Shown: positions 1-64,000 of the stretch, one piece after another
How the letters are laid out: each line of letters opens with the position of its first letter
Position numbering within the stretch: the first letter of the stretch is position 1
NCBI RefSeq assembly: GCF_030244015.1
Contig: NZ_JASSYX010000001.1
Coordinates: forward strand, 1,054,001-1,118,000
From: Pedobacter ginsengisoli
Lineage (GTDB): Bacteria > Bacteroidota > Bacteroidia > Sphingobacteriales > Sphingobacteriaceae
Direction of reading: 5' to 3'
Length of the DNA stretch: 64,000 nt
Made by a program: the position numbers and the translations under genes
Notes under the pieces: generated by a model
What the model saw: only the letters and a program-made list of their open reading frames with translations
Database searches by the model: none
Told to the model about the DNA's origin: nothing

Positions 1-693
1 GAATGGAAAACAGCAGAAACTTTTTATACAAAGAAAGCAAACGGCGTATTTTCCGCGCGTGGTTTTGAACCGGTTCCAAGAAAATTTGCTGTATTTATAA
101 AAGATAGGTGGAACAACTATTCGGATACACTGATGAAGGAACTTGTACCGATTTTTGAGAAACAACTGGATCGAACAAAATTCAGAGAATTTAATTTGCC
201 AACAGATCAGCTTGCAGCTTTTGGCTGGACAATGCCATATATATGGGACGGTATCATTGTTAACAATACAAACGTCGACAAGCCTGGATTTCACACATCT
301 CCGAACGGGGTCTGGCCACAATGGTTCAGCTTTAGTTTGGGCGTAAAAGCTAAGTTAAGCCGTTTTAAATACTGGCAACGCGGATCCTGGGTAGCCTTTA
401 CCGACCGGAATATCAAGAAATTTGAGATATGGGGAAGCAATAATCCAGCAGCCGATGGCAGTTGGGATAGTTGGACTAAGCTTATGGATGGCACATCTGT
501 CAAACCTTCAGGCCTTCCCATAGGAACTAACTCCCCTGAAGATATTGCATTAGTTGGAGCAGGAGAGGAGTTTATATTCCCGGAGAATACCCCGGATGTA
601 AAGTACATCAGAATAAAAGTACTGGAGACATGGAGTGGTGCAAAGTCATTCTATATTATGCAGGTAGGGTTCTGGGGAGCTGAACAGCCTTAA
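1..693 (+). CDS. DUF5000-type discoidin-like surface lipoprotein, 5' end outside window
   Basis: The frame is open from base 1 to the TAA, so only the C-terminal 230 residues are visible and the true start lies to the left. The last 150 residues form a galactose-binding (F5/8 type C, discoidin-like) fold of the kind labelled DUF5000 in Bacteroidota glycan-utilisation loci. Recognisable pieces are GFHTS, FSFSLGV, FEIWGS and YIRIKVLETW. The C-terminal half of the next gene carries the same blocks in the same order, so the two are tandem relatives. Such proteins are usually outer-membrane lipoproteins encoded beside SusC/SusD pairs and probably bind glycans. The lipoprotein signal would be in the missing part. 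The family call is firm; the ligand is unknown. Confidence 0.75.
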   Translation, partial: EWKTAETFYTKKANGVFSARGFEPVPRKFAVFIKDRWNNYSDTLMKELVPIFEKQLDRTKFREFNLPTDQLAAFGWTMPYIWDGIIVNNTNVDKPGFHTSPNGVWPQWFSFSLGVKAKLSRFKYWQRGSWVAFTDRNIKKFEIWGSNNPAADGSWDSWTKLMDGTSVKPSGLPIGTNSPEDIALVGAGEEFIFPENTPDVKYIRIKVLETWSGAKSFYIMQVGFWGAEQP

Positions 694-728
694 TTAATTA
701 AAGTATACATACTATTAAAAATTGTTGT

Positions 729-1925
729 ATGAAACATATATTTATAAATATTGCCAGTTTTGTTTTACTATCGCTTATAGTTGTTGGCTGTAAAAGGGAA
801 GATGCTTATAAGGATTTTGTAAAAGACGGGGCAATCATTTACCCTGGAAAACCGCTGGGGTTAAAAGCACTTGCGGGAAAGAACCGCGCCAAACTTACAT
901 GGGTAGTAATCGACGCCAAGGTTTCCAAATTTAAAATTCATTGGAACAACGGATTAGATTCTCTCGAAGTTCCGGCCATAAGTACAGGTGAGCGGGCAGA
1001 TACCGTTAACGTTATGGTAGAAAATCTTCCCGAAAATAATTACCTTTTTGAAATTGTCTCCTACGACAAAGATGGCAATAAGTCAATCAAAGAGGAAGTC
1101 GCGGCCAAAGTTTATGGCGATGAGTACATCGGTACTTTACTCAACCGTGCGATCAAAAGATCCGGCTCAATGAGTGGGCTTGCTAATGTATATTGGGGTA
1201 CTCCTGAACAAACAGATGCAGGCGTAGAAGTGAAATATACAGACAATTCAGGGATCCTGCGTAACATAAAAGTCGCAAAAACCGACACTTTGACTTCGCT
1301 GCCTAATTACAAAAATGGAACCCGGTTCAGTTACAGAACCCTGTTTTTGCCAGACACTATGTCGTTTGACACAGTGGCAACTGCTTTTGTCACACCGGAA
1401 GCACCTGTAATTGCTTATCCGCAGATATCGGCCAGCACATTTAAATCCTATGTCTTGCCTACAGATGCAACTACTGCCTGGGGATGGACACTCCCTATGC
1501 TATGGGATAACAATACAGCAGAGGGAAGCGGGTTTCATACAAATGATGTCGCTATGCCGGCACATTTTAGCATTGATCTGGGTGTTGTTACTTCCCTTCA
1601 TGAAATTAGAATATGGCAGAGGCAATTAACCCTCTATGATGCCGGTAACTTACGTAATTTTGAAATTTGGGGCAGTACTGAACCAGCTGCGGACGGCAGT
1701 TTTACCGGCTGGACAAAACTAGGCGTTTTTGAATCAATCAAGCCCTCAGGACAAGCCACCGGATATACTACAGCCGATGCAAATTATGCAAAGGCAGGCG
1801 AATCATTTATATTCGCTGACAATATCCCTAATGTGCGCTACATCAGATTTAAAGTGTTTAAGAACTGGCTGGGTAAAAACCCGGGAGCAATACATCTGAT
1901 GGAAATGAAATTATGGTCTAAATAA
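729..1925 (+). CDS. DUF4998/DUF5000-like discoidin surface lipoprotein
   Basis: A 398-residue protein with a lipoprotein signal peptide. The lipobox ends at Cys21 and is followed by K-R-E-D, an acidic start typical of Bacteroidota surface-exported lipoproteins. Residues from about 30 to 225 resemble the fibronectin-like DUF4998 region. Residues from about 235 to the end are a discoidin-like domain matching the preceding gene (GFHTN, FSIDLGV, FEIWGS, YIRFKV). It starts 36 bases after the preceding stop and ends 6 bases before the hexosaminidase, so the three genes are very likely one operon, the distal part of a polysaccharide-utilisation locus. A glycan-binding role at the cell surface is inferred from family and context. 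Confidence 0.75.
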   Translation: MKHIFINIASFVLLSLIVVGCKREDAYKDFVKDGAIIYPGKPLGLKALAGKNRAKLTWVVIDAKVSKFKIHWNNGLDSLEVPAISTGERADTVNVMVENLPENNYLFEIVSYDKDGNKSIKEEVAAKVYGDEYIGTLLNRAIKRSGSMSGLANVYWGTPEQTDAGVEVKYTDNSGILRNIKVAKTDTLTSLPNYKNGTRFSYRTLFLPDTMSFDTVATAFVTPEAPVIAYPQISASTFKSYVLPTDATTAWGWTLPMLWDNNTAEGSGFHTNDVAMPAHFSIDLGVVTSLHEIRIWQRQLTLYDAGNLRNFEIWGSTEPAADGSFTGWTKLGVFESIKPSGQATGYTTADANYAKAGESFIFADNIPNVRYIRFKVFKNWLGKNPGAIHLMEMKLWSK

Positions 1926-1931
1926 TATAAT

Positions 1932-3821
1932 ATGAATACCAAATTCTTATCACTATGTTTATTTAGCCTCACAGTGGTGCTGGCCGCTCAGGAGATCAGG
2001 GCGGCAGCACCGCCAAATGAGGTCAGCCTTATCCCGCAACCGGTAAAAGTCGAAAGGCGAACCGGCACATTTAAGCTCAGCGGCAATACCAGGCTGATTT
2101 CCAGCAAATCCAACAAAGAAATAGCTGAGCTGTTTGCCGCTATGTTCAAGGCCCCTACGGGCTTTCTATTGCAACATGCACTTAGCGGACCCGCCGGTAT
2201 CCAGTTGCTGATCAGCAAAACGCCCAATGTGGTGCTTGGAAATGAAGGATATACGCTTGACGTAACTCCCGGTAAAATTACCATCCTGGCCAATAAACCC
2301 GCAGGCTTATTTTACGGCATGCAAACCCTGATGCAGCTGCTGCCCAAGGAAATTGAAAGCCCGCACGTCGTAAAGAATAAGTCCTGGTCGGTACCATGTG
2401 TTAAAATTACAGATTATCCAAGATTTGGCTGGCGCGGTCTGATGCTCGATGTGAGTAGACATTTCTTTCCAAAGGAACTGGTTAAAAAATACATTAACCA
2501 GTTGGCGAAATACAAAATGAATGTATTCCATTGGCACCTCACGGATGATCAGGGCTGGAGAATAGAAATCAAGAGCTTGCCCAAACTCACCGGGATCGGA
2601 GCGTGGCGCGCGCCGAGGGTAGGCCTGTGGTGGACACGCCCTCCACAGGGAGCAAATGAAGCAGCCACCGATGGGGGCTTCTATACCCAGGAGGATATAA
2701 AAGAGATTGTTAAGTATGCCCGAAGCCGTTTTGTTACCATTCTCCCGGAGATTGATGTACCTGGCCACAGTCTGGCCGCAATTGCAGCTTATCCGGAGTT
2801 GTCCTGCACAGGTAAAGCGTACAAGGTAAATGTAGGTAATCTTTTTTATACAATTGACGACAATGCCCTGTGCCCGGGTAATGATCAGACCTACGATTTT
2901 ATGAAAAAAGTCATCGATGAGGTAGCCGCCTTATTCCCGGGCGAGTTCATCCACATTGGCGGGGATGAATGCTATAAAGGGTTCTGGAAGGATTGCGCCA
3001 AATGCCAAAAAAGAATGAAGGATGAAAAGCTGCAAACAGTTGAAGAACTGCAAAGCTATTTTATCCGGAGGATGGAGACCCTCGTAAAATCCAAAGGCAA
3101 AAAGTTAATGGGCTGGGATGAAATATTGGAGGGCGGACTGGCACCAGAAGCAACTGTAATGTCCTGGCGTGGCATGGATGGAGGTGTTACTGCCGCTAAA
3201 ATGGGGCACAAGGTCGTAATGACGCCTTCAGCTAACTGTTATCTGGACCTTTACCAGGGAGATCCGGCAGTTGAACCTCCGACCTATTCCATGCTCACAC
3301 TTTCAAGTTGTTATGGTTTTGACCCTGTTCCTAACGGAATATCAGATCCATCACTGATATTGGGAGGACAAGGGAATTTATGGACAGAGTCAGTCCCCAA
3401 TTACCGTCAGGTAGAATACATGACATGGCCGCGTTCTTTTGCATTGGCAGAAGTATTCTGGTCACCAAAAAGTACAAGAAACTGGGATAGCTTTATTTTT
3501 CGGATGGAACAGCAATTTGCGCGGTATGATATGGCACAGGTAAATTATGCCAGAAGCGCTTATGATCCCATTATTAAAGCTGTCAGAGATACCGTTCATA
3601 AAGCGGTGCGTATTGCGCTGGATACAGAGATAAAGAAACTGGATGTTTATTACACATTCGATAATACTTATCCGGATAACTTCTCAGCAAAATACAAGGA
3701 TACGCTATCAGTACCAATAGGTGCGGATCATTTACGTGTGCTGACTTATCGCAACAATAAGCCGATAGGGAAAATGATTACCATCCCGGTTAAAGACCTG
3801 GAAAAACGGGCAGGAATGTAA
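1932..3821 (+). CDS. GH20 beta-N-acetylhexosaminidase
   Basis: A 629-residue glycoside hydrolase family 20 enzyme that removes terminal beta-linked GlcNAc or GalNAc from glycans by substrate-assisted catalysis. The catalytic pair Asp345-Glu346 lies in HIGGDE, and the family motif HWHLTDDQGW begins at His200. An N-terminal signal peptide (hydrophobic LCLFSLTVVLAA, cleavage probably near residue 24) sends it to the periplasm or surface. The order is a GH20b-type N-terminal domain (about residues 30-160) followed by the TIM barrel (about 165-500), with a short C-terminal extension. It closely follows two surface lipoproteins, which suggests it trims amino-sugar glycans imported by that locus. 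Exact substrate unknown. Confidence 0.92.
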   Translation: MNTKFLSLCLFSLTVVLAAQEIRAAAPPNEVSLIPQPVKVERRTGTFKLSGNTRLISSKSNKEIAELFAAMFKAPTGFLLQHALSGPAGIQLLISKTPNVVLGNEGYTLDVTPGKITILANKPAGLFYGMQTLMQLLPKEIESPHVVKNKSWSVPCVKITDYPRFGWRGLMLDVSRHFFPKELVKKYINQLAKYKMNVFHWHLTDDQGWRIEIKSLPKLTGIGAWRAPRVGLWWTRPPQGANEAATDGGFYTQEDIKEIVKYARSRFVTILPEIDVPGHSLAAIAAYPELSCTGKAYKVNVGNLFYTIDDNALCPGNDQTYDFMKKVIDEVAALFPGEFIHIGGDECYKGFWKDCAKCQKRMKDEKLQTVEELQSYFIRRMETLVKSKGKKLMGWDEILEGGLAPEATVMSWRGMDGGVTAAKMGHKVVMTPSANCYLDLYQGDPAVEPPTYSMLTLSSCYGFDPVPNGISDPSLILGGQGNLWTESVPNYRQVEYMTWPRSFALAEVFWSPKSTRNWDSFIFRMEQQFARYDMAQVNYARSAYDPIIKAVRDTVHKAVRIALDTEIKKLDVYYTFDNTYPDNFSAKYKDTLSVPIGADHLRVLTYRNNKPIGKMITIPVKDLEKRAGM

Positions 3822-3833
3822 AAGGCAGAGCTG

Positions 3834-4889
3834 CTAACTGAGCGAATTTCCGTAACCCACCAATACTACAGAGAGAATAATCAGGCCTATCCCAATAAGG
3901 ATGGTTCTAATTGTTCTCTTGCTTACACCTTTCCATTCTTTATAAAAGAACCCCCACATATTAGAAACCAGGATGATGAACGCCATGTGCAGAATCCAGG
4001 AACTTGCCCCATTCCCAAGCTTGCTTTCACCCATTCCATAAAAGAAATATTGCATAAACCAGGTGGTGCCTGCCAGCGCGGAAAAAAGATAGTTCCTGGT
4101 AAGTGGTGCTGTTTTATTCGTATAATCACCAAAGCTTTTATTTCTGGTGTTAAGGACCATGCACCAGATGAAATTGGTGGTCAGTCCGCCCAGCATCACC
4201 ACGATAAAAGTAGTATTGTTTCTGAAAAGCTGATTTGCTCCCGCAGCCTCGGTTGCATCAGATATATCATGACCAGCAGTAATTGCAAAGCTCATGCATG
4301 CGCTCATGATGCCGGAAAATACTGCGACCAACAATCCTTTTTTAAGATTAAATTCTTTTACACTCTCTTGCTTTTGTGCGGTGGATAGTTCCAGTTCTTT
4401 TCTCATGCCGGCCTTTCCGCAAATGGCAATGCCAAACAGACAAACTGCTACACCAAGAAGCACGGTCAGTCCGCCGGGAGTACTGAGCATATAAGACAGG
4501 CTGCCCGTCGGGTCGTCAGATACTATGTCCTGGTAAACAGGAGGGATGAGCGCCCCAAATGCAGAGCAGAAACCAAGGGCGACGGACATACCCAGCGACA
4601 TGCCCAGGTACCTCATGGCCAGTCCGAAGGTGAGTCCGCCAATACCCCACATTGCCCCCAGAAAGTAAGTCCAGAACAACGTGGAAGTACTTGTGTTTTT
4701 GATGATATCCGCAAAGCCGGGAACAGTAAGCCAGGCAGATATCACCGGCACAAAGAGCCATGAGAATATACCCCCGACTATCCAATAGCTTTCCCAGGAC
4801 CAGCCTTTTACTTTTTTGTATGGAATATAGAAGCTCCCGGAAGCAAAGCCGCCGATAAAATGAAAAATGATACCAAAAATCGCTTGCAT
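3834..4889 (-). CDS. rhaT: L-rhamnose/proton symporter-type sugar transporter (RhaT family)
   Basis: A 351-residue, highly hydrophobic protein with about ten membrane segments, matching the RhaT family over its whole length. The N-terminus has the family pattern GGFASGSFYIPYKKVKGWSW, and the central GMSLGMSVALGFCSAFGALIPP is also typical. RhaT imports L-rhamnose with protons across the inner membrane. No rhamnose catabolic genes are visible nearby. Its stop lies 12 bases from that of the hexosaminidase gene, so it is a convergent neighbour and may import a sugar released by the glycan-utilisation locus. Family identity is strong; the sugar is inferred. Confidence 0.85.
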   Translation of the reverse strand: MQAIFGIIFHFIGGFASGSFYIPYKKVKGWSWESYWIVGGIFSWLFVPVISAWLTVPGFADIIKNTSTSTLFWTYFLGAMWGIGGLTFGLAMRYLGMSLGMSVALGFCSAFGALIPPVYQDIVSDDPTGSLSYMLSTPGGLTVLLGVAVCLFGIAICGKAGMRKELELSTAQKQESVKEFNLKKGLLVAVFSGIMSACMSFAITAGHDISDATEAAGANQLFRNNTTFIVVMLGGLTTNFIWCMVLNTRNKSFGDYTNKTAPLTRNYLFSALAGTTWFMQYFFYGMGESKLGNGASSWILHMAFIILVSNMWGFFYKEWKGVSKRTIRTILIGIGLIILSVVLVGYGNSLS

Positions 4890-5053
4890 GTATGTGTTTT
4901 ATATTTATACAGTAAAATACTAAGATTATAAAAAGATAGGAGGCCAGGTAATACATTAAGGACAATTCTTAATACAATCTTGACATTTTGAGATAGTGTC
5001 TGTTATGCATTTAGTAGTAATGATCTTTAATATTCTGCTGTCCGGCAATTTTA

Positions 5054-5097
5054 TGGCACCAAACAGGATCTGAACCCTGTACCTCTGGCTGTTAACC
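5054..5097 (-). pseudogene. Degenerate tRNA-like 3' fragment
   Basis: Read on the minus strand this stretch ends in CCA and holds a T-arm-like hairpin (stem ACAGG/CCTGT) preceded by GGTTAACAGCC, which resembles an anticodon-arm 3' side. No matching 5' acceptor or D-arm can be found, and the T-loop departs from consensus. A perfect 10-bp inverted repeat (CATTTAGTAG at 5008-5017, its complement at 5120-5129) flanks it. It may be a decayed tRNA or a remnant of integration beside tRNA-Ser. I see nothing else clear in the gap between rhaT and the tRNA-Ser terminator. Confidence 0.3.
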
Positions 5098-5147
5098 TTT
5101 TAAACTGCAAAATGCACTGCTACTAAATGAAAAAAATGCATAGATAT

Positions 5148-5177
5148 AAAAAAAGCCCCTAGATTGACTCTAAGGGC
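5148..5177 (-). terminator. Rho-independent terminator after tRNA-Ser
   Basis: A nine-pair stem (GCCCCTAGA against TCTAAGGGC, one mismatch) at 5155-5177 is followed on the minus strand by a run of seven T. It sits 26 bases past the tRNA-Ser 3' end and probably ends that transcript. Confidence 0.75.
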
Positions 5178-5203
5178 GATTTAAGTGTTTGTTTGATGCA
5201 AAC

Positions 5204-5293
5204 TGGCGGAGAGTGGGGGATTCGAACCCGCGGATGCTGTTACACATCAACAGTTTTCAAGACTGCCGCAATCGACCACTCTGCCAACTCTCC
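5204..5293 (-). tRNA. tRNA-Ser (anticodon TGA)
   Basis: Minus-strand cloverleaf of 90 nt with an encoded CCA end. The acceptor arms GGAGAGT and ACTCTCC pair perfectly with a G discriminator. The anticodon loop CTTGAAA gives TGA, which reads UCA and related serine codons. A long variable arm (GTTGATGTGTAACA region) is typical of class II serine tRNAs, and the T-arm contains GGTTCGAAT. It lies about 95 bases downstream of the YihY gene on the same strand, with its own terminator. Confidence 0.95.
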
Positions 5294-5387
5294 GGCGCAA
5301 AAGTACAAATACGGCTTGAATCTGCAAACAATGCGATAGATTTTTTAATGAAAAATTGATAAATGCTTAAAACTGAGTAAGTAAAAT

Positions 5388-6380
5388 TTACTTCCGCTCC
5401 AGTTTATCGGTCGCAGGGGCCGTTTTTTTGAACAAATTGAAGTTAGGCTTGATGATCTTTACACTGCGTTTGGACAGATCTACACTGGCATTTAATTCAA
5501 AACCTACCAGTAATATCAGGGAATTCAGATATAGCCAGATCATAATTACGATCAGCGTACCTATAGAGCCGTACACTTTATTGTAGGAACTGAAATTATT
5601 GATGTAAAACGAAAAGCCCCAAATGGTCAGGAAGGCAAGAATGGTCGCCAGCCAGGAACCCGCACTAAAGAACTTCCATTTTTTTGCATGTGCAGGGCCG
5701 TATCTGTACAAAATAGATATCGTTACGAAATAAAGTATGCCCAATAGAGCCCATCTGGTCAGCTGGATCGCAAAAGTTGTCAGCGCATCTTTGATGTTCA
5801 GTTCTGTGTCTATATAATTAAGGGCAATTTCACCGATTGTCATCGCTACAATGCAAATGATCACGGAAAAAGCAATGACTAGCGTCAGCGCGACCGCCAT
5901 GAGACGCTGTTTAAGCCAGCTGCGGGTCTCTATGATCAGGGACGACTTATTAAAGGCCATCATGAGGCTGTGTACGCCGTTTGTAGCAAAGAACAACGAT
6001 AATATAAAACCAAAAGACAATAACCCGCTGTTTTGCTTGTTGACGATCTCATCCAGTGTCGTATTGAATGCCCCGTAGGCATCGGCCGGCAGTACCAGGA
6101 TGATCAGTTTCATTAACTGTTCCTGAAAGCCAATACTTTTAGGGATAAAAGGAATCAACGTGAAGAGAAAGATAATGGCCGGGAAAATGGCCAGCATAAA
6201 ATTATAGGCCAGCGAAGAAGCCTTGTTCACCAAAGAATCTTTGCCAATCTCTTTAAAAAAGAAAGTAGCGACAGTATATAGCGGCAGTGGACTAAAACCC
6301 GGCAAAACACATACTTTAGTCCAGTCAATAAACATAGCATAAAGTTTGATTTTCAGCAGCTGATTATGTACCCACTCCAT
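5388..6380 (-). CDS. YihY/BrkB-family inner-membrane protein
   Basis: A 330-residue protein with about six membrane helices, matching the YihY/BrkB family. Typical pieces are SLAYNFMLAIFPAIIFLFTL near residue 60 and GSIGTLIVIMIWLYLNSLIL near residue 280. Family members were once called ribonuclease BN, a name now considered wrong; their function is unclear. The C-terminal tail is basic and cytoplasmic. It is the last gene of a tight leftward operon, 7 bases after the thioesterase gene, with MltG and PASTA genes further upstream, which suggests an envelope role. Confidence 0.85.
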   Translation of the reverse strand: MEWVHNQLLKIKLYAMFIDWTKVCVLPGFSPLPLYTVATFFFKEIGKDSLVNKASSLAYNFMLAIFPAIIFLFTLIPFIPKSIGFQEQLMKLIILVLPADAYGAFNTTLDEIVNKQNSGLLSFGFILSLFFATNGVHSLMMAFNKSSLIIETRSWLKQRLMAVALTLVIAFSVIICIVAMTIGEIALNYIDTELNIKDALTTFAIQLTRWALLGILYFVTISILYRYGPAHAKKWKFFSAGSWLATILAFLTIWGFSFYINNFSSYNKVYGSIGTLIVIMIWLYLNSLILLVGFELNASVDLSKRSVKIIKPNFNLFKKTAPATDKLERK

Positions 6381-6387
6381 CTAATCT

Positions 6388-6795
6388 TTAGTTAAAATAT
6401 TTCCTAAGTTTCTCCATGAACTCTACAGGAGCGGGACAAGGCCTGTTTTTATCCCTGTCAATAAACACCAGGGTCGCATTACCTGTATTGACCAAATCGC
6501 CGGTTTCATTAAAAAGTTCGTACTCAAACCTGATCCGCACACCTGGCAATTCGTTTACCGAGGTCACGACAGTGATCTCCTGATCATACAATACAGGCTT
6601 TATAAACTTACAATTCAGCTCAAGCACCGGAAGCATCACGCCGTCGCACTCCATCGTTGCGTAACTCATGCCCAGACTGCGGAGCATTTCAACCCGGCCT
6701 ACCTCATAGTACGCGGCATAATTGCCATAGTAAACATAGCCCATCTGGTCCGTTTCACTGTATCTTACTCTTATCTTGGTGCTGTGTGTATACAT
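6388..6795 (-). CDS. YbgC-like acyl-CoA thioesterase (hot-dog fold)
   Basis: A 135-residue single hot-dog domain of the 4-hydroxybenzoyl-CoA thioesterase family. The N-terminal motif YSETDQMGYVYYGNY carries the expected catalytic Asp16. These enzymes hydrolyse acyl-CoA or acyl-ACP thioesters in the cytoplasm, but the physiological substrate is usually unknown. The gene starts 3 bases after the mltG-like stop and ends 7 bases before the YihY gene, so it is translated within an envelope operon. Length is normal for the family (about 130-140). Confidence 0.87.
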   Translation of the reverse strand: MYTHSTKIRVRYSETDQMGYVYYGNYAAYYEVGRVEMLRSLGMSYATMECDGVMLPVLELNCKFIKPVLYDQEITVVTSVNELPGVRIRFEYELFNETGDLVNTGNATLVFIDRDKNRPCPAPVEFMEKLRKYFN

Positions 6796-6798
6796 GAT

Positions 6799-7857
6799 TT
6801 ATTTGTAAATGTTGCGTTTATTTAAAGCGTCACGGTATTTTTTTGCATTTCTTTCATGGTCCTGCACAGTAATTGCGAAATTGTGGTAGCCGGAAAAATC
6901 TTCCTTAGCGCACATATAAATGTAGTCATTGTCATCCCTGTTCAGAACAGCATCTATCGCATTAATACTGGGCATCATGATAGGCCCCGGAGGTAAGCCT
7001 GCATATTTATAAGTATTATATGGTGACTGGACGCCGAGCAATGCATTAGTCACACGCTTTACCGTAAAATCGTCATTGGCGTAAATCACAGTCGGATCAG
7101 CCTGGAGCAATATCCCCTTATTTAAACGGTTCAGGTAAAGACCGGCAATAATGGGCATCTCTTTATCATACAATGCTTCTGCATCAACAATAGAAGCCAG
7201 AATTGAGACCTGCACAGGCGTAAGGTTTAAAGCCACCGCCTTTTGTTTCCGCTCAGTATTCCAAAACTTAATATATTCATCGTGCATCCTTTCAAAGAAA
7301 TCCGGGGCAGAGATATTCCAGTACATCTCATAGGTATTTGGGATGAACATCACATAACTGTTGTCTTTTGTGAAACCATACTTTTCTATTAGAGCGGCTG
7401 AATCCAGAAGATTGATGAAAGTCAAAGAATCGGGTTCCAGATTTCTGGACAAAAAGGCCGCAAAATTCTCTTTCTTACGGATGTTCTGAAATTTCAACAT
7501 CACGGGATCCTGATTTCCGGCTTTCAGCATGTTGATGATACGGCGGTTGTTCATGCCGATTAACAGTTTATACCTTCCTGGCTTTAAGGCTCCCGGAAGT
7601 CCCATCTTTTCTGCAGCTGCAGTAAAAGAACTGATGTCAGTCAGCAGATCCCTGAACCTGATCTCCTTATACAAATCATCAATTTTGTAACCGGTTCTTA
7701 CATAAAGGTATTTTTCCTTGCCTGTTGTATTGGGTGCAAAATAGGTTTTGTACAATTTAAGTCCGTAGTATCCGCCAACAGCCAGAACAGCCAGTATAAG
7801 AGCGATTATTATTTTAGGGCCATTTCCGGAGCTCTTCTTATTTTCTTCGTTTGACAT
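6799..7857 (-). CDS. mltG: MltG/YceG-like endolytic transglycosylase
   Basis: A 352-residue bitopic membrane protein: a short cytoplasmic N-terminus, one membrane helix (about residues 14-33) and a periplasmic YceG domain. Family blocks include ASIVDAEAL (222-230), YLNRL, LQADPTVIYA and the C-terminal AGLPPGPIMMPS. MltG cuts nascent glycan strands and sets their length. The residue that aligns without gaps to the catalytic Glu of E. coli MltG (in ASIVEKE) is Asp225 here, while the second acidic residue is kept as Glu227. The gene lies 18 bases after the PASTA gene and 3 bases before the thioesterase gene. Confidence 0.88.
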   Translation of the reverse strand: MSNEENKKSSGNGPKIIIALILAVLAVGGYYGLKLYKTYFAPNTTGKEKYLYVRTGYKIDDLYKEIRFRDLLTDISSFTAAAEKMGLPGALKPGRYKLLIGMNNRRIINMLKAGNQDPVMLKFQNIRKKENFAAFLSRNLEPDSLTFINLLDSAALIEKYGFTKDNSYVMFIPNTYEMYWNISAPDFFERMHDEYIKFWNTERKQKAVALNLTPVQVSILASIVDAEALYDKEMPIIAGLYLNRLNKGILLQADPTVIYANDDFTVKRVTNALLGVQSPYNTYKYAGLPPGPIMMPSINAIDAVLNRDDNDYIYMCAKEDFSGYHNFAITVQDHERNAKKYRDALNKRNIYK

Positions 7858-7875
7858 ATAGAAAGGTCGTATATA

Positions 7876-8646
7876 TTATTTTTTGTTGGATAATGTAATG
7901 TTAACCGGCGTTCCGATCCTTACCTTGGCTATTGAATCCGTGACCATGGGATCCTGTTTGATCACAACCGCCGTGGCAGAATCTGTGATCGCTCCCTCAT
8001 AGGTAACAGTACCCAAACTCAGCATAGCGCCATTCCTTATGGCAAACAAGGCCTCATCCTTAGTAAGACCCAGCAGGGTAGGAATGTCCACTTCTTCACT
8101 GCCTTTGCCGTCACCCAGTAAAAAGTCGATTCTTGATCCCTTAGGGATCGTTTCCCCGGCCTTTATCGGTTGTCCGCCAAAAGAAACCTGCAGTACAACA
8201 TCTCTGCTTACATCCGGTTTATAAGTAGTATCCCCAAGTTTCAGACCAAAACTTTCAATGATGGCCTGCGCCTGTCTTAAAGATTTGAATTCGACATCAG
8301 GAAGTTTGACATTTGGCGCTGTGTTCATACTCACAGTAAGGTAAATCGTACGGTTATCTTTCACAAAGGTCCTTGCATCAGGATCCTGATCTATCACAGT
8401 TCCCGCTGGAGTGTCCATAATATAAACCGAATCCACTTCATATCTGAAACCAAGTTCCTCGAGTTTGCTCACCGCCTGGGTAAAAGACAAACCCTTGAGT
8501 GCCGGAACATTCAGCCCCTGTCCATGCTTGGTATAATACCTCAAGCTAAAGAACGCAATGAAAAGCAATATCGCGACAGTGATTACAGCAGCGATAAAGT
8601 TATTTCTAAAAGAATTTGTTTTAAGATAAGATATGAATTTGCCCAT
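7876..8646 (-). CDS. Membrane-anchored protein with three PASTA domains
   Basis: A 256-residue protein with one N-terminal membrane helix (about residues 16-35) and three successive PASTA repeats (about 47-110, 113-180 and 188-254). Each begins with a pattern such as VPALKGLS, LPDVEFKS or IPTLLGLT. PASTA domains recognise uncrosslinked peptidoglycan and are usually fused to penicillin-binding proteins or Ser/Thr kinases; here they stand alone on an anchor. The gene is first in the operon with an MltG-like enzyme and lies opposite the D-Ala-D-Ala ligase gene, which fits a scaffold or sensor role in cell-wall growth. That role is inferred. Confidence 0.85.
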   Translation of the reverse strand: MGKFISYLKTNSFRNNFIAAVITVAILLFIAFFSLRYYTKHGQGLNVPALKGLSFTQAVSKLEELGFRYEVDSVYIMDTPAGTVIDQDPDARTFVKDNRTIYLTVSMNTAPNVKLPDVEFKSLRQAQAIIESFGLKLGDTTYKPDVSRDVVLQVSFGGQPIKAGETIPKGSRIDFLLGDGKGSEEVDIPTLLGLTKDEALFAIRNGAMLSLGTVTYEGAITDSATAVVIKQDPMVTDSIAKVRIGTPVNITLSNKK

Positions 8647-8749
8647 GCGTTTTTTATGCTGAAAGTATGTCGCCCAAATTTAGATTAAAAAAATATTTAA
8701 TTGGAATTAAAATGACAAAGCACCAAGTAATTTATATTTTTGGGCTTCG

Positions 8750-8858
8750 TGGGTATTGTCATCCTGAATGATTGCTTATAGCTAAAGCGATCGTCATCCC
8801 GTCTTAGTGAGGTCGCCCTTTCTATTCCGGGATACCAGCCTTCGCTGGTACGACGACC
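8750..8858. repeat. REP-like intergenic palindromic sequence
   Basis: The gap between the PASTA and ddl genes holds nested inverted repeats. There is a perfect 7-bp stem TACCAGC/GCTGGTA (8833-8839 and 8844-8850), an outer ATCCCG/CGGGAT pair, and an outermost TCGTC/GACGA pair (8791-8795 and 8852-8856). The style (CGTCATCC) resembles the dispersed palindromes found in many Bacteroidota genomes. A copy count would settle it. Confidence 0.5.
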
Positions 8859-8933
8859 GTGTTAATATGATGTTTAAGCAGCTTATTTTCTGACGATGAT
8901 TTAAATAATATATATCCCTGGACAGATCATAAC

Positions 8934-9920
8934 ATGAAGAAAACAATAGCATTACTTACCGGAGGTACTACAGGAGAATGGGTAGTATCTGTTAAAAGCG
9001 CAGCCACTATCGCCCAGAATCTGGACAATGACAAGTTTGAAGTTTATAAGATCATGCTGACCCAGCAGGGCTGGTTTTATGAGCCGGCCGATTCGGTAAA
9101 AATAGAAGTAGACCGTAATGATTTTTCTTTGACCATAAAAGGCAGGAAGATTAAGTTTGACGGGGTATTTATTGCCATTCATGGCTCACCTGGTGAAGAC
9201 GGTAAGCTGCAAGGTTATTTTGATATGCTGGGTCTCCCATATACGACCTGTGATGCACTTACCTCTGCCGTAACCATGAATAAAGGGTACACCAAAGCCA
9301 TAGTCAGTGACATCGCGCAACTGAACATCGCCAAGTCTGTACAGATCTTCAAAAATGGCAATTACAGCAACACCCAAATAAAAAATGACCTCAAACTGCC
9401 TTATTTTGTCAAACCAAACAATGGGGGCAGCAGCATTGGAATGACTAAAGTCAATCACGCCGATGATCTGGAAACTGCCATAGAAAGGGCATTTAATGAA
9501 GATTCGCAGATTCTGATCGAGGAATTTATATCTGGGAGGGAATTTACTGTAGGCGTAGTAAAGCTCGACGGAAAGATCACTGTGCTCCCGGTTACAGAAG
9601 TAGAAACAGCCAAAGAATTTTTTGATTTTGAAGCCAAATATACACCTGGAGTAGCTACCGAAACTACACCCGCATTGTTAAGAACAGAAACCGTAGAAAG
9701 AGTAGGAGAGATCGCTGCAGCAGTATATGCCAGGTTAAATTGCCGTGGGGTAGTCCGCATTGATTTCATCCTGTCCGGAGACGAAGGCGATTTCTATTTT
9801 ATAGAGATCAATACCATTCCCGGACAGACCGCAACAAGTTTTATTCCTCAGCAAGTCGCGGCGATGGGTATAAAACTGAATGATTTTTATACCAAACTGG
9901 TCAGAGAAACCATTGGGTAA
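8934..9920 (+). CDS. ddl: D-alanine--D-alanine ligase
   Basis: A 328-residue ATP-grasp enzyme that joins two D-alanines for peptidoglycan precursors in the cytoplasm. The N-terminal glycine-rich motif GGTTGEWVVS (10-19) holds Glu15, equivalent to the substrate-binding Glu15 of E. coli DdlB. ATP-grasp blocks follow: KPNNGGSSIGM, the EEFISGREFTVGV strand, and the metal-binding FIEINTIPGQT near the end. Length is normal. It is transcribed away from the PASTA/mltG operon and ends in its own terminator. Identity is strong. Confidence 0.93.
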   Translation: MKKTIALLTGGTTGEWVVSVKSAATIAQNLDNDKFEVYKIMLTQQGWFYEPADSVKIEVDRNDFSLTIKGRKIKFDGVFIAIHGSPGEDGKLQGYFDMLGLPYTTCDALTSAVTMNKGYTKAIVSDIAQLNIAKSVQIFKNGNYSNTQIKNDLKLPYFVKPNNGGSSIGMTKVNHADDLETAIERAFNEDSQILIEEFISGREFTVGVVKLDGKITVLPVTEVETAKEFFDFEAKYTPGVATETTPALLRTETVERVGEIAAAVYARLNCRGVVRIDFILSGDEGDFYFIEINTIPGQTATSFIPQQVAAMGIKLNDFYTKLVRETIG

Positions 9921-9949
9921 CTCAGGAAATTATAAGAAAAGAAAAACAC

Positions 9950-9976
9950 AAAAAAGGGGCCTAACGCCCCTTTTTT
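9950..9976. terminator. Bidirectional rho-independent terminator
   Basis: Stem GGGGC/GCCCC with a five-base loop, flanked by A6 on the left and T6 on the right, so it can work in both directions. It lies between the convergent ddl gene and the outer-membrane protein gene. Confidence 0.85.
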
Positions 9977-10008
9977 GTTGCCTGTGTTAAAACAGATAAG
10001 CTATTTGT

Positions 10009-10770
10009 TTAAAAGCGGAACCCGATGCACAGTCCGGCCCTCAGGCCAGCCCATGGGCCATCAAAATCTACTTTAACACCATTGCCGTCGACGGTAGATT
10101 TGGTATCGACCAAAGGAAGATCTTCCAGGTCTTTCAGATCTTCCCGCAAGACTTCCTGCTCCTGGGCACTCAGCGTTTTCTGACCAGAAATACTGCCCGA
10201 TGTGCTGCCATAGTTCGGGCCAAGGATCCACCAGTCCAAATGGATTTGTTTGCCCAGTTTCCATTGTGCACCAAATAACAAACCGCCGGTAATGCTGTTC
10301 ACATTGCCGCTCAGCGGAATTTCGTCGGTCATGCCGTCGATGTCATATTTATAGGGAACCTCCGCTGAATACTGTGCGTACCTGACGAAAGGGGCAATGT
10401 AGAAACCCTGAAACACATTTTTGCCCATGTAAAATCTGATTTCAGGTGTGATGGCAAAATTCCCGGTCTTAAAATCCTTGATGCTTTCCCAGGTATCGTC
10501 GTCATCAATGGCATTTTCCAGTCCGGATTTGAAAGGCAGATTTGATTTTGGAGCAAACCTCAGACCACCAGCGACCGAGATCTTCCTGCTGATCGCACGT
10601 TCATATTGGAAAGAGAAGTTTTTCAGCAGCAGTGCGCCAACATTCCATTTGACCAGGTTTTTACCGTCCTGACCCGGGTTCACGTCTTTTTGCGCAATAC
10701 TGGTCTGAGAGAGACCGGCTGTCAGCAGCAATGCCAATAACAGCGTTTTTTTTGTAGAATTTAGATGCAT
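10009..10770 (-). CDS. Outer-membrane beta-barrel protein (DUF3575-like)
   Basis: A 253-residue protein with a clear signal peptide (LLLALLLTAGLSQTSIAQ, cleavage near residue 26). It has alternating beta-strand patterns typical of a small outer-membrane barrel, ending in an aromatic residue (GFRF). The segment NVGALLLKNFSFQYER resembles the DUF3575 family of Bacteroidota. An acidic insert near residue 195 (LREDLKDLEDLP) is probably an extracellular loop. Function unknown. It is transcribed alone and convergent with ddl. Confidence 0.65.
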   Translation of the reverse strand: MHLNSTKKTLLLALLLTAGLSQTSIAQKDVNPGQDGKNLVKWNVGALLLKNFSFQYERAISRKISVAGGLRFAPKSNLPFKSGLENAIDDDDTWESIKDFKTGNFAITPEIRFYMGKNVFQGFYIAPFVRYAQYSAEVPYKYDIDGMTDEIPLSGNVNSITGGLLFGAQWKLGKQIHLDWWILGPNYGSTSGSISGQKTLSAQEQEVLREDLKDLEDLPLVDTKSTVDGNGVKVDFDGPWAGLRAGLCIGFRF

Positions 10771-10875
10771 ATTAATACTTTGTTATGTTTTTGTCCGTAC
10801 AAGTTATATATAATGCAATGATAAAACCAACAGGCAGAAAAATTTTTTAATTTATCTTTACCTTCTAATTCAGTC

Positions 10876-11454
10876 ATGATCAAATACCTGCTCGATAACC
10901 ATTATAAAATAACAGTGTACAAAAAAGGCGAGGTGATTTATCGTGCCCGGACCATGCCCAGGGCAGTATATTTCATCAAAAGCGGTAAAGTAAGCATGAA
11001 TACAGTCAATGCCGAAGGCAGAGAATTTATACAAGGTATATTTAAAGCAGGCGAGTATTTTGGTGAGCCCGCCTTGCTGCTCAATAAAAAGTACCTTGCC
11101 AACACGATAGCGACGCAGGATACGGAAATTATAGCAGTGAACCGGGAGCAATTTCTGAAGTTACTCGAAGAAGACCGCGCTTTTAGCATGGACTTAATCC
11201 AAACCATGAGCAGCCGCCTCTTTTACAAATCAATGATGCTTGAGGAACTGGCCAATGAGCAGGCAGATCACAGGATCAGCACCCTGCTGAATTACCTGCT
11301 GGCTGAGATGCATCATGGCGAAGCCCTCAAACTGACCCGGCAGCAGCTGGCCGACATGAGCGGGCTCAGGGTAGAAACAGTAATCCGGACTATAAAGAAG
11401 CTTTCTGATCAGCAGCACTTTAGACTCATAAAAGGCAAAATATTTAAGCTGTGA
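10876..11454 (+). CDS. Crp/Fnr-family transcription regulator
   Basis: A 192-residue regulator with an N-terminal cyclic-nucleotide-like sensor barrel (about residues 1-120; FKAGEYFGEPALL is the typical turn) and a C-terminal winged helix (LTRQQLADMSGLRVETVIRT, about 155-174). No cysteine cluster is visible, so it is probably not an iron-sulphur Fnr; the effector is unknown. It may act on the gene downstream, because a symmetric TGAT-N4-ATCA box lies 31 bases after its stop and ahead of the DUF983 gene. That link is inference. Confidence 0.87.
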   Translation: MIKYLLDNHYKITVYKKGEVIYRARTMPRAVYFIKSGKVSMNTVNAEGREFIQGIFKAGEYFGEPALLLNKKYLANTIATQDTEIIAVNREQFLKLLEEDRAFSMDLIQTMSSRLFYKSMMLEELANEQADHRISTLLNYLLAEMHHGEALKLTRQQLADMSGLRVETVIRTIKKLSDQQHFRLIKGKIFKL

Positions 11455-11485
11455 TATGACCTTTATATGACCCGGACAATCCAGA

Positions 11486-11503
11486 TTATGATCTGTATCA
11501 TAA
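11486..11503. promoter_or_regulatory. Fnr/Crp-type operator upstream of DUF983 gene
   Basis: An 18-bp palindrome with arms TTATGAT and ATCATAA around CTGT, so the core is ATGAT-N4-ATCAT. It matches the half-site logic of Fnr/Crp-family sites. A good -7 element (TACCTTTG, 11524-11531) lies downstream. If transcription starts about four bases after that element, the box centre is near -41, the classic class II activator position. A nearly identical core occurs at 60180-60193. Confidence 0.5.
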
Positions 11504-11574
11504 ATAAGGATTAAATACCTCCTTACCTTTGCTGTGTCCGGTCCATGGGGGATTGGATTTAATTTTGCAGATCA

Positions 11575-11982
11575 ATGAAAACCATTTCTAAATTAGAAGC
11601 TGTCATTTCCTGTAAATGTCCGAGATGCAGACAGGGAGCTATTTTTTCCGGTAGTATGCTATCGGTCAAAGGACAAGTTACCAATGAGTATTGTCCGCAT
11701 TGTCAGCTTCGTTTTGAAAGAGAACCCGGATTTTTTTATGTAGCAATGTTTATCAGTTATGCCCTGAATGTAAGTGAAATGATCACATTGGGTGCCGCTG
11801 CTTATCTTTTTGGCCTGGAGCTCACCTATGAAAATCTGTGGGCATATGTAGCGATAACCATTGGAGGCGTATTGTTGTTCGCCCCCTTTAATTACCGCTA
11901 CTCCCGCGTGATGCTGTTACACTGGCTTACCCCGGGATTAAAGTATATGCCTGAGACCGCTGCAGGGCCGTCTAAACCTTAA
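11575..11982 (+). CDS. DUF983-family zinc-ribbon membrane protein
   Basis: A 135-residue protein. The N-terminus has two CxxC pairs (CPRC at 15-18 and CPHC at 40-43) that should form a zinc ribbon. Two membrane helices follow (about 52-77 and 88-106), matching DUF983. FEREPGFFYVAMFISY is characteristic. Function is not established. The coding region overlaps the convergent MATE gene by 11 bases. A candidate Fnr-type operator and -7 element precede it. Confidence 0.8.
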   Translation: MKTISKLEAVISCKCPRCRQGAIFSGSMLSVKGQVTNEYCPHCQLRFEREPGFFYVAMFISYALNVSEMITLGAAAYLFGLELTYENLWAYVAITIGGVLLFAPFNYRYSRVMLLHWLTPGLKYMPETAAGPSKP

Positions 11983-13399
11983 TGGTCTTCCACCTGCCTT
12001 TTTTAAACAAGATATAACCGGCTAAAGCAATACCTGATTCGGCAACAGGGATCGCAATGAAAACCCCTGTCGGACCAAGTTGAAAATATTTCGCCAGCAG
12101 GTAGGCCATAGGGATCTGAAACAGCCAGAAGCCGAAGAAATTGACCCATGTCGGCGTCCAGGTATCGCCGGCACCATTAAATGTGCTGATCAAAACCATA
12201 CCCATGCCATAAAATAAATATCCGATGCTCATGATGTGCAAAGCATGCTGGGCGACCTCCTGGATCCGGACATCATTACTAAAAAAGGAAATGAAATAAC
12301 GTCCCACTCCAAACGTAATGAGCATTACTGTACCCATATAGATCGCGACATACTTTGCGGTCTTAAATACGGATTGCTCAGCCCTGTCCAGATGTTTCGC
12401 ACCCAGGTTTTGTCCCACAAGTGTCGCTGCGGCATTGCTCATTCCCCATGCCGGAAGCATAAAAAACATCATGAGTCTTAATGCGGTCTGATAACCTGCT
12501 GAACCATGGTCGCCGCCGGTTGTAGCTACCAGTTGGGCCAGAAAAATCCAGCTGCAGGAAGCGATGACAAACTGAAAGATACCCGGAGTCGCGATCTTTA
12601 ACAAAGCTTTGATTTGTGCCCACTGCGGTTTGAAGTAGGATAAATGGATCTTCAGCTGATTTTTACCGTTGGCCAGGTGATAGACCTGGTAACAAACACC
12701 TATGCCCCTGCCCATGCTGGTAGCCATAGCGGCACCAGTAAGCCCGAATGCGGGAATAGGCCCGAAGCCATTAATGAAGACAGGGCATAGTATAATGTTG
12801 GCAATATTTGCAATCCATAAGCTTTTCATAGCTATGGCTGCATTACCTGCGCCCCTGAAGATACCATTGATCAGGAACAGCAGTACAATAATGATACTGC
12901 CGCCCATCATGATCTTAATAAATGGAGTACCCTGCGAAGCAGTTTCTGCAGAGGCGCCCATTAACAACAGGATATCCGTTGCATAAATGAAACCGGCGAT
13001 ACTAATGAGCAGGTTGATGGCGAAAGCGATGATCACTGCCTGTATACCAGCCCTGGCGGCGGCTTCAGGGTTTTTTTCGCCGATACGTCTTGCCACTACA
13101 GCAGTAGCCGCCATGCTCATGCCTATGGCAAGCGAGTAGATCACTGTAAGTACGGATTCTGTTAAGCCCACAGTTTGAATGGCATGGCTGCTGTTGTGCA
13201 GGTGACCTACGAAATAAAGGTCTACCAGTGCAAAAACGGATTCCATAGCCATTTCCAGCATCATAGGTATGGCCAGCAGGACTACCGCTTTGCGGATACT
13301 ACCTTGTGTAAAGTCGAGTTCTTCGCCTTTGATGGCTTGTTTAATAAGATTAAAAATTTGAGATAGCTTGCCCAATGAAGCTGTATTCTGTTCTGACAT
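11972..13399 (-). CDS. MATE-family multidrug/cation efflux transporter
   Basis: A 475-residue inner-membrane protein with about twelve helices arranged as two MatE repeats (about residues 25-230 and 245-460). MATE proteins export cationic compounds using a proton or sodium gradient. The second half contains GMSNAAATLVGQNLGAK, a common MATE pattern. The N-terminal 24 residues are a cytoplasmic extension. It has its own -33/-7 promoter and a leader of about 145 nt. Substrate unknown. Confidence 0.9.
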   Translation of the reverse strand: MSEQNTASLGKLSQIFNLIKQAIKGEELDFTQGSIRKAVVLLAIPMMLEMAMESVFALVDLYFVGHLHNSSHAIQTVGLTESVLTVIYSLAIGMSMAATAVVARRIGEKNPEAAARAGIQAVIIAFAINLLISIAGFIYATDILLLMGASAETASQGTPFIKIMMGGSIIIVLLFLINGIFRGAGNAAIAMKSLWIANIANIILCPVFINGFGPIPAFGLTGAAMATSMGRGIGVCYQVYHLANGKNQLKIHLSYFKPQWAQIKALLKIATPGIFQFVIASCSWIFLAQLVATTGGDHGSAGYQTALRLMMFFMLPAWGMSNAAATLVGQNLGAKHLDRAEQSVFKTAKYVAIYMGTVMLITFGVGRYFISFFSNDVRIQEVAQHALHIMSIGYLFYGMGMVLISTFNGAGDTWTPTWVNFFGFWLFQIPMAYLLAKYFQLGPTGVFIAIPVAESGIALAGYILFKKGRWKTIKV

Positions 13400-13546
13400 A
13401 AAATAGGAAATAAAAACAAATAAAATAAACCGTCATCAGCCCTGAATTGCTGAATCTGTGATGCTGCGGAAAGGTGGAGCCCTTGGTTCTTAGAACCTCA
13501 AACGGACTGCAAAGATTTTCATCGTTCTGCGGTTTTTGTTTGTAAG
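13400..13546 (-). other. Long, possibly structured leader of the MATE gene
   Basis: From the predicted start near 13546 to the MATE ATG is about 145 nt without a gene. It contains a short perfect hairpin (GGTTC/GAACC, 13485-13497) and two copies of CCGCAG on the minus strand. I do not recognise a riboswitch class. The length and GC-rich patches are compatible with a regulatory leader, but nothing proves it. Confidence 0.3.
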
Positions 13547-13550
13547 GTAA

Positions 13551-13579
13551 CAAATATAGAATTGTTTTTCTGACTACAA
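13551..13579 (-). promoter_or_regulatory. Bacteroidota-type promoter for the MATE gene
   Basis: On the minus strand a -33 TTG (13577-13579) and a -7 TATATTTG (13551-13558) are separated by 18 bases, within the usual 17-23 spacing for Bacteroidota housekeeping promoters. Confidence 0.6.
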
Positions 13580-13696
13580 TAACATTTTTTATTTTTGTAG
13601 AATGTTTATTTAATGTTTAAACATCTAATCTAAGCCGCCCCCTCCCCAGGCATATTTAACTTCACTGCAGTATATGGGTTGTACTTGTGTAGTAAG

Positions 13697-13812
13697 TGCG
13701 TTCGTACTGAGTACGTGGTGAGTGAACCCTGAATGCACGGTGAGTACGCCTTTTTTCTAGAAAAAAGGCGTACTCAGGGCGTACTCACCGCGTACTCAGG
13801 GCGTACTCAGTG
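13697..13812. repeat. 11-bp-period inverted-repeat element, copy A
   Basis: The right side has four tandem 11-bp units starting CGTACTCA at 13769, 13780, 13791 and 13802 (unit tails GGG, CCG, GGG, GTG). The left side has the complement TGAGTACG in the same 11-bp register at 13708 and 13741, with degenerate copies at 13697, 13719 and 13730. The centre is a perfect 36-base palindrome (13741-13776) whose core is T6-CTAG-A6. It lies between the stop of a thioesterase gene and the MATE promoter. No coding potential is seen. A second element of the same design, with a different unit, is at 41595-41663. Confidence 0.8.
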
Positions 13813-13869
13813 TCAACACATGTACCACACATGTAGGAACAGCAGGCAAGCCAGGATAAAAGAATTAAA

Positions 13870-14307
13870 TCAGATGCTGTAAGCGCTGATCATGTCGTCG
13901 CTGACTTTGCAGCCTTTGCCGGTATGGATATCAATCATCACATAGTCGAACCAGCCGTCGGCGGCAATCTTGCGGGTACGCTTGTTTTCAATTTCAAACT
14001 GTACCCGGCATCCCTTTTCGTTGATGGTCAGGATACCGGTGCGTACAGCGATGATATCGCCCAGCAGGAGCGGGCGTTTAAAATCTACAAGGGCGGTGCG
14101 GACCACCCAGCCGTAGCCGCTTTTCAAAAAGGACTCCATGGGCATTTTGTAAGATTCCGCCATCTGGTCATACCTTGCTGCAAGCACATAATCAAAGTAT
14201 TTGCTGTTGTGGACATGGTTGAACATGTCGATGTCATCCGGACGGACTTTTAATTCACTTTCGAATATGCTGTACTGGGTTTTTTCCATGATCTGGTAGT
14301 TGCGCAT
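13870..14307 (-). CDS. Acyl-CoA thioesterase (hot-dog fold)
   Basis: A 145-residue hot-dog-fold protein of the 4HBT family, probably hydrolysing acyl-CoA or acyl-ACP in the cytoplasm. The active-site region VRPDDIDMFNHVHNSKYFDY contains Asp27 and the NHVHN pattern. A second in-frame ATG at residue 7 (start at 14289) is an alternative start. It is more divergent from the other thioesterase (6388-6795) than a recent duplicate would be. It is transcribed alone, opposite to rpsO. Confidence 0.83.
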   Translation of the reverse strand: MRNYQIMEKTQYSIFESELKVRPDDIDMFNHVHNSKYFDYVLAARYDQMAESYKMPMESFLKSGYGWVVRTALVDFKRPLLLGDIIAVRTGILTINEKGCRVQFEIENKRTRKIAADGWFDYVMIDIHTGKGCKVSDDMISAYSI

Positions 14308-14341
14308 ACAAACTTAATATAAATTGATTTACATGGAGATG

Positions 14342-14372
14342 TTGTTAATCTTTAAAACTTAAAGTATCTTTG
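14342..14372 (+). promoter_or_regulatory. Bacteroidota-type promoter of rpsO
   Basis: A -33 TTG (14342-14344) and a -7 TATCTTTG (14365-14372) are separated by 20 bases, 42 bases ahead of the rpsO start codon. This is a near-textbook match for the phylum. Confidence 0.75.
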
Positions 14373-14413
14373 CAGCAATTAATTAATTTTATACACTTTA
14401 GTACCATTCAAGA

Positions 14414-14716
14414 ATGTATTTAAGTAAAGAAAAGAAGTCCGAAATCTTTAAACAGCACGGAGAAGTAGAAACCAACACAGGTTCAGCAGAAGGTCAGGTA
14501 GCGTTATTTACATATCGTATTGCGCACTTAACAGAACACTTAAAGAAAAATCGTAAAGATTTCTCTACCCAGTTGTCACTACAAAAATTAGTAGGTAAAC
14601 GCCGTGGTATCCTGGCTTACCTTTACAAAAAAGATATTGAGCGTTACCGTGCTATCATTAAGTCATTAGGACTTAGGGATATCATTAAACCTTTGGGGTC
14701 GAAAGACAGCAAATAA
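14414..14716 (+). CDS. rpsO: 30S ribosomal protein S15
   Basis: A 100-residue primary rRNA-binding protein that joins the central domain of 16S rRNA. Family blocks include GSAEGQVALFTYRIAHLTEH and LVGKRRGILAYL followed by YKKDIERYRAIIKSLGLR. It is about ten residues longer than the common 89-residue form because of a basic C-terminal tail. The rpsO-pnp order is shared with many bacteria, but here a terminator separates the two genes. The promoter is described separately. Confidence 0.96.
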   Translation: MYLSKEKKSEIFKQHGEVETNTGSAEGQVALFTYRIAHLTEHLKKNRKDFSTQLSLQKLVGKRRGILAYLYKKDIERYRAIIKSLGLRDIIKPLGSKDSK

Positions 14717-14732
14717 GCGTAATTATATCAGG

Positions 14733-14760
14733 AAAAGCCATTCTTCAGGGAATGGCTTTT
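14733..14760 (+). terminator. Rho-independent terminator after rpsO
   Basis: Stem AAAAGCCATTC/GAATGGCTTTT (11 bp) with a six-base loop, followed by TATTTT. It lies 16 bases after the rpsO stop and separates rpsO from pnp. Confidence 0.85.
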
Positions 14761-14829
14761 TATTTTAAAAAGATAAAACTGGGTTTTTTATCTAAGTTTG
14801 AAAAAGTAAATACACATATATATAAATCC

Positions 14830-14854
14830 GGTGTGTAAAAGAGGAAAACACACC
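14830..14854 (+). promoter_or_regulatory. Hairpin in the pnp 5' leader
   Basis: A perfect 7-bp stem GGTGTGT/ACACACC closes an 11-base purine loop containing AGAGGA, 14 bases ahead of the pnp start codon. In E. coli, pnp is autoregulated through a leader hairpin cut by RNase III. A similar role here is only a suggestion from position. Confidence 0.4.
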
Positions 14855-14868
14855 ACAACTAATTTTAA

Positions 14869-17016
14869 ATGAATGTAATAAAAAAATCGTTCGATCTGGG
14901 CGACGGAAGAACAATCGAAATTGAAACCGGTAAGTTAGCTAAGCAGGCGGATGGTTCAGTAGTAGTGAAAATGGGTGATACCATGCTTTTGGCGACTGTA
15001 GTTTCTACAGTGGGTGCGAAGGCTGGTGTTGATTTTTTACCTTTATCAGTAGATTATCAAGAAAAGTACGCTGCCGCCGGCCGTATCCCTGGTGGTTTCT
15101 TACGCCGTGAGGCAAGACTTTCAGATTATGAAGTTTTGATCTCCCGTTTGGTAGACCGTGCTTTGCGTCCGATGTTCCCGGAAGATTATCACTCTGATAC
15201 GCAGGTAATGATCTCTTTGATCTCTTCCGATAAAAATATAATGCCGGACTGTTTAGCCGGATTAGCTGCTTCTGCTGCTATAGCAGTTTCAGATATCCCT
15301 TTCAACGGACCAATCTCTGAGGTACGTGTGGCAAGGATTGACGGCAAATTTGTTATCAACCCTTACGTGAGTGATCTGGTGCGTGCTGATATGGAGTTCC
15401 TTGTTGCCGGTACCGAAAACGACATCGTAATGGTGGAAGGTGAGTGCGATGAGATCTCAGAAGCTGAAATGGTTGAAGCGATCGAGTTTGCCCACAAAGC
15501 GATCGTGGTACAGGTTCAAGCCCAAAAAGAACTGGCTGAACTGGTAGGTAAAACTGTAAAGCGGACTTATTCCCATGAAGACAGCAATCCTGAATTAAGA
15601 GAGCAGGTTTTTGCTTATGCTTACGATAAAGTATATGCAATTGCAAAAAGCAATACCAGTAAAGGTGAGCGCGGGGATGCATTTGGTGCGGTGCTGATGG
15701 ACTTTATCGCCACTTTGGGCGAAGATATTGATGACGTAACCGGTTTTCTTTCAAAAAAATATTTCCACGATGTACAATATGATGCGATCCGTAACCTGAT
15801 TCTGGACGAAGGTATTCGTTTAGACGGCCGTGATGCACGCACAGTGCGTCCGATCTGGAGTGAAGTAGGTTATTTGCCTGCAGCTCACGGTTCTGCAGTA
15901 TTCACACGTGGTGAGACACAATCATTGACCACGGTTACTTTGGGATCTAAAGATGATGAGCAGATGATTGACGGTGCTTTCATCAACGGATACAATAAGT
16001 TTCTGTTGCACTACAACTTCCCTGGTTTCTCAACTGGTGAGGTTCGCCCGAACAGGGGTGCAGGCCGTCGTGAGATCGGTCATGGTAACTTGGCAATGCG
16101 TTCTTTGAAGAAAGTTTTGCCAGGTCTGGAGGAAAACCCATATACGATCCGTATCGTTTCTGATATCCTGGAATCTAATGGTTCTTCATCTATGGCTACT
16201 GTTTGTGCAGGTACACTTGCGCTGATGGATGCCGGTATCAAGATCAAAGCACCGGTATCCGGTATAGCGATGGGATTGATCACTGATGAGAAAACAGGTA
16301 AGTATGCGATCCTTTCGGATATTTTGGGGGATGAAGATCATTTAGGTGATATGGACTTTAAAGTAACCGGTACTGAAAAAGGTATCGTTGCTTGTCAAAT
16401 GGACTTGAAGATCAATGGCTTGAAATGGGAAGTATTGACCAACGCCTTGAATCAGGCTAAAGAAGCCCGTTTGCATATCCTGAACGAGATGAAGAAAACC
16501 ATTTCTGCACCTCGTGAGGATTACAAAGATCACGCTCCGCGTATCGTTTCACTGAGTATTGATAAAGAATTTATTGGTGCGGTAATCGGGCCAGGCGGTA
16601 AAATTATCCAGGAAATGCAACGCGAAACCGGTGCTTCTATCTCTATTGAAGAGGTTGGAAACAAAGGTATCGTCGAGATCTTTGCGGATAACAAGGCTGC
16701 TATTGATGCTGCGGTAAGCCGTATCAATGCAATCGCTGCTAAACCGGAGATAGGTGCTACTTACCAGGGTAAAGTGAAATCTATCATGCCATTTGGTGCT
16801 TTCGTTGAGATCATGCCGGGTAAAGACGGATTATTGCACATTTCTGAAATAGACTGGACCCGTTTGGAAACAATGGACGGTGTGTTTAAAGAAGGTGATA
16901 AGATCGAAGTGAAACTTTTGGACGTGGATAAACAAGGTAAAATGAAGCTTTCCAGAAAAGCATTATTGCCTCGCCCTGCAAGGACAGAAGGATCGGCAGA
17001 GAATAAACCAGCGTAA
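14869..17016 (+). CDS. pnp: Polyribonucleotide nucleotidyltransferase (PNPase)
   Basis: A 715-residue 3'-5' phosphorolytic exoribonuclease and degradosome component. Domain order: RNase PH 1 (about 1-230), alpha linker, RNase PH 2 (about 315-540), KH (about 555-615, with IGPGGKII) and S1 (about 620-690, with [18 protein letters not shown]). The second PH domain keeps [20 protein letters not shown] and the substrate-binding [11 protein letters not shown]. Length is normal. The start codon follows a small leader hairpin. A strong terminator follows. Confidence 0.96.
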
Positions 17017-17059
17017 GACGCTGCTGAATAATTTATTCAGCATAATAACATTACCATTT

Positions 17060-17090
17060 AGCCCCCGCAATTTGCGGGGGCTTTTTATTT
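17060..17090 (+). terminator. Rho-independent terminator after pnp
   Basis: Strong GC stem GCCCCCGCA/TGCGGGGGC (17061-17069 and 17073-17081) with a three-base loop and a T5-A-T3 tail, 44 bases after the pnp stop. Confidence 0.9.
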
Positions 17091-17136
17091 ACATGGGTTA
17101 TTTATTTATCTTTACCTGATAAATAGCCCGAATGCC

Positions 17137-17808
17137 ATGAAACACTTAATCGCCCCGTCTGTTCTTTCTGCTGATTTTGCCAATCTTCAGCGCGATGTTG
17201 AAATGATCAATTCAAGTGAGGCAGACTGGTTTCATGTGGACATTATGGATGGTACTTTTGTTCCAAATATTTCATTTGGATTTCCTGTCATGTCGGCTAT
17301 TAAAAAATATGCGCAGAAGCCTCTGGACGTTCACCTGATGATTGTAAATCCGGAACATTATATCGAACGGTTTGCGGAAGCCGGTGCTGCTGTAATCACA
17401 GTGCATTACGAAGCCTGCACCCATTTGCACAGGGTGGTACAGTCCATTCGTATTGCCGGCTGCAAGGCTGGAGTAGCACTTAATCCGCACACGCCGGTTT
17501 CTTTATTGAAAGACATTCTTCCTGATCTGGATCTGGTCCTGGTGATGTCGGTAAACCCAGGCTTTGGCGGACAGCAGTTTATACCAAACACGCTGAATAA
17601 AGTGAGGGAACTGCGGGCGATGGCTTCACTGTTACATCCTGACCTGCTGATCGAAGTAGATGGCGGGGTGGGATTGCATAATCTTGAGATACTGATACAG
17701 TCCGGAGCCAATGTGTTTGTGGCAGGCAATGCGGTATTTGCCGCTGCTTCACCGCTGGATATGATCGCAGATATGAAAAATCTTGATGCGGGAATCATGA
17801 AACTCTAA
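17137..17808 (+). CDS. rpe: Ribulose-phosphate 3-epimerase
   Basis: A 223-residue TIM-barrel enzyme that interconverts ribulose 5-phosphate and xylulose 5-phosphate in the pentose phosphate pathway. Family blocks are IAPSVLSADFANL, the metal ligands in HVDIMDGTFVPN (His33, Asp35), DVHLMI, VMSVNPGFGGQ and the second catalytic Asp in EVDGGV. Length is normal. A -7-like TATCTTTA lies upstream. Seven bases separate its stop from the TonB-receptor start, so the two are probably cotranscribed. Confidence 0.95.
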   Translation: MKHLIAPSVLSADFANLQRDVEMINSSEADWFHVDIMDGTFVPNISFGFPVMSAIKKYAQKPLDVHLMIVNPEHYIERFAEAGAAVITVHYEACTHLHRVVQSIRIAGCKAGVALNPHTPVSLLKDILPDLDLVLVMSVNPGFGGQQFIPNTLNKVRELRAMASLLHPDLLIEVDGGVGLHNLEILIQSGANVFVAGNAVFAAASPLDMIADMKNLDAGIMKL

Positions 17809-17815
17809 GAAATTG

Positions 17816-20206
17816 ATGCTCAAAATCCGTCTGTTGCTTTTTATGATTTTTCTTGGATTTGCCTATGTGCAGGCCCAGCCGGTAATCAAGGTGACAGGTA
17901 CGGTTAAGGATGATCTTAAAAATCCGTTGCCAAAGGTTACTATAAGTATCCTGGGCCAGAACCAGTCTGCTATCTCAGACGAAAAAGGGGTTTATAACAT
18001 TTATTCTACCAGTACTTTTTTTACTTTAAAGTACAGCTTATTAGGCTACAAGTCTATTCTGATTGAGATCAGGCAGGATAAGGCCGGCCGGATGGTTCAG
18101 GATGTGGTCATGACGGGGAATATCAATGAACTGGAGCAGGTAACCATTACCAATAAACAAAACCAGTTGAGTAATACCTCTATCATCAACATTACAGATG
18201 TTTCAGCAAGGCCTTCTGTATCTGGGAATTTTGAAGTGCTGCTTAAGACATTGCCTGGCGTGTCAGTAAACAATGAACTTAGTTCGCAATATAGTGTAAG
18301 GGGCGGTAACTTTGACGAAAACCTGGTTTATGTAAATGACATAGAGATCAGCAGACCGGTTTTAATCAGGAACGGGCAGCAGGAGGGTCTAAGTTTCATC
18401 AACAGCGACCTACTGAGTTCAGCCAAATTCTCTGCCGGGGGATTTGAGTCCCGCTATGGGGATAAGCTGTCCTCAGTACTGGATGTTCGTTATGACCGGC
18501 CGGACAGCAGCCAGGCCATACTAAACCTGGGTTTTCTCGGCGGGGCTTTTAGCTCAAAGATATTGAACAAAAACAGTTACCTGCTTGCGGGACTGAGGTA
18601 TAAAAATAACTCTACTGTATTAAATAAACAGGACAACAGGGGCAGTTATGCCCCTAGCTTTACAGATGCGCAGCTGATCTATCAGTATAGTCTGTCTGAA
18701 AAGTTCTCCCTTAATTTCTTAGGCAGTTTCAATAGCGGCAGCTTTAAGCTGGTACCGGAAAGCCGTGAAACGAAGTTTGGTACGCTGAATACTTTGTTGA
18801 GATTGCAGACTGCCTACACCGGAGAGGAGGTAGATGATTACCAGTCAGCCGGGGCCGCGGTGACGGCGGTCTGGTTTCCTGAAGCCAACCTGTCGGTCAA
18901 ATGGATCAACAGTTATTTTAATACGCTGGAACGTGAACGTATTGATATAGAAGGCCGGTATTTGCTGGACGAGCTTTATAATGATTCGGGAACGAAGGGC
19001 GCCAGGAGTAAAGCGACGGGGGGATATAACAATTATGCTCATAATAACCTGGAATCGGAAAGTTTTAGTTCAGAAATAAAGGCCGATCAGAATTATAACA
19101 GCCATGTGTTTTCTGCGGGGTTCAGGTTTGGAAACAAAAATTACAGGGATGAACTGACAGAGTACAGTTTGATTGATTCTGCGGGGTTTCTATTGCCGGG
19201 CAATGTTAAAAGTTTTTATCAGGATAATTTTATCGGTACCAAGAACAGGATTTCTATACAATATCTTACTGCATATGTGCAGGACAGCTATAAGGTGTCA
19301 GACCATTCTGACCTGCAGCTGGGTGTAAGGGCAAACTATAATTCGCTGAGCGAACAGCTGCTGCTGAGTCCAAGGCTGCTGCTCGCGTACCGCTCGCCCA
19401 ATAACAATAAGATCTTCAGGTTTACAGCAGGGGTATACCAGCAGGCTCCGGATTACAGAAGCATCAGGGATTTTAACGCTGTGCCCAACCTGAATCAGCA
19501 GGCACAGCGGTCGTACAATACTTCGATAGGTCTGGATTATGCTTTCGATGGTTTGGGTACACGGCTCAAGTTTACCTCCGAGCTTTATTTTAAATTCCAG
19601 GACCGGCTGATCCCGTATATGATGGACAATGTGAGGATCAAATATCTGGCCAGGGAGCAGGCTAGTGGTTATACCTACGGAGCGGATTTCAGCATAGGCG
19701 GAGAGTTTGTAAAAGACCTGCTTTCTTATTTCAGGGTTTCCCTGATGAAGGCCAATCAGGACATCCTGGGAGATAATAAAGGTTATTTAAAAAGGCCAAC
19801 AGACCAAAGGCTGAACTTCTCAGTTTATTTTCAGGACCGGTTGCTGAACAGCCCGACCTATAAGGTGCACCTGAACCTGCTTTATGGTTCTAAACTGCCC
19901 CTGGGAACACCGCTGGTGAAGCAATATTCCGACGATTTCAGCATCCCGGCATACAAGCGCGTAGATATCGGATTTTCAAAAGATTTTCTGGATGATCTGG
20001 TCTTGCGGAAGCCTGAATTTTTAGATAAATATTTTAGTTCGTTTTCTGCGCATCTGGAAGTATTTAATTTGCTGAATATCAATAATACGGTTTCTTATTT
20101 GTGGTTAAAAGATGTGAATAACGTACAATATGCCATCCCAAATTATTTGACGGGTCGTCAGCTGAACTTCAAACTCATCATAAAATTCAAGAATTCCAGA
20201 CGATAA
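17816..20206 (+). CDS. TonB-dependent outer-membrane receptor with carboxypeptidase-like domain
   Basis: A 796-residue receptor. I chose the ATG at 17816 over an adjacent upstream TTG. It has a signal peptide (LLLFMIFLGFAYVQAQ), a carboxypeptidase-regulatory-like beta-sandwich (about 22-105: VTGTVKDDLKNPLPKV), a plug domain (about 120-225, with SVRGGNFDENLVYVNDIEI) and a 22-strand barrel to the end. It lacks the long SusC-type features and no SusD follows. It probably imports a ligand using TonB energy, but the substrate cannot be told from sequence. It is likely cotranscribed with rpe. Confidence 0.85.
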   Translation: MLKIRLLLFMIFLGFAYVQAQPVIKVTGTVKDDLKNPLPKVTISILGQNQSAISDEKGVYNIYSTSTFFTLKYSLLGYKSILIEIRQDKAGRMVQDVVMTGNINELEQVTITNKQNQLSNTSIINITDVSARPSVSGNFEVLLKTLPGVSVNNELSSQYSVRGGNFDENLVYVNDIEISRPVLIRNGQQEGLSFINSDLLSSAKFSAGGFESRYGDKLSSVLDVRYDRPDSSQAILNLGFLGGAFSSKILNKNSYLLAGLRYKNNSTVLNKQDNRGSYAPSFTDAQLIYQYSLSEKFSLNFLGSFNSGSFKLVPESRETKFGTLNTLLRLQTAYTGEEVDDYQSAGAAVTAVWFPEANLSVKWINSYFNTLERERIDIEGRYLLDELYNDSGTKGARSKATGGYNNYAHNNLESESFSSEIKADQNYNSHVFSAGFRFGNKNYRDELTEYSLIDSAGFLLPGNVKSFYQDNFIGTKNRISIQYLTAYVQDSYKVSDHSDLQLGVRANYNSLSEQLLLSPRLLLAYRSPNNNKIFRFTAGVYQQAPDYRSIRDFNAVPNLNQQAQRSYNTSIGLDYAFDGLGTRLKFTSELYFKFQDRLIPYMMDNVRIKYLAREQASGYTYGADFSIGGEFVKDLLSYFRVSLMKANQDILGDNKGYLKRPTDQRLNFSVYFQDRLLNSPTYKVHLNLLYGSKLPLGTPLVKQYSDDFSIPAYKRVDIGFSKDFLDDLVLRKPEFLDKYFSSFSAHLEVFNLLNINNTVSYLWLKDVNNVQYAIPNYLTGRQLNFKLIIKFKNSRR

Positions 20207-20253
20207 AATAGATAAAATTGCTAGATTTACATCCATTATAAATCACCATAAAA

Positions 20254-21318
20254 ATGAGACACAATTTCGGCGCAGGCCCATGTATTTTACCTCAAGAAGT
20301 ATTTAAACAAGCATCACAGGCGGTACTGGATTTTAAAGATGGTTTATCCATCCTGGAGATCTCTCACCGTACTGCTGAATTTGAAGCGGTAGTAGAAGAA
20401 ACCGTTAAATTGATTAAAGAATTAATGGATGTACCATCGGGATACTCGGTTGTACTGTTACAAGGCGGCGCTAGTTTGCAGTTTTCAATGGTTCCTATGA
20501 ATTTATTGCCGGAGGGTGGCACAGCCGCCTATTTGGAAACAGGAGTATGGGCAAATAAAGCGATCAAAGAAGTGAAAGTTTTTGGAACTGCAAATGTGGT
20601 TGCTTCTTCTAAAGAGGCTAACTTTACTTATGTTCCTAAAGATTATGTAATTCCTGAAGACAGTGCTTATTTTCATTGCACTTCCAATAATACGATATAT
20701 GGTACAGAGCTGTTTAGCTTTCCAAAGACTAATGTTCCTGTAGTTTGCGATATGTCATCAGACATCATGAGCAGGGTAATTGATGTTTCCCAGTTTGACC
20801 TGATCTATGCCGGCGCCCAAAAGAATATAGGGCCTGCGGGACTGACTATCGCTATTGTTAAGGATGAAATCCTTGGTAAATCGGGCAGAAAGCTCCCTTC
20901 GATGCTGGACTATAAGGTTCATATTGACGGCGGGTCAATGTACAACACACCTCCGGTGTTTTCTATCTATGTGGCCATGCTCAATCTGAGATGGCTTAAA
21001 GCTAAAGGCGGTGTTGCGGAGATTGAAAAAGAAAATAAAGCAAAAGCTGAAGCATTATACAAAGAGATTGACAGAAATCCACTGTTTAAAGGAACCTGTG
21101 CGGTTGAAGACCGTTCCAGGATGAATATTTGCTTTGTAATGGAAAATCCGGAACTGGAAAAACCATTCCTGAAATTTGCCGAGGAGAATGGCGTTGAGGG
21201 TATAAAGGGACACAGAAGTGTGGGCGGTTTCAGAGCGTCAATTTATAACGCGCTGCCGATCACCAGTGTTCATGCTTTAATAGAATTAATGCAGATTTTT
21301 GCAGAAAAACACCAATAA
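20254..21318 (+). CDS. serC: Phosphoserine/phosphohydroxythreonine aminotransferase
   Basis: A 354-residue PLP-dependent aminotransferase for serine (and vitamin B6) biosynthesis. It converts 3-phosphohydroxypyruvate to phosphoserine. Family blocks include [13 protein letters not shown] at the N-terminus, [17 protein letters not shown], the PLP lysine in [12 protein letters not shown], and [15 protein letters not shown] at the C-terminus. The phosphoglycerate dehydrogenase gene follows 11 bases later, making a two-gene serine operon. Confidence 0.95.
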
Positions 21319-21329
21319 AATATAAATTA

Positions 21330-22280
21330 ATGATTAAGATACTTGCAAACGACGGGATCGATCCGGTCGGTAAAAAATTACTGGAAGAGGCGGGCTTTGT
21401 TGTTGATACAGAAACTGTTGCACAAGATAAATTGGCTGAGGCATTGCTGAATTACGATGGGATCACCGTACGCAGTGCTACCAAGCTTCGTAAAGAACTG
21501 ATTGACCAGGTTCCTAATATCAAGCTGATCGGCAGAGGCGGTGTGGGGATGGACAATATTGATGTCGACTATGCGCGCAGTAAAGGCATAGCGGTAGTGA
21601 ATACCCCGGCGGCTTCTTCTTTGTCTGTAGCTGAGCTGGTATTTGCGCACTTGTTTACAGGAATTCGTTTCCTGCAGGATTCAAACAGGAAAATGCCTGT
21701 TGAGGGTGCTACCAAATTTAATGCGCTGAAAAAGGCTTATGCCGGTGGTGTTGAGCTGCAGGGTAAGACCATGGGTATTATCGGCTTTGGCCGTATAGGC
21801 CGTGAGACTGCCAAGGTTGCTTTAAGACTTGGGATGAATGTGCTGGCTTACGATCTTTTCCCGTCTGAAGGTACACTTCCTTTGACTTTCCAGGGCGGGG
21901 TTTCTGTAGAGATCCCTTTCAAAACGGTTTCATTGGATGAGGTGATCTCCGGGAGTGATTTTATCAGTTTGCATACGCCGTTTGCGGATAAGCCAATATT
22001 GGGTGCGGAGGAATTTTCAAAAATGAAGCCGGGTGTTGGTGTGGTAAACTGTTCAAGAGGCGGTACTATTGATGAGGAGGCGTTGATCGCTGCTCTTGAC
22101 AGTGGTAAAGTTGCTTTTGCCGGATTGGATGTTTTTGATGATGAGCCTACGCCAAGGGCGGGAATTTTGCAGCATGCAAAGATTTCGTTGACTCCGCATA
22201 TCGGGGCCGCAACAAATGAGGCGCAGGAAAGGATAGGAGTTGAACTGGCTACTTTGATTATTGAGCATTTCAATAAATAG
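21330..22280 (+). CDS. serA: D-3-phosphoglycerate dehydrogenase (short form)
   Basis: A 316-residue D-2-hydroxyacid dehydrogenase. It has the NAD-binding GIIGFGRIGRETA and the catalytic Arg-Glu-His set (NCSRGGTIDEEAL, DVFDDEPT, LTPHIGAATNEA). There is no C-terminal ACT domain, so serine feedback by that route is unlikely. It supplies 3-phosphohydroxypyruvate to SerC, whose gene is 11 bases upstream, and this context is why I prefer serA over a generic dehydrogenase. Confidence 0.9.
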   Translation: MIKILANDGIDPVGKKLLEEAGFVVDTETVAQDKLAEALLNYDGITVRSATKLRKELIDQVPNIKLIGRGGVGMDNIDVDYARSKGIAVVNTPAASSLSVAELVFAHLFTGIRFLQDSNRKMPVEGATKFNALKKAYAGGVELQGKTMGIIGFGRIGRETAKVALRLGMNVLAYDLFPSEGTLPLTFQGGVSVEIPFKTVSLDEVISGSDFISLHTPFADKPILGAEEFSKMKPGVGVVNCSRGGTIDEEALIAALDSGKVAFAGLDVFDDEPTPRAGILQHAKISLTPHIGAATNEAQERIGVELATLIIEHFNK

Positions 22281-22354
22281 TAGAACATTTCAGTAAATAA
22301 GGGACTCACATTCCAATAAGTAAGAATAAGACGGGATAGTACCCGGTTAGTACG

Positions 22355-22429
22355 ATCGTCATTGCGAGGTACGAAGCAATCTCAGTGTAAATGCTGACGG
22401 TAGATAGCTTCGTACCTCGCAATGACGAT
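22355..22429. repeat. Dispersed-type palindromic repeat (long hairpin)
   Basis: A 23-bp perfect inverted repeat (22355-22377 against 22407-22429) around a 29-base loop, followed by T6. The arm contains CGTCATTGCGAGGTACGAAG, a type of intergenic palindrome I recall as widely dispersed in bacterial genomes. It follows serA and may also act as its terminator. Other than this and the small gene after it, the 22281-22626 gap holds nothing I recognise. Confidence 0.75.
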
Positions 22430-22473
22430 TTTTTATATCAAATGTTAGTCTGTCAGAAAGGTAAACTGACTGC

Positions 22474-22617
22474 CTACAAAGATCGTGTCAATGCCCAATA
22501 GCGATAAGCTAATATTGCTTTTTGCAGCATAGTCAGTTTCATCGGATCTTTTTGATAGAGACTGGGCAGCACCGCCTTATTGATCTTTACCAATATTTTA
22601 AAGAACAGCTTTTTCAT
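22474..22617 (-). CDS. Small conserved basic protein, 47 residues
   Basis: A 47-codon reading frame starting MKKLFFKILVKINKAVLPS and ending YWALTRSL. It is basic and amphipathic at its N-terminus. I recall similar tiny proteins beginning MKKLFFK in Bacteroidota, often labelled SsrA-binding protein, a label this length does not support (SmpB is about 150 residues). It lies 9 bases after the next upstream gene on the same strand, so it may be cotranscribed with it. Function unknown. Confidence 0.6.
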   Translation of the reverse strand: MKKLFFKILVKINKAVLPSLYQKDPMKLTMLQKAILAYRYWALTRSL

Positions 22618-22626
22618 GCGGTACCA

Positions 22627-23181
22627 TTAAGATTGTTTTGCAACTTTAAGCTTGTTTCTGAAAAAGTATATGGTACCCAATAACGCAATCACTGACAGGA
22701 CAGCGATGCTGACCGATAGTGTCCGTCCGCTTTTCAGAGTTTCTGCTTCCTTTTTGAGGAGTTCATTCTGGTCCTGAAGCTTTTTGATGGACAGCCTATA
22801 ATTTTGAATCCGGCTATTGGTACTGTTTGCATTACGCTGGGCCTGCTGCACTTCCTGGTCTTTGTAATTCATCAGTATTTTCAGCTCCTTAAAAATATTG
22901 TTGTCGTTAAGTACGATCTGTCTCAATATCTCATTGGAATTTTTAATATCCTGCTTGGTTTGAAAACCAAAAATGCCTGTACGCTGATCTAAACTCTGAT
23001 CATATTGCCCAAATTTGTTACTGCGTTCTGTGAGTAAGGAGTTTACTTTTAACCGCTGGGTTTGATAAGCGCTGGTGTCGGCCTGAAACGCCCGGGCTGA
23101 AAATGAGAAGCCGTAGGTGCACAGGAAGATGGCGAAAAAGGTCAGTACCGGCAAGCGCAGGAAAGATAACAGTTTGATCAT
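22627..23181 (-). CDS. Membrane protein with coiled coil, function unknown
   Basis: I chose the ATG giving 184 residues (MIKLLSFLRLP) because it starts a clean signal peptide or anchor (LPVLTFFAIFLCTYGFSFS); an upstream ATG would add 27 residues and overlap the next gene. The middle is polar and helical with heptad-like stretches (about 95-150: QEVQQAQRNANSTN, then IKKLQDQNELLKKEAETL). A C-terminal membrane helix (SVSIAVLSVIALLGTIYFF) and a basic tail follow. The layout suggests a periplasmic coiled coil tethered to the membrane. It sits 49 bases downstream of the SAM hydrolase gene. No family recognised. Confidence 0.6.
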   Translation of the reverse strand: MIKLLSFLRLPVLTFFAIFLCTYGFSFSARAFQADTSAYQTQRLKVNSLLTERSNKFGQYDQSLDQRTGIFGFQTKQDIKNSNEILRQIVLNDNNIFKELKILMNYKDQEVQQAQRNANSTNSRIQNYRLSIKKLQDQNELLKKEAETLKSGRTLSVSIAVLSVIALLGTIYFFRNKLKVAKQS

Positions 23182-23230
23182 ACCAGGGTCTTTTAAATAA
23201 TTATAAGCAAACTCTATGCCCTCATTGCTT

Positions 23231-24010
23231 TTATGGATGGAATTCAACCCGGATAATATCACTGAGGTGCAGGCCCAGTAGTCCGCTAGCTTTTCCTTTG
23301 TTTATGGCAATTTCAAGGTGATTGCTAATTCCGAACAGACAGAGTTTTTCGCCCTCAGGTACCTCATTATAATGCCAGCTGAGCTGGGTAATGGTTTCGC
23401 TTTTTCTGAAATAAAGTGTAAAGTCACGATTCCTCTGAATCCTGGTGAACAGATCTTTGGTGATGTTTGTAATCACATTGCAAAAGGTATCTATGTAAAT
23501 GACACTTCCGCGGATGATGTCGCGCTCGATGACCGGGTTTAAAAGCATCCTTTGCTCTATGCTGTCTGTTGGCACACCGATATCTTTCAGTTTGGATCCC
23601 CTGGCCAGGTGTACCGCGGCTTTCACAAATATATCGACCAGCGGAAAGTGCAGGTATTTGAGATCCTGCATGATGTTGAGCTCCACGAGTTCATCTGGTT
23701 TTTCATCAAAAAGCAAAGAAAAAATACCATTGTCCGCCCCGACAAAGAAGTGGTCACGGTATTTTAAAGCAATGTATTTTGTGTTTTCACTGAATACAGA
23801 GTCGATACCGATCAGGTGCACTGTGCCTTTTGGAAAATAAGGGTATACATTTTTAAGGACGAATGCTGCATAAGAAATATTAAATGATGGCACCTCATGT
23901 GTTACGTCAACAATATTGGCTGTAGGTAAGATGCTCAGAATGCTTCCTTTGAGTGCAGCCTGGTAAAAATCTTTAGAACCTAAATCTGTTGTTAAAGTAA
24001 TAATAGCCAT
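23231..24010 (-). CDS. S-adenosyl-L-methionine hydrolase (DUF62 family)
   Basis: A 259-residue protein from the ATG that gives MAIITLTTDLG, the usual family start; a longer reading frame adds 20 unlikely residues. Family blocks are TLTTDLGSKDFYQA, DVTHEVPSFNISYAA, GIDSVFS, FVGADNGIFSLLF and IDTFCNVITNI. The DUF62 group, related to SAM-dependent chlorinases and fluorinases, uses water to cleave SAM to adenosine and methionine. Residue-level tests for halogenase function are not possible here. It is divergent from phoH across an inverted repeat. Confidence 0.82.
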   Translation of the reverse strand: MAIITLTTDLGSKDFYQAALKGSILSILPTANIVDVTHEVPSFNISYAAFVLKNVYPYFPKGTVHLIGIDSVFSENTKYIALKYRDHFFVGADNGIFSLLFDEKPDELVELNIMQDLKYLHFPLVDIFVKAAVHLARGSKLKDIGVPTDSIEQRMLLNPVIERDIIRGSVIYIDTFCNVITNITKDLFTRIQRNRDFTLYFRKSETITQLSWHYNEVPEGEKLCLFGISNHLEIAINKGKASGLLGLHLSDIIRVEFHP

Positions 24011-24077
24011 TAAAAATTGAATATTTATTCTTAATCTTGCGTAGGCGGCAAATCGCGTACAAATATTCAATTTTTAA
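24010..24077. promoter_or_regulatory. 17-bp perfect inverted repeat between divergent genes
   Basis: The arms at 24010-24026 and 24061-24077 are perfect complements (core AAAAATTGAATATTT) around a 34-base spacer. They fill the gap between the SAM hydrolase ATG and the phoH TTG and touch the first base of the hydrolase start codon. It could be a shared operator or a structured leader; the regulator is unknown. Confidence 0.5.
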
Positions 24078-24112
24078 ATCAGAATATACACCTCAATCAA
24101 AAAAACAATATT

Positions 24113-25084
24113 TTGAACGAACTAAAATTAACATTAGAATCGGTAGATCCGGTACAGTTTTGGGGAGCAAATAATGAGCATTACGAGATCATCAAAAATG
24201 CTTTTCCAAAATTGAAAGTAGTAGCGCGGGGTAATGAGGTGAAAGTGCTTGGTGATGAACAGGAATTGAAAGTGTTTGAAAAAAAATACCATTACCTGAT
24301 CAGTCACCTGGAGAAGTATAGTTCCTTGCTGGCAAGTGATGTGGAAAGCATTCTTGCTTCAAAAAAAATTGCTTCTGAAGATGAGGCTGCCACACCGGAA
24401 AAGACCGCCGGAGGAAATGGCGGAGGTGAGGTGATCGTTTTCGGAACAAATGGTCTGATGGTAAAAGCCAGGACTGCTAACCAGAGAAGAATGGTAGACA
24501 GCATCAATAAAAATGATGTGCTGTTTGCTATTGGCCCTGCCGGAACAGGAAAGACCTATACTGCGGTGGCACTGGCCGTAAGGGCATTGAAAAATAAAGA
24601 GATCAAACGGATTATACTAACGAGGCCTGCAGTTGAAGCGGGTGAAAACTTAGGCTTTTTGCCCGGAGATCTGAAAGAGAAGGTTGATCCGTACCTGAGA
24701 CCATTATATGACGCTCTGGACGATATGATCCCTGCAGAGAAACTAAAGGTTTATCTGGAGAACAGGACGATTGAGATTGCGCCGCTTGCCTTTATGAGGG
24801 GAAGAACACTCGACAATTGCTTTGTAATTCTTGATGAGGCCCAAAACTCTACAGACCTTCAATTGAAGATGTTCCTGACGCGTATGGGCCCTTCGGCGAA
24901 GTTTATAGTGACAGGTGATGTGACCCAGATAGATCTGCCGAAAAAACAGATGTCTGGACTGCACAATGGATTGCGCATCCTTGATGGCATACCGGGTATA
25001 GACATCATTTACCTGACCGGTGAAGATGTGGTAAGACATAAACTGGTAAAAAGGATATTAAAGGCCTACGGAGATATACAGTAA
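24113..25084 (+). CDS. PhoH-family ATPase
   Basis: A 323-residue PhoH-like protein starting at TTG. The N-terminal 100 residues are KH-like (about 25-80), and the rest is a P-loop ATPase with Walker A GPAGTGKT (about residue 143) and Walker [10 protein letters not shown] (about residue 238). Related proteins have RNA-linked roles, and some act with ribonucleases, but the cellular task is not settled. It is 5 bases ahead of purC, so the two are cotranscribed. Confidence 0.88.
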
Positions 25085-25089
25085 TAGAA

Positions 25090-26040
25090 ATGACAGCAAT
25101 AAAAGAGACAAATTTCAGCTTCCCTAAGCAGACAAATTTTTATAAGGGAAAGGTGCGTGATGTATACACCATTGACAACCGCTTTATGGCCATGGTTGTA
25201 ACCGACAGAATTTCTGCATTTGATGTGGTGCTGCCGGAGGCAATTCCCTTTAAGGGACAGGTGCTGAACCAGATCGCTGCAAAGTTTTTGGCAGCTACGA
25301 AAGATATAGTCCCAAACTGGGTGATTGATACCCCGGATGAAATGGTAACGATCGGCCGCATTTGTGAGCCTTTCAAGGTCGAGATGGTTGTCAGGGGTTA
25401 CCTGGCGGGACATGCCTGGCGTGAATACAGTGCAGGAAGGCGCAGCGTCTGCGGGGTGTCATTACCTGAAGGGTTAAAGGAAAACGACAAGCTGCCACAG
25501 CCGATCATTACGCCCACTACCAAGGCATCGGTAGGGCATGATGAAGACATTTCAAAAGAAGATATTTTAGCTAAAGGCATTGTATCTGTAGCTGATTATA
25601 CCTATCTGGAAAATTATACTTACGCGCTGTATCAGCGTGGTGTGGAAATGGCTGCAGAACGTGGATTGATATTGGTGGATACAAAATATGAATTTGGTAA
25701 GGTGGGTGAGGAGATTTATCTGATCGATGAGATTCATACACCTGATTCTTCCCGCTATTTTTATGCGGATGGATATGAAAAAAGACAGGATGCTGATGAA
25801 CCTCAAAAACAGCTGTCTAAAGAATTTGTACGCAAATGGTTAATAGAAAATGGTTTTCAGGGCAAGGACGGGCAGGTAGTTCCACTGATGACCCCTGAAA
25901 TTGTCAATTCTATATCAGACCGTTATATTGAGCTGTATGAGCAGATCACGGGAGATACATTTGTGAAAAACGAAGCAAACGATGTGGTCAAAAGAATCGG
26001 ACAAAACGTAACCGCGGCTTTGGGGCAGCTTTTGATTTAA
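25090..26040 (+). CDS. purC: SAICAR synthase (purine biosynthesis)
   Basis: A 316-residue phosphoribosylaminoimidazole-succinocarboxamide synthase, which attaches aspartate to CAIR in de novo purine synthesis. Blocks: [56 protein letters not shown] and [17 protein letters not shown]. It is longer than the E. coli enzyme (237) and matches the longer Bacteroidota type. It follows phoH by 5 bases. Confidence 0.94.
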
Positions 26041-26088
26041 TATTGGTAAATTTTACTTATTTTCGTTTTTAATTCAATCATCAGTATC

Positions 26089-26475
26089 ATGAAATTTTCA
26101 ATAGATAAGCACGAAAAATATGTTGTTTTAGGAATGGATGAAGTTAAGTTTACTAACGAAAATACTCCTAAATTGAAATCTGAGTTCATTTTATTGAATG
26201 CAGAGGGTTTCCGAAATATAGTTTTGGACTTGTCATCCATCAAACAGTGTGATGATTCCCAGGATCTGAGCAGCTTGCTGGTAGGCGACAGGCTCTGTAA
26301 AAAAGCAAATGGCCTCTTTATCGTGACCGGTGTCAATGATGTGGTAGCTAAGATATTGAAAATGTCTAATCTGGATCAGTCCCTGACAATTGTTTCCAAA
26401 CTGGATGAAGCTACTGATCTGATCTTTATGGATGAAATCGAGAAGGAATTGCTGGGTGGAGTAGATCTGGGTTAA
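26089..26475 (+). CDS. STAS-domain protein, non-canonical phosphosite
   Basis: A 128-residue STAS-fold protein of the anti-sigma antagonist type. In SpoIIAA-like proteins the phosphorylated serine is the second Ser of DSSG. Here the aligned stretch is DSQDLSSLL, so Gln stands at that place, and partner-switch control by phosphorylation is doubtful. Its stop codon shares one base with the start of ribonuclease Z (TAATG), so the two are translationally coupled. It may support RNase Z or a separate signalling path. Function unknown. Confidence 0.75.
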   Translation: MKFSIDKHEKYVVLGMDEVKFTNENTPKLKSEFILLNAEGFRNIVLDLSSIKQCDDSQDLSSLLVGDRLCKKANGLFIVTGVNDVVAKILKMSNLDQSLTIVSKLDEATDLIFMDEIEKELLGGVDLG

Positions 26476-27386
26476 TGAAGTTTGAGGTTACCATTTTAGG
26501 CAGCAGTTCTGCTACTCCCGTACACAATAGAAATCCAACAGCTCAGCTTTTAAATTGTAATGAGAAGTTTTACCTGATCGACTGCGGGGAGGGCACCCAG
26601 CAGCAATTGATCAAATATGGCTTTAAGGCAAGTAAAATAGATTTTATATTCATCAGTCACCTGCATGGTGATCATTATTTTGGGCTGATTGGCCTTTTGT
26701 CCAGCCTGCATTTGAACGGACGCATCAAGCCACTTAAAATCTTTGGTCCGGCCGCCCTTCAGGAGATATTGGCATTGCAGTTTAAGTATTCAGAAACCGT
26801 GATCAGGTACCCGATAGAATTTGTAGTCACAGAAGCTACAGTGCCGGTACAGATATTTGAAAATAACGACCTGGTCGTGGATACCGTAATCCTGAACCAT
26901 AGAATTCCATGCACCGGATTTATGTTTACCCAAAAGAAGCGTCTGCGCAAGCTAATCGTGGAAAAATTAGAGGCTGAAGGAATCAATATTGATTATTATC
27001 CCCTGCTAAAAAGAGGCATAGACCTGGAATTACCGGATGGCAGGATATTGTTAAACAGTGAATACACCACTGATTCAGATACACCTAGAAGGTATGGATA
27101 TTGCTCAGATACCTTACTGGATGAAGGGTATTTTGAGAGTATTTCAGACTGTGATCTGCTGTACCATGAAGCTACTTTTTTGCATGAAATGCTCGACCGG
27201 GCCAATCAGACACATCATACCACTGCGCGGCAGGCCGGGGAGATCGCCAAAGCCACCAGGGCCTCCAAACTGCTGATCGGGCATTTCTCATCAAGATATA
27301 AGACATTGCAGGCACTTTTGGAAGAAGCCAGGTCTGTCTTTGAACAAACTGAACTGGCAATTGAAGGAAATACTTATACGATATAG
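26475..27386 (+). CDS. rnz: Ribonuclease Z (tRNA 3' processing)
   Basis: A 303-residue metallo-beta-lactamase-fold endonuclease that trims the 3' trailer of tRNA precursors. The zinc motif HLHGDH is in SHLHGDHYFGLIG. Further ligands lie in YHEATF, HHTTARQAGEIA and IGHFSSRY. An insertion of about 60 residues (about 150-205) corresponds to the tRNA-binding exosite arm region. Length is normal. It overlaps the STAS gene by one base and is convergent with the MCE gene. Confidence 0.93.
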   Translation: MKFEVTILGSSSATPVHNRNPTAQLLNCNEKFYLIDCGEGTQQQLIKYGFKASKIDFIFISHLHGDHYFGLIGLLSSLHLNGRIKPLKIFGPAALQEILALQFKYSETVIRYPIEFVVTEATVPVQIFENNDLVVDTVILNHRIPCTGFMFTQKKRLRKLIVEKLEAEGINIDYYPLLKRGIDLELPDGRILLNSEYTTDSDTPRRYGYCSDTLLDEGYFESISDCDLLYHEATFLHEMLDRANQTHHTTARQAGEIAKATRASKLLIGHFSSRYKTLQALLEEARSVFEQTELAIEGNTYTI

Positions 27387-27387
27387 T

Positions 27388-28341
27388 TTACTGATCCTTT
27401 TTACCTCCGCCACCAAATACTGAAAAATGAACATATCGCTTAGGATTTGCCTTTAGGTCGATCATCAGATTGTCCAGATTTTTAGAGGCATTGTTCAGGT
27501 TGTCGTATAGCTTGGCGTCATTTACGAGCAACCCTAATGAACCCTGACCGTTATTGATCTTGCCAACGATGGTCTGCAGATCAGCAACTGCTTTATTCGC
27601 ATTATCCAGGGTTTGTTTGAAGTTCATTGCAGCCACCTGGTCTGTAACGGAATTGATGTTGTTCAGGATGGCGCTGATCTTTTGATTGTTTTGTTTCAGG
27701 TTACTTGAAATGGCTTCTACATTGGCCAGTATAGCAGAAACGCGTGATCCTTCAGACCCGACAAGGTTATCTACTTTTTTGGAAGTAGATTCCAGCGACG
27801 CAAGGGTAGACGATATGCTGTTGAAGCTTTTGTCCACATTCTTTTGGAAATTGGGATTGAGGATTGAGTTTACACTGGTTAAAATTGAATCCATCTTGCC
27901 AATGATCATTTCAGCTTTCTTTTGTACCGGCTGTACGGTTTCCAGTATGCCTTTTTGAACATTGGCATTTAAAGTGTCTCCGTCCTGCGCATAATCATCA
28001 CCCGAACCCAGGGCCATAACTATAGCTTTACTGCCCAGCAGATCTGTACTTTCCAGTTTGGCGATACTGCTTTTTGGAATTTCATATTTGCCTTTGATCT
28101 TCAGCGTAGCTAAAATAGAGCCATCAGGCTGAAGCTGGAGCTTGTCTACACGTCCAATCTGAAAGCCGTTGATCAACACCGGCTTGGATACCGCCAGCCC
28201 GTCAACATGCGAATATCTGGCATATAAAACAGTCTCACTTGAAAATATGGCATTACCTTTTAAAAAGTTATAACCAATTATTAATAAGGCAATGGAGAAG
28301 GCTGCCAGTATGCCCACTTTGGTTTCGTTCGCTATCTTCAT
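27388..28341 (-). CDS. MlaD/MCE-domain protein
   Basis: A 317-residue protein with one N-terminal membrane helix (about 8-25), then an MCE domain (about 38-115: YSHVDGLAVSKPVLINGFQI), then a long helical C-terminus with repeated hydrophobic periodicity. MCE proteins form hexameric rings or tubes that move lipids between inner and outer membranes, usually with an ABC transporter (MlaE/MlaF). Those partners are not in this window. The neighbours are two amidases and an LptD-like protein, so this is an envelope neighbourhood. Confidence 0.88.
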   Translation of the reverse strand: MKIANETKVGILAAFSIALLIIGYNFLKGNAIFSSETVLYARYSHVDGLAVSKPVLINGFQIGRVDKLQLQPDGSILATLKIKGKYEIPKSSIAKLESTDLLGSKAIVMALGSGDDYAQDGDTLNANVQKGILETVQPVQKKAEMIIGKMDSILTSVNSILNPNFQKNVDKSFNSISSTLASLESTSKKVDNLVGSEGSRVSAILANVEAISSNLKQNNQKISAILNNINSVTDQVAAMNFKQTLDNANKAVADLQTIVGKINNGQGSLGLLVNDAKLYDNLNNASKNLDNLMIDLKANPKRYVHFSVFGGGGKKDQ

Positions 28342-28376
28342 TTAAAGGAGTGTTTTTTTATACAGGTGCTGTGAAC

Positions 28377-29219
28377 TTAATTGATTTCAGTTTCCTTTTT
28401 ATAGGTTTTTATTGCTTTAAAAATAGAATTTACAATTTCCGCCTGTCCGCTGTCCGAGTTGATGTACTTCTCTTCAGTGGGGTTGGAAATAAATCCAATC
28501 TCAGTAAGTACTGCAGGTAATCCGCAACGCTGCAAGATCAATAAACCCTGTTCTTTTACCCCTCTGTTAACCCTGCCGTCGTCATTGGTATAGTTGTTCT
28601 GGATTAACCTAGCAAGTTTCAGACTTTTGTCCCGGAATAAATTCTTAAACAAAGATAATATAATAAATGTTTCAGGATCATTGGGATCATAGCCGTTGTA
28701 GTTTTGTTTGTAATTCTTTTCGAGTTTGATGTCTTCGTTTTCGCGAATGGCAGCATCTTGTTCATTTAACCGGTGTGAACCCGCGACAAATGTTTCAGTC
28801 CCGCTGGTGACTGTGTTTTTTCGATAGCCGTATCTGGGAATTCTTTTGCCCTTTTTATTGCGGGTATAACCTGTTATCACTCTTCTGTCAGGCATGGAAT
28901 TACAATGTATGGACAGAAAAAGATCAGCCTTGTTGTCGTTGGCAAGTGCGGCCCTTTTGTAAAAATCTACATCAACATCTGTTTTCCTGGTGTAGAGCAC
29001 TTTAACCTCCGGCATTTCTTCTTCTATCTTTTTGCCCAGCTTCAAGGCTACTTCAAGTGCCACATTTTTTTCCAATGAAAAGCTCCCCCTGGCACCTGGT
29101 TTTTTGCCGCCGTGACCAGCATCTATAACAATAGTTTTAACCTTGTAACCCTGAGAAAATGTGACTAGTGAACTAAAAAATAGAAATGATAACGGAAGCA
29201 AAACTTTGTTTAATCTCAT
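28377..29219 (-). CDS. N-acetylmuramoyl-L-alanine amidase (Amidase_3), copy 2
   Basis: A 280-residue zinc amidase with a signal peptide. Zinc ligands and catalytic groups occur in VIDAGHGGKKPGARG, SIHCNS and LTEIGFISNPTEE. It cleaves the bond between muramic acid and stem peptide during cell separation or wall turnover. An insertion (GYTRNKKGKRIPRYGY) after the second histidine motif is also present in the upstream copy. It starts 22 bases after that gene, so this is a tandem duplication within one operon. Confidence 0.9.
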   Translation of the reverse strand: MRLNKVLLPLSFLFFSSLVTFSQGYKVKTIVIDAGHGGKKPGARGSFSLEKNVALEVALKLGKKIEEEMPEVKVLYTRKTDVDVDFYKRAALANDNKADLFLSIHCNSMPDRRVITGYTRNKKGKRIPRYGYRKNTVTSGTETFVAGSHRLNEQDAAIRENEDIKLEKNYKQNYNGYDPNDPETFIILSLFKNLFRDKSLKLARLIQNNYTNDDGRVNRGVKEQGLLILQRCGLPAVLTEIGFISNPTEEKYINSDSGQAEIVNSIFKAIKTYKKETEIN

Positions 29220-29241
29220 TCAAATGCGGTTTAGTTTGTAA

Positions 29242-30120
29242 TTATCCTTCGAGGTTCTTTTTGTAATTTTCTATGGCCTTTAATAAACAATTGGTGATTT
29301 CATTTTGTCCGGTTTCAGAATTCATGTAATCCTCTTCTTCAGGATTGCTGATAAATCCGATCTCTGTGAGGATGGCGGGCATCCCGGCGCGCGCCAGTAC
29401 GGCCAGGCTTTTTTCCTGAACACCGCGGTCTATACGGCCGGCATTGATGTATTCATCCTGTACCAGTTTTGCAAGCCTCAGGCTCTGTGTTCTAAACGTA
29501 TTTTTCATCAGAGAAAGTATGATCATGTTTTCCGGGTTGTTGGGGTCAAATCCTTCATAGTTCTCTTTGTAGTTTTCTTCAAGAAAAATAGCTGCATTTT
29601 CCCTTTTTATTGCTTCATCCTGTTCGTTTACCCTGCCAATACCCGAGACAAATGTTTCTACTCCTCTTGTTGAAGTGCTTTTTCTGCTTACAGTCCTGGT
29701 TATCGGCACCCTTTTTCCTTTGCTGTTTCTTCTATATCCCGTTACTACGGTTGACCTGTGAACAGGCATATCGTTGCAATGGATAGAGATAAAAAGATCG
29801 GCTTTGGCATTGTTTGCTACTGCAATTCTTTCGTAAAGTGGAATAAAAACATCCTCAGTACGGGTATAAATCACTTTTATATCCTTCATGTTTGCCTCAA
29901 TAGCCGCGCCAAGATGTAAGGCTGTCTTCAGTGCAACGTCCTTTTCAGTGGAATAAAGCCCCCTGGTGCTGCCATCCTTACCACCATGACCAGCGTCAAT
30001 TACGATAGTTTTTATTTTATATCCTTGCGTAAATGCTTGATAGCTAGATACAATATTGATTGCTAAAGAAATAAATACGATCAAAATAGCTTTTGGTCTG
30101 AGCAATGGTATATTTTTCAT
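29242..30120 (-). CDS. N-acetylmuramoyl-L-alanine amidase (Amidase_3), copy 1
   Basis: A 292-residue amidase using the ATG at 30120, which gives a clean signal peptide (AILIVFISLAINIVSSYQAF); a start 16 codons upstream is less likely. Motifs: VIDAGHGGKDGSTRG, SIHCNDMP and LTEIGFISNPEEE. The same basic insertion (GYRRNSKGKRVPITRT) is found as in its downstream paralogue. It faces the lptD-like gene across a short divergent gap of 56 bases. Confidence 0.9.
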   Translation of the reverse strand: MKNIPLLRPKAILIVFISLAINIVSSYQAFTQGYKIKTIVIDAGHGGKDGSTRGLYSTEKDVALKTALHLGAAIEANMKDIKVIYTRTEDVFIPLYERIAVANNAKADLFISIHCNDMPVHRSTVVTGYRRNSKGKRVPITRTVSRKSTSTRGVETFVSGIGRVNEQDEAIKRENAAIFLEENYKENYEGFDPNNPENMIILSLMKNTFRTQSLRLAKLVQDEYINAGRIDRGVQEKSLAVLARAGMPAILTEIGFISNPEEEDYMNSETGQNEITNCLLKAIENYKKNLEG

Positions 30121-30176
30121 TAATTTTGAACGTTTTGGATTAAACATTAATGCAAAAATAACATTCACACACGAAT

Positions 30177-32864
30177 TTGAAACTTTTACGGTATATCATT
30201 TTTCTTAACTTAACTGTTTTATTAACATCTGTTAGTAATCGGGCTGCTGCTTTTTCCTCATCTTCCTGGCAGCAGGTGATCAGACAGAACGATACGACAA
30301 AAAGAACTGGTACTAAAAGAATGGTTACAGATACCAGCTCAAAAGATACAGTTGCAAGTGAAAAACTGGAATATTCGGCAAAAGATTCAACCAGGTTCAG
30401 CCCCGACAAAAAAATTGTTTACCTGTACGGCGGTGCAAGGGTGATTTATCAGGGATTGGAGCTGGATGCTGATTATATTACCTATAATGACAGTACAAAA
30501 ATGCTCTTTGCACGCGGTACAACCAACTCAAAGGGTAAGTATATAGGCAGACCCATTATAAAAATGGAAGGGCAGGGCACCTCGCTTGCAGATTCATTAA
30601 GATACAACACCGAAACACTGGAAGCCCAGATCTGGGACGTTTTTACCGAGCAGGAAGGCGGTTTTTTTTCCGGGGGAAAAGCCAAAAAACAACCGGACGA
30701 TGAAATTCACAGCAAAGGCCAGACCTATAGTACTTGTAATTTGCCCCATCCTCACTTCGGCATCCATATCACTAAAGGAATTGTGACCGGCAACCAGATC
30801 ATCACCGGTCCGGTGTACCTAAAAATTGAGGATATCCCTCTGCCCATTGGATTGCCTTTTGCGTTTTTCCCCAAGCCCAACAAAAAATCATCAGGGATAA
30901 TTATGCCATCTCCCGGTGAGGATTATACCAGGGGGTTCTTCCTGCGGGACGGGGGGTATTACCTCGGGCTAAGTGACTACTGGGATGCAAAGATCACGGG
31001 TACCATTTATACAAGGGGTTCATACGATGCTTCGCTACTGTCCAATTATACCAAAAGATACAAATACAACGGCAACATCAACCTGAGGTATTCCAACTCC
31101 AGGTACGGCTCTGAAGGCAGCCCGGATTTTAACCAGATTAAAGATTTTAAGATCTTATGGAGCCATAGCCAGAATGCAAATGCAAAGCCGGGGACGTCAT
31201 TCTCAGCTTCCGTAGATGCGGGAACGACAAGTTATGATGCCAATACTGCCGCCGGAGGAAGTTATGATCCGTATCAGTCAGCAAAAAACACCTTACAATC
31301 AAGCGTTGGCTATGGAAAAGTGTGGGACAATGGGATGAACCTGGGCATAACGGCGAGCGGCAGGCAGGAAACCCAAAACAAAACGGTGGATTTACTCTTG
31401 CCTGATCTCAATTTTTCCATCCCTACTTTTAGCCCTTTTGATTCTAAAGACCGGGTCGGAGAGCAAAAATGGTATCAGAAGATCACAGTTGGATATAGTA
31501 TGCAGGCCAGCAATAAGATCAATACTAAGGAAAGCGAACTGTTCAAAAGAGAATCCCTCAATAAATTCGTCAATGGAATGAGTCATCAAATCCCGGTGAA
31601 CATGTCTTTTGCAGTAAGTAATTTTAATTTTAATATGGGGGGCACTTACCAGGAAAGGTGGTCGCTTCAGAGCATAGAAAAAACTTATGTGAGGGTGGTG
31701 AACAGTTCTGACGTACAGATCATTGATACCATACCCGGATTTAAAAGAAATGCAGAATACAACGCCAATGTGGGCCTTTCTACCAAGATTTACAGCACAG
31801 CCCAGTTCAATAAGTTTGGCAATTTTAAAGCCCTGAGACACGTGATGACCCCAAGGGTAGGCTTCACCTATACGCCGGATTTTTCAGACCCGAAAAGAGG
31901 TTATTACAAAATAGCAAAATATGCAGACGGTACAGACGTAATCGGAACAGATGGCAAGCCGCTTAAATATTCTATTTTTGAAAGCACTTTATATGGTGGT
32001 CCGGGCTCAGGACGTTCAGCAGCCCTTTCTTTCGGGATAGACAACACAGTGGAAGCGAAAGTTCTTACCCCAAATGACTCCACCGGAAAGGGCAATAAGA
32101 AAATACCCGTTATACAAGGGCTTGGTCTTAGCGGTTCTTATAATTTTCTTGCAAAAAGCTATAAGCTGTCTACATTGAGCTTTAACGGCCGATCACAGTT
32201 TACAGATAAACTGGGCATCAACTATTATGGCACGCTTAATCCTTACCAGTATAAGGACAGTGTAGATGCTTCAGATGTAGCTGTCAGGGACTCCAGAGGA
32301 GTACAGTACAGAAATCTTGTAGACAAATACACCTGGCAGGCAGGAAGACTGCCCCGTTTAACAAGCTTTGGCTTCTCTTTTGACTACAGTTTCAATCCCG
32401 AAGCCCTGAAAAAGAGAAATGAAAACCAAGATAATTTAAAGGAACAGGTGGAAAAGGGCGCGATGACACAGGAACAGTCTGACGCACTGGCCAGGGTAAG
32501 CCGCGATCCGAATGCATTTGTCGATTTTAAAATTCCCTGGAACTTCGCCTTCAGTTATAGCTTTCAGTACAGTACAGACGCAGTTGGACTAAACAGTAAT
32601 GTTTCAAACACGTTAAACTTTAACGGCGATGCAAATATCACCCCTAAGTGGAAGGTACAGTTTACTTCGGGCTGGGATTTTCAGGCAAAGACCTTTTCCC
32701 AGACCAACTTTTCAATCTACAGAGACCTGCACTGCTGGGACATGAGCTTTAGCTGGGTGCCCTTCGGGAGATATCAATCCTATTCGGTAGATATAAAAGT
32801 CAAGGCATCAATACTTCAGGATTTAAAGCTGAGCAAGAGAAAACAATATTTTACCCGATTCTAA
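30177..32864 (+). CDS. LptD/OstA-like outer-membrane protein
   Basis: An 895-residue protein starting at TTG; the nearby upstream ATG runs quickly into a stop. A signal peptide (about 25 residues) is followed by an OstA-like beta-jellyroll (about 80-245: YLYGGARVIYQGLELDADYI) and a large beta-barrel. LptD inserts lipopolysaccharide into the outer leaflet. Bacteroidota relatives are commonly annotated this way, but their role is less tested. The protein lacks the E. coli-style CxxC pairs at the N-terminus; two cysteines occur (STCNLPH near 185 and LHCWDM near 855). A role in envelope assembly fits the amidase neighbours. Confidence 0.8.
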   Translation: MKLLRYIIFLNLTVLLTSVSNRAAAFSSSSWQQVIRQNDTTKRTGTKRMVTDTSSKDTVASEKLEYSAKDSTRFSPDKKIVYLYGGARVIYQGLELDADYITYNDSTKMLFARGTTNSKGKYIGRPIIKMEGQGTSLADSLRYNTETLEAQIWDVFTEQEGGFFSGGKAKKQPDDEIHSKGQTYSTCNLPHPHFGIHITKGIVTGNQIITGPVYLKIEDIPLPIGLPFAFFPKPNKKSSGIIMPSPGEDYTRGFFLRDGGYYLGLSDYWDAKITGTIYTRGSYDASLLSNYTKRYKYNGNINLRYSNSRYGSEGSPDFNQIKDFKILWSHSQNANAKPGTSFSASVDAGTTSYDANTAAGGSYDPYQSAKNTLQSSVGYGKVWDNGMNLGITASGRQETQNKTVDLLLPDLNFSIPTFSPFDSKDRVGEQKWYQKITVGYSMQASNKINTKESELFKRESLNKFVNGMSHQIPVNMSFAVSNFNFNMGGTYQERWSLQSIEKTYVRVVNSSDVQIIDTIPGFKRNAEYNANVGLSTKIYSTAQFNKFGNFKALRHVMTPRVGFTYTPDFSDPKRGYYKIAKYADGTDVIGTDGKPLKYSIFESTLYGGPGSGRSAALSFGIDNTVEAKVLTPNDSTGKGNKKIPVIQGLGLSGSYNFLAKSYKLSTLSFNGRSQFTDKLGINYYGTLNPYQYKDSVDASDVAVRDSRGVQYRNLVDKYTWQAGRLPRLTSFGFSFDYSFNPEALKKRNENQDNLKEQVEKGAMTQEQSDALARVSRDPNAFVDFKIPWNFAFSYSFQYSTDAVGLNSNVSNTLNFNGDANITPKWKVQFTSGWDFQAKTFSQTNFSIYRDLHCWDMSFSWVPFGRYQSYSVDIKVKASILQDLKLSKRKQYFTRF

Positions 32865-32873
32865 TCCCATTTT

Positions 32874-34121
32874 ATGTTAGCTGAAATCATTACAATTGGT
32901 GACGAGATCCTGATAGGCCAGGTTGTGGATACCAATTCAGCCTGGATGGCCAAACAACTGAACCTGGCAGGTATACAAGTAAAACAGGTCACTTCGGTGT
33001 CTGATGATGCAGAACACATCACTGAAGCATTACAATTGGCAGAAAAGCGGGCGCAGATCATTCTCATTACCGGGGGGTTGGGACCTACCAAGGACGACAT
33101 CACTAAATTTACCCTGGCGAAGTATTTCGGCATGGGTATGCGGCGTGATGAGGAGACACTGATTCATATACAAGGGATATTTGCCAGGTTAAAAAGGCCA
33201 ATGATCGAATCTAACATGCTTCAGGCGGATGTCCCGGATGGATGCACGGTCATCCAGAACAAGAATGGCACAGCACCATGTATGTGGTTTGAGCATGATG
33301 GTAATGTGATCGTATCAATGCCTGGTGTTCCCTTTGAAATGATGTACCTTATGGAGGAAGAGATCCTGCCGCGGCTGAGCAATTCATTTCGGTTGCCTCA
33401 TATCTTTCATAAAACCATTCTCACAGCGAGTATCGGCGAGTCTTTTCTTGCTGCTGAAATAGCAGGTATTGAAGACAGTCTGCCTGCTCACATTAAACTT
33501 GCCTATCTGCCCCGTTTAGGACAGGTACGATTAAGACTTAGTGGCTCCGGGACTAACGAACTTGTTTTAAAACAGGAAGTAGATCATTACGCCCGGCAGA
33601 TCGCCGACAAAATAAAAAGGTATGTAGTGGTAGAAGAAGATATTGCCCTGGAAAAGGCCCTGCTCAATATTATGGAGGAGAGAAAGCTTACGCTTTCCAC
33701 TGCAGAAAGCTGTACCGGCGGATATATTGCGCACCTGATCACCCAGCATCCGGGTTGCTCGGCCGTGTACACAGGCGGGGCAGTGGTTTACTCAAATCAG
33801 CTTAAGGAGTCTGTTTTGGGAGTTACGCACGAGACCCTTGAAAAATTTGGAGCGGTGAGCGAAGAAACAGTAAGAGAGATGGCGCAGGGAGCCATAGCCC
33901 GTTTTAAAACAGACTATGCGGTAGCCGTTACCGGTATAGCGGGCCCTGAAGGAGGAACACCTGACAAACCTGTAGGTACAGTTTGGATCGCCGTAGCCAG
34001 TCCTAAAGGAGTTACAGCAAAATTATTTACCTTCGGAAACAAAAGAGCTCAAAATATAGAACGCTCAGCGATAGCTGCTTTGAGTATGATTTTGAATGAA
34101 CTTCGGAAGGATTATGTTTAA
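32874..34121 (+). CDS. CinA-like competence/damage protein (NMN deamidase type)
   Basis: A 415-residue protein with an N-terminal molybdopterin-binding-like domain (about 1-170: EIITIGDEILIGQVVDTNS, ITGGLGPTKDDITK) and a C-terminal CinA domain (about 255-412: LSTAESCTGGYIAHLIT, AVTGIAGPEGGTPDKPVGTV). The C-terminal domain of relatives hydrolyses nicotinamide mononucleotide to nicotinate mononucleotide in pyridine salvage. Full-length two-domain forms may do both steps. It lies 9 bases after the lptD-like gene. Confidence 0.9.
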   Translation: MLAEIITIGDEILIGQVVDTNSAWMAKQLNLAGIQVKQVTSVSDDAEHITEALQLAEKRAQIILITGGLGPTKDDITKFTLAKYFGMGMRRDEETLIHIQGIFARLKRPMIESNMLQADVPDGCTVIQNKNGTAPCMWFEHDGNVIVSMPGVPFEMMYLMEEEILPRLSNSFRLPHIFHKTILTASIGESFLAAEIAGIEDSLPAHIKLAYLPRLGQVRLRLSGSGTNELVLKQEVDHYARQIADKIKRYVVVEEDIALEKALLNIMEERKLTLSTAESCTGGYIAHLITQHPGCSAVYTGGAVVYSNQLKESVLGVTHETLEKFGAVSEETVREMAQGAIARFKTDYAVAVTGIAGPEGGTPDKPVGTVWIAVASPKGVTAKLFTFGNKRAQNIERSAIAALSMILNELRKDYV

Positions 34122-34171
34122 GTCTGCGAAATACTTTACTTTTGCATCCGATATCAATCATAAAATAAAAG

Positions 34172-35497
34172 ATGGCTCAATACGAATTATTGTTACCAAA
34201 AATGGGGGAAAGTGTTGCAGAGGCAACCATCATTAAGTGGGTTAAGCAGCCCGGTGATATGATCGCGATTGATGACACAATCCTGGAGATCGCTACCGAT
34301 AAAGTTGATTCAGAAGTTCCTTCACCGGTATCCGGTAAATTAATTAAGCAGTTATTTAAAGAAGATGAAGTGGCGCAGGTTGGTGAGGTAATTGCCATTA
34401 TCGAAACGGAAGGTACTGCAGCAGGTCATGCGGTTGAAGACATTCCAGGTATGTCACAACTGGCGCCGCAGGGCGATGTTCCGGCAGCAGAAAAAGCTGA
34501 GCCGGAATCCGGGAAAAGCAGCTCAGACCGTTTTTACTCACCACTGGTAAAAAATATTGCAGCCCAGGAAAACATTACCACTGAGGAACTGGACACCCTG
34601 CATGGGACGGGCTCAGAAGGCAGACTGACCAAGGATGACCTGCTGGCTTATATTCAAACCAGAAAAGGAAATACCGCACCTGAAATAGCAAATCCGTCTG
34701 CTGCCGCAATATTGGCAAACCGACCAGATCAAACCGTTTCAAACGCTCCTGTGAAATCTGCTGTATCGCCTGCTGCCAGTCTAAATGGAGGAGACGAGAT
34801 CATTGAAATGGACAGGATGCGTAAGCTGATCGCTGAACACATGGTCATGAGCATGCAGACCGCTCCGCATGTGACTTCTTTTGTAGAGGCCGATGTAACC
34901 AATATGGTGATGTGGAGGGAGAAAGTCAAACACGGCTTTGAAAAACGTGAAAATGAGAAGATCACATTCACACCAATCTTTATAGAGGCAGTAACCAAGG
35001 CGATCAAAGACTTTCCGATGATCAATGTTTCCGTAAACGGAACACAGATCATTAAAAAAAGAGACATCAACATCGGGATGGCTGCTGCGTTGCCAAGCGG
35101 TAATTTAATTGTGCCCGTTATTAAAAATGCAGATCAGTTTAATCTCGTGGGATTAACGAAATCGGTAAATGACCTGGCCCGCAGGGCACGAAATTCAAAG
35201 TTAAAGCCTGATGAGACGCAAAACGGAACGTTTACCTTAACCAATGTAGGTTCGTTTGGTAATGTAATGGGTACGCCAATCATTAACCAGCCACAGGTTG
35301 CCATCTTAGCTGTAGGCGCAATTAAAAAGAAGCCCGCAGTATTGGAGACCGAATTCGGTGATGTGATCGCAATTCGACATATGATGTTCCTTTCTTTATC
35401 TTATGACCACAGGGTAGTAGACGGTGCCCTAGGAGGTTCCTTTGTAAGAAGAGTGGCAGATTACCTGGAAAACTGGGATGTCAGCAGGGAAATATAG
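34172..35497 (+). CDS. 2-oxo acid dehydrogenase E2 (dihydrolipoamide acyltransferase)
   Basis: A 441-residue E2 core subunit. The N-terminal lipoyl domain (about 1-78) has the lipoylated Lys44 in EIATDKVDSEVPS. A linker, a peripheral-subunit-binding domain (about 125-160: SPLVKNIAAQENI, GSEGRLTKDDLLAYI), and a catalytic acyltransferase domain (about 205-441) with DHRVVDGALGG follow. E2 transfers acyl groups to CoA. One lipoyl domain and this layout fit a branched-chain or 2-oxoglutarate type, but the substrate is uncertain. E1 and E3 are not in the window. A terminator follows. Confidence 0.88.
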   Translation: MAQYELLLPKMGESVAEATIIKWVKQPGDMIAIDDTILEIATDKVDSEVPSPVSGKLIKQLFKEDEVAQVGEVIAIIETEGTAAGHAVEDIPGMSQLAPQGDVPAAEKAEPESGKSSSDRFYSPLVKNIAAQENITTEELDTLHGTGSEGRLTKDDLLAYIQTRKGNTAPEIANPSAAAILANRPDQTVSNAPVKSAVSPAASLNGGDEIIEMDRMRKLIAEHMVMSMQTAPHVTSFVEADVTNMVMWREKVKHGFEKRENEKITFTPIFIEAVTKAIKDFPMINVSVNGTQIIKKRDINIGMAAALPSGNLIVPVIKNADQFNLVGLTKSVNDLARRARNSKLKPDETQNGTFTLTNVGSFGNVMGTPIINQPQVAILAVGAIKKKPAVLETEFGDVIAIRHMMFLSLSYDHRVVDGALGGSFVRRVADYLENWDVSREI

Positions 35498-35504
35498 CAT
35501 ATAA

Positions 35505-35533
35505 GCAAAAGGCCCCAACCGGGGCCTTTTTGC
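35505..35533. terminator. Rho-independent terminator (bidirectional)
   Basis: A perfect 12-bp stem with AAAAGGCCCC/GGGGCCTTTT at its core, closed by an AACC loop, between the convergent E2 and homoserine dehydrogenase genes. A runs on one side and T runs on the other let it serve both. Confidence 0.9.
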
Positions 35534-35559
35534 TATCAAAACAATTAATAAAAAGTAAT

Positions 35560-36801
35560 CTAGTTAAATAATACCTCTTCTTCAGCGACCATCTGAATCT
35601 GCTGTTCAGTATAAGTATACCTCCCAGTATGCGCAATAAAGATGTCCTTTTGCTCCAGCAGGTCCCGGTTGGCCAGCAGGTTTTTTAAACTCACGTTTCC
35701 GATCACATATTTATAGTCATTGCGTGAAAAGCGTTCACTGATGTTTTCAATTTGAAGCTTCTCTACAGTATATTCATGTGTATACCTCAAATACACTTCA
35801 ATATTTACATTGTCCGTATGTACCAATCCATTATGCTGGTGATATTTTTTGTACTCATAGCGATAGTCATACCTCAATGCAGCAATATCAGACAACACAG
35901 CAGCACCCGTAGGATGGCCGCCGGCTCCTTTGCCAAAAAAGAACTGTTTATCAGCAAAAGCAGCCTGAACAGTTACGCCATTGTACTCATTTTCCACATT
36001 GTATAGAAAATCATCAGTCTTTATAAATTTTGGCAATACATAAGTCACAATCTGTTTGGTGCTGATCTTTCTTGCAGTAGGTACCAGTTTTATCTTGAAG
36101 TTCTTTTCCCTGGCATACCTGATGTCATTGTCAGACAGATTTTGAATGCCAACATTGAGGATCTTATCCGGATTGATAAACAGACCATAAGCATGGGCCG
36201 TGGCAATGGCCAGTTTAAACTTAGGATCATAACCGCCAACATCCATGATTGGATCAGTTTCCGCAAAACCCAGGTCCTGCGCCTGTTTTAACGCAACACC
36301 ATATTCCAGATCCTCATTGAATATTTTGGAAAGAATATAATTCGACGAGCCATTAAAAATGCCACTGATGCCGTGGAGCAGCTCGTTGTCATAGTACTCT
36401 TCCAGGTTACGGATGATCGGGATACTGCCGCAAACGGCGCCTTCATAGAGCAAAGAAGCACCGTATTGCTCCTGCAGTGCCACCAGTTCTGCCAAATGAA
36501 GGGCGATCATTTTTTTATTAGCGGAAACGACATTTTTACCACTGATCAAAGCTCTTTTTGTAATGGTAAATGCTGCATCTGCATCATCTATCAGTTCGAC
36601 GATGGTATTGATCTCTTCATTGCCCAGGATCTCATCGTGATCTGTCGTAAACAGATGCGCGTCAAGACTACGTTTTTTATCAGCGTTCTTTATGGCTATT
36701 TTAACGATTTCCAGGTTTAAGTCCTGTCCGCGGATGATGTCATGCAGTCCTTGTCCGACTACACCGAAACCAAACAAACCAATCTTAAGTTTCTTGCTCA
36801 T
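35560..36801 (-). CDS. hom: Homoserine dehydrogenase
   Basis: A 413-residue NAD(P)-dependent enzyme that makes homoserine from aspartate semialdehyde. The Rossmann motif GLFGFGVVGQGL is at the N-terminus, and family blocks NKKMIALHLAEL, YEGAVCGSIPIIRNL, GIFNGSSNYILSK and DVGGYDPKFKLAI follow. The C-terminal region (about 310-413) is not a recognisable ACT domain, so feedback by that route is uncertain. It is the last gene of the methionine block, 8 bases after metX. Confidence 0.92.
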   Translation of the reverse strand: MSKKLKIGLFGFGVVGQGLHDIIRGQDLNLEIVKIAIKNADKKRSLDAHLFTTDHDEILGNEEINTIVELIDDADAAFTITKRALISGKNVVSANKKMIALHLAELVALQEQYGASLLYEGAVCGSIPIIRNLEEYYDNELLHGISGIFNGSSNYILSKIFNEDLEYGVALKQAQDLGFAETDPIMDVGGYDPKFKLAIATAHAYGLFINPDKILNVGIQNLSDNDIRYAREKNFKIKLVPTARKISTKQIVTYVLPKFIKTDDFLYNVENEYNGVTVQAAFADKQFFFGKGAGGHPTGAAVLSDIAALRYDYRYEYKKYHQHNGLVHTDNVNIEVYLRYTHEYTVEKLQIENISERFSRNDYKYVIGNVSLKNLLANRDLLEQKDIFIAHTGRYTYTEQQIQMVAEEEVLFN

Positions 36802-36808
36802 TTGTGTA

Positions 36809-37867
36809 CTATGCTGTTTTATGTAATTTAATAATGTTTTTATTGATGCTTTCCTTTAAAAAATTACCGATCATATTGGTTAAAATATCGGTTTCGATCA
36901 AAAAACCGTCATGTCCATACGCAGATTTAATGCTGTGAAAAGCTGCACCCGGGATGTGCCTGGCCAGAAAATCCTGTTCCGATAAAGGGAATAAAACGTC
37001 ATTTTCAACACCTATGACCAGCGTGTTGGCCTTTACAGATGCAAGTGCATCGACTACACTTTGCCTGCCTCTCCCTACATTATGGCTGTCCATAGCCTTG
37101 CTCAGGTACCAGTAACTATAAGCGTTAAAGCGCTTGCACAGTTTTTCACCCTGGTAGTTCTGATAAGATGAGGCCCTGAAAGAAGAGGTTTTGTCATTGA
37201 CACTCTCCAGCTGGGTAGCCGCATAAGCATCATAAGTCCGGTAAGAAAGCAGGGCAATGCTCCGGGCAGTCTTCAGACCTTTTAATCCGCCATCCGGCTG
37301 CTGCGCATAAAAAGTGCGGTCTGTACTGATGGCAAGCCGCTGACTTTCATTAAAAGCAATGCCCCAGGGAGAATGAACAGCATTTGTAGCTATGAGTATC
37401 AGATTCTTCACAATCGAAGTGTCACTAATCGCCCATTCCAGTGCTTGTTGCCCGCCCAGCGAACCGCCGATGAGCACCCTGATCTCGTCAATGCCCAGGT
37501 GCTGTGCAAGCAAACGATGTGCCGCCACGAGGTCCCTGATGGTGAATTCAGGAAAAGCCAGATAAAAAGGCTGCCCGGTAACCGGATTTATACTCAACGG
37601 GCTGGTGGAACCATAATGTGAACCCAAAACATTAGCACATACAATAAAATGTTCTTCGGGATTAAAGAGGTCATTGCTTCCAAAGAGCCCCTTCCACCAA
37701 TCCAGCACATCAGCATTGGCCGTTAGCGCATGGCATGCCCAGATCACATTGTCTTTTTTAGCATTCAGTTTGCCGTAGGTTTGATAGGCGATCTCTACAT
37801 GACGCAGCTTCCTGCCATTTTCCAATTTAAACTGTTTGCTGTGTTTATATATTGCAGTGTTACTCAT
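36809..37867 (-). CDS. metX: Homoserine O-acetyltransferase
   Basis: A 352-residue alpha/beta-hydrolase-fold enzyme that acetylates homoserine for methionine synthesis. The nucleophile serine is in GGSLGGQQALEW, with the late His in AYGHDGFLIE and the acid near NDVLFP. Blocks WACHALTANADV and NVLGSHYGSTSP are typical. It follows metY by 21 bases and precedes hom by 8, giving the order metY-metX-hom under one leader. Acetyl versus succinyl specificity is inferred from family. Confidence 0.92.
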   Translation of the reverse strand: MSNTAIYKHSKQFKLENGRKLRHVEIAYQTYGKLNAKKDNVIWACHALTANADVLDWWKGLFGSNDLFNPEEHFIVCANVLGSHYGSTSPLSINPVTGQPFYLAFPEFTIRDLVAAHRLLAQHLGIDEIRVLIGGSLGGQQALEWAISDTSIVKNLILIATNAVHSPWGIAFNESQRLAISTDRTFYAQQPDGGLKGLKTARSIALLSYRTYDAYAATQLESVNDKTSSFRASSYQNYQGEKLCKRFNAYSYWYLSKAMDSHNVGRGRQSVVDALASVKANTLVIGVENDVLFPLSEQDFLARHIPGAAFHSIKSAYGHDGFLIETDILTNMIGNFLKESINKNIIKLHKTA

Positions 37868-37888
37868 TTGGGGTATTAATGCTTGATT

Positions 37889-39199
<1,311 letters not shown>

Positions 39200-39318
39200 T
39201 TAATTTAAATAATAAAAACTGGAAATTTTATTGCGTATAGTTATTTAGCGTACCCTGGTGGCAGGGCCTTCCTATTGGATCTAAATACAAAGGGAAGATT
39301 TTGTAGATTATTGTATGC

Positions 39319-39340
39319 CACAGCACATATATGTGCTGTG
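39319..39340. promoter_or_regulatory. 22-bp perfect palindrome between riboswitch and metY
   Basis: The palindrome has arms CACAGCACATA and TATGTGCTGTG with no spacer. It lies 60 bases past the riboswitch 3' end and about 125 bases before the metY start. As RNA it could form a hairpin. No T-run follows on the minus strand, so it is not a standard terminator; it could be an operator or part of the expression platform. Confidence 0.45.
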
Positions 39341-39400
39341 CTGCCTGCAACAATTACTAAATAAATCTGTAATGATTCTTACTGTTTTCATTTTGTTTCA

Positions 39401-39512
39401 ATTTATCTTTCCAAAGGGCACCATGCCTTCTGGTCAGGAATTGGCACCTTCTCCATTTTGGGAGGGTTGCCAGTGGGTCAATGAGCCTGTCTCTCGCCAC
39501 TTCTTTATAAAT
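39401..39512 (-). ncRNA. SAM-I (S-box) riboswitch
   Basis: The minus strand reads the conserved core: GAGAGACAGGCTCATTGACC, then ACTGGCAACC, then GGTGCCAATTCCTGACC, closing with GGAAAGATAAAT. The ends ATTTAT and ATAAAT pair as P1. This matches the SAM-I aptamer that binds S-adenosylmethionine, and the order and spacing fit. It sits in the leader of metY. The remaining gap up to metB (39513-39686) holds only its promoter. Confidence 0.9.
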
Positions 39513-39565
39513 CAAACCTTAAAGTGAAGAAGGTTGACTTGATTAGCTTTCGCTAAATGATGTTG

Positions 39566-39596
39566 CAAATGTATGCTTAGGACTCAAAATATCCAA
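39566..39596 (-). promoter_or_regulatory. Bacteroidota-type promoter of the riboswitch-metY transcript
   Basis: On the minus strand a -33 TTG (39594-39596) and a -7 TACATTTG (39566-39573) are separated by 20 bases, about 54 bases ahead of the aptamer. This is the expected position for the leader transcript. Confidence 0.6.
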
Positions 39597-39686
39597 AATT
39601 ATATTCTGAATATTTTGTAAGTATCTGTTAATTAGCTTTATAAATTGAATTTAAAATCTAAAAAACCTAAAGATCTTACTCGAAAT

Positions 39687-40802
39687 TTAAGCCAGAGCCT
39701 GCTTTAGGTCATCAATCAGGTCGTCTATGTGTTCGAGGCCAGCAGATATCCGAATTAAATTTTGTGGTGTCTTGGTGTCAGGGCCTTCTATAGATGCGCG
39801 GTGCTCTATCAGGCTTTCCACGCCGCCCAAACTCGTCGCCTGGGCAAATAGCTTAACAGCATTTACGATTCTCCGTGCTTCAGCCGCACCCCCTTTTACC
39901 AGTATGGAAAGCATTCCTCCAAAATCACTCATTTGCGTTTTGGCAATCTCATGCTGCGGGTGCTCCCGAAGTCCGGGATAAAAGACCGCTTCTACCTGAT
40001 CATGTTTTTGAAGATACAGGGCCAGAGCAAGCCCGTTGGCACTATGCGCGCGCATGCGGTACGGCAATGTTTTTATACTCCTTAGCAATAAATAACAATC
40101 AAATGGAGAAGGTACAGCGCCGCCGATCTGCTGGACATTCCTGATCTTTTCCCAAAGTTCATTTTTGGTTGCCGTGATCAGCGCACCTCCGAGAACATCG
40201 CTATGACCGCCAATATATTTTGTGGAAGAGTGCATTACGATATCCGCGCCCAGGGAAATCGGGTTTTGCAGGCATGGCGAGGCGAACGTACTGTCACAGG
40301 CAAGGATCAAATTGTTTTCTTTGGCTATTTTAGCGATCGCGGTCACATCAGTGATCTTTAATAAAGGATTGGAAGGGGTTTCCACCCATATCAGCACTGT
40401 ATTTTCTTTGATGGAACTCTTTATTACGGCTATATCGGTCTGGTCTATAAAATCTATTTCCAGTGTATCCTTAAAAATGGTTTGCAGTTGCTTCTTAAAG
40501 CCCCAGTACATATCATCAGGTGCGATGATGTGGCTGCCCGGCTTTAATGCCTGGAACAAGCTCATCCCAGCGGTATTTCCCGATGAGAAAGCGCAGGCGT
40601 CGGCACCCTTCTCCAGATCAGCAAGGGCCTTCTCAAGTGCGGAACGGTTGGGATTACTCACCCTGCTGTACATATGTCCGCCAGAATAGCCACCGTCCTC
40701 ATCTCTCAGAAAAGTGGTAGACAGGTTTATTGGCGGGGTCACATCTTTAGTACTGATCTTATATAAATTTCCGGCGTGTATGGCAAGTGTTTCTGGCTTC
40801 AT
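39687..40802 (-). CDS. metB: Cystathionine gamma-synthase/lyase-type PLP enzyme
   Basis: A 371-residue PLP enzyme using the ATG at 40802 (MKPETLAIHAGN), which matches the family start; an upstream frame would add 27 unlikely residues. The PLP lysine is in SSTKYIGGHSDVLGG. It is shorter than MetY and groups by style with cystathionine gamma-synthases, though gamma-lyase activity cannot be excluded. A -7 TAACTTTG (40842-40849 on the minus strand) lies just upstream. The metY riboswitch is downstream of it, so metB is not under that riboswitch. Confidence 0.85.
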   Translation of the reverse strand: MKPETLAIHAGNLYKISTKDVTPPINLSTTFLRDEDGGYSGGHMYSRVSNPNRSALEKALADLEKGADACAFSSGNTAGMSLFQALKPGSHIIAPDDMYWGFKKQLQTIFKDTLEIDFIDQTDIAVIKSSIKENTVLIWVETPSNPLLKITDVTAIAKIAKENNLILACDSTFASPCLQNPISLGADIVMHSSTKYIGGHSDVLGGALITATKNELWEKIRNVQQIGGAVPSPFDCYLLLRSIKTLPYRMRAHSANGLALALYLQKHDQVEAVFYPGLREHPQHEIAKTQMSDFGGMLSILVKGGAAEARRIVNAVKLFAQATSLGGVESLIEHRASIEGPDTKTPQNLIRISAGLEHIDDLIDDLKQALA

Positions 40803-40918
40803 TATTACGGTATTAATGTTTAGGAGGGCGTTTAGATAAAACAAAGTTAAAAGGATAAAAGTATTCTGCTGAGGTTTTGGCAAGATTTATGTAATTGGAA
40901 TATCAAATAAAGAATAAC

Positions 40919-41407
40919 ATGAAAAGAATATTCCTGATAGCAGCCATTTTATGCAGTTCATTAATGGTTTTGCAAAGCTGTTCACCAAAAGGTGCAGCTG
41001 GTACAAATGTAACGAGAGGCAATGTAACCGGGACCTGGGTGCTGAGCGACATTACTTATGAAGGTGTGCCGGAGGCAAATGTAAAGTCATTGTTTGACGA
41101 AGGCCCTGCTTCATGTTTCAAAGGTGGCATCTGGACACTGACCAACAGTGGTAATGGCAGTTATACCCTGCCCGGCGGAGGAACCTGTGCAGCGAAGACC
41201 CAAAGCATATACTGGTCAGCAAGTCCTGCAGATCAAACTTTTCAGTTTAAAAAACTGTTTGAGGGCGATAAAGCTAAAAACGTAACTTCAGGATACCGGT
41301 CAGTATTGGCTTCGGGGGATGGAAACACCCTTGTGATCAAATCGCCGGTTGAGTATGGCACATCACCTTCATATGTCGTGCTGCATTTTACAAAAGCTAC
41401 TAAATAA
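40919..41407 (+). CDS. Lipocalin-like lipoprotein
   Basis: A 162-residue lipoprotein from the ATG giving MKRIFLIAAILCSSLMVLQS; Cys21 is the probable lipid site. The remainder has the short beta-barrel pattern of small Bacteroidota lipocalin-like proteins, with the block GNVTGTWVLSDITYEG typical of their first strand. It likely sits in the periplasm or outer membrane, with unknown ligand. A probable terminator follows. Divergent from metB. Confidence 0.7.
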   Translation: MKRIFLIAAILCSSLMVLQSCSPKGAAGTNVTRGNVTGTWVLSDITYEGVPEANVKSLFDEGPASCFKGGIWTLTNSGNGSYTLPGGGTCAAKTQSIYWSASPADQTFQFKKLFEGDKAKNVTSGYRSVLASGDGNTLVIKSPVEYGTSPSYVVLHFTKATK

Positions 41408-41425
41408 CAATTAATACGGTTAAAC

Positions 41426-41462
41426 AAAGGGGGGCTCAATTCATTTTGGGTTCCCTTTTTTG
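41426..41462 (+). terminator. Probable terminator after the lipocalin-like gene
   Basis: A GGG-rich arm and a GGGTTCCC arm can pair with some G-T wobbles, followed by T6. The stem is weaker than the others in this window. Confidence 0.5.
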
Positions 41463-41594
41463 TTTTAGGGCCAGGCTTGCATTATTGGCATATTATTTTT
41501 CGTTTATTGATCAGCAGTTATACTGACCAATACTTCGTAAACAATTCCGGTACAGCAGCAGATCAGTTCACATTCAATATACGAATATTTAATG

Positions 41595-41663
41595 TATAGT
41601 CCATGTTTTTTCATGAAAACGTGGACTATAGGTGGACTATACGTGGAGTATAGGTGGACTATG
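41595..41663. repeat. 11-bp-period inverted-repeat element, copy B
   Basis: Four tandem 11-bp units run from 41620 to 41663: CGTGGACTATA, GGTGGACTATA, CGTGGAGTATA and GGTGGACTATG. The left arm (41595-41605) is the complement of one unit with one change. Between them are T6, the self-complementary CATG and A4. The design equals copy A (13697-13812), but the unit sequence is unrelated. The rest of the 345-base gap holds only the upstream terminator and no recognisable gene. Confidence 0.8.
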
Positions 41664-41752
41664 GCAAAGCAATGTGTCTATTGTCCTTTACTTGATTTAC
41701 TAAAGAAGGTTGAGCAATGGGATCATGGAAGGTAAATCGTTAACTTAGCGCC

Positions 41753-43450
41753 ATGCTAAAAATGTTAAAGCCTTATCAGGGCATTATTTCATTATTGCTG
41801 TTATTAGCCCTTCTGGGTAATGGACTCAGTTTACTCTTGCCTAAGATCATTGGAAGTGTCATAGATGGTTTGAATCATCATCAGTTTTCAATGAACAAAG
41901 CTATGCTGCAGTTTTCGGGTATCACGGTATTGGTTTTTATATTGGGATATGTCCAGAGCCTGGTCCAGATTTACGCTTCTGAAAATGTAGCACGAGATCT
42001 GCGTACCAAACTCGCGTCAAAAATCTCGAAACAAAGCACGGTCTTTATAGACCAGGAAAGCCCTGCCAAACTATTGACCAACCTGACTTCTGATGTTGAG
42101 GGGATAAAACAGTTCGTTGCTCAGGCAATAGTCTCTATTTTGTCCTCCCTGGTGATCATCGTCGGCGCGGCCATACTGCTCTTTAGCATAGACTGGGAGC
42201 TCGGACTGATCGTGATCCTGATTACCTCCACCATTGGCGTCAGTTTTTTTCTGGTACTAAAAAAAGTAAAACTTCATTATAAAAAAAGCAGAGAGGTAAT
42301 AGACAGGTTAAACAAGATCATCAATGAAAGTATTTTAGGCGCTTTTTTGGTGCGGGTTGTCAATTCGCAGGCCCTGGAATATGATAAGTTTTTAGAAGCC
42401 AGCGTAAAAGGGAAGGATTTGGGGCTGACTATACTCCGCCTTTTTGCATGGCTCATTCCCATCATCACTTTTACCGCCAGTATCGCTGCCCTTGTCATTC
42501 TGGCTTATGGCGGCCATTTGGTCATTACCGACAGGATGAGTATAGGAGATCTGGCAGCATTCAACAGTTACCTGGCGATGCTGATCTTCCCGATCATCGT
42601 CATTGGCTTTATGAGCAATGTAATTGTACAGGCTACCGTTTCTTACGGCCGGATCAGCAAGGTACTGGATGCTGAAGATATTTCGGATGCAGGTGTGGTT
42701 GATATTGAACTGAGCGGAGAGATCGAAGTGGAAAATCTGAATCTGGATTATTCCGGAAAAAGTGTGTTGAAAGACATCAGCTTTTCTATATCTCCCGGCT
42801 CAAAAGTTGCGATAGTCGGACCTACTGTAGCCGGAAAAACTCAATTGCTGCAATTGCTGGCAGGGATGACCAGGGCAGACAGCGGGCAGATCAGGTTTAA
42901 CGGGCATCCGCTTCAGGATTTTAAACAAGATGCTTTTTACAGGCAGCTGGCATTTGTATTCCAGGACAGCGTGATGTTCAATATGAGCATAAGGGAAAAT
43001 ATTGCTTTTAGTGAGCTCGTAACCGATGAATCCCTAAAATTGGCGATTGCCAGTGCTGAACTCAGCACATTCATTGATTCAATGCCTGATGGATTAGACA
43101 CCGTAGTTTCTGAAAGGGGGTTGAGTTTATCAGGCGGACAAAAACAGCGCATTATGCTGGCCAGGGCACTGGCCATAAACCCCCGCATCTTACTGCTGGA
43201 TGATTTTACGGCCCGGGTCGACCAGCAGACAGAAAAAAAGATCCTGCAAAATATTCAGCGAAATTATCCTTTTATCACTTTGATATCGGTAACGCAAAAG
43301 ATCGCCGCCATTGAAGATTACGATCAGGTCATACTCATGATGCAGGGCGAAGTGTTGGATAAGGGGACGCACATTGAACTGATGCGGCGCAGCCCTGAAT
43401 ACGTTCAGATCTATAATTCACAACTTAGTACAAGCAATTATGAACTATAA
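41753..43450 (+). CDS. ABC exporter half-transporter, degenerate NBD
   Basis: A 565-residue membrane-NBD fusion (membrane about 1-310, NBD about 330-565). Walker A is GPTVAGKT and the signature is canonical LSGGQKQR. Walker B reads LLLDDFTARVD, with Asp instead of the catalytic Glu, and the H-loop has Gln (SVTQK) instead of His. In heterodimeric exporters such as TM287/288 the same two changes mark the degenerate site. The partner gene overlaps its end by 11 bases. Substrate unknown. Confidence 0.9.
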   Translation: MLKMLKPYQGIISLLLLLALLGNGLSLLLPKIIGSVIDGLNHHQFSMNKAMLQFSGITVLVFILGYVQSLVQIYASENVARDLRTKLASKISKQSTVFIDQESPAKLLTNLTSDVEGIKQFVAQAIVSILSSLVIIVGAAILLFSIDWELGLIVILITSTIGVSFFLVLKKVKLHYKKSREVIDRLNKIINESILGAFLVRVVNSQALEYDKFLEASVKGKDLGLTILRLFAWLIPIITFTASIAALVILAYGGHLVITDRMSIGDLAAFNSYLAMLIFPIIVIGFMSNVIVQATVSYGRISKVLDAEDISDAGVVDIELSGEIEVENLNLDYSGKSVLKDISFSISPGSKVAIVGPTVAGKTQLLQLLAGMTRADSGQIRFNGHPLQDFKQDAFYRQLAFVFQDSVMFNMSIRENIAFSELVTDESLKLAIASAELSTFIDSMPDGLDTVVSERGLSLSGGQKQRIMLARALAINPRILLLDDFTARVDQQTEKKILQNIQRNYPFITLISVTQKIAAIEDYDQVILMMQGEVLDKGTHIELMRRSPEYVQIYNSQLSTSNYEL

Positions 43451-45215
43451 CCTGAATATAGAAAAAGAGGGCAAGGTAAAGAAACCGGTTTATAAGGAAC
43501 TGACAGGCCTGCTTGAAGTTGCGGGTGATGAAAAGCGGACGATCGTTTTTGCACTGCTGCTCATGCTGGTCAATACAAGCATCAATTTATCCGGTCCGCT
43601 GATTGTTGGTTACACCATTGACCATTATATTCAGACCAAGCAATTCAGCGGAGTTTTGTTATTTTCCGGCATATTGCTGTCTATGTATTTTGTCGTGTTT
43701 GGCGGCAGTTACCTGCAGACACGATTGATGGGAGGCGCAGCGCAACGGATCGTATTTGCTTTGCGGAATGCGGTATTTCATAAGATTCAGCAATTGCCGG
43801 TTGCCTTCTTTAATCAAAATAAAGCGGGCGACCTGATTTCCAGGGTAAACACAGATACCGAAAGGCTAAATCAGTTTTTCTCGCAGGGCCTGCTCCAGTT
43901 TTTGAGCAGTATTTTTATGCTGATCGCCGCGGGCTCATTTATGCTGATCATTAATTTTAGGCTAGGAGCGGTTACTGTTTTTCCGGCCCTGTGCATTTGG
44001 CTGTTCGTGAACAGGTTGTCGCCATGGGTTAGAAAAAGGAATGCTGCTAACTTAAAAAGTGTAGGCATGATGAGTGCAGAGATACAGGAAAGCCTGAATA
44101 ATTTTAAAGTGGTGGTGGCTTTTAACCGTCGTGATTATTTCAGAAAAAGGTTTGATGCTGCAAACCAGCAGAACTATAAGACCGCCACGGGCGCCGGTAT
44201 TGCCAATACTGTTTTTATGCCGGTGTTTAGTTTGTTTTCCAATATTGCACAATTGCTGGTATTGATCTATGGGGTATACTTAATTAAGAATGGAAACCTG
44301 ACCATTGGTCTGCTGATCAGTTATATCGCTTATGCCAATAATTTTTATAATCCGATAAGACAGCTGGCTACATTGTGGACCAGTTTTCAGACCGCTTTGG
44401 CTTCCTGGGACAGAATATCCGGGATGTTGGCATTGGACAATGACCTGCATGTAGTTGAGACAAGTGAAAACATATCTTCTGAATCCCATCTCCCATCTGC
44501 GGTACTCGAATTCCGGGGGGTACATTTTGGGTATCCGGGAGGCCGGGAGATTTTGCATGGAATCGATTTTTTACTGGAAAGGGGGAAGATGTATGCTTTT
44601 GTGGGCCCAACAGGTGGTGGGAAGACAACTACAGCTTCACTGATGGCAAGATTGTATGATCCCCTGGAAGGTACGGTGTTATTGAGAGGCCGCGACATCA
44701 GGTCCTATACCCATGCAGAGCGTACTCAAAAAATAGGTTTCATATTGCAGGAGCCGCTGCTGTTTACCGGAACGGTGAAAGAAAACATTTTGTACGGCAA
44801 TGACCTGTACACGACGCCGGATGACCCTGCATTTTTAAAAGTCATTGAAGAGGCTGGCCTGGCTGAATTGCTTTCGGTGTTTGACCAGGGGCTGAATACG
44901 GAGGTAAAATCCGGTGGTGAACACATGAGTTTGGGTCAAAAGCAGCTCATTGCCTTTATGAGGGCCTTCCTGCGCAAACCCGAATTGCTGATCTTAGATG
45001 AGGCCACGGCAAATATTGATACCATTACAGAGCAAATGCTGGGCAGGATATTAGAAAAACTGCCCAAAGAAACCACTTTAGTGGTGATCGCTCACCGGTT
45101 AAATACTATTGAAAATGCCGATGAGATCTATTTTGTAAACTCAGGGGATGTGGTACAGGCAGGATCGTTCGATGACGCTGTTGATAAACTGATGAGCGGG
45201 AAGCGGCTGAGTTAA
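43440..45215 (+). CDS. ABC exporter half-transporter, catalytic NBD
   Basis: A 591-residue membrane-NBD fusion (membrane about 25-325, NBD about 350-585). Walker A GPTGGGKTT, Walker B LLILDEATANID and the H-loop VIAHRLNTIE are intact, but the signature is MSLGQKQ instead of LSGGQ. This is the mirror image of its partner: together they make one complete ATP site and one degenerate site. The overlap of the two genes by 11 bases fits equal production. The gene ends against the convergent ogt with 4 bases of overlap. Confidence 0.9.
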   Translation: MNYNLNIEKEGKVKKPVYKELTGLLEVAGDEKRTIVFALLLMLVNTSINLSGPLIVGYTIDHYIQTKQFSGVLLFSGILLSMYFVVFGGSYLQTRLMGGAAQRIVFALRNAVFHKIQQLPVAFFNQNKAGDLISRVNTDTERLNQFFSQGLLQFLSSIFMLIAAGSFMLIINFRLGAVTVFPALCIWLFVNRLSPWVRKRNAANLKSVGMMSAEIQESLNNFKVVVAFNRRDYFRKRFDAANQQNYKTATGAGIANTVFMPVFSLFSNIAQLLVLIYGVYLIKNGNLTIGLLISYIAYANNFYNPIRQLATLWTSFQTALASWDRISGMLALDNDLHVVETSENISSESHLPSAVLEFRGVHFGYPGGREILHGIDFLLERGKMYAFVGPTGGGKTTTASLMARLYDPLEGTVLLRGRDIRSYTHAERTQKIGFILQEPLLFTGTVKENILYGNDLYTTPDDPAFLKVIEEAGLAELLSVFDQGLNTEVKSGGEHMSLGQKQLIAFMRAFLRKPELLILDEATANIDTITEQMLGRILEKLPKETTLVVIAHRLNTIENADEIYFVNSGDVVQAGSFDDAVDKLMSGKRLS

Positions 45216-45745
45216 AATAAAGACCCTTCAGGAACCCCTGAGTTTTCTCGTTCAAATTTCAGCAGCCATTTTTTCTTGTCTATTCCGGCGGCATATCCGG
45301 TCATATTTCCATCACTGCCAATCACACGATGACAGGGTACGATGATGGCCAGACGATTGCGGCCATTTGTTGATGCAATTGCACGGATTGCTTTGGGATT
45401 GTTCATCATTTCTGCCTGTTCTTTATAAGAGCAGGTTTTTCCGTAAGGGATTTCCTGCAGTGTTTTCCATACCGCTTGCGCAAATTCATTTCCTGGTGTG
45501 TGGAGGGGCACAGAGAAAGATTTTCTTTTTCCCTCAAAATACTCGCTTAATTCTTTTTCCAGCTGATCCAGATGCTGATTCCTGCCCGGCTGCATCGTAG
45601 CATTGAGCAGGCGCTGCAATTCACTAAACTCCTTTTCTAACCGGATGCGGTTCGTGAATTCCAAAAGGCAGACCCCCTCAGCTGTCGCACCGGCCAGCAT
45701 AGGGCCCAGTGGAGTAGAGAATTCGGTCATATTTATTATTTCCAT
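45212..45745 (-). CDS. ogt: Methylated-DNA--protein-cysteine methyltransferase
   Basis: A 177-residue suicide repair enzyme that takes O6-alkyl groups from guanine onto its own cysteine. The active site PCHRVIG is present, followed by NMTGYAAGIDKKKWLL. The N-terminal half has the usual Ogt ribonuclease-like domain. There is no Ada-type N-terminal part, so it is repair only. An alternative ATG at residue 6 (45730) is possible. Single gene. Confidence 0.93.
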   Translation of the reverse strand: MEIINMTEFSTPLGPMLAGATAEGVCLLEFTNRIRLEKEFSELQRLLNATMQPGRNQHLDQLEKELSEYFEGKRKSFSVPLHTPGNEFAQAVWKTLQEIPYGKTCSYKEQAEMMNNPKAIRAIASTNGRNRLAIIVPCHRVIGSDGNMTGYAAGIDKKKWLLKFERENSGVPEGSLF

Positions 45746-45932
45746 GATGCTCCATTATTTATGACCTAAAGTTACAATACTCGGAAATGAAATGAAACCC
45801 GTTTCTTGCCTTTCTTTCACCCCAGGTACAGTGCCGCACAAGAATACGCTTATTTTAAATGGCAACTGATTTAAAAATACCTCATATTTGAATGGCTCTT
45901 AGGACCCATCTATTAAAAAAGAAAAACAGATT

Positions 45933-47267
45933 ATGCAAAATAGTGTCCTGATCATTGATGATGAGAAAAAGATCTGCAGCCTGCTCGCCCGTATTATTGA
46001 ACTGGAAGGGTTTAAAGTTTTCCAGGCCAACTCCGGCAAGGAAGGCCTGAAGATCCTTAAGGCAGAAGATATCCTGGTGGTGGTAAGTGACGTGAAGCTC
46101 CCCGACTTCAATGGAGTTGAGTTGGTGAACGAGATTAAAAAGATCAGGCCGGTTGCAGAGGTGATCAACCTGACCGCCTTTGGTACCATTGCAGACGGTG
46201 TAATGGCAATGCGCAACGGTGCCTTTGATTACATCACCAAGGGCGATGACAATGACAAGATCATCCCGCTGATTTATAAGGCTATGGACAAAGCCAAACT
46301 GAATGCCCGGGTTTATGAACTGGAAAATCAGATCAGCAGGAAGTTTAACTTTGATTCGATCCTTGGCAAATCCAAAACTCTAAAAGAAGCCGTCGCACTC
46401 GCACGCCGCGTAGCGGGCACCAACACCACTGTGCTGCTTTTAGGAGAGACCGGTACCGGTAAAGAGGTATTTGCACAGGCCATCCATCATGAAAGTCCCA
46501 GAAGGGCAAAGCCGTTTGTTGCAGTGAACTGCAGTGGTTTTAATCCTGAGCTGCTGGAAAGTGAATTGTTTGGTTACAAAGCCGGGGCCTTTACGGGAGC
46601 TGCCAAAGATAAAAGAGGACTACTTGATGAAGCCAATGAAGGTACGATATTCCTGGATGAGATCGGTGAATTGAACCTTGATCTCCAGGCCAAGCTGCTT
46701 AGGGTACTCGAGAATCAAACTTATATCAAGATAGGCGATACCCAAACCACCCAGGTAAACGTAAGGATCATTGCCGCAACCAACAGGGACCTCAAAGCCG
46801 AAGCTGAAGCCGGGAAGTTCCGGCTGGACTTATTTTACAGGCTTTCGGTATTTTCGATCGAACTGCCGCCGCTATCGCACAGGAGGGAAGATATTCTGCC
46901 GATCGCTATGCATTACCTCGCTGAATTTACCGCTAAGGTAAACAAGCCGGAATTTAGTGTTGACAAGGAATTTATACGGTTGCTGACCAACCACAACTGG
47001 AAAGGAAACATCAGGGAACTCAAAAACGTGATGGAACGTGTAGTGATTTTGGCTGATAATGGATTAATTACCTCTAACCTGCTGCCTTTCGAATTTCACA
47101 CGGAGGCCAGGGCTGCAGATCCGATGAACATGCAGGATGTGGAAAAACAGCACATCATCAAAGTACTGAAATATACCGGTGGCAATAAAACGGAAACTTC
47201 AAGGCTGTTGGGTATTGGGCTGACTACCTTATACCGCAAGATTGAAGAATATAAAATAGAGGCTTAG
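45933..47267 (+). CDS. Sigma-54-dependent response regulator (NtrC family), Kdp-linked
   Basis: A 444-residue regulator: receiver domain with phosphoacceptor Asp53 (about 1-115), sigma-54 AAA+ domain (about 138-370) with GETGTGKE and the sigma-54 contact loop GAFTGA, and a Fis-type helix-turn-helix (ETSRLLGIGLTTLYRKI). It lies ahead of the kdp genes and their -24/-12-like promoter, so it probably activates kdp. Kdp is usually controlled by the OmpR-type KdpE, which is absent here. The histidine kinase at the far end of the locus is its likely partner. Confidence 0.9.
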   Translation: MQNSVLIIDDEKKICSLLARIIELEGFKVFQANSGKEGLKILKAEDILVVVSDVKLPDFNGVELVNEIKKIRPVAEVINLTAFGTIADGVMAMRNGAFDYITKGDDNDKIIPLIYKAMDKAKLNARVYELENQISRKFNFDSILGKSKTLKEAVALARRVAGTNTTVLLLGETGTGKEVFAQAIHHESPRRAKPFVAVNCSGFNPELLESELFGYKAGAFTGAAKDKRGLLDEANEGTIFLDEIGELNLDLQAKLLRVLENQTYIKIGDTQTTQVNVRIIAATNRDLKAEAEAGKFRLDLFYRLSVFSIELPPLSHRREDILPIAMHYLAEFTAKVNKPEFSVDKEFIRLLTNHNWKGNIRELKNVMERVVILADNGLITSNLLPFEFHTEARAADPMNMQDVEKQHIIKVLKYTGGNKTETSRLLGIGLTTLYRKIEEYKIEA

Positions 47268-47284
47268 CCCATTAACCCATTATG

Positions 47285-47317
47285 AAAAAGACCCTTCCAT
47301 TTTGGAAGGGTCTTTTT
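47285..47317 (+). terminator. Rho-independent terminator after the response regulator
   Basis: Stem AAAAAGACCCTTCC/GGAAGGGTCTTTTT (14 bp) with a five-base loop, 17 bases after the stop. It separates the regulator transcript from the kdp transcript. Confidence 0.9.
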
Positions 47318-47394
47318 GTTTAAATGTTGTCCGATGATTTTTTTTGTGATTTAAATATCAGATAATGAGCGTGTTGCTTGTTTATTTCGGAATA

Positions 47395-47411
47395 TGGCAC
47401 CAGGATTGGCA
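47395..47411 (+). promoter_or_regulatory. Candidate sigma-54 (-24/-12) promoter of kdp
   Basis: TGGCAC (47395-47400) then, six bases on minus one, TTGGCA (47406-47411). This resembles the -24 TGGCAC and -12 TTGCA elements, but the conserved GC falls one base later than consensus. Its position between the sigma-54 regulator and kdp supports it. Transcription would start near 47422, just ahead of the first small peptide gene. Confidence 0.45.
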
Positions 47412-47436
47412 TAGGCATATCAAAAATAAAAATATC

Positions 47437-47520
47437 ATGCTAACAATCGTATTATTTCTGACCCTGCTGATACTCTGCCGGGTAATTTACAAATCCATCG
47501 ACTGGTTCGAAAAAATCTAA
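47437..47520 (+). CDS. 27-residue membrane peptide ahead of kdp
   Basis: An ATG-to-TAA frame of 28 codons encoding one hydrophobic helix (MLTIVLFLTLLILCRVIY) and a polar tail (KSIDWFEKI). It begins 15 bases after the predicted sigma-54 start site and ends 5 bases before the KdpF-like peptide. An upstream in-frame ATG at 47365 would lie before that start. A second tiny Kdp-associated subunit is possible, but no homologue is recognised. Confidence 0.5.
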   Translation: MLTIVLFLTLLILCRVIYKSIDWFEKI

Positions 47521-47525
47521 AAATT

Positions 47526-47603
47526 ATGATCGCATTATTCATTATCGCAATCGCCGTCTTCATTTACATGATCTACGTGCTGGTTAAACCCGAAAAATTT
47601 TAA
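47526..47603 (+). CDS. kdpF: KdpF-like small subunit
   Basis: A 25-residue peptide (single helix, MIALFIIAIAVFIYMIYVLV) ending KPEKF, 9 bases ahead of kdpA. Size, hydrophobicity and position match KdpF, a 29-residue stabilising subunit of the KdpABC complex in E. coli. Very small genes like this are often left out of automated annotation. Confidence 0.75.
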   Translation: MIALFIIAIAVFIYMIYVLVKPEKF

Positions 47604-47612
47604 TTAAACACC

Positions 47613-49331
47613 ATGAACACTGAATTATTTGGAATCATAGCTACCTACCTGCTCACATTGATGATCGCTATTCCACTGGGCAAGTACCTGGCTAAGGTAT
47701 TTGCCGGAGAAAAGGTCTGGTCAGACTTTTTACAACCTTTTGAATCCGGGATCTTCAAGCTCTCAGGTATCAACCCTAAAGAAGAGATGAACTGGAAGCA
47801 GCATATGAAAGCGCTGCTGACTATTAACCTGGTCTGGCTGGTTTACGGTTTCTTCGTCCTGATTTACCAGGATAAATTACCGCTAAACCCTGACGGCAAT
47901 CCGGGAATGAGTCCTGATCTGTCCTTCAATACGATCATCAGCTTTGTGGTCAACTGTAATCTGCAGCATTATTCCGGAGAAAGTGGACTAACCTATCTTA
48001 CTCAGCACTTTGTAGTGATGTTCCTTCAATTTACAAGCGCTGCAACAGGTATAGCTGCAGCAGTTGTATTCTTTAAAGCCTTTAGGGATAAGACAACCGT
48101 TAAACTGGGCAACTTCTGGGATTTCTTTGTAAAGTCCATCACCCGGCTGTTGCTGCCCCTGTCATTAGTTGTTGCATTGATTCTTGCATTTAATGGCACA
48201 CCAACAAGCTATGAGGCGAAAGATCAGTTCATTTCTGTTCAGGGAGATACTGTAAATGTATCCAGGGGTCCTGCTGCGGGTATGATTGCAATCAAACATT
48301 TGGGAACAAATGGCGGCGGCTGGTTTGGAGTCAACTCGGCACACCCTTTAGAGAACCCAAACTACCTGACTAATATGGTTGAGCTTATTGCGCAGGTAAT
48401 CATTCCCATTGCAATGGTGGTCGCCTTTGGTATATTCATCCGGCGCAGAAAGTTGAGCTGGATGATTTTCGGCGTCATGACAATTGGTATGCTGCTGCTC
48501 CTTATCCCGACCATCAGTTCTGAACTTGGTGGAAACCCTGCAATTGCGAAAATGGGTATTTCACAGGCTACAGGCGCAATGGAAGGTAAAGAAGTCCGTT
48601 TCGGGCCGGCCATATCCGCTTACTGGAGTACGGTAACAACCATCATATCAACTGGCTCGGTAAACAGCATGCACGACAGTACAATGCCATTAACAGGTAT
48701 GTGGCAATTATTGGGTATGATGATCAACTCATTCTATGGTGGTTGCGGAGTCGGTGTGCTGAACTATTTCATTTACCTGATTATCGCAGTATTTATATCA
48801 GGACTGATGGTTGGAAGAACACCGGAATTCCTTGGACATAAGGTAGAAGCCAGGGAAGTAAAAATAGCTGCGCTGATTACCCTTTTAAGTCCATTTCTAA
48901 TACTTGCAGGAACAGCAATCGCCAATTATGTATTTACCAATCATGGTACTGCAGATTGGGCTGTACAACCTCAAAACTGGTTAAATAACCCTCGCTTTCA
49001 TGGCTTCTCGGAAATGCTGTATGAAGTGACTTCTTCAAACGCCAACAATGGATCAGGTTTTGAAGGCTTGGGAGACAACAACATCCTTTGGAACGTGTTG
49101 ACAGGTTTTGTGCTGCTATTGGGACGTTTCCTGCCGATCATAGGCCCTATAGCCATTGCCGGCTTGCTGGGTGCTAAAAAATACATACCTGAGTCTGCCG
49201 GTACATTGAAAACAGACACGCTGACTTTTGGTCTGATGACTTTTGCGGTGATCATTGTTTTGAACGCCCTTTCTTATTTTCCTGCGCTGGCTTTAGGGCC
49301 ACTGGCAGAATATTTTACCATGCTTAAATAA
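47613..49331 (+). CDS. kdpA: Potassium-transporting ATPase subunit A
   Basis: A 572-residue inner-membrane channel subunit of the high-affinity potassium pump. It has four repeated pore-loop regions of the Trk/KcsA-like type, including FVVNCNLQHYSGES and LGTNGGGWFGVNSAHP. Multiple membrane helices span its length, as expected (about ten). It binds potassium and passes it to the KdpB-linked path. It is followed 16 bases later by kdpB. Confidence 0.96.
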   Translation: MNTELFGIIATYLLTLMIAIPLGKYLAKVFAGEKVWSDFLQPFESGIFKLSGINPKEEMNWKQHMKALLTINLVWLVYGFFVLIYQDKLPLNPDGNPGMSPDLSFNTIISFVVNCNLQHYSGESGLTYLTQHFVVMFLQFTSAATGIAAAVVFFKAFRDKTTVKLGNFWDFFVKSITRLLLPLSLVVALILAFNGTPTSYEAKDQFISVQGDTVNVSRGPAAGMIAIKHLGTNGGGWFGVNSAHPLENPNYLTNMVELIAQVIIPIAMVVAFGIFIRRRKLSWMIFGVMTIGMLLLLIPTISSELGGNPAIAKMGISQATGAMEGKEVRFGPAISAYWSTVTTIISTGSVNSMHDSTMPLTGMWQLLGMMINSFYGGCGVGVLNYFIYLIIAVFISGLMVGRTPEFLGHKVEAREVKIAALITLLSPFLILAGTAIANYVFTNHGTADWAVQPQNWLNNPRFHGFSEMLYEVTSSNANNGSGFEGLGDNNILWNVLTGFVLLLGRFLPIIGPIAIAGLLGAKKYIPESAGTLKTDTLTFGLMTFAVIIVLNALSYFPALALGPLAEYFTMLK

Positions 49332-49347
49332 TTAAACAAAACTTAAG

Positions 49348-51378
49348 ATGAAAACATCATCAAATAAATTATTTGAACCGGCTTTAGTGCAAACTGCACT
49401 GAAACAGTCCTTCATCAAGCTTGACCCCAGGGTGATGATCAAAAATCCGGTCATGTTTACTGTAGAGATCGGTACGGTCATTATGGCTTACGTAACAATA
49501 TATTCTTTGAGCAATCCCGGACAAGGATCTCCTGCTTACAATTTTATCATTTTCCTGATCCTGCTGCTTACCGTACTCTTTGCTAATTTCGCTGAGGCTA
49601 TTGCCGAGGCAAGAGGAAAAGCACAGGCAGACTCTTTAAGAAAAACAAGGGAGGAAACGCCCGCGAAAGTTGTACTCGCTGGCGGAAAAATCGAAACACG
49701 GTCGTCTTCCTTATTGAAAAAAGGTGATGTGTTTATCTGCGAAGCAGGTGACACCATCCCTGCGGATGGAGAGATCATTGAAGGTATTGCAACGATTGAT
49801 GAATCTGCCATTACCGGTGAATCTGCTCCGGTGATCCGCGAATCAGGCGGCGATAAATCATCGGTTACCGGAGGTACCAAAGTGCTCTCAGACCAGATCA
49901 AGGTACAGGTCAACACCCAGCCGGGTGAAAGCTTCCTGGATAAAATGATTGCTCTTGTTGAAGGAGCATCACGTCAGAAAACGCCCAACGAGATTGCTTT
50001 GACCATTTTGCTGGCAAGTTTCACACTGGTATTTATTATCGTGTGTGTGACTTTAAAACCATTTGCGGACTACGCGAATACCCCAATTACGATTGCTGCG
50101 CTGATCTCACTGTTTGTGTGTTTGATCCCTACCACTATCGGCGGCCTGCTCTCGGCCATCGGTATTGCTGGTATGGACAGGGCATTAAGGGCTAATGTGA
50201 TCACTAAATCAGGTAAAGCGGTTGAGACCGCAGGTGACATCGATGTCTTATTGCTCGACAAAACAGGAACGATCACGATAGGTAATCGTAAAGCCACCAG
50301 TTTTTACCCTGCCCCCGGAGTGGCGATGAAGGCTTTTATCGAAGCCTGCGTGATGAGTTCTCTGGCAGACGAAACCCCTGAAGGTAAATCCATCATTGAG
50401 CTGGCAGTGGTACAAGGCCACAAAGTAGTGCCTGCTCCAGCAGGATCTGCGTTCATCAAATTTACTGCCGAGACACGTTCCAGCGGTCTGGATGCCACGG
50501 ATGGTAAGAGAATACGTAAGGGAGCATTTGACTCCATCCGCAATATGGTGCTCCTGGCCGGAAATCCATTTCCTCCGGAAACAGAAGAACAGATCAAAAA
50601 AATTTCCAGCAACGGAGGTACACCGCTTGTGGTTGCGGTCAATGAAAAAACAATGGGGGTGATTGAACTGCAGGATATCATTAAACCCGGCATTAGCGAG
50701 CGTTTTGAGCGTCTGCGCAAAATGGGCGTAAAAACGGTAATGGTGACAGGGGATAACCCGCTTACGGCAAAATTCATCGCAGACAAAGCGGGGGTAGATG
50801 ATTTTATTGCTGAAGCCAAACCTGAAGATAAAATGAATTACATTAAGGAAGAGCAGGCATTGGGTAAGTTGGTTGCAATGATGGGCGATGGAACCAACGA
50901 TGCCCCTGCTCTTGCACAGGCTGATGTGGGTGTGGCCATGAACAGTGGTACACAGGCAGCTAAAGAAGCAGGAAATATGGTGGATTTGGATAACGATCCG
51001 ACCAAATTGATCGAGATCGTAGAGATCGGTAAACAGCTTCTGATCACCAGGGGTACCCTAACCACCTTCTCTATTGCCAATGACGTGGCCAAATACTTCG
51101 CCATTGTACCGGCCTTGTTCATTGCCTCAATTCCGGCACTGCAAAGTTTAAACATCATGGGCCTGCACAGTCCGGAAAGTGCCATCCTGTCTGCGGTGAT
51201 CTTCAATGCGATCATCATCCCGATCCTGATCCCCCTGGCCCTGAAAGGGGTGGAATATAAACCAATCGGCGCTAGTGCATTATTACGCAGGAACCTGCTG
51301 ATCTACGGCCTGGGAGGGGTCATTGCACCCTTCATCGGGATCAAAATAATCGATTTACTGGTAGGCTTATTTGTATAA
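49348..51378 (+). CDS. kdpB: Potassium-transporting ATPase subunit B (P-type ATPase)
   Basis: A 676-residue P-type ATPase that powers potassium uptake. The phosphorylated Asp304 is in [11 protein letters not shown]; the actuator loop reads ITGESAPV, and the hinge block [20 protein letters not shown] is complete. About seven membrane helices are visible. Length is normal for KdpB (about 680). It works with KdpA, KdpC and KdpF at the inner membrane. Confidence 0.96.
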
Positions 51379-51400
51379 GCCTCAATAAAATATAGAAATC

Positions 51401-51967
51401 ATGAAAAAGTACATCTTACAATCTATACGCTTAACCGCAGTTTTAATGGTACTGCTTTGCGTTATTTATCCGCTTATCGTCGCCTTTGCCGGTGTTTTTT
51501 CTAACGGCGATGGAGGTGGTGAAAAAATCACCAAAAATGAAAAAGTTGTGGGTTATGCCTTAATTGGCCAGTCCTTTACCAGACCGGAGTATTTCTGGGG
51601 CAGGCCTTCCGCTGTGGATTATAATGCAGCTGGATCTGGAGGTTCCAATAAAGGAGCTTCGAATCCGGATTATCTTAAGCAGGTTTCCGGCAGGATTGAT
51701 ACACTGCTGAAATATAACCCGTCGATCACCAAAGCAGATATCCCGGCTGACCTGATTACTGCATCTGGAAGCGGACTTGATCCGGATATTTCTGAGCAGG
51801 GTGCCATTACCCAGATCAAAAGGATAGCTGCTTACCGTAAGCTGGACGAAAAATTGGTTGCCGAACTGGTGGTCAAAAATACTGAAGGACCGCTGTTTGG
51901 GCTATTTGGACCTTCAAAGGTAAATGTATTAAAGCTGAACCTTGCTTTGGATGAATTAAAGAAATAA
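51401..51967 (+). CDS. kdpC: Potassium-transporting ATPase subunit C
   Basis: A 188-residue subunit with one N-terminal membrane helix (about 8-30) and a periplasmic domain. Family blocks are GQSFTRPEYFWGRPSA, DLITASGSGLDPDIS and NVLKLNLALDELKK. It stabilises the Kdp complex and helps ATP use. It follows kdpB by 22 bases and is followed 37 bases later by the outer-membrane protein. Confidence 0.95.
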   Translation: MKKYILQSIRLTAVLMVLLCVIYPLIVAFAGVFSNGDGGGEKITKNEKVVGYALIGQSFTRPEYFWGRPSAVDYNAAGSGGSNKGASNPDYLKQVSGRIDTLLKYNPSITKADIPADLITASGSGLDPDISEQGAITQIKRIAAYRKLDEKLVAELVVKNTEGPLFGLFGPSKVNVLKLNLALDELKK

Positions 51968-52004
51968 TCCGGTCCATTAGAGAATAAATAATTACCATAA
52001 ATAT

Positions 52005-53078
52005 ATGAAATCAATATTATTATTAGTTGCAGCATTAACAACCGGATCGATTGCCTACGCACAGGAAGAGCAGCCTGAAATCAAAGTGAGCGGGTACCTG
52101 GAAACTTATTTCGGATACGACTTCAATAAACCCGCCGACAACAACAGGCCCGGCTTCATCTATTCCCATAACCGCCACAACGAAGCCAACTTAAATCTTG
52201 GCTTTATCAAAGGCAGCTATGAAAATGGAATGATCAGGGCAAATCTGGCAGTGATGGCCGGAACATATTCAAACACAAACCTCGCCGCAGAGCCGGGCGT
52301 ATTGAAAAACATTTTTGAAGCCAACGCAGGAGTGAAACTTTCGAAGTCTGTCAACCTTTGGCTGGATGCCGGTGTTTTCTCTTCCCACATTGGTTTTGAA
52401 AGTGCCGTTTCTAAAGATTGTTGGGTATTGACCAGGAATATCTCTTCTGAAAATACGCCTTATTATGAATCCGGCGCGAAACTGACCTACGGCACAAATG
52501 ATGGTAAATTTACCGCGGCTGCTTTATATCTGAACGGCTGGCAACGGATCATGCGTCAAAGCGGAAACAGCCAGCCAGCCGGCGGTTTGCAACTGAGCTG
52601 GAAACCCACTAGTAAAATTACCGTCAATTATAGCAATTACCTGGGAACAGAAGGAGCAGATTCAATACGCGTAAGACGCTTTTACCACAATGTATATGGC
52701 ATATTCCAGGTTACAGACCAGTTTGGTCTCACCCTGGGCTTTGATTACGGGACCCAGCAAAAAGCAAAAGAAGCGGATGATAAAAACGAAGTGTTGTCTC
52801 CTGTTGCAATTGCACAGTACAAGATCAGCAGCAAATGGGCCATAGCCGGAAGGATAGAATATTATGAAGACAAAAATGGGGTCTTGATAGCTACCGGCAC
52901 GCCAAACGGTTTCAAGACTACCGGTTATTCATTAAATTTAGATTATGCACCGATCAGCAACGCAGTAGTACGCCTGGAAGGAAAAATGTACAGTAGTCAG
53001 GATAAAATATTTGTAAGGGATCTGAATCCGGTTGATAATAATGCGGTATTGACCGCAAGTATAGCGGTTTCCTTTTAG
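52005..53078 (+). CDS. Outer-membrane beta-barrel protein within the kdp operon
   Basis: A 357-residue protein with a signal peptide (LLLVAALTTGSIAYAQ). Its repeating strand pattern ends in the aromatic residue of SIAVSF, typical of a barrel such as the porin or OprP-like (DUF1597-like) families. It follows kdpC in the same direction, so it is probably co-regulated by potassium status. An ion-permeable porin is a natural guess, but the sequence does not show specificity. Confidence 0.7.
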   Translation: MKSILLLVAALTTGSIAYAQEEQPEIKVSGYLETYFGYDFNKPADNNRPGFIYSHNRHNEANLNLGFIKGSYENGMIRANLAVMAGTYSNTNLAAEPGVLKNIFEANAGVKLSKSVNLWLDAGVFSSHIGFESAVSKDCWVLTRNISSENTPYYESGAKLTYGTNDGKFTAAALYLNGWQRIMRQSGNSQPAGGLQLSWKPTSKITVNYSNYLGTEGADSIRVRRFYHNVYGIFQVTDQFGLTLGFDYGTQQKAKEADDKNEVLSPVAIAQYKISSKWAIAGRIEYYEDKNGVLIATGTPNGFKTTGYSLNLDYAPISNAVVRLEGKMYSSQDKIFVRDLNPVDNNAVLTASIAVSF

Positions 53079-53121
53079 AAAATGTAGCAATGGTATCTGA
53101 ATATTCAAAGAACCCTTTACT

Positions 53122-53157
53122 AAGATTAATCCTGTGCGCGGCAGCAGGATTAATCTT
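53122..53157. other. 13-bp perfect hairpin in the porin-kdpD gap
   Basis: Arms AAGATTAATCCTG (53122-53134) and its complement (53145-53157) enclose a 10-base GC-rich loop. No T-run follows, so it is not a standard terminator; it could attenuate transcription or protect mRNA between the structural and the sensor genes. Confidence 0.55.
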
Positions 53158-53219
53158 GCGATTATATGGTGTCCGGTAGAAAAAGATATGTTGTTTTAGA
53201 ATGGTAAATTTAATAAATA

Positions 53220-54350
53220 ATGGAGCAAGACGATAAAGCAGGATCTGTAAAAAAATTCCTCGATCTGGTCAAGAAATCCAGAAGGGGAAAATTTAAGGTG
53301 TACATCGGCATGAGCGCGGGTGTGGGCAAGACTTACCGCATGCTGCAGGAGGCCCACGCGTTACTGAAAAATGGCATCGATATACAGATCGGCTATATTG
53401 AAACGCATAACCGGGCCGAAACGCATGCACTTTTACATGGCATTCCGCTGATTCCCAGGAGGAAGATCTTCTATAAAGGCAAGGAGCTGGAAGAAATGGA
53501 TGCCCATGCGATTATCAACATCCATCCCGAAGTGGTTATCGTTGATGAGCTGGCCCATACCAATGTGGAAGGCAGCAAGAACGGCAAGCGCTGGCAAGAT
53601 GTAAGCGACATCCTTGATGCCGGGATCAGTGTGATCTCCGCGGTGAATATCCAGCATCTGGAGAGCATGAACGAAGAGATCGAGACCATTACAGGTATCC
53701 CGATTACGGAGCGGATCCCGGATAAGATTCTGGAGACAGCCGATGAAATCGTCAACATAGACTTAACTGCCGATGAGTTGATAGACAGGCTTAGGACCGG
53801 AAAGATCTACGATCAGACTAAGATCAAGCGTGCTTTGGACAACTTCTTTCAACCGGAGAGGATCCTGCAACTCCGTGAGCTGGCGCTGAAAGAAGTGGCG
53901 CACCACCTGGAAAGAAAGATCAGTTTGGAAGTACCCAAACAGATCAAACTCCGGCCGGAAAAGTTCCTTGCCTGTATTTCCACCAATCATCAAACGGCAA
54001 AGGTCATCATCAGGAAAACGGCGAGACTAGCCTCTTATTACCGTTCGCCATGGATTGTACTCTATGTTCAGCGCAGCCATGAAGGTGGTGACAGAATTAA
54101 GCTTGACCTGCAGCGTCACCTGATCAACAATTTCAAACTGGCCACAGAACTAGGTGCGGAAGTACTCAAAGTAAAAAGTGAAGATGTCACAGAGACGATC
54201 ACCAGGATTGCGGCAGAGAAAGAAATCACGACGATCTGCATCGGGAAGCCGCACCTCAGCCTTTTTCAGGTCATTATGCGAACGGCTATATTTAATAAAT
54301 TACTAAAAAACATAACAGAAACAGAAACTGACCTGGTAATCCTTTCCTAA
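53220..54350 (+). CDS. kdpD: KdpD N-terminal sensor-type protein without kinase domain
   Basis: A 376-residue protein matching only the cytoplasmic N-terminal region of KdpD. The KdpD domain (about 22-230) has Walker A GMSAGVGKT (30-38) and Walker B VIVDELAH, and is followed by a universal-stress-protein-like domain (about 245-370). The membrane, GAF and histidine-kinase parts of full-length KdpD are absent, and no frameshift joins it to the kinase gene downstream. It may sense potassium or a nucleotide and act on that kinase. Confidence 0.88.
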   Translation: MEQDDKAGSVKKFLDLVKKSRRGKFKVYIGMSAGVGKTYRMLQEAHALLKNGIDIQIGYIETHNRAETHALLHGIPLIPRRKIFYKGKELEEMDAHAIINIHPEVVIVDELAHTNVEGSKNGKRWQDVSDILDAGISVISAVNIQHLESMNEEIETITGIPITERIPDKILETADEIVNIDLTADELIDRLRTGKIYDQTKIKRALDNFFQPERILQLRELALKEVAHHLERKISLEVPKQIKLRPEKFLACISTNHQTAKVIIRKTARLASYYRSPWIVLYVQRSHEGGDRIKLDLQRHLINNFKLATELGAEVLKVKSEDVTETITRIAAEKEITTICIGKPHLSLFQVIMRTAIFNKLLKNITETETDLVILS

Positions 54351-54362
54351 AACAATTATACA

Positions 54363-54446
54363 ATGAACGATAATTCAAAATGCCATGAAACCACCAAGAT
54401 CTTACAGGTGAATAATGAAATGAAAGAACAAACACAAAACAGATGA
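54363..54446 (+). CDS. 27-residue peptide coupled to the histidine kinase
   Basis: A short frame (MNDNSKCHETTKIL start, ending EQTQNR) fills the gap after the KdpD-like gene. Its TGA overlaps the kinase ATG as ATGA. It could be a coupling leader peptide or chance. No homologue recognised. Confidence 0.3.
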   Translation: MNDNSKCHETTKILQVNNEMKEQTQNR

Positions 54447-56200
54447 AAATAAAAACTAAACTTCGCCTGGGATTCGGATTCTTATTTACCATAGTAATCT
54501 TTTTCGGTGCCATTTCACTGCACTATATGAATAAAATTTCGATAAGTTCCAGAATTATCCTCAAGGACAATTATGAAACGCTGAAATATGTCCGGGAAAT
54601 GAGGACGATACTCGACAACAATGATTTGCCGCTTTCTGAAATTGCCAGCTCGAAAATGGTCGCTCAGCTGAGTCTGGAAAAAAACAATATTACTGAGCAG
54701 GGGGAGGGGCAGGCCGTAGCTGCCCTGATAAAAGCTTTTGATGAGTTAAAAGCCTCAGGAACTGATGCGGCCGCCGGGCGCGAGGCTCTGCGGAAAATGC
54801 GTCTGCAGCTCAGGGTCATTGATGAACTGAACATGAGTGCCATCGTGAGGAAGAATGATGCTGCCCAGGCCAGTGTAGAAAAAGCGGCTACCTATCTGAT
54901 CTTCGCTGCATCCCTGTGTTTCATCTTCCTGTTCTCATTCAGTGTCAGCTTTCCGGGCTTTGTCGCCGATCCGCTCCGGGAATTTTCTGAAGCCATCAAG
55001 GCGATTAGCAGTAAAAATTATAAGCAACGCCTGGAGTTTAAAGGTAATGATGAATTTGCGGAACTTGCAAAGGAATTCAATGCGATGACTACTCAGCTCA
55101 ACAAATGGGAAAACAGTAACCTGGCCAAACTGCAGTCTGAAAAATTGAGGATCGAAGCCATTATCGGGCAGATGCGGGATGCAATCATTGGCCTGAATGA
55201 AAATAAGGAAGTTTTGTTTTTAAACCAGGTAGCTGTACAGTTGCTCAATATAGATGAAAAAGATGCGGTTGGCACCAGTGCACTGGAACTGATGAAAAAA
55301 AATGACCTGCTGAACACGGTGATCCGGGTACAAGATGATACAAAACTTGTGAAAATTTATGCCGATGGCAAGGAATCCTATTTTAAGCTGGAACGCCGGG
55401 AGATCATGGTTCCTTTTGTTGATGACCAGCAGGAAAATGTGATCAAAGAAGCCAGAAGGGCAGCAGGTGAAGTATACATCCTTAAAAATGTAACCGAGTA
55501 CAAAGAACTGGACGAAGCCAAGACAAATTTCATTGCTACAGTTTCTCATGAACTCAAGACCCCTATTTCCTCAATCAAGATGAGCCTGAAACTACTGGAT
55601 GATGAGCGGGTCGGCGGCATGAACCCTGAACAGAGGGAACTCGTGCAGCACATTAAGGAAGACTGCCGACGTTTATTGAAGATCACCAGTGAACTCCTGG
55701 ATCTGGCCCAGGTAGAAACCGGGAATCTCCAATTGAACTTTGTGAAATCAGATCCAAGAAAGATTGCCATTTACGCGATGGATGCTGTAAGGTTTCAGGC
55801 TGAGCAGAAAGCCATTGAACTGGACTTGATCTGCAGGAACAATCTACCGAAAGTAAACGTCGACATCGAGAAAACAGCCTGGGTGCTGGTCAACTTTTTG
55901 TCTAATGCGCTGCGCTACAGTCCGCAAAAGTCCAGAGTGGTCGTCCAGATTATAGAGTCCGGCAACGACATTGAGTTTTCAGTACGTGATTTTGGTAAGG
56001 GAATAGATCAACAATATCAGAAACGCTTGTTCGACAGGTATTTTCAGGTGCCTACTGATGGCAACAATAAATCAGGTTCGGGACTGGGACTCGCGATTTC
56101 TAAAGACTTCATTGAAGCTGAAGGCGGAAAGATCTGGGTAGAAAGTGAGATTGGCGAAGGAAGCAGGTTTTGTTTTATATTGCCGGTTGCTACGACCTAA
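54443..56200 (+). CDS. Membrane histidine kinase (HAMP-PAS-HisKA-HATPase)
   Basis: A 585-residue kinase. Two membrane helices (about 8-28 and 152-175) flank a helical periplasmic part. HAMP (about 175-225), PAS-like (about 232-340), the HisKA domain with the phosphorylated His369 in ATVSHELKTP, and a C-terminal HATPase with GSGLGLAISKDFIEAEGGKI follow. It lies 92 bases after the KdpD-like gene and is the likely kinase for the locus, paired with the sigma-54 regulator 8 kb upstream. Confidence 0.9.
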   Translation: MKIKTKLRLGFGFLFTIVIFFGAISLHYMNKISISSRIILKDNYETLKYVREMRTILDNNDLPLSEIASSKMVAQLSLEKNNITEQGEGQAVAALIKAFDELKASGTDAAAGREALRKMRLQLRVIDELNMSAIVRKNDAAQASVEKAATYLIFAASLCFIFLFSFSVSFPGFVADPLREFSEAIKAISSKNYKQRLEFKGNDEFAELAKEFNAMTTQLNKWENSNLAKLQSEKLRIEAIIGQMRDAIIGLNENKEVLFLNQVAVQLLNIDEKDAVGTSALELMKKNDLLNTVIRVQDDTKLVKIYADGKESYFKLERREIMVPFVDDQQENVIKEARRAAGEVYILKNVTEYKELDEAKTNFIATVSHELKTPISSIKMSLKLLDDERVGGMNPEQRELVQHIKEDCRRLLKITSELLDLAQVETGNLQLNFVKSDPRKIAIYAMDAVRFQAEQKAIELDLICRNNLPKVNVDIEKTAWVLVNFLSNALRYSPQKSRVVVQIIESGNDIEFSVRDFGKGIDQQYQKRLFDRYFQVPTDGNNKSGSGLGLAISKDFIEAEGGKIWVESEIGEGSRFCFILPVATT

Positions 56201-56271
56201 TAATTTTTTTAATGCCTGTACAATAATATGGGATGAAGAGCGTCTATATATTGAGAGCGTTAATTTAGATA

Positions 56272-56308
56272 AGCGGGAATGACTGGTATGGTTATTCTCG
56301 CTTTTTTT
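56272..56308 (+). terminator. Rho-independent terminator after the kinase
   Basis: Stem AGCGGGAAT/ATTCTCGCT (9 bp, one G-T pair) with a T7 tail, 71 bases past the stop. It ends the kdp-kinase transcript. Confidence 0.75.
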
Positions 56309-56392
56309 ATGCCTTTATCCCGGACAGCTGAAGTTTCATATGGCTTCTTTCAAGTAAATCAGTATTATTGTAAGGTTAAAAATCCTTGATAA

Positions 56393-57076
56393 ATGAAGAA
56401 GCATACAAGCTGTGACATGCAGAGTTGTTTGATGTGTCAGTTGGCGTTAAAAGAATGGAAACCCGCTATAGATGCACATAAAAAAAACTTTAAGGCGAAA
56501 AAAGGAGAGCAGATCATCACCGAAGGCGAACCTGTACACGGGGTTTACTTTGTAACCAGCGGTAATGTAAAAGTTCATAAAAAATGGGGTGATAAGGAAC
56601 TCATCCTTCGTTTTGCCAATCAAGGGAAGATCTTTGGTCACCGCGGACTGGGTAGTAAAAGTTCAGTATATCCGATTTCTGCTACGGCATTGGAAGAAAC
56701 GACAATATGCTTCATTGATCTTGAGTTCTTTATGGCTACGCTGAAAGTAAACCATGACCTTGCTTTTAACCTGATGATGTTCTACGCAGATGAACTTCAG
56801 GAATCTGAAAAAAGAATGCGGAACCTGGCTTTAATGTCAGTAAAAAGCAGGCTGGCTGTTGCCCTGCTCAATTTGAAGGCGCAATTTGGCGTGGATGTGA
56901 ACGGGTCTATTGATGTCGACATGAGCAGACAGGATCTGGCCGCCTATTCGGGTGCAACTTACGAGACCGTTTTTCGCACGATGAATGACATTATGCAGGA
57001 AAACCTGATCACTTTAAATGGTAAGCGGATTTGTATTGTCAATGAAGAAGGATTAACACATCTTACCAGTGAATGA
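56393..57076 (+). CDS. Crp/Fnr regulator with N-terminal cysteine cluster
   Basis: A 227-residue regulator with a sensor barrel (about 25-140) and winged helix (about 165-215; SRQDLAAYSGATYETVFRT). Unlike the regulator at 10876, it has three N-terminal cysteines (Cys7, Cys12, Cys15 in CDMQSCLMC), a pattern that could bind an iron-sulphur cluster as in Fnr, though the spacing differs from E. coli Fnr. It faces nirD/nirB and is a good candidate to control nitrite reduction by oxygen or nitrogen oxides. Confidence 0.85.
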   Translation: MKKHTSCDMQSCLMCQLALKEWKPAIDAHKKNFKAKKGEQIITEGEPVHGVYFVTSGNVKVHKKWGDKELILRFANQGKIFGHRGLGSKSSVYPISATALEETTICFIDLEFFMATLKVNHDLAFNLMMFYADELQESEKRMRNLALMSVKSRLAVALLNLKAQFGVDVNGSIDVDMSRQDLAAYSGATYETVFRTMNDIMQENLITLNGKRICIVNEEGLTHLTSE

Positions 57077-57116
57077 CCAGGTTTCCCGGGTTTGTCAATT
57101 GCTTTTATAAACTGGC

Positions 57117-57455
57117 CTACAGGCCAATATATACTGTCCCGTTCTCTACTTTTACCGGATAGGTTTTAATGGCGCACTCGTCGCCGCTCAGGCACTCGCC
57201 TGTAACCAGTGAGAATGTTTTTTTGTGAAAAGGGCAGGCCACCTTTGGTTCTTCAGTAGTGCTGCCTATCATTCCCCTGCTCAGGGCCATTTGCTTGCGG
57301 TGCGGACATTCATTTTGCGTGGCATACCACTCATTGCGGCGTGTAAAATAAAAAAGTGCGATCTGTTCGTCTCCATACTTTACACACACACCGCCATTTT
57401 CTACTGCATCTTCTACACGGCAGGCTGCAAGCCAGTTAATTGTCTCCTGGGTCAT
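57117..57455 (-). CDS. nirD: Nitrite reductase small subunit
   Basis: A 112-residue Rieske-type protein from the ATG giving MTQETINW, chosen because a longer start would overlap nirB. Both ligand pairs are present: CPH (Cys50, His52) and CPFH (Cys74, His77). This keeps the 2Fe-2S site. It pairs with NirB to reduce nitrite to ammonia with NADH or NADPH. It follows nirB by 17 bases. Confidence 0.9.
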   Translation of the reverse strand: MTQETINWLAACRVEDAVENGGVCVKYGDEQIALFYFTRRNEWYATQNECPHRKQMALSRGMIGSTTEEPKVACPFHKKTFSLVTGECLSGDECAIKTYPVKVENGTVYIGL

Positions 57456-57472
57456 TTGTTTTTCGGTTAAAA

Positions 57473-59983
57473 TCAGGCTGTTGTCCATTCTGGTGTTTTT
57501 TTCTGTCCGCGCATCTCCTCAAAAGTGACTGTAGGGTCCTTTTCCTGAGGTGCGTTAACGAAGTGATTAAATCTTTTTCTGATATCAGGGTTCTCTACTG
57601 CTGTTTTCCATTCGCATTGATAAGAGCCTACGAGCGCTTCTATTTCAGCCTCCCATTTTTCCGCCATACCCAGGCTGTCGTTGATGATCACACTACGAAG
57701 GTAATCTATGCCGCCTTCCATTTTATTCAGCCAGGTAGCTGTACGCGTCAGTGGGTCGGCAGTACGGATATAAAACATTAAGAACCGGTCAATGTATTTG
57801 ATACAGGTTTCGCTGTCCAGGTCCGAAGCCAGCAGTAATGCATGCTGCGGTTTGCTGCCCCCGTTACCGCATACATAAAGGTTCCAGCCTTTCTCCGTCG
57901 CTATAATTCCAAAATCTTTGCTTTGTGCCTCTGCGCATTCGCGGATACAACCGCTCACGGCGGACTTTAATTTGTGCGGTGCACGGATACCCTTGTAACG
58001 TTCTTCTATTCTGATGGCGTAGCTCACGCTGTCGTGGAGACCAAATCTGCACCAGGTACTTCCAACACAGCTTTTTACAGTACGCAGGCCCTTGCCATAG
58101 GCATGTCCGCTTTCAAAGCCTTCGGCGATCAGTTCGTCCCAGATCGACGGCAGGTCGCTCAGGTGTGCTCCAAACATGTCAATGCGCTGGCCGCCGGTTA
58201 TTTTAGTATAGAGGTTGTATTTTTTTGCTACACTTCCTATTACCATCAATTTGTCAGGTGTGATTTCCCCTCCCGGGATCCTCGGTACAACAGAGTAAGT
58301 TCCTCCTTTTTGAATGTTTGCCAAAAACCGGTCGTTGCTGTCCTGGGCGGTGTCGTTTCCTTTTTTCAGGATCATCTCATTCCACAGACTGGCAAGTATC
58401 GAAGAAACAAGCGGCTTGCAGACCTCGCAGCCATCACCCTGGCCCAGATTATCGAGTACTTCTTCATAACTTTTAAGGTTGTGGATGTGGATCAGGTCAT
58501 ACAGTTCCTGCCTGCTGTAGCTCATGTGCTCACAGATTACATTGCGAACATATTTTCCAGTTGCTTTCATGGTATACAGCATCAGGTCTTTTACCATCGG
58601 AACGCAGCCTCCGCAACCTGTACCGGCCTTGGTACATTTTTTAATCGCATCTACTGTTTCGCAGCCGTCTTCTGAAACGGAATTGCATATTGCTCCTTTG
58701 GTAATGCCTTCACAGCTACAGATGAGTGCGTCATCGGGCAGTGCAGTAATGCCTGCACCCGCAGGCTCAGAGCCGCCCCTGGAGCCCAGTATCAGATCTT
58801 CAGGGTTTGGCGGCAGGATGATCTTGTTGTTGGTTGTCTGCAGCAGCATATTGTATGCTGCCGCATCCCCAATTAAAATACCCCCTAAGAGGTACTGCCC
58901 GTCATTACTGATATTAATACGTTTATAAGTCCCCTTATGGGTGTCTTCGAAAATAATTGTGCGGCAATCCGGTTCGGTGATGAAATTGTCGCCAAAACTG
59001 GCTACATCCACACCAATCAGCTTCAGTTTGGTGCTCATGTCAAAACCATTGAACTGTTTCGCGGCACCGCAGAGATTTGCTGCCACGATCTCAGCCATTT
59101 CGTACCCCGGAGCAACAAGGCCGTAGATCATCTGGTCTACCAGTGCACATTCCCCGATTGCAAAGATCGAAGGGTCTGTTGTCTCCATTTTCTCATTTAC
59201 TATGATTCCGCCCCGCGTGCTGACTTCAAGTCCGCACAATCTGGCCAGTTCATCTCTTGGTCTAATGCCAGCGGAGATCACCAGCATTTCTATAGGGAGT
59301 TCTGTATCGTCGTTAAATTTAAGGCCGGTGATGTGGTGTTCGCCTTCAATCCTTGCTGTGCTTTTGTTCAGCATGATCTGCAGGCCCATGGATTGTAATT
59401 TGGATTGAAGCATCTGACTTCCGGCATTGTCTATTTGTCTCGGCATCAGGCGAGGGGCAAATTCTATAACCGCAGGCTGCTCAATTCCCAGATCCATCAG
59501 TGCTTTGGCGGCTTCCAGTCCAAGTAAGCCACCGCCCATTACTGCGCCGGTCTTCACATTTGCTGCATAGCTTTTGATCATTTCCAGATCGTCTATAGTG
59601 CGGTATACAAATACGCCGTCTTTTTCTACGCCATCTATATTAGGAACAAAGGCGGAAGAACCTGTGGCAAGTACCAGATAATCATAAGATACCATCTTTC
59701 CTGCATGAGAATGTACAGTCTTTGCTGACCTGTTGATTTCTTTTACCGGATCATTCAAATATAAGGTGATTCCCTGTTCTGAATACCATTCCTGGGTAGA
59801 CATAGACAGGTCATCTGCATTTTTTCCACTAAAGTATTCGCTCAAATGAACACGGTCATAGGCTCTTCTGGACTCTTCTGCAAAAACAATTATCTCAAAG
59901 TCATTAGATTTGGCTGTTATTTTTTCACAAAACTTATAACCAACCATTCCATTACCAATTACAACTACTTTTTTCTGATTCAT
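57473..59983 (-). CDS. nirB: Nitrite reductase large subunit (sirohaem, Fe-S, FAD)
   Basis: An 836-residue cytoplasmic reductase. Domains: FAD/NAD-binding (about 1-300), a BFD-like 2Fe-2S region (about 415-520; CSCEGITKGAI, CTKAGTGCGGC), and the sirohaem/4Fe-4S domain (about 545-800) with the CVGSTWC and GCIREC cysteine pairs. It converts nitrite to ammonia. The gene is divergent from cobA, which makes its cofactor precursor, with candidate Fnr-like boxes between. Confidence 0.95.
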   Translation of the reverse strand: MNQKKVVVIGNGMVGYKFCEKITAKSNDFEIIVFAEESRRAYDRVHLSEYFSGKNADDLSMSTQEWYSEQGITLYLNDPVKEINRSAKTVHSHAGKMVSYDYLVLATGSSAFVPNIDGVEKDGVFVYRTIDDLEMIKSYAANVKTGAVMGGGLLGLEAAKALMDLGIEQPAVIEFAPRLMPRQIDNAGSQMLQSKLQSMGLQIMLNKSTARIEGEHHITGLKFNDDTELPIEMLVISAGIRPRDELARLCGLEVSTRGGIIVNEKMETTDPSIFAIGECALVDQMIYGLVAPGYEMAEIVAANLCGAAKQFNGFDMSTKLKLIGVDVASFGDNFITEPDCRTIIFEDTHKGTYKRINISNDGQYLLGGILIGDAAAYNMLLQTTNNKIILPPNPEDLILGSRGGSEPAGAGITALPDDALICSCEGITKGAICNSVSEDGCETVDAIKKCTKAGTGCGGCVPMVKDLMLYTMKATGKYVRNVICEHMSYSRQELYDLIHIHNLKSYEEVLDNLGQGDGCEVCKPLVSSILASLWNEMILKKGNDTAQDSNDRFLANIQKGGTYSVVPRIPGGEITPDKLMVIGSVAKKYNLYTKITGGQRIDMFGAHLSDLPSIWDELIAEGFESGHAYGKGLRTVKSCVGSTWCRFGLHDSVSYAIRIEERYKGIRAPHKLKSAVSGCIRECAEAQSKDFGIIATEKGWNLYVCGNGGSKPQHALLLASDLDSETCIKYIDRFLMFYIRTADPLTRTATWLNKMEGGIDYLRSVIINDSLGMAEKWEAEIEALVGSYQCEWKTAVENPDIRKRFNHFVNAPQEKDPTVTFEEMRGQKKTPEWTTA

Positions 59984-60133
59984 AACGGATTATTTAGTTT
60001 TTTTCTGATATAATTGATTTTTTGTGCTTAATATTTTCAATATATGGTGAAAATTGCATGTGTTTTGATTTTTAAAGTAAAAAACAAGTTATTTTTCATG
60101 GTAATTTGTTGATTACTGGTGTTTATGTGACTT

Positions 60134-60153
60134 TTGATATTCAAATATATCAA
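60134..60153. promoter_or_regulatory. Inverted repeat over the predicted nirB -7 element
   Basis: TTGATAT and ATATCAA separated by six bases. The half-sites look Fnr-like but the spacing is wider than the usual N4. It overlaps a -7 TATATTTG for nirB (60142-60149 on the minus strand), so a bound protein could repress. Confidence 0.35.
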
Positions 60154-60178
60154 TTTTTATATTTAAAAATCAAATTAA

Positions 60179-60194
60179 TATGATATTTATCATA
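60179..60194. promoter_or_regulatory. Fnr-type box in the nirB-cobA intergenic region
   Basis: A 16-bp palindrome TATGATA-TT-TATCATA, core ATGAT-N4-ATCAT. It matches the box at 11488-11501 in both half-sites. It lies about 30-45 bases upstream of a nirB -7 candidate, a fitting place for an activator. The rest of this 275-base gap is AT-rich with no other feature seen. Confidence 0.5.
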
Positions 60195-60258
60195 AATAAA
60201 TTCAATTATGTCATTTTATTTACCGATTTTTAGACTTTAATGCTAAAAACAATAGGTT

Positions 60259-61017
60259 ATGGGTAAAAATTCAGGTGATTTTGGGCTATTTGTTATAGGG
60301 GGAGGTCCGGGTGACCCGGATTTGATCACCCTTAAAGGGTATAAAGTACTTCAGCGGGCAGACGTCATCCTATATGACAATTTAATCAACAAAGAATTAT
60401 TGGATATTGCCCCATCTTCCTGTAAAATGGTATACGTAGGTAAGCAGCCCTATGGTAATTATACGCCGCAGGAAACCATTCATGAACTTATTAAAGAATA
60501 CGCCGCAGACCACAATGTGGTCGTACGGTTAAAAGGAGGTGATCCATTTATATTTGGAAGAGGTTTTGAAGAAGTACTGTTTGCGGAGCAGCATGGCATA
60601 CCGGCACACTACATACCCGGCATCAGCAGTATGCAGGCGAGCGGCTTCAGTGGTATTCCGTTGACCCATCGTGGCATTAGCGAGAGCATGTGGATCATCA
60701 CCGGAACAAAGAAAGATGGAACACTTTCCAATGATCTCAAGTGCGCAATGAAAAGCTCAGCGACAGTCGTCATCTATATGGGTATGAAAAAACTGGCAGA
60801 GATTGCCGGCATTTATCAGCAGTCCGGATTGGGTGCCATGCCTGCCGCCATGATACAGCATGCTTCACTGCCGCAGCAAAAGAAAGTCATCTGCAAAGTA
60901 AAAGACCTGGAGGCTGCGGCTGCAAAAGCAGGGATAAGTTATCCGGCTATTATTATAATAGGAGAGGTTGTCAATGCCAGGGAACTCCCTATGGCTGAGC
61001 TATTGAGTGTTTCCTGA
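60259..61017 (+). CDS. cobA: Uroporphyrinogen-III C-methyltransferase
   Basis: A 252-residue SUMT enzyme that makes precorrin-2, the start of sirohaem (needed by NirB) and cobalamin. Blocks: GGGPGDPDLITLKG, LYDNLINKELL, RLKGGDPFIFGRG, PGISSMQASGFSGIPLTHRG and the C-terminal IIIIGEVV. It is a stand-alone form, without the dehydrogenase/ferrochelatase part of CysG. Its place beside nirB suggests a sirohaem role. Confidence 0.93.
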   Translation: MGKNSGDFGLFVIGGGPGDPDLITLKGYKVLQRADVILYDNLINKELLDIAPSSCKMVYVGKQPYGNYTPQETIHELIKEYAADHNVVVRLKGGDPFIFGRGFEEVLFAEQHGIPAHYIPGISSMQASGFSGIPLTHRGISESMWIITGTKKDGTLSNDLKCAMKSSATVVIYMGMKKLAEIAGIYQQSGLGAMPAAMIQHASLPQQKKVICKVKDLEAAAAKAGISYPAIIIIGEVVNARELPMAELLSVS

Positions 61018-61087
61018 GCTCTTTTACATAAGTCTGACAGCCAATAATGGCTAATTTTATCGTACTTTTGTCTATTATATTTTATAG

Positions 61088-62281
61088 ATGGATACTTCTT
61101 TAAAACTAGCACTGATCCAGAATGACCCCGATTTGCCGGAAATGCACAGGACCATTGCGCTAAAAGTACAAAACGGGGAAAGAATAACCTTCGATGAAGG
61201 GGTTTATCTGTATCAGCATGCTGAGCTCGGATATCTCGGGGTGCTGGCCAATTTCATCAGGGAGCTAAAACACGGGGACCATACTTACTTCAACCGTAAT
61301 TTCCATCTGGAGCCTACTAATTTATGTGTTTACGATTGCAAATTCTGTTCCTATTCCCGCCTGATCAAGCAAAAGGAAGAGGGCTGGGCGCTGAGTATGG
61401 AAGAAATGCTGGATGTAGTGAAAAAGTATGACGGCGAACCGGTAACGGAAGTACACATTGTTGGCGGGGTATTGCCGCAATACGATGTAGCCTTTTATTC
61501 CGCCCTGTTCACTGCCATAAAAGAACACCGCCCGGAACTTCATGTAAAGGCACTGACCCCGGTAGAATACCACTATATATTTAAAAAGGCGAAGATCGAT
61601 TATGCTACTGGCATGAAGCTCATGAAAGATGCAGGCCTCGAATCTATACCCGGAGGCGGAGCGGAGATCTTTCATCCGGAAATCAGGGAGCAGATTGCGA
61701 AAGATAAATGTACAGCCGACCAATGGCTTGAAATCCATGAAGAATGGCATAAACTGGGCATGCGTTCCAATGCGACCATGCTTTATGGCCACATAGAGAA
61801 GTTTGAACACCGGGTAGACCATATGGAAAGACTTCGTCAGCTGCAGGATAAAACCGGAGGCTTTCAGACTTTTATTCCGCTCAAGTTCAGGAACCAGCAC
61901 AATCAGATGAGCAACGTGCCTGAAGTTTCAGTGATCGAAGACCTGCGAAATTATGCCATTGCCCGTATCTATATGGACAATTTTGACCACATCAAAGCGT
62001 ACTGGGCCATGATCAGCAGACAAACTGCACAGCTTTCCTTAAACTTTGGTGTAGATGACATTGACGGTACGCTTGATGATACCACCAAAATCTACTCCAT
62101 GGCGGGCGCAGAGGAACAGACCCCGGCAATGAGTACACAGGACCTGGTCGCCTTGATCAAACAGGTAAAACGTAAACCTATAGAAAGAGATACCCTGTAC
62201 AATGTGGTAACCGATTATACCGATGTTGTTTTTGAAAATGAAGTGAAACCACAATTTTATAAGCTGCCCGTAATCAATTAA
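61088..62281 (+). CDS. mqnE: Aminofutalosine synthase (radical SAM)
   Basis: A 397-residue radical SAM enzyme of the futalosine menaquinone route. The 4Fe-4S motif is CxxxCxxC at Cys80, Cys84 and Cys87 (CVYDCKFCSYSR). Further blocks are VGGVLPQYDVAFY, PGGGAEIFHPEIR and FIPLKFRNQHNQM. It joins 3-(enolpyruvyl)benzoate to SAM to give aminofutalosine. Its stop shares a base with the next gene (TAATG). Confidence 0.93.
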   Translation: MDTSLKLALIQNDPDLPEMHRTIALKVQNGERITFDEGVYLYQHAELGYLGVLANFIRELKHGDHTYFNRNFHLEPTNLCVYDCKFCSYSRLIKQKEEGWALSMEEMLDVVKKYDGEPVTEVHIVGGVLPQYDVAFYSALFTAIKEHRPELHVKALTPVEYHYIFKKAKIDYATGMKLMKDAGLESIPGGGAEIFHPEIREQIAKDKCTADQWLEIHEEWHKLGMRSNATMLYGHIEKFEHRVDHMERLRQLQDKTGGFQTFIPLKFRNQHNQMSNVPEVSVIEDLRNYAIARIYMDNFDHIKAYWAMISRQTAQLSLNFGVDDIDGTLDDTTKIYSMAGAEEQTPAMSTQDLVALIKQVKRKPIERDTLYNVVTDYTDVVFENEVKPQFYKLPVIN

Positions 62282-62901
62282 TGGATAAAGAACTATATAT
62301 CATCAGACATGGTGAAACAGAATTAAACAGACTCGGAATAGTACAGGGAAGGGGCGTAAACAGCGACCTCAACGATACCGGCAGGGCACAGGCTGCTGCT
62401 TTCTACAACAAATACAAAGATGTTCCTTTTCAGAAAATATATACTTCCAGCCTGGTGCGGACCCACCAAACCGTTAAAGGCTTTATAGATGCAGGCATTC
62501 CCTGGGAACAATTGCCAGGCCTTGATGAGCTGGCCTGGGGGGAATGGGAAGGCAAGCCGAATGATGACAATGCCATTGCCGCATTTAAAAGCATCATGGA
62601 GAAGTGGCAGGGCGGAGATTATGACGCACATTTTGAAGGCGGAGAAAGCCCGAACATGGTGCAGCAGAGACAAAGAGAAGCGATGGAGGTTATTAGATCC
62701 AAACCCGAAGAAAAACTGGTGCTGATTTGTATGCACGGCCGTGCAATGCGTCTTTTGCTATGCCTGCTGATGAATAAACCCCTGTCTGAAATGGGCGATT
62801 TTCCTCACCAGAATACCACTTTGTATAAACTGGAACTAACCGGTGACCAGTTTATCATAACGGATTTTAATGATACTGATCATTTAAACGGTTCGCTTTG
62901 A
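62281..62901 (+). CDS. Histidine phosphatase-family protein in the mqn operon
   Basis: A 206-residue phosphoglycerate-mutase-like phosphatase. The catalytic RHG motif is at Arg9-His10-Gly11 and the second His is in CMHGRAMRLLLC. It overlaps mqnE by one base and mqnA by four, so translation is tightly coupled to menaquinone synthesis. Substrate is unknown. It could remove a phosphate linked to the pathway, or simply be carried in the operon. Confidence 0.88.
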   Translation: MDKELYIIRHGETELNRLGIVQGRGVNSDLNDTGRAQAAAFYNKYKDVPFQKIYTSSLVRTHQTVKGFIDAGIPWEQLPGLDELAWGEWEGKPNDDNAIAAFKSIMEKWQGGDYDAHFEGGESPNMVQQRQREAMEVIRSKPEEKLVLICMHGRAMRLLLCLLMNKPLSEMGDFPHQNTTLYKLELTGDQFIITDFNDTDHLNGSL

Positions 62902-63623
62902 ATAAGATAAAGATCTCTGCCGTTTCTTATACCAATACCAAGCCCTTTATTTATGGTATTAAACATTCCCCGATTGCCGGTCAAATAGATTTGAGTTTAG
63001 ATATACCCGCTGATTGTGCTTCCAAACTCATCAGCGGCAAGGTAGATATAGGGCTGATTCCCGTAGCTGAAATACCGCAGGTACCCAACGCCAGTATTGT
63101 CGCTGATTATTGTATCGGATCTGTTGGTGCAGTCAATTCTGTATTTATATTCAGTAACCTTCCTGTTGATCAGATCAGGACGTTAAAACTGGACAGTCAG
63201 TCGCGTACCTCCAATAACCTGGCCAGGGTGTTGTTAAAATTTCATTGGAAAAGGGAAGTTGAACTGGTGACAGATCCTGATGCCTCAGCTGATGCTATTG
63301 TTCTCATCGGTGACCGGACATTTGGAAAAAAAGCGCAATATGCCTGTACTTATGACATGGGACAGGAATGGATGAATTTTACCGGTCTGCCCTTTGTGTA
63401 TGCAGCATGGGTGGCCAATAAAACTATTCCTGAAGATTTTATAACGGGCTTCAACCAGGCCCTGAAATCAGGGCTGGACAACCGCAGGATCTTATTAAAT
63501 GAACTGCCGCCAGATCCTCATTTCGATCTTGAGGACTACCTGCTGAATAAACTGGACTTTGAGCTCACAGACAAAAAACGTGAAGCACTGGATTTATTTT
63601 TGTCTTACATTGTGAGGCTTTAA
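62898..63623 (+). CDS. mqnA: Chorismate dehydratase (menaquinone)
   Basis: A 241-residue protein of the periplasmic-binding fold, starting at TTG within the preceding stop region (TTGA overlap). Blocks: ISAVSYTNTKPFIYGI, KLISGKVDIGLIPVAEI and DSQSRTSNNLARVLL. It converts chorismate to 3-(enolpyruvyl)benzoate, the substrate of MqnE, whose gene is two upstream. The remaining mqnB/C/D functions are outside the window. Confidence 0.92.
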   Translation: MNKIKISAVSYTNTKPFIYGIKHSPIAGQIDLSLDIPADCASKLISGKVDIGLIPVAEIPQVPNASIVADYCIGSVGAVNSVFIFSNLPVDQIRTLKLDSQSRTSNNLARVLLKFHWKREVELVTDPDASADAIVLIGDRTFGKKAQYACTYDMGQEWMNFTGLPFVYAAWVANKTIPEDFITGFNQALKSGLDNRRILLNELPPDPHFDLEDYLLNKLDFELTDKKREALDLFLSYIVRL

Positions 63624-63730
63624 TTTACTCAGCGGCAGCGGATAAACCTATTCACATTTTTTAAATTTTCAACAAATCATAAAGCCTTCGCATCAATCCC
63701 TATCTTTATGATTTTGTAAACAGAATCATT

Positions 63731-64000
63731 TTGGCTAAAGACAATACCAAAGAAACACCATTAATGCAGCAGTACAATGCCATTAAGGCAAAGTATCCCG
63801 GTGCATTGTTACTTTTCAGAGTAGGCGATTTTTATGAGACATTTGGTGAAGATGCGGTAAAGACAGCTCAGATACTGGGCATTGTGCTGACCAGGAGAGG
63901 GACGGGGCCCAACGGCGGCGCGCTTGAACTGGCTGGTTTCCCCCACCATTCACTGGACAATTATCTTTCTAAACTGGTAAGGGCGGGTCAGCGGGTAGCC
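63731..64000 (+). CDS. mutS: DNA mismatch-repair protein MutS, 3' end outside window
   Basis: From a TTG start the frame is open to the end of the window (90 codons). The start MAKDNTKETPLMQQYNAIK, the block LLLFRVGDFYETFGEDA and the following LGIVLTRRGT are the mismatch-binding N-terminal domain of MutS. The Phe-x-Glu mispair-contact pair is in DFYETF. Only the first part of the mismatch-binding domain is visible. Confidence 0.93.
   Translation, partial: MAKDNTKETPLMQQYNAIKAKYPGALLLFRVGDFYETFGEDAVKTAQILGIVLTRRGTGPNGGALELAGFPHHSLDNYLSKLVRAGQRVA

Follow-up and report, generated by a model that had tools for sequence, protein, structure and literature searches.

Two four-unit arrays in the window

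The window analysed here, a 64,000-nucleotide stretch of the Pedobacter ginsengisoli genome, contains two tandem arrays of 11-bp units, termed copy A and copy B (Table 1). A preliminary description, made from the sequence alone, had reported copy B as four units accompanied by an inverted unit and a T6-CATG-A4 centre, and this layout held: the TRF scores of the array, 81 (period 22) and 70 (period 11), exceeded the best of 60 Markov-1 shuffles of the window (TRF, periods 9-25: best 65, mean 45). The element is larger than initially described, the whole hairpin measuring about 110-190 bp, and it retains about 60 bp of gene leader on its low-coordinate side. No gene is left beside this relic, and the only members of the linked gene family in this genome lie elsewhere. 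Seven further homologues of copy B (82-95% identity) were found in the 4.83-Mb genome, giving eight copies in all. Copy A scored 84 (period 22) and 74 (period 11) in TRF and has about ten homologous copies in the genome. A simple microsatellite without partner copies is thus ruled out by the homologous copies of A and B.

Table 1. Positions of the features of copies A and B in the window
Feature	Position	Strand	Sequence and evidence
Copy A, whole imperfect palindrome	13682-13835	none	Palindrome score 35, arms of 77, lag-11 identity 0.53
Copy A, centre	13750-13767	none	CTTTTTTCTAGAAAAAAG
Copy A, four 11-bp units	13767-13810	+	GGCGTACTCAG type; TRF; about 10 homologous copies
Copy B, gene-leader relic	41490-41547 (edges approximate)	-	Homologous to the pre-ATG stretch of the linked gene in L080 (=L003) and L083 (=L005)
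Copy B, diverged rest of second arm and outer arm	41548-41594 (edges approximate)	-	Alignment with L002-L008; extended palindrome at 41612
Copy B, whole core	41595-41664		Four 11-bp units, one inverted unit and T6-CATG-A4 centre
Copy B, inverted unit (single, well kept)	41595-41605	-	TATAGTCCATG; sequence; palindrome at 41612
Copy B, palindrome centre, T6-CATG-A4	41606-41619	none	T6 41606-41611, CATG 41612-41615, A4 41616-41619
Copy B, four 11-bp units	41621-41664	-	GTGGACTATAG on the + strand, AGTCCACNTAT in the orientation of linked genes; homologous copies
Copy B, unit 1	41621-41631		GTGGACTATAG
Copy B, unit 2	41632-41642		GTGGACTATAC
Copy B, unit 3	41643-41653		GTGGAGTATAG
Copy B, unit 4	41654-41664		GTGGACTATGG

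As the preliminary description had claimed, both copies share one layout of four units, a step of 11 and a T/A-rich palindromic centre. Its further statement that the unit sequences do not match held only in part. In a common register (AGTaCgCCctg / AGTCCaCCtat) 6 of 11 bases are shared, at least six matches being expected by chance in 4% of cases in fixed register and in 34% with free rotation, and both unit types resemble the genus-wide unit AGTCCANNNNN. The two types are therefore likely to be diverged versions of a single design. The alternation of odd and even units is visible in A and B and failed as a general rule, with alternate units 0.807 and adjacent units 0.795 identical across 44 arrays (p=0.27, not significant). 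One family A copy (L025, 1470-1560), located near a tRNA-like sequence, is cut down to its outer arms and has lost the inner 11-bp units.

Unit number, step and distance are fixed

A de novo search for further 11-bp arrays, proposed in the preliminary description, was positive. Scanning 800 kb of contig C1 plus the window, we found 11 windows with lag-11 self-identity of at least 0.45 in the 800 kb of C1, as compared to none each at lags 10 and 13 and six at lag 12, a codon multiple; in these 800 kb, lag 11 stands out among the lags that are not multiples of three. The arrays recovered in this way carry other units (GTTCACACCTT twice, AACAGGGTAAT, TCCGTTCAACC and CTTAACCAAAC), and several lie on a palindrome arm.

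Across 47 arrays, identity to the array consensus was 0.28 and 0.26 in the two positions before the array, 0.93, 0.85, 0.88 and 0.89 in the four units, and 0.25 and 0.30 in the two positions after it. Because this test selects the 44-nt window with the highest score, the inner values are inflated and the edges in part sharpened by that choice. We therefore used a second count, anchored at the T-run and covering arrays with more than one recognised unit. It gave four units in 48 of 58 arrays, five in six, three in three and two in one, so that four is essentially a constant unit number across dozens of genomes. The T-run/A-run centre seen in copy B recurs in gene-linked arrays, and the array ends a median of 118 bp upstream of the ATG of the linked gene (IQR 114-123). 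In the near-identical gene-less copies of one genome (G022), the outer units consist of seven bases pairing with the other arm and four unpaired bases.

In Rfam, five loci gave only matches that fell below the gathering score. In strand-specific folding, the antisense strand folded lower in 44 of 55 cases, but the G-rich arm alone could cause this and we make no claim. One subfamily (L082, L105, L107, L111, L131) has its hairpin farther upstream, centred at about -235 and with a CTAGTT-containing loop, and carries, between this hairpin and the gene, a distinct array of GGACA boxes spaced at about 10 bp.

The arrays precede genes related to DUF6266

The first clue to a linked protein family, which the preliminary description had suggested looking for, came from three of the first copies, which adjoined genes starting M(G/A)K.DGK..RG..G. 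The corresponding family is unannotated, about 265 amino acids long and homologous to DUF6266 at its N-terminus. A family-alignment search found only three members in the genome, one of them truncated, and all three lie directly downstream of an A- or B-type array. Among 99 Pedobacter genomes, 60 contained a family match, with 0-10 copies each. A strict 11-bp array test was passed upstream of 46 of the 56 Pedobacter members with upstream sequence, as opposed to 2.25% of 488 control ORFs; some of these 56 loci duplicate the same gene, and not all are independent. By eye, nearly all Pedobacter members have an array, and all 24 named loci showed upstream lag-11 identities of 0.45-0.64. A copy of the upstream region 3' of the gene was absent in 50 of 56 members, the six matches being mostly short. 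The gene-bearing form thus has an array on its 5' side only, unlike an ordinary two-ended transposon.

By profile comparison, the first hundred residues match DUF6266 (PF19781; hhalign 92.5%, E 5e-7, columns 1-100). The linked family shares its basic N-terminal domain with DUF6266 and differs from it in being longer, in having another C-terminal half and sometimes a DUF1398 fusion, and in scoring below the gathering threshold of the Pfam DUF6266 model, which a true DUF6266 gene does match. This 4.8-Mb genome holds 35 DUF6266 matches, some as adjacent pairs. Arrays of 11-bp units also lie immediately in front of several true DUF6266 genes, some of them with unrelated units, and a DUF6266 locus from another genus (L261) carries six units of (G/A)CTAACTATAT. 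Many DUF6266 genes have no array, so linkage in DUF6266 proper is partial. No paper naming DUF6266 was found in the literature searched.

Searches of Pfam, NCBIfam, PHROG and PADLOC returned no match worth the name to the core domain; the better matches fall on a C-terminal extension (DUF1398), and the remaining ones are weak. No Pfam transposase match was found in 35 members, no relative in plasmid and phage collections, and no convincing solved structure by sequence. The AlphaFold model (pLDDT 86) predicts helices, a beta-sandwich and, with lower confidence, an N-terminal hairpin. A fold search against the PDB and viral models gave no match below E 0.001. The VIA-align rows comprised FN3/C2-like sandwiches (Z at most 5.8, mostly residues 119-242), which may reflect only a common arrangement. 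The predicted fold hence lends no support to a catalytic role in transposition.

The C-terminal half of the family differs among lineages. Proteins from P. hiemivivus and Pedobacter sp. ok626 (L112-L116, L127, L128) carry a C-terminal extension, which in L112 is a DUF1398 match (E 2e-37). The long family proteins of genome G063 (L121, L123-L126) end in a conserved peptide, GKPAA, and the DNA homology between these paralogues stops at about the stop codon.

Unit sequence varies with the N-terminal domain

Residues 1-45 of the linked protein have a net charge of +8.7, the remainder being about neutral. Among 34 members below 85% identity, unit distance correlated with N-terminal distance (r=0.29, p=0.0003). 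The correlation persisted when the C-terminal half (partial Mantel r=0.24, p=0.002) or the leader (r=0.26, p=0.0007) was held constant. Conversely, with the N-terminus held constant, units did not correlate significantly with the C-terminal half in the same 34 members (r=0.07, p=0.19). The Mantel signal is modest and rests on 34 related members. In the absence of binding data, this co-variation supports, without proving, the inference that the N-terminal domain recognises the unit. The proposal of a constant layout with a unit sequence open to change, in the manner of a recognition code, is supported by these data; a unit wholly free to change is not, as most Pedobacter units share an AGTCCA core.

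Gene-less copies are dispersed across genomes

We searched 98 genomes for AGTCCAN5AGTCCAN5AGTCCA, allowing one mismatch. The pattern occurred in 33 genomes, and its reversed control only twice, both times in one genome. It was found in 28 of the 39 genomes with a strong gene match versus 5 of the 59 others; in the 11 gene-bearing genomes without it, units differ where seen. Each genome uses its own unit, uniform inside the genome and variable among genomes, and the spacers likewise tend to agree within a genome and differ between genomes. As copies are related by descent, these counts are not independent.

Gene-less copies outnumber gene copies, with genome G094 holding at least 13 gene-less arrays against a single gene match. 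In G022, the nearly identical gene-less copies share one end point, the hairpin edge, and most solo copies of family B other than L001 lose homology near that edge. Gene-bearing paralogues with defined ends were found in P. hiemivivus, its relative ok626 and G063; their shared DNA starts at the array edge and stops near the stop codon, and the gene-bearing form therefore appears to be mobile too. No target-site duplication was seen by eye in the copies of G022 or G094, whose outer edges diverge. We found no clean empty site, and the genes flanking copy B are not together in the nearest sampled relatives.

In another genome (G006), six of eight array copies (L029, L031, L032, L034, L035, L037) adjoin the same end of an IS3-family element, GGATAAGACA, about 16-22 bp outside the last unit, resembling IS elements that target REPs. 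Separately, another dispersed palindrome, CGTCATTGCGAGG..GAAGCAATCTC, is present at 22391 in the window and at 209450, 224690, 330200 and 368615 on C1; it resembles the CGTC-tagged repeats to which the title of PMC3733652 refers.

A candidate repeat-plus-protein system

Our main reading is that copy B represents a gene-less copy of a cis module of DUF6266-superfamily genes, which would provide sites for the linked protein and disperse in a REPIN-like manner. We assign this reading a probability of roughly 0.5. The data show gene linkage, a constant unit number, step and distance to the gene, dispersed copies and uniform units within a genome; recognition by the protein and the mobilising enzyme are inferred. 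The conserved module, which precedes nearly every family member at a fixed distance and has also spread by itself through many genomes, probably marks an undescribed repeat-plus-protein system, similar to REP/RAYT without being REP/RAYT.

The module is built on a long, imperfect hairpin. The arm more distant from the gene holds exactly four direct sites of 11 bp, or about one helical turn, each; the centre is a T-run/A-run, and a single site is inverted. In the proposed mechanism, the linked protein would bind the four sites side by side via its basic N-terminal domain, an inference made without binding data, and four sites bound on one helix face would yield a complex of fixed size. Gene-less hairpins may then be non-autonomous derivatives that, together with the resident protein, spread or act in trans, their mobility being inferred by analogy with REPINs and RAYTs. 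The mobilising enzyme may not be the linked protein itself, which shows no transposase-like domain or fold match.

Alternative explanations and known systems

A possible alternative is autoregulation, in which the array would serve the linked gene merely as operator or RNA leader and gene-less copies would be relics of lost or decayed genes. The fixed distance to the start codon, the gene leader kept by copy B and the truncated gene at L083 all speak for it. However, gene-less copies far outnumber genes in G094, those of G022 end together at the hairpin edge rather than at random points inside the gene, and most family B solos apart from L001 stop near that same edge. We consider it unlikely that an unrelated transposase, such as that of the adjoining IS3-family element, moves the hairpins as MITEs, with the gene as a passenger. 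The shared IS3-family end at six of eight copies in G006 and the lack of a transposase domain match in the linked protein would fit this scenario. Yet the IS adjoins arrays without bounding them, IS-free arrays exist, and its placement fits the targeting of REP repeats reported for IS elements (PMC1525189); moreover, gene linkage and N-terminal co-variation would remain unexplained.

Even less probable, in our view, is a locus resembling type III toxin-antitoxin systems such as ToxIN, in which the array would be transcribed as an RNA restraining the downstream protein. The position of a repeat array immediately upstream of a gene family with a patchy distribution is consistent with this idea, as is a unit specific to the gene lineage, a property reported for ToxI clusters (PMC8860590). 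In contrast to such systems, the units are 11 nt long and sit in a long hairpin, rather than being longer, pseudoknot-forming repeats, gene-less copies are common, and no toxin domain was found for the linked protein. PADLOC gave no match of note, and the fold matches included neither a ToxN-like row nor any confident hit, which is not a disproof. Finally, chance tandem duplication or a microsatellite has nothing in its favour beyond the shortness of the array and is all but excluded by shuffles, homologous copies, gene linkage and the fixed unit number.

The preferred reading, a cis module dispersing with a cognate protein, most closely resembles REPIN/RAYT: in both, dispersed extragenic palindromes, mostly gene-less, match one beside a cognate resident gene, and the repeat type differs per genome (PMC3116915). 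The hairpins described here, however, span 110-190 bp and contain four direct 11-bp sites, whereas REPs measure 20-40 bp (PMC3733652), and the partner genes can be mobile and present in several copies, unlike RAYTs, which are described as single-copy genes (PMC3116915). The partner protein is, by Pfam, unrelated to RAYT. A PF01797 (Y1_Tnp) search of the own genome returned no matches, with control genomes positive. Since the RAYT domain is missing and the repeat has a different construction, we did not file the 11-bp array as a REP. Helically phased iterons are a further known arrangement, for example the 11-bp repeats of ParR/parC, which are direct repeats spaced one helical turn; the arrays share this spacing and differ in being chromosomal and dispersed.

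Implications for the DUF6266 superfamily

A bolder reading, to which we give slightly less than an even chance, is that proteins of the DUF6266 superfamily are sequence-specific binders of four helically phased 11-bp sites in cognate hairpins. They would use a changeable N-terminal code and drive or control, in Bacteroidota, a new class of dispersed hairpins with an origin independent of REP/RAYT. The function of the DUF6266 family is unknown, and a fixed cis partner offers a way to test it directly. If confirmed, the system would join REP/RAYT as a natural example of repeats kept as a population together with a cognate protein encoded on the chromosome. Its naturally paired DNA sites and proteins would also form a series in which a recognition code could be deciphered.
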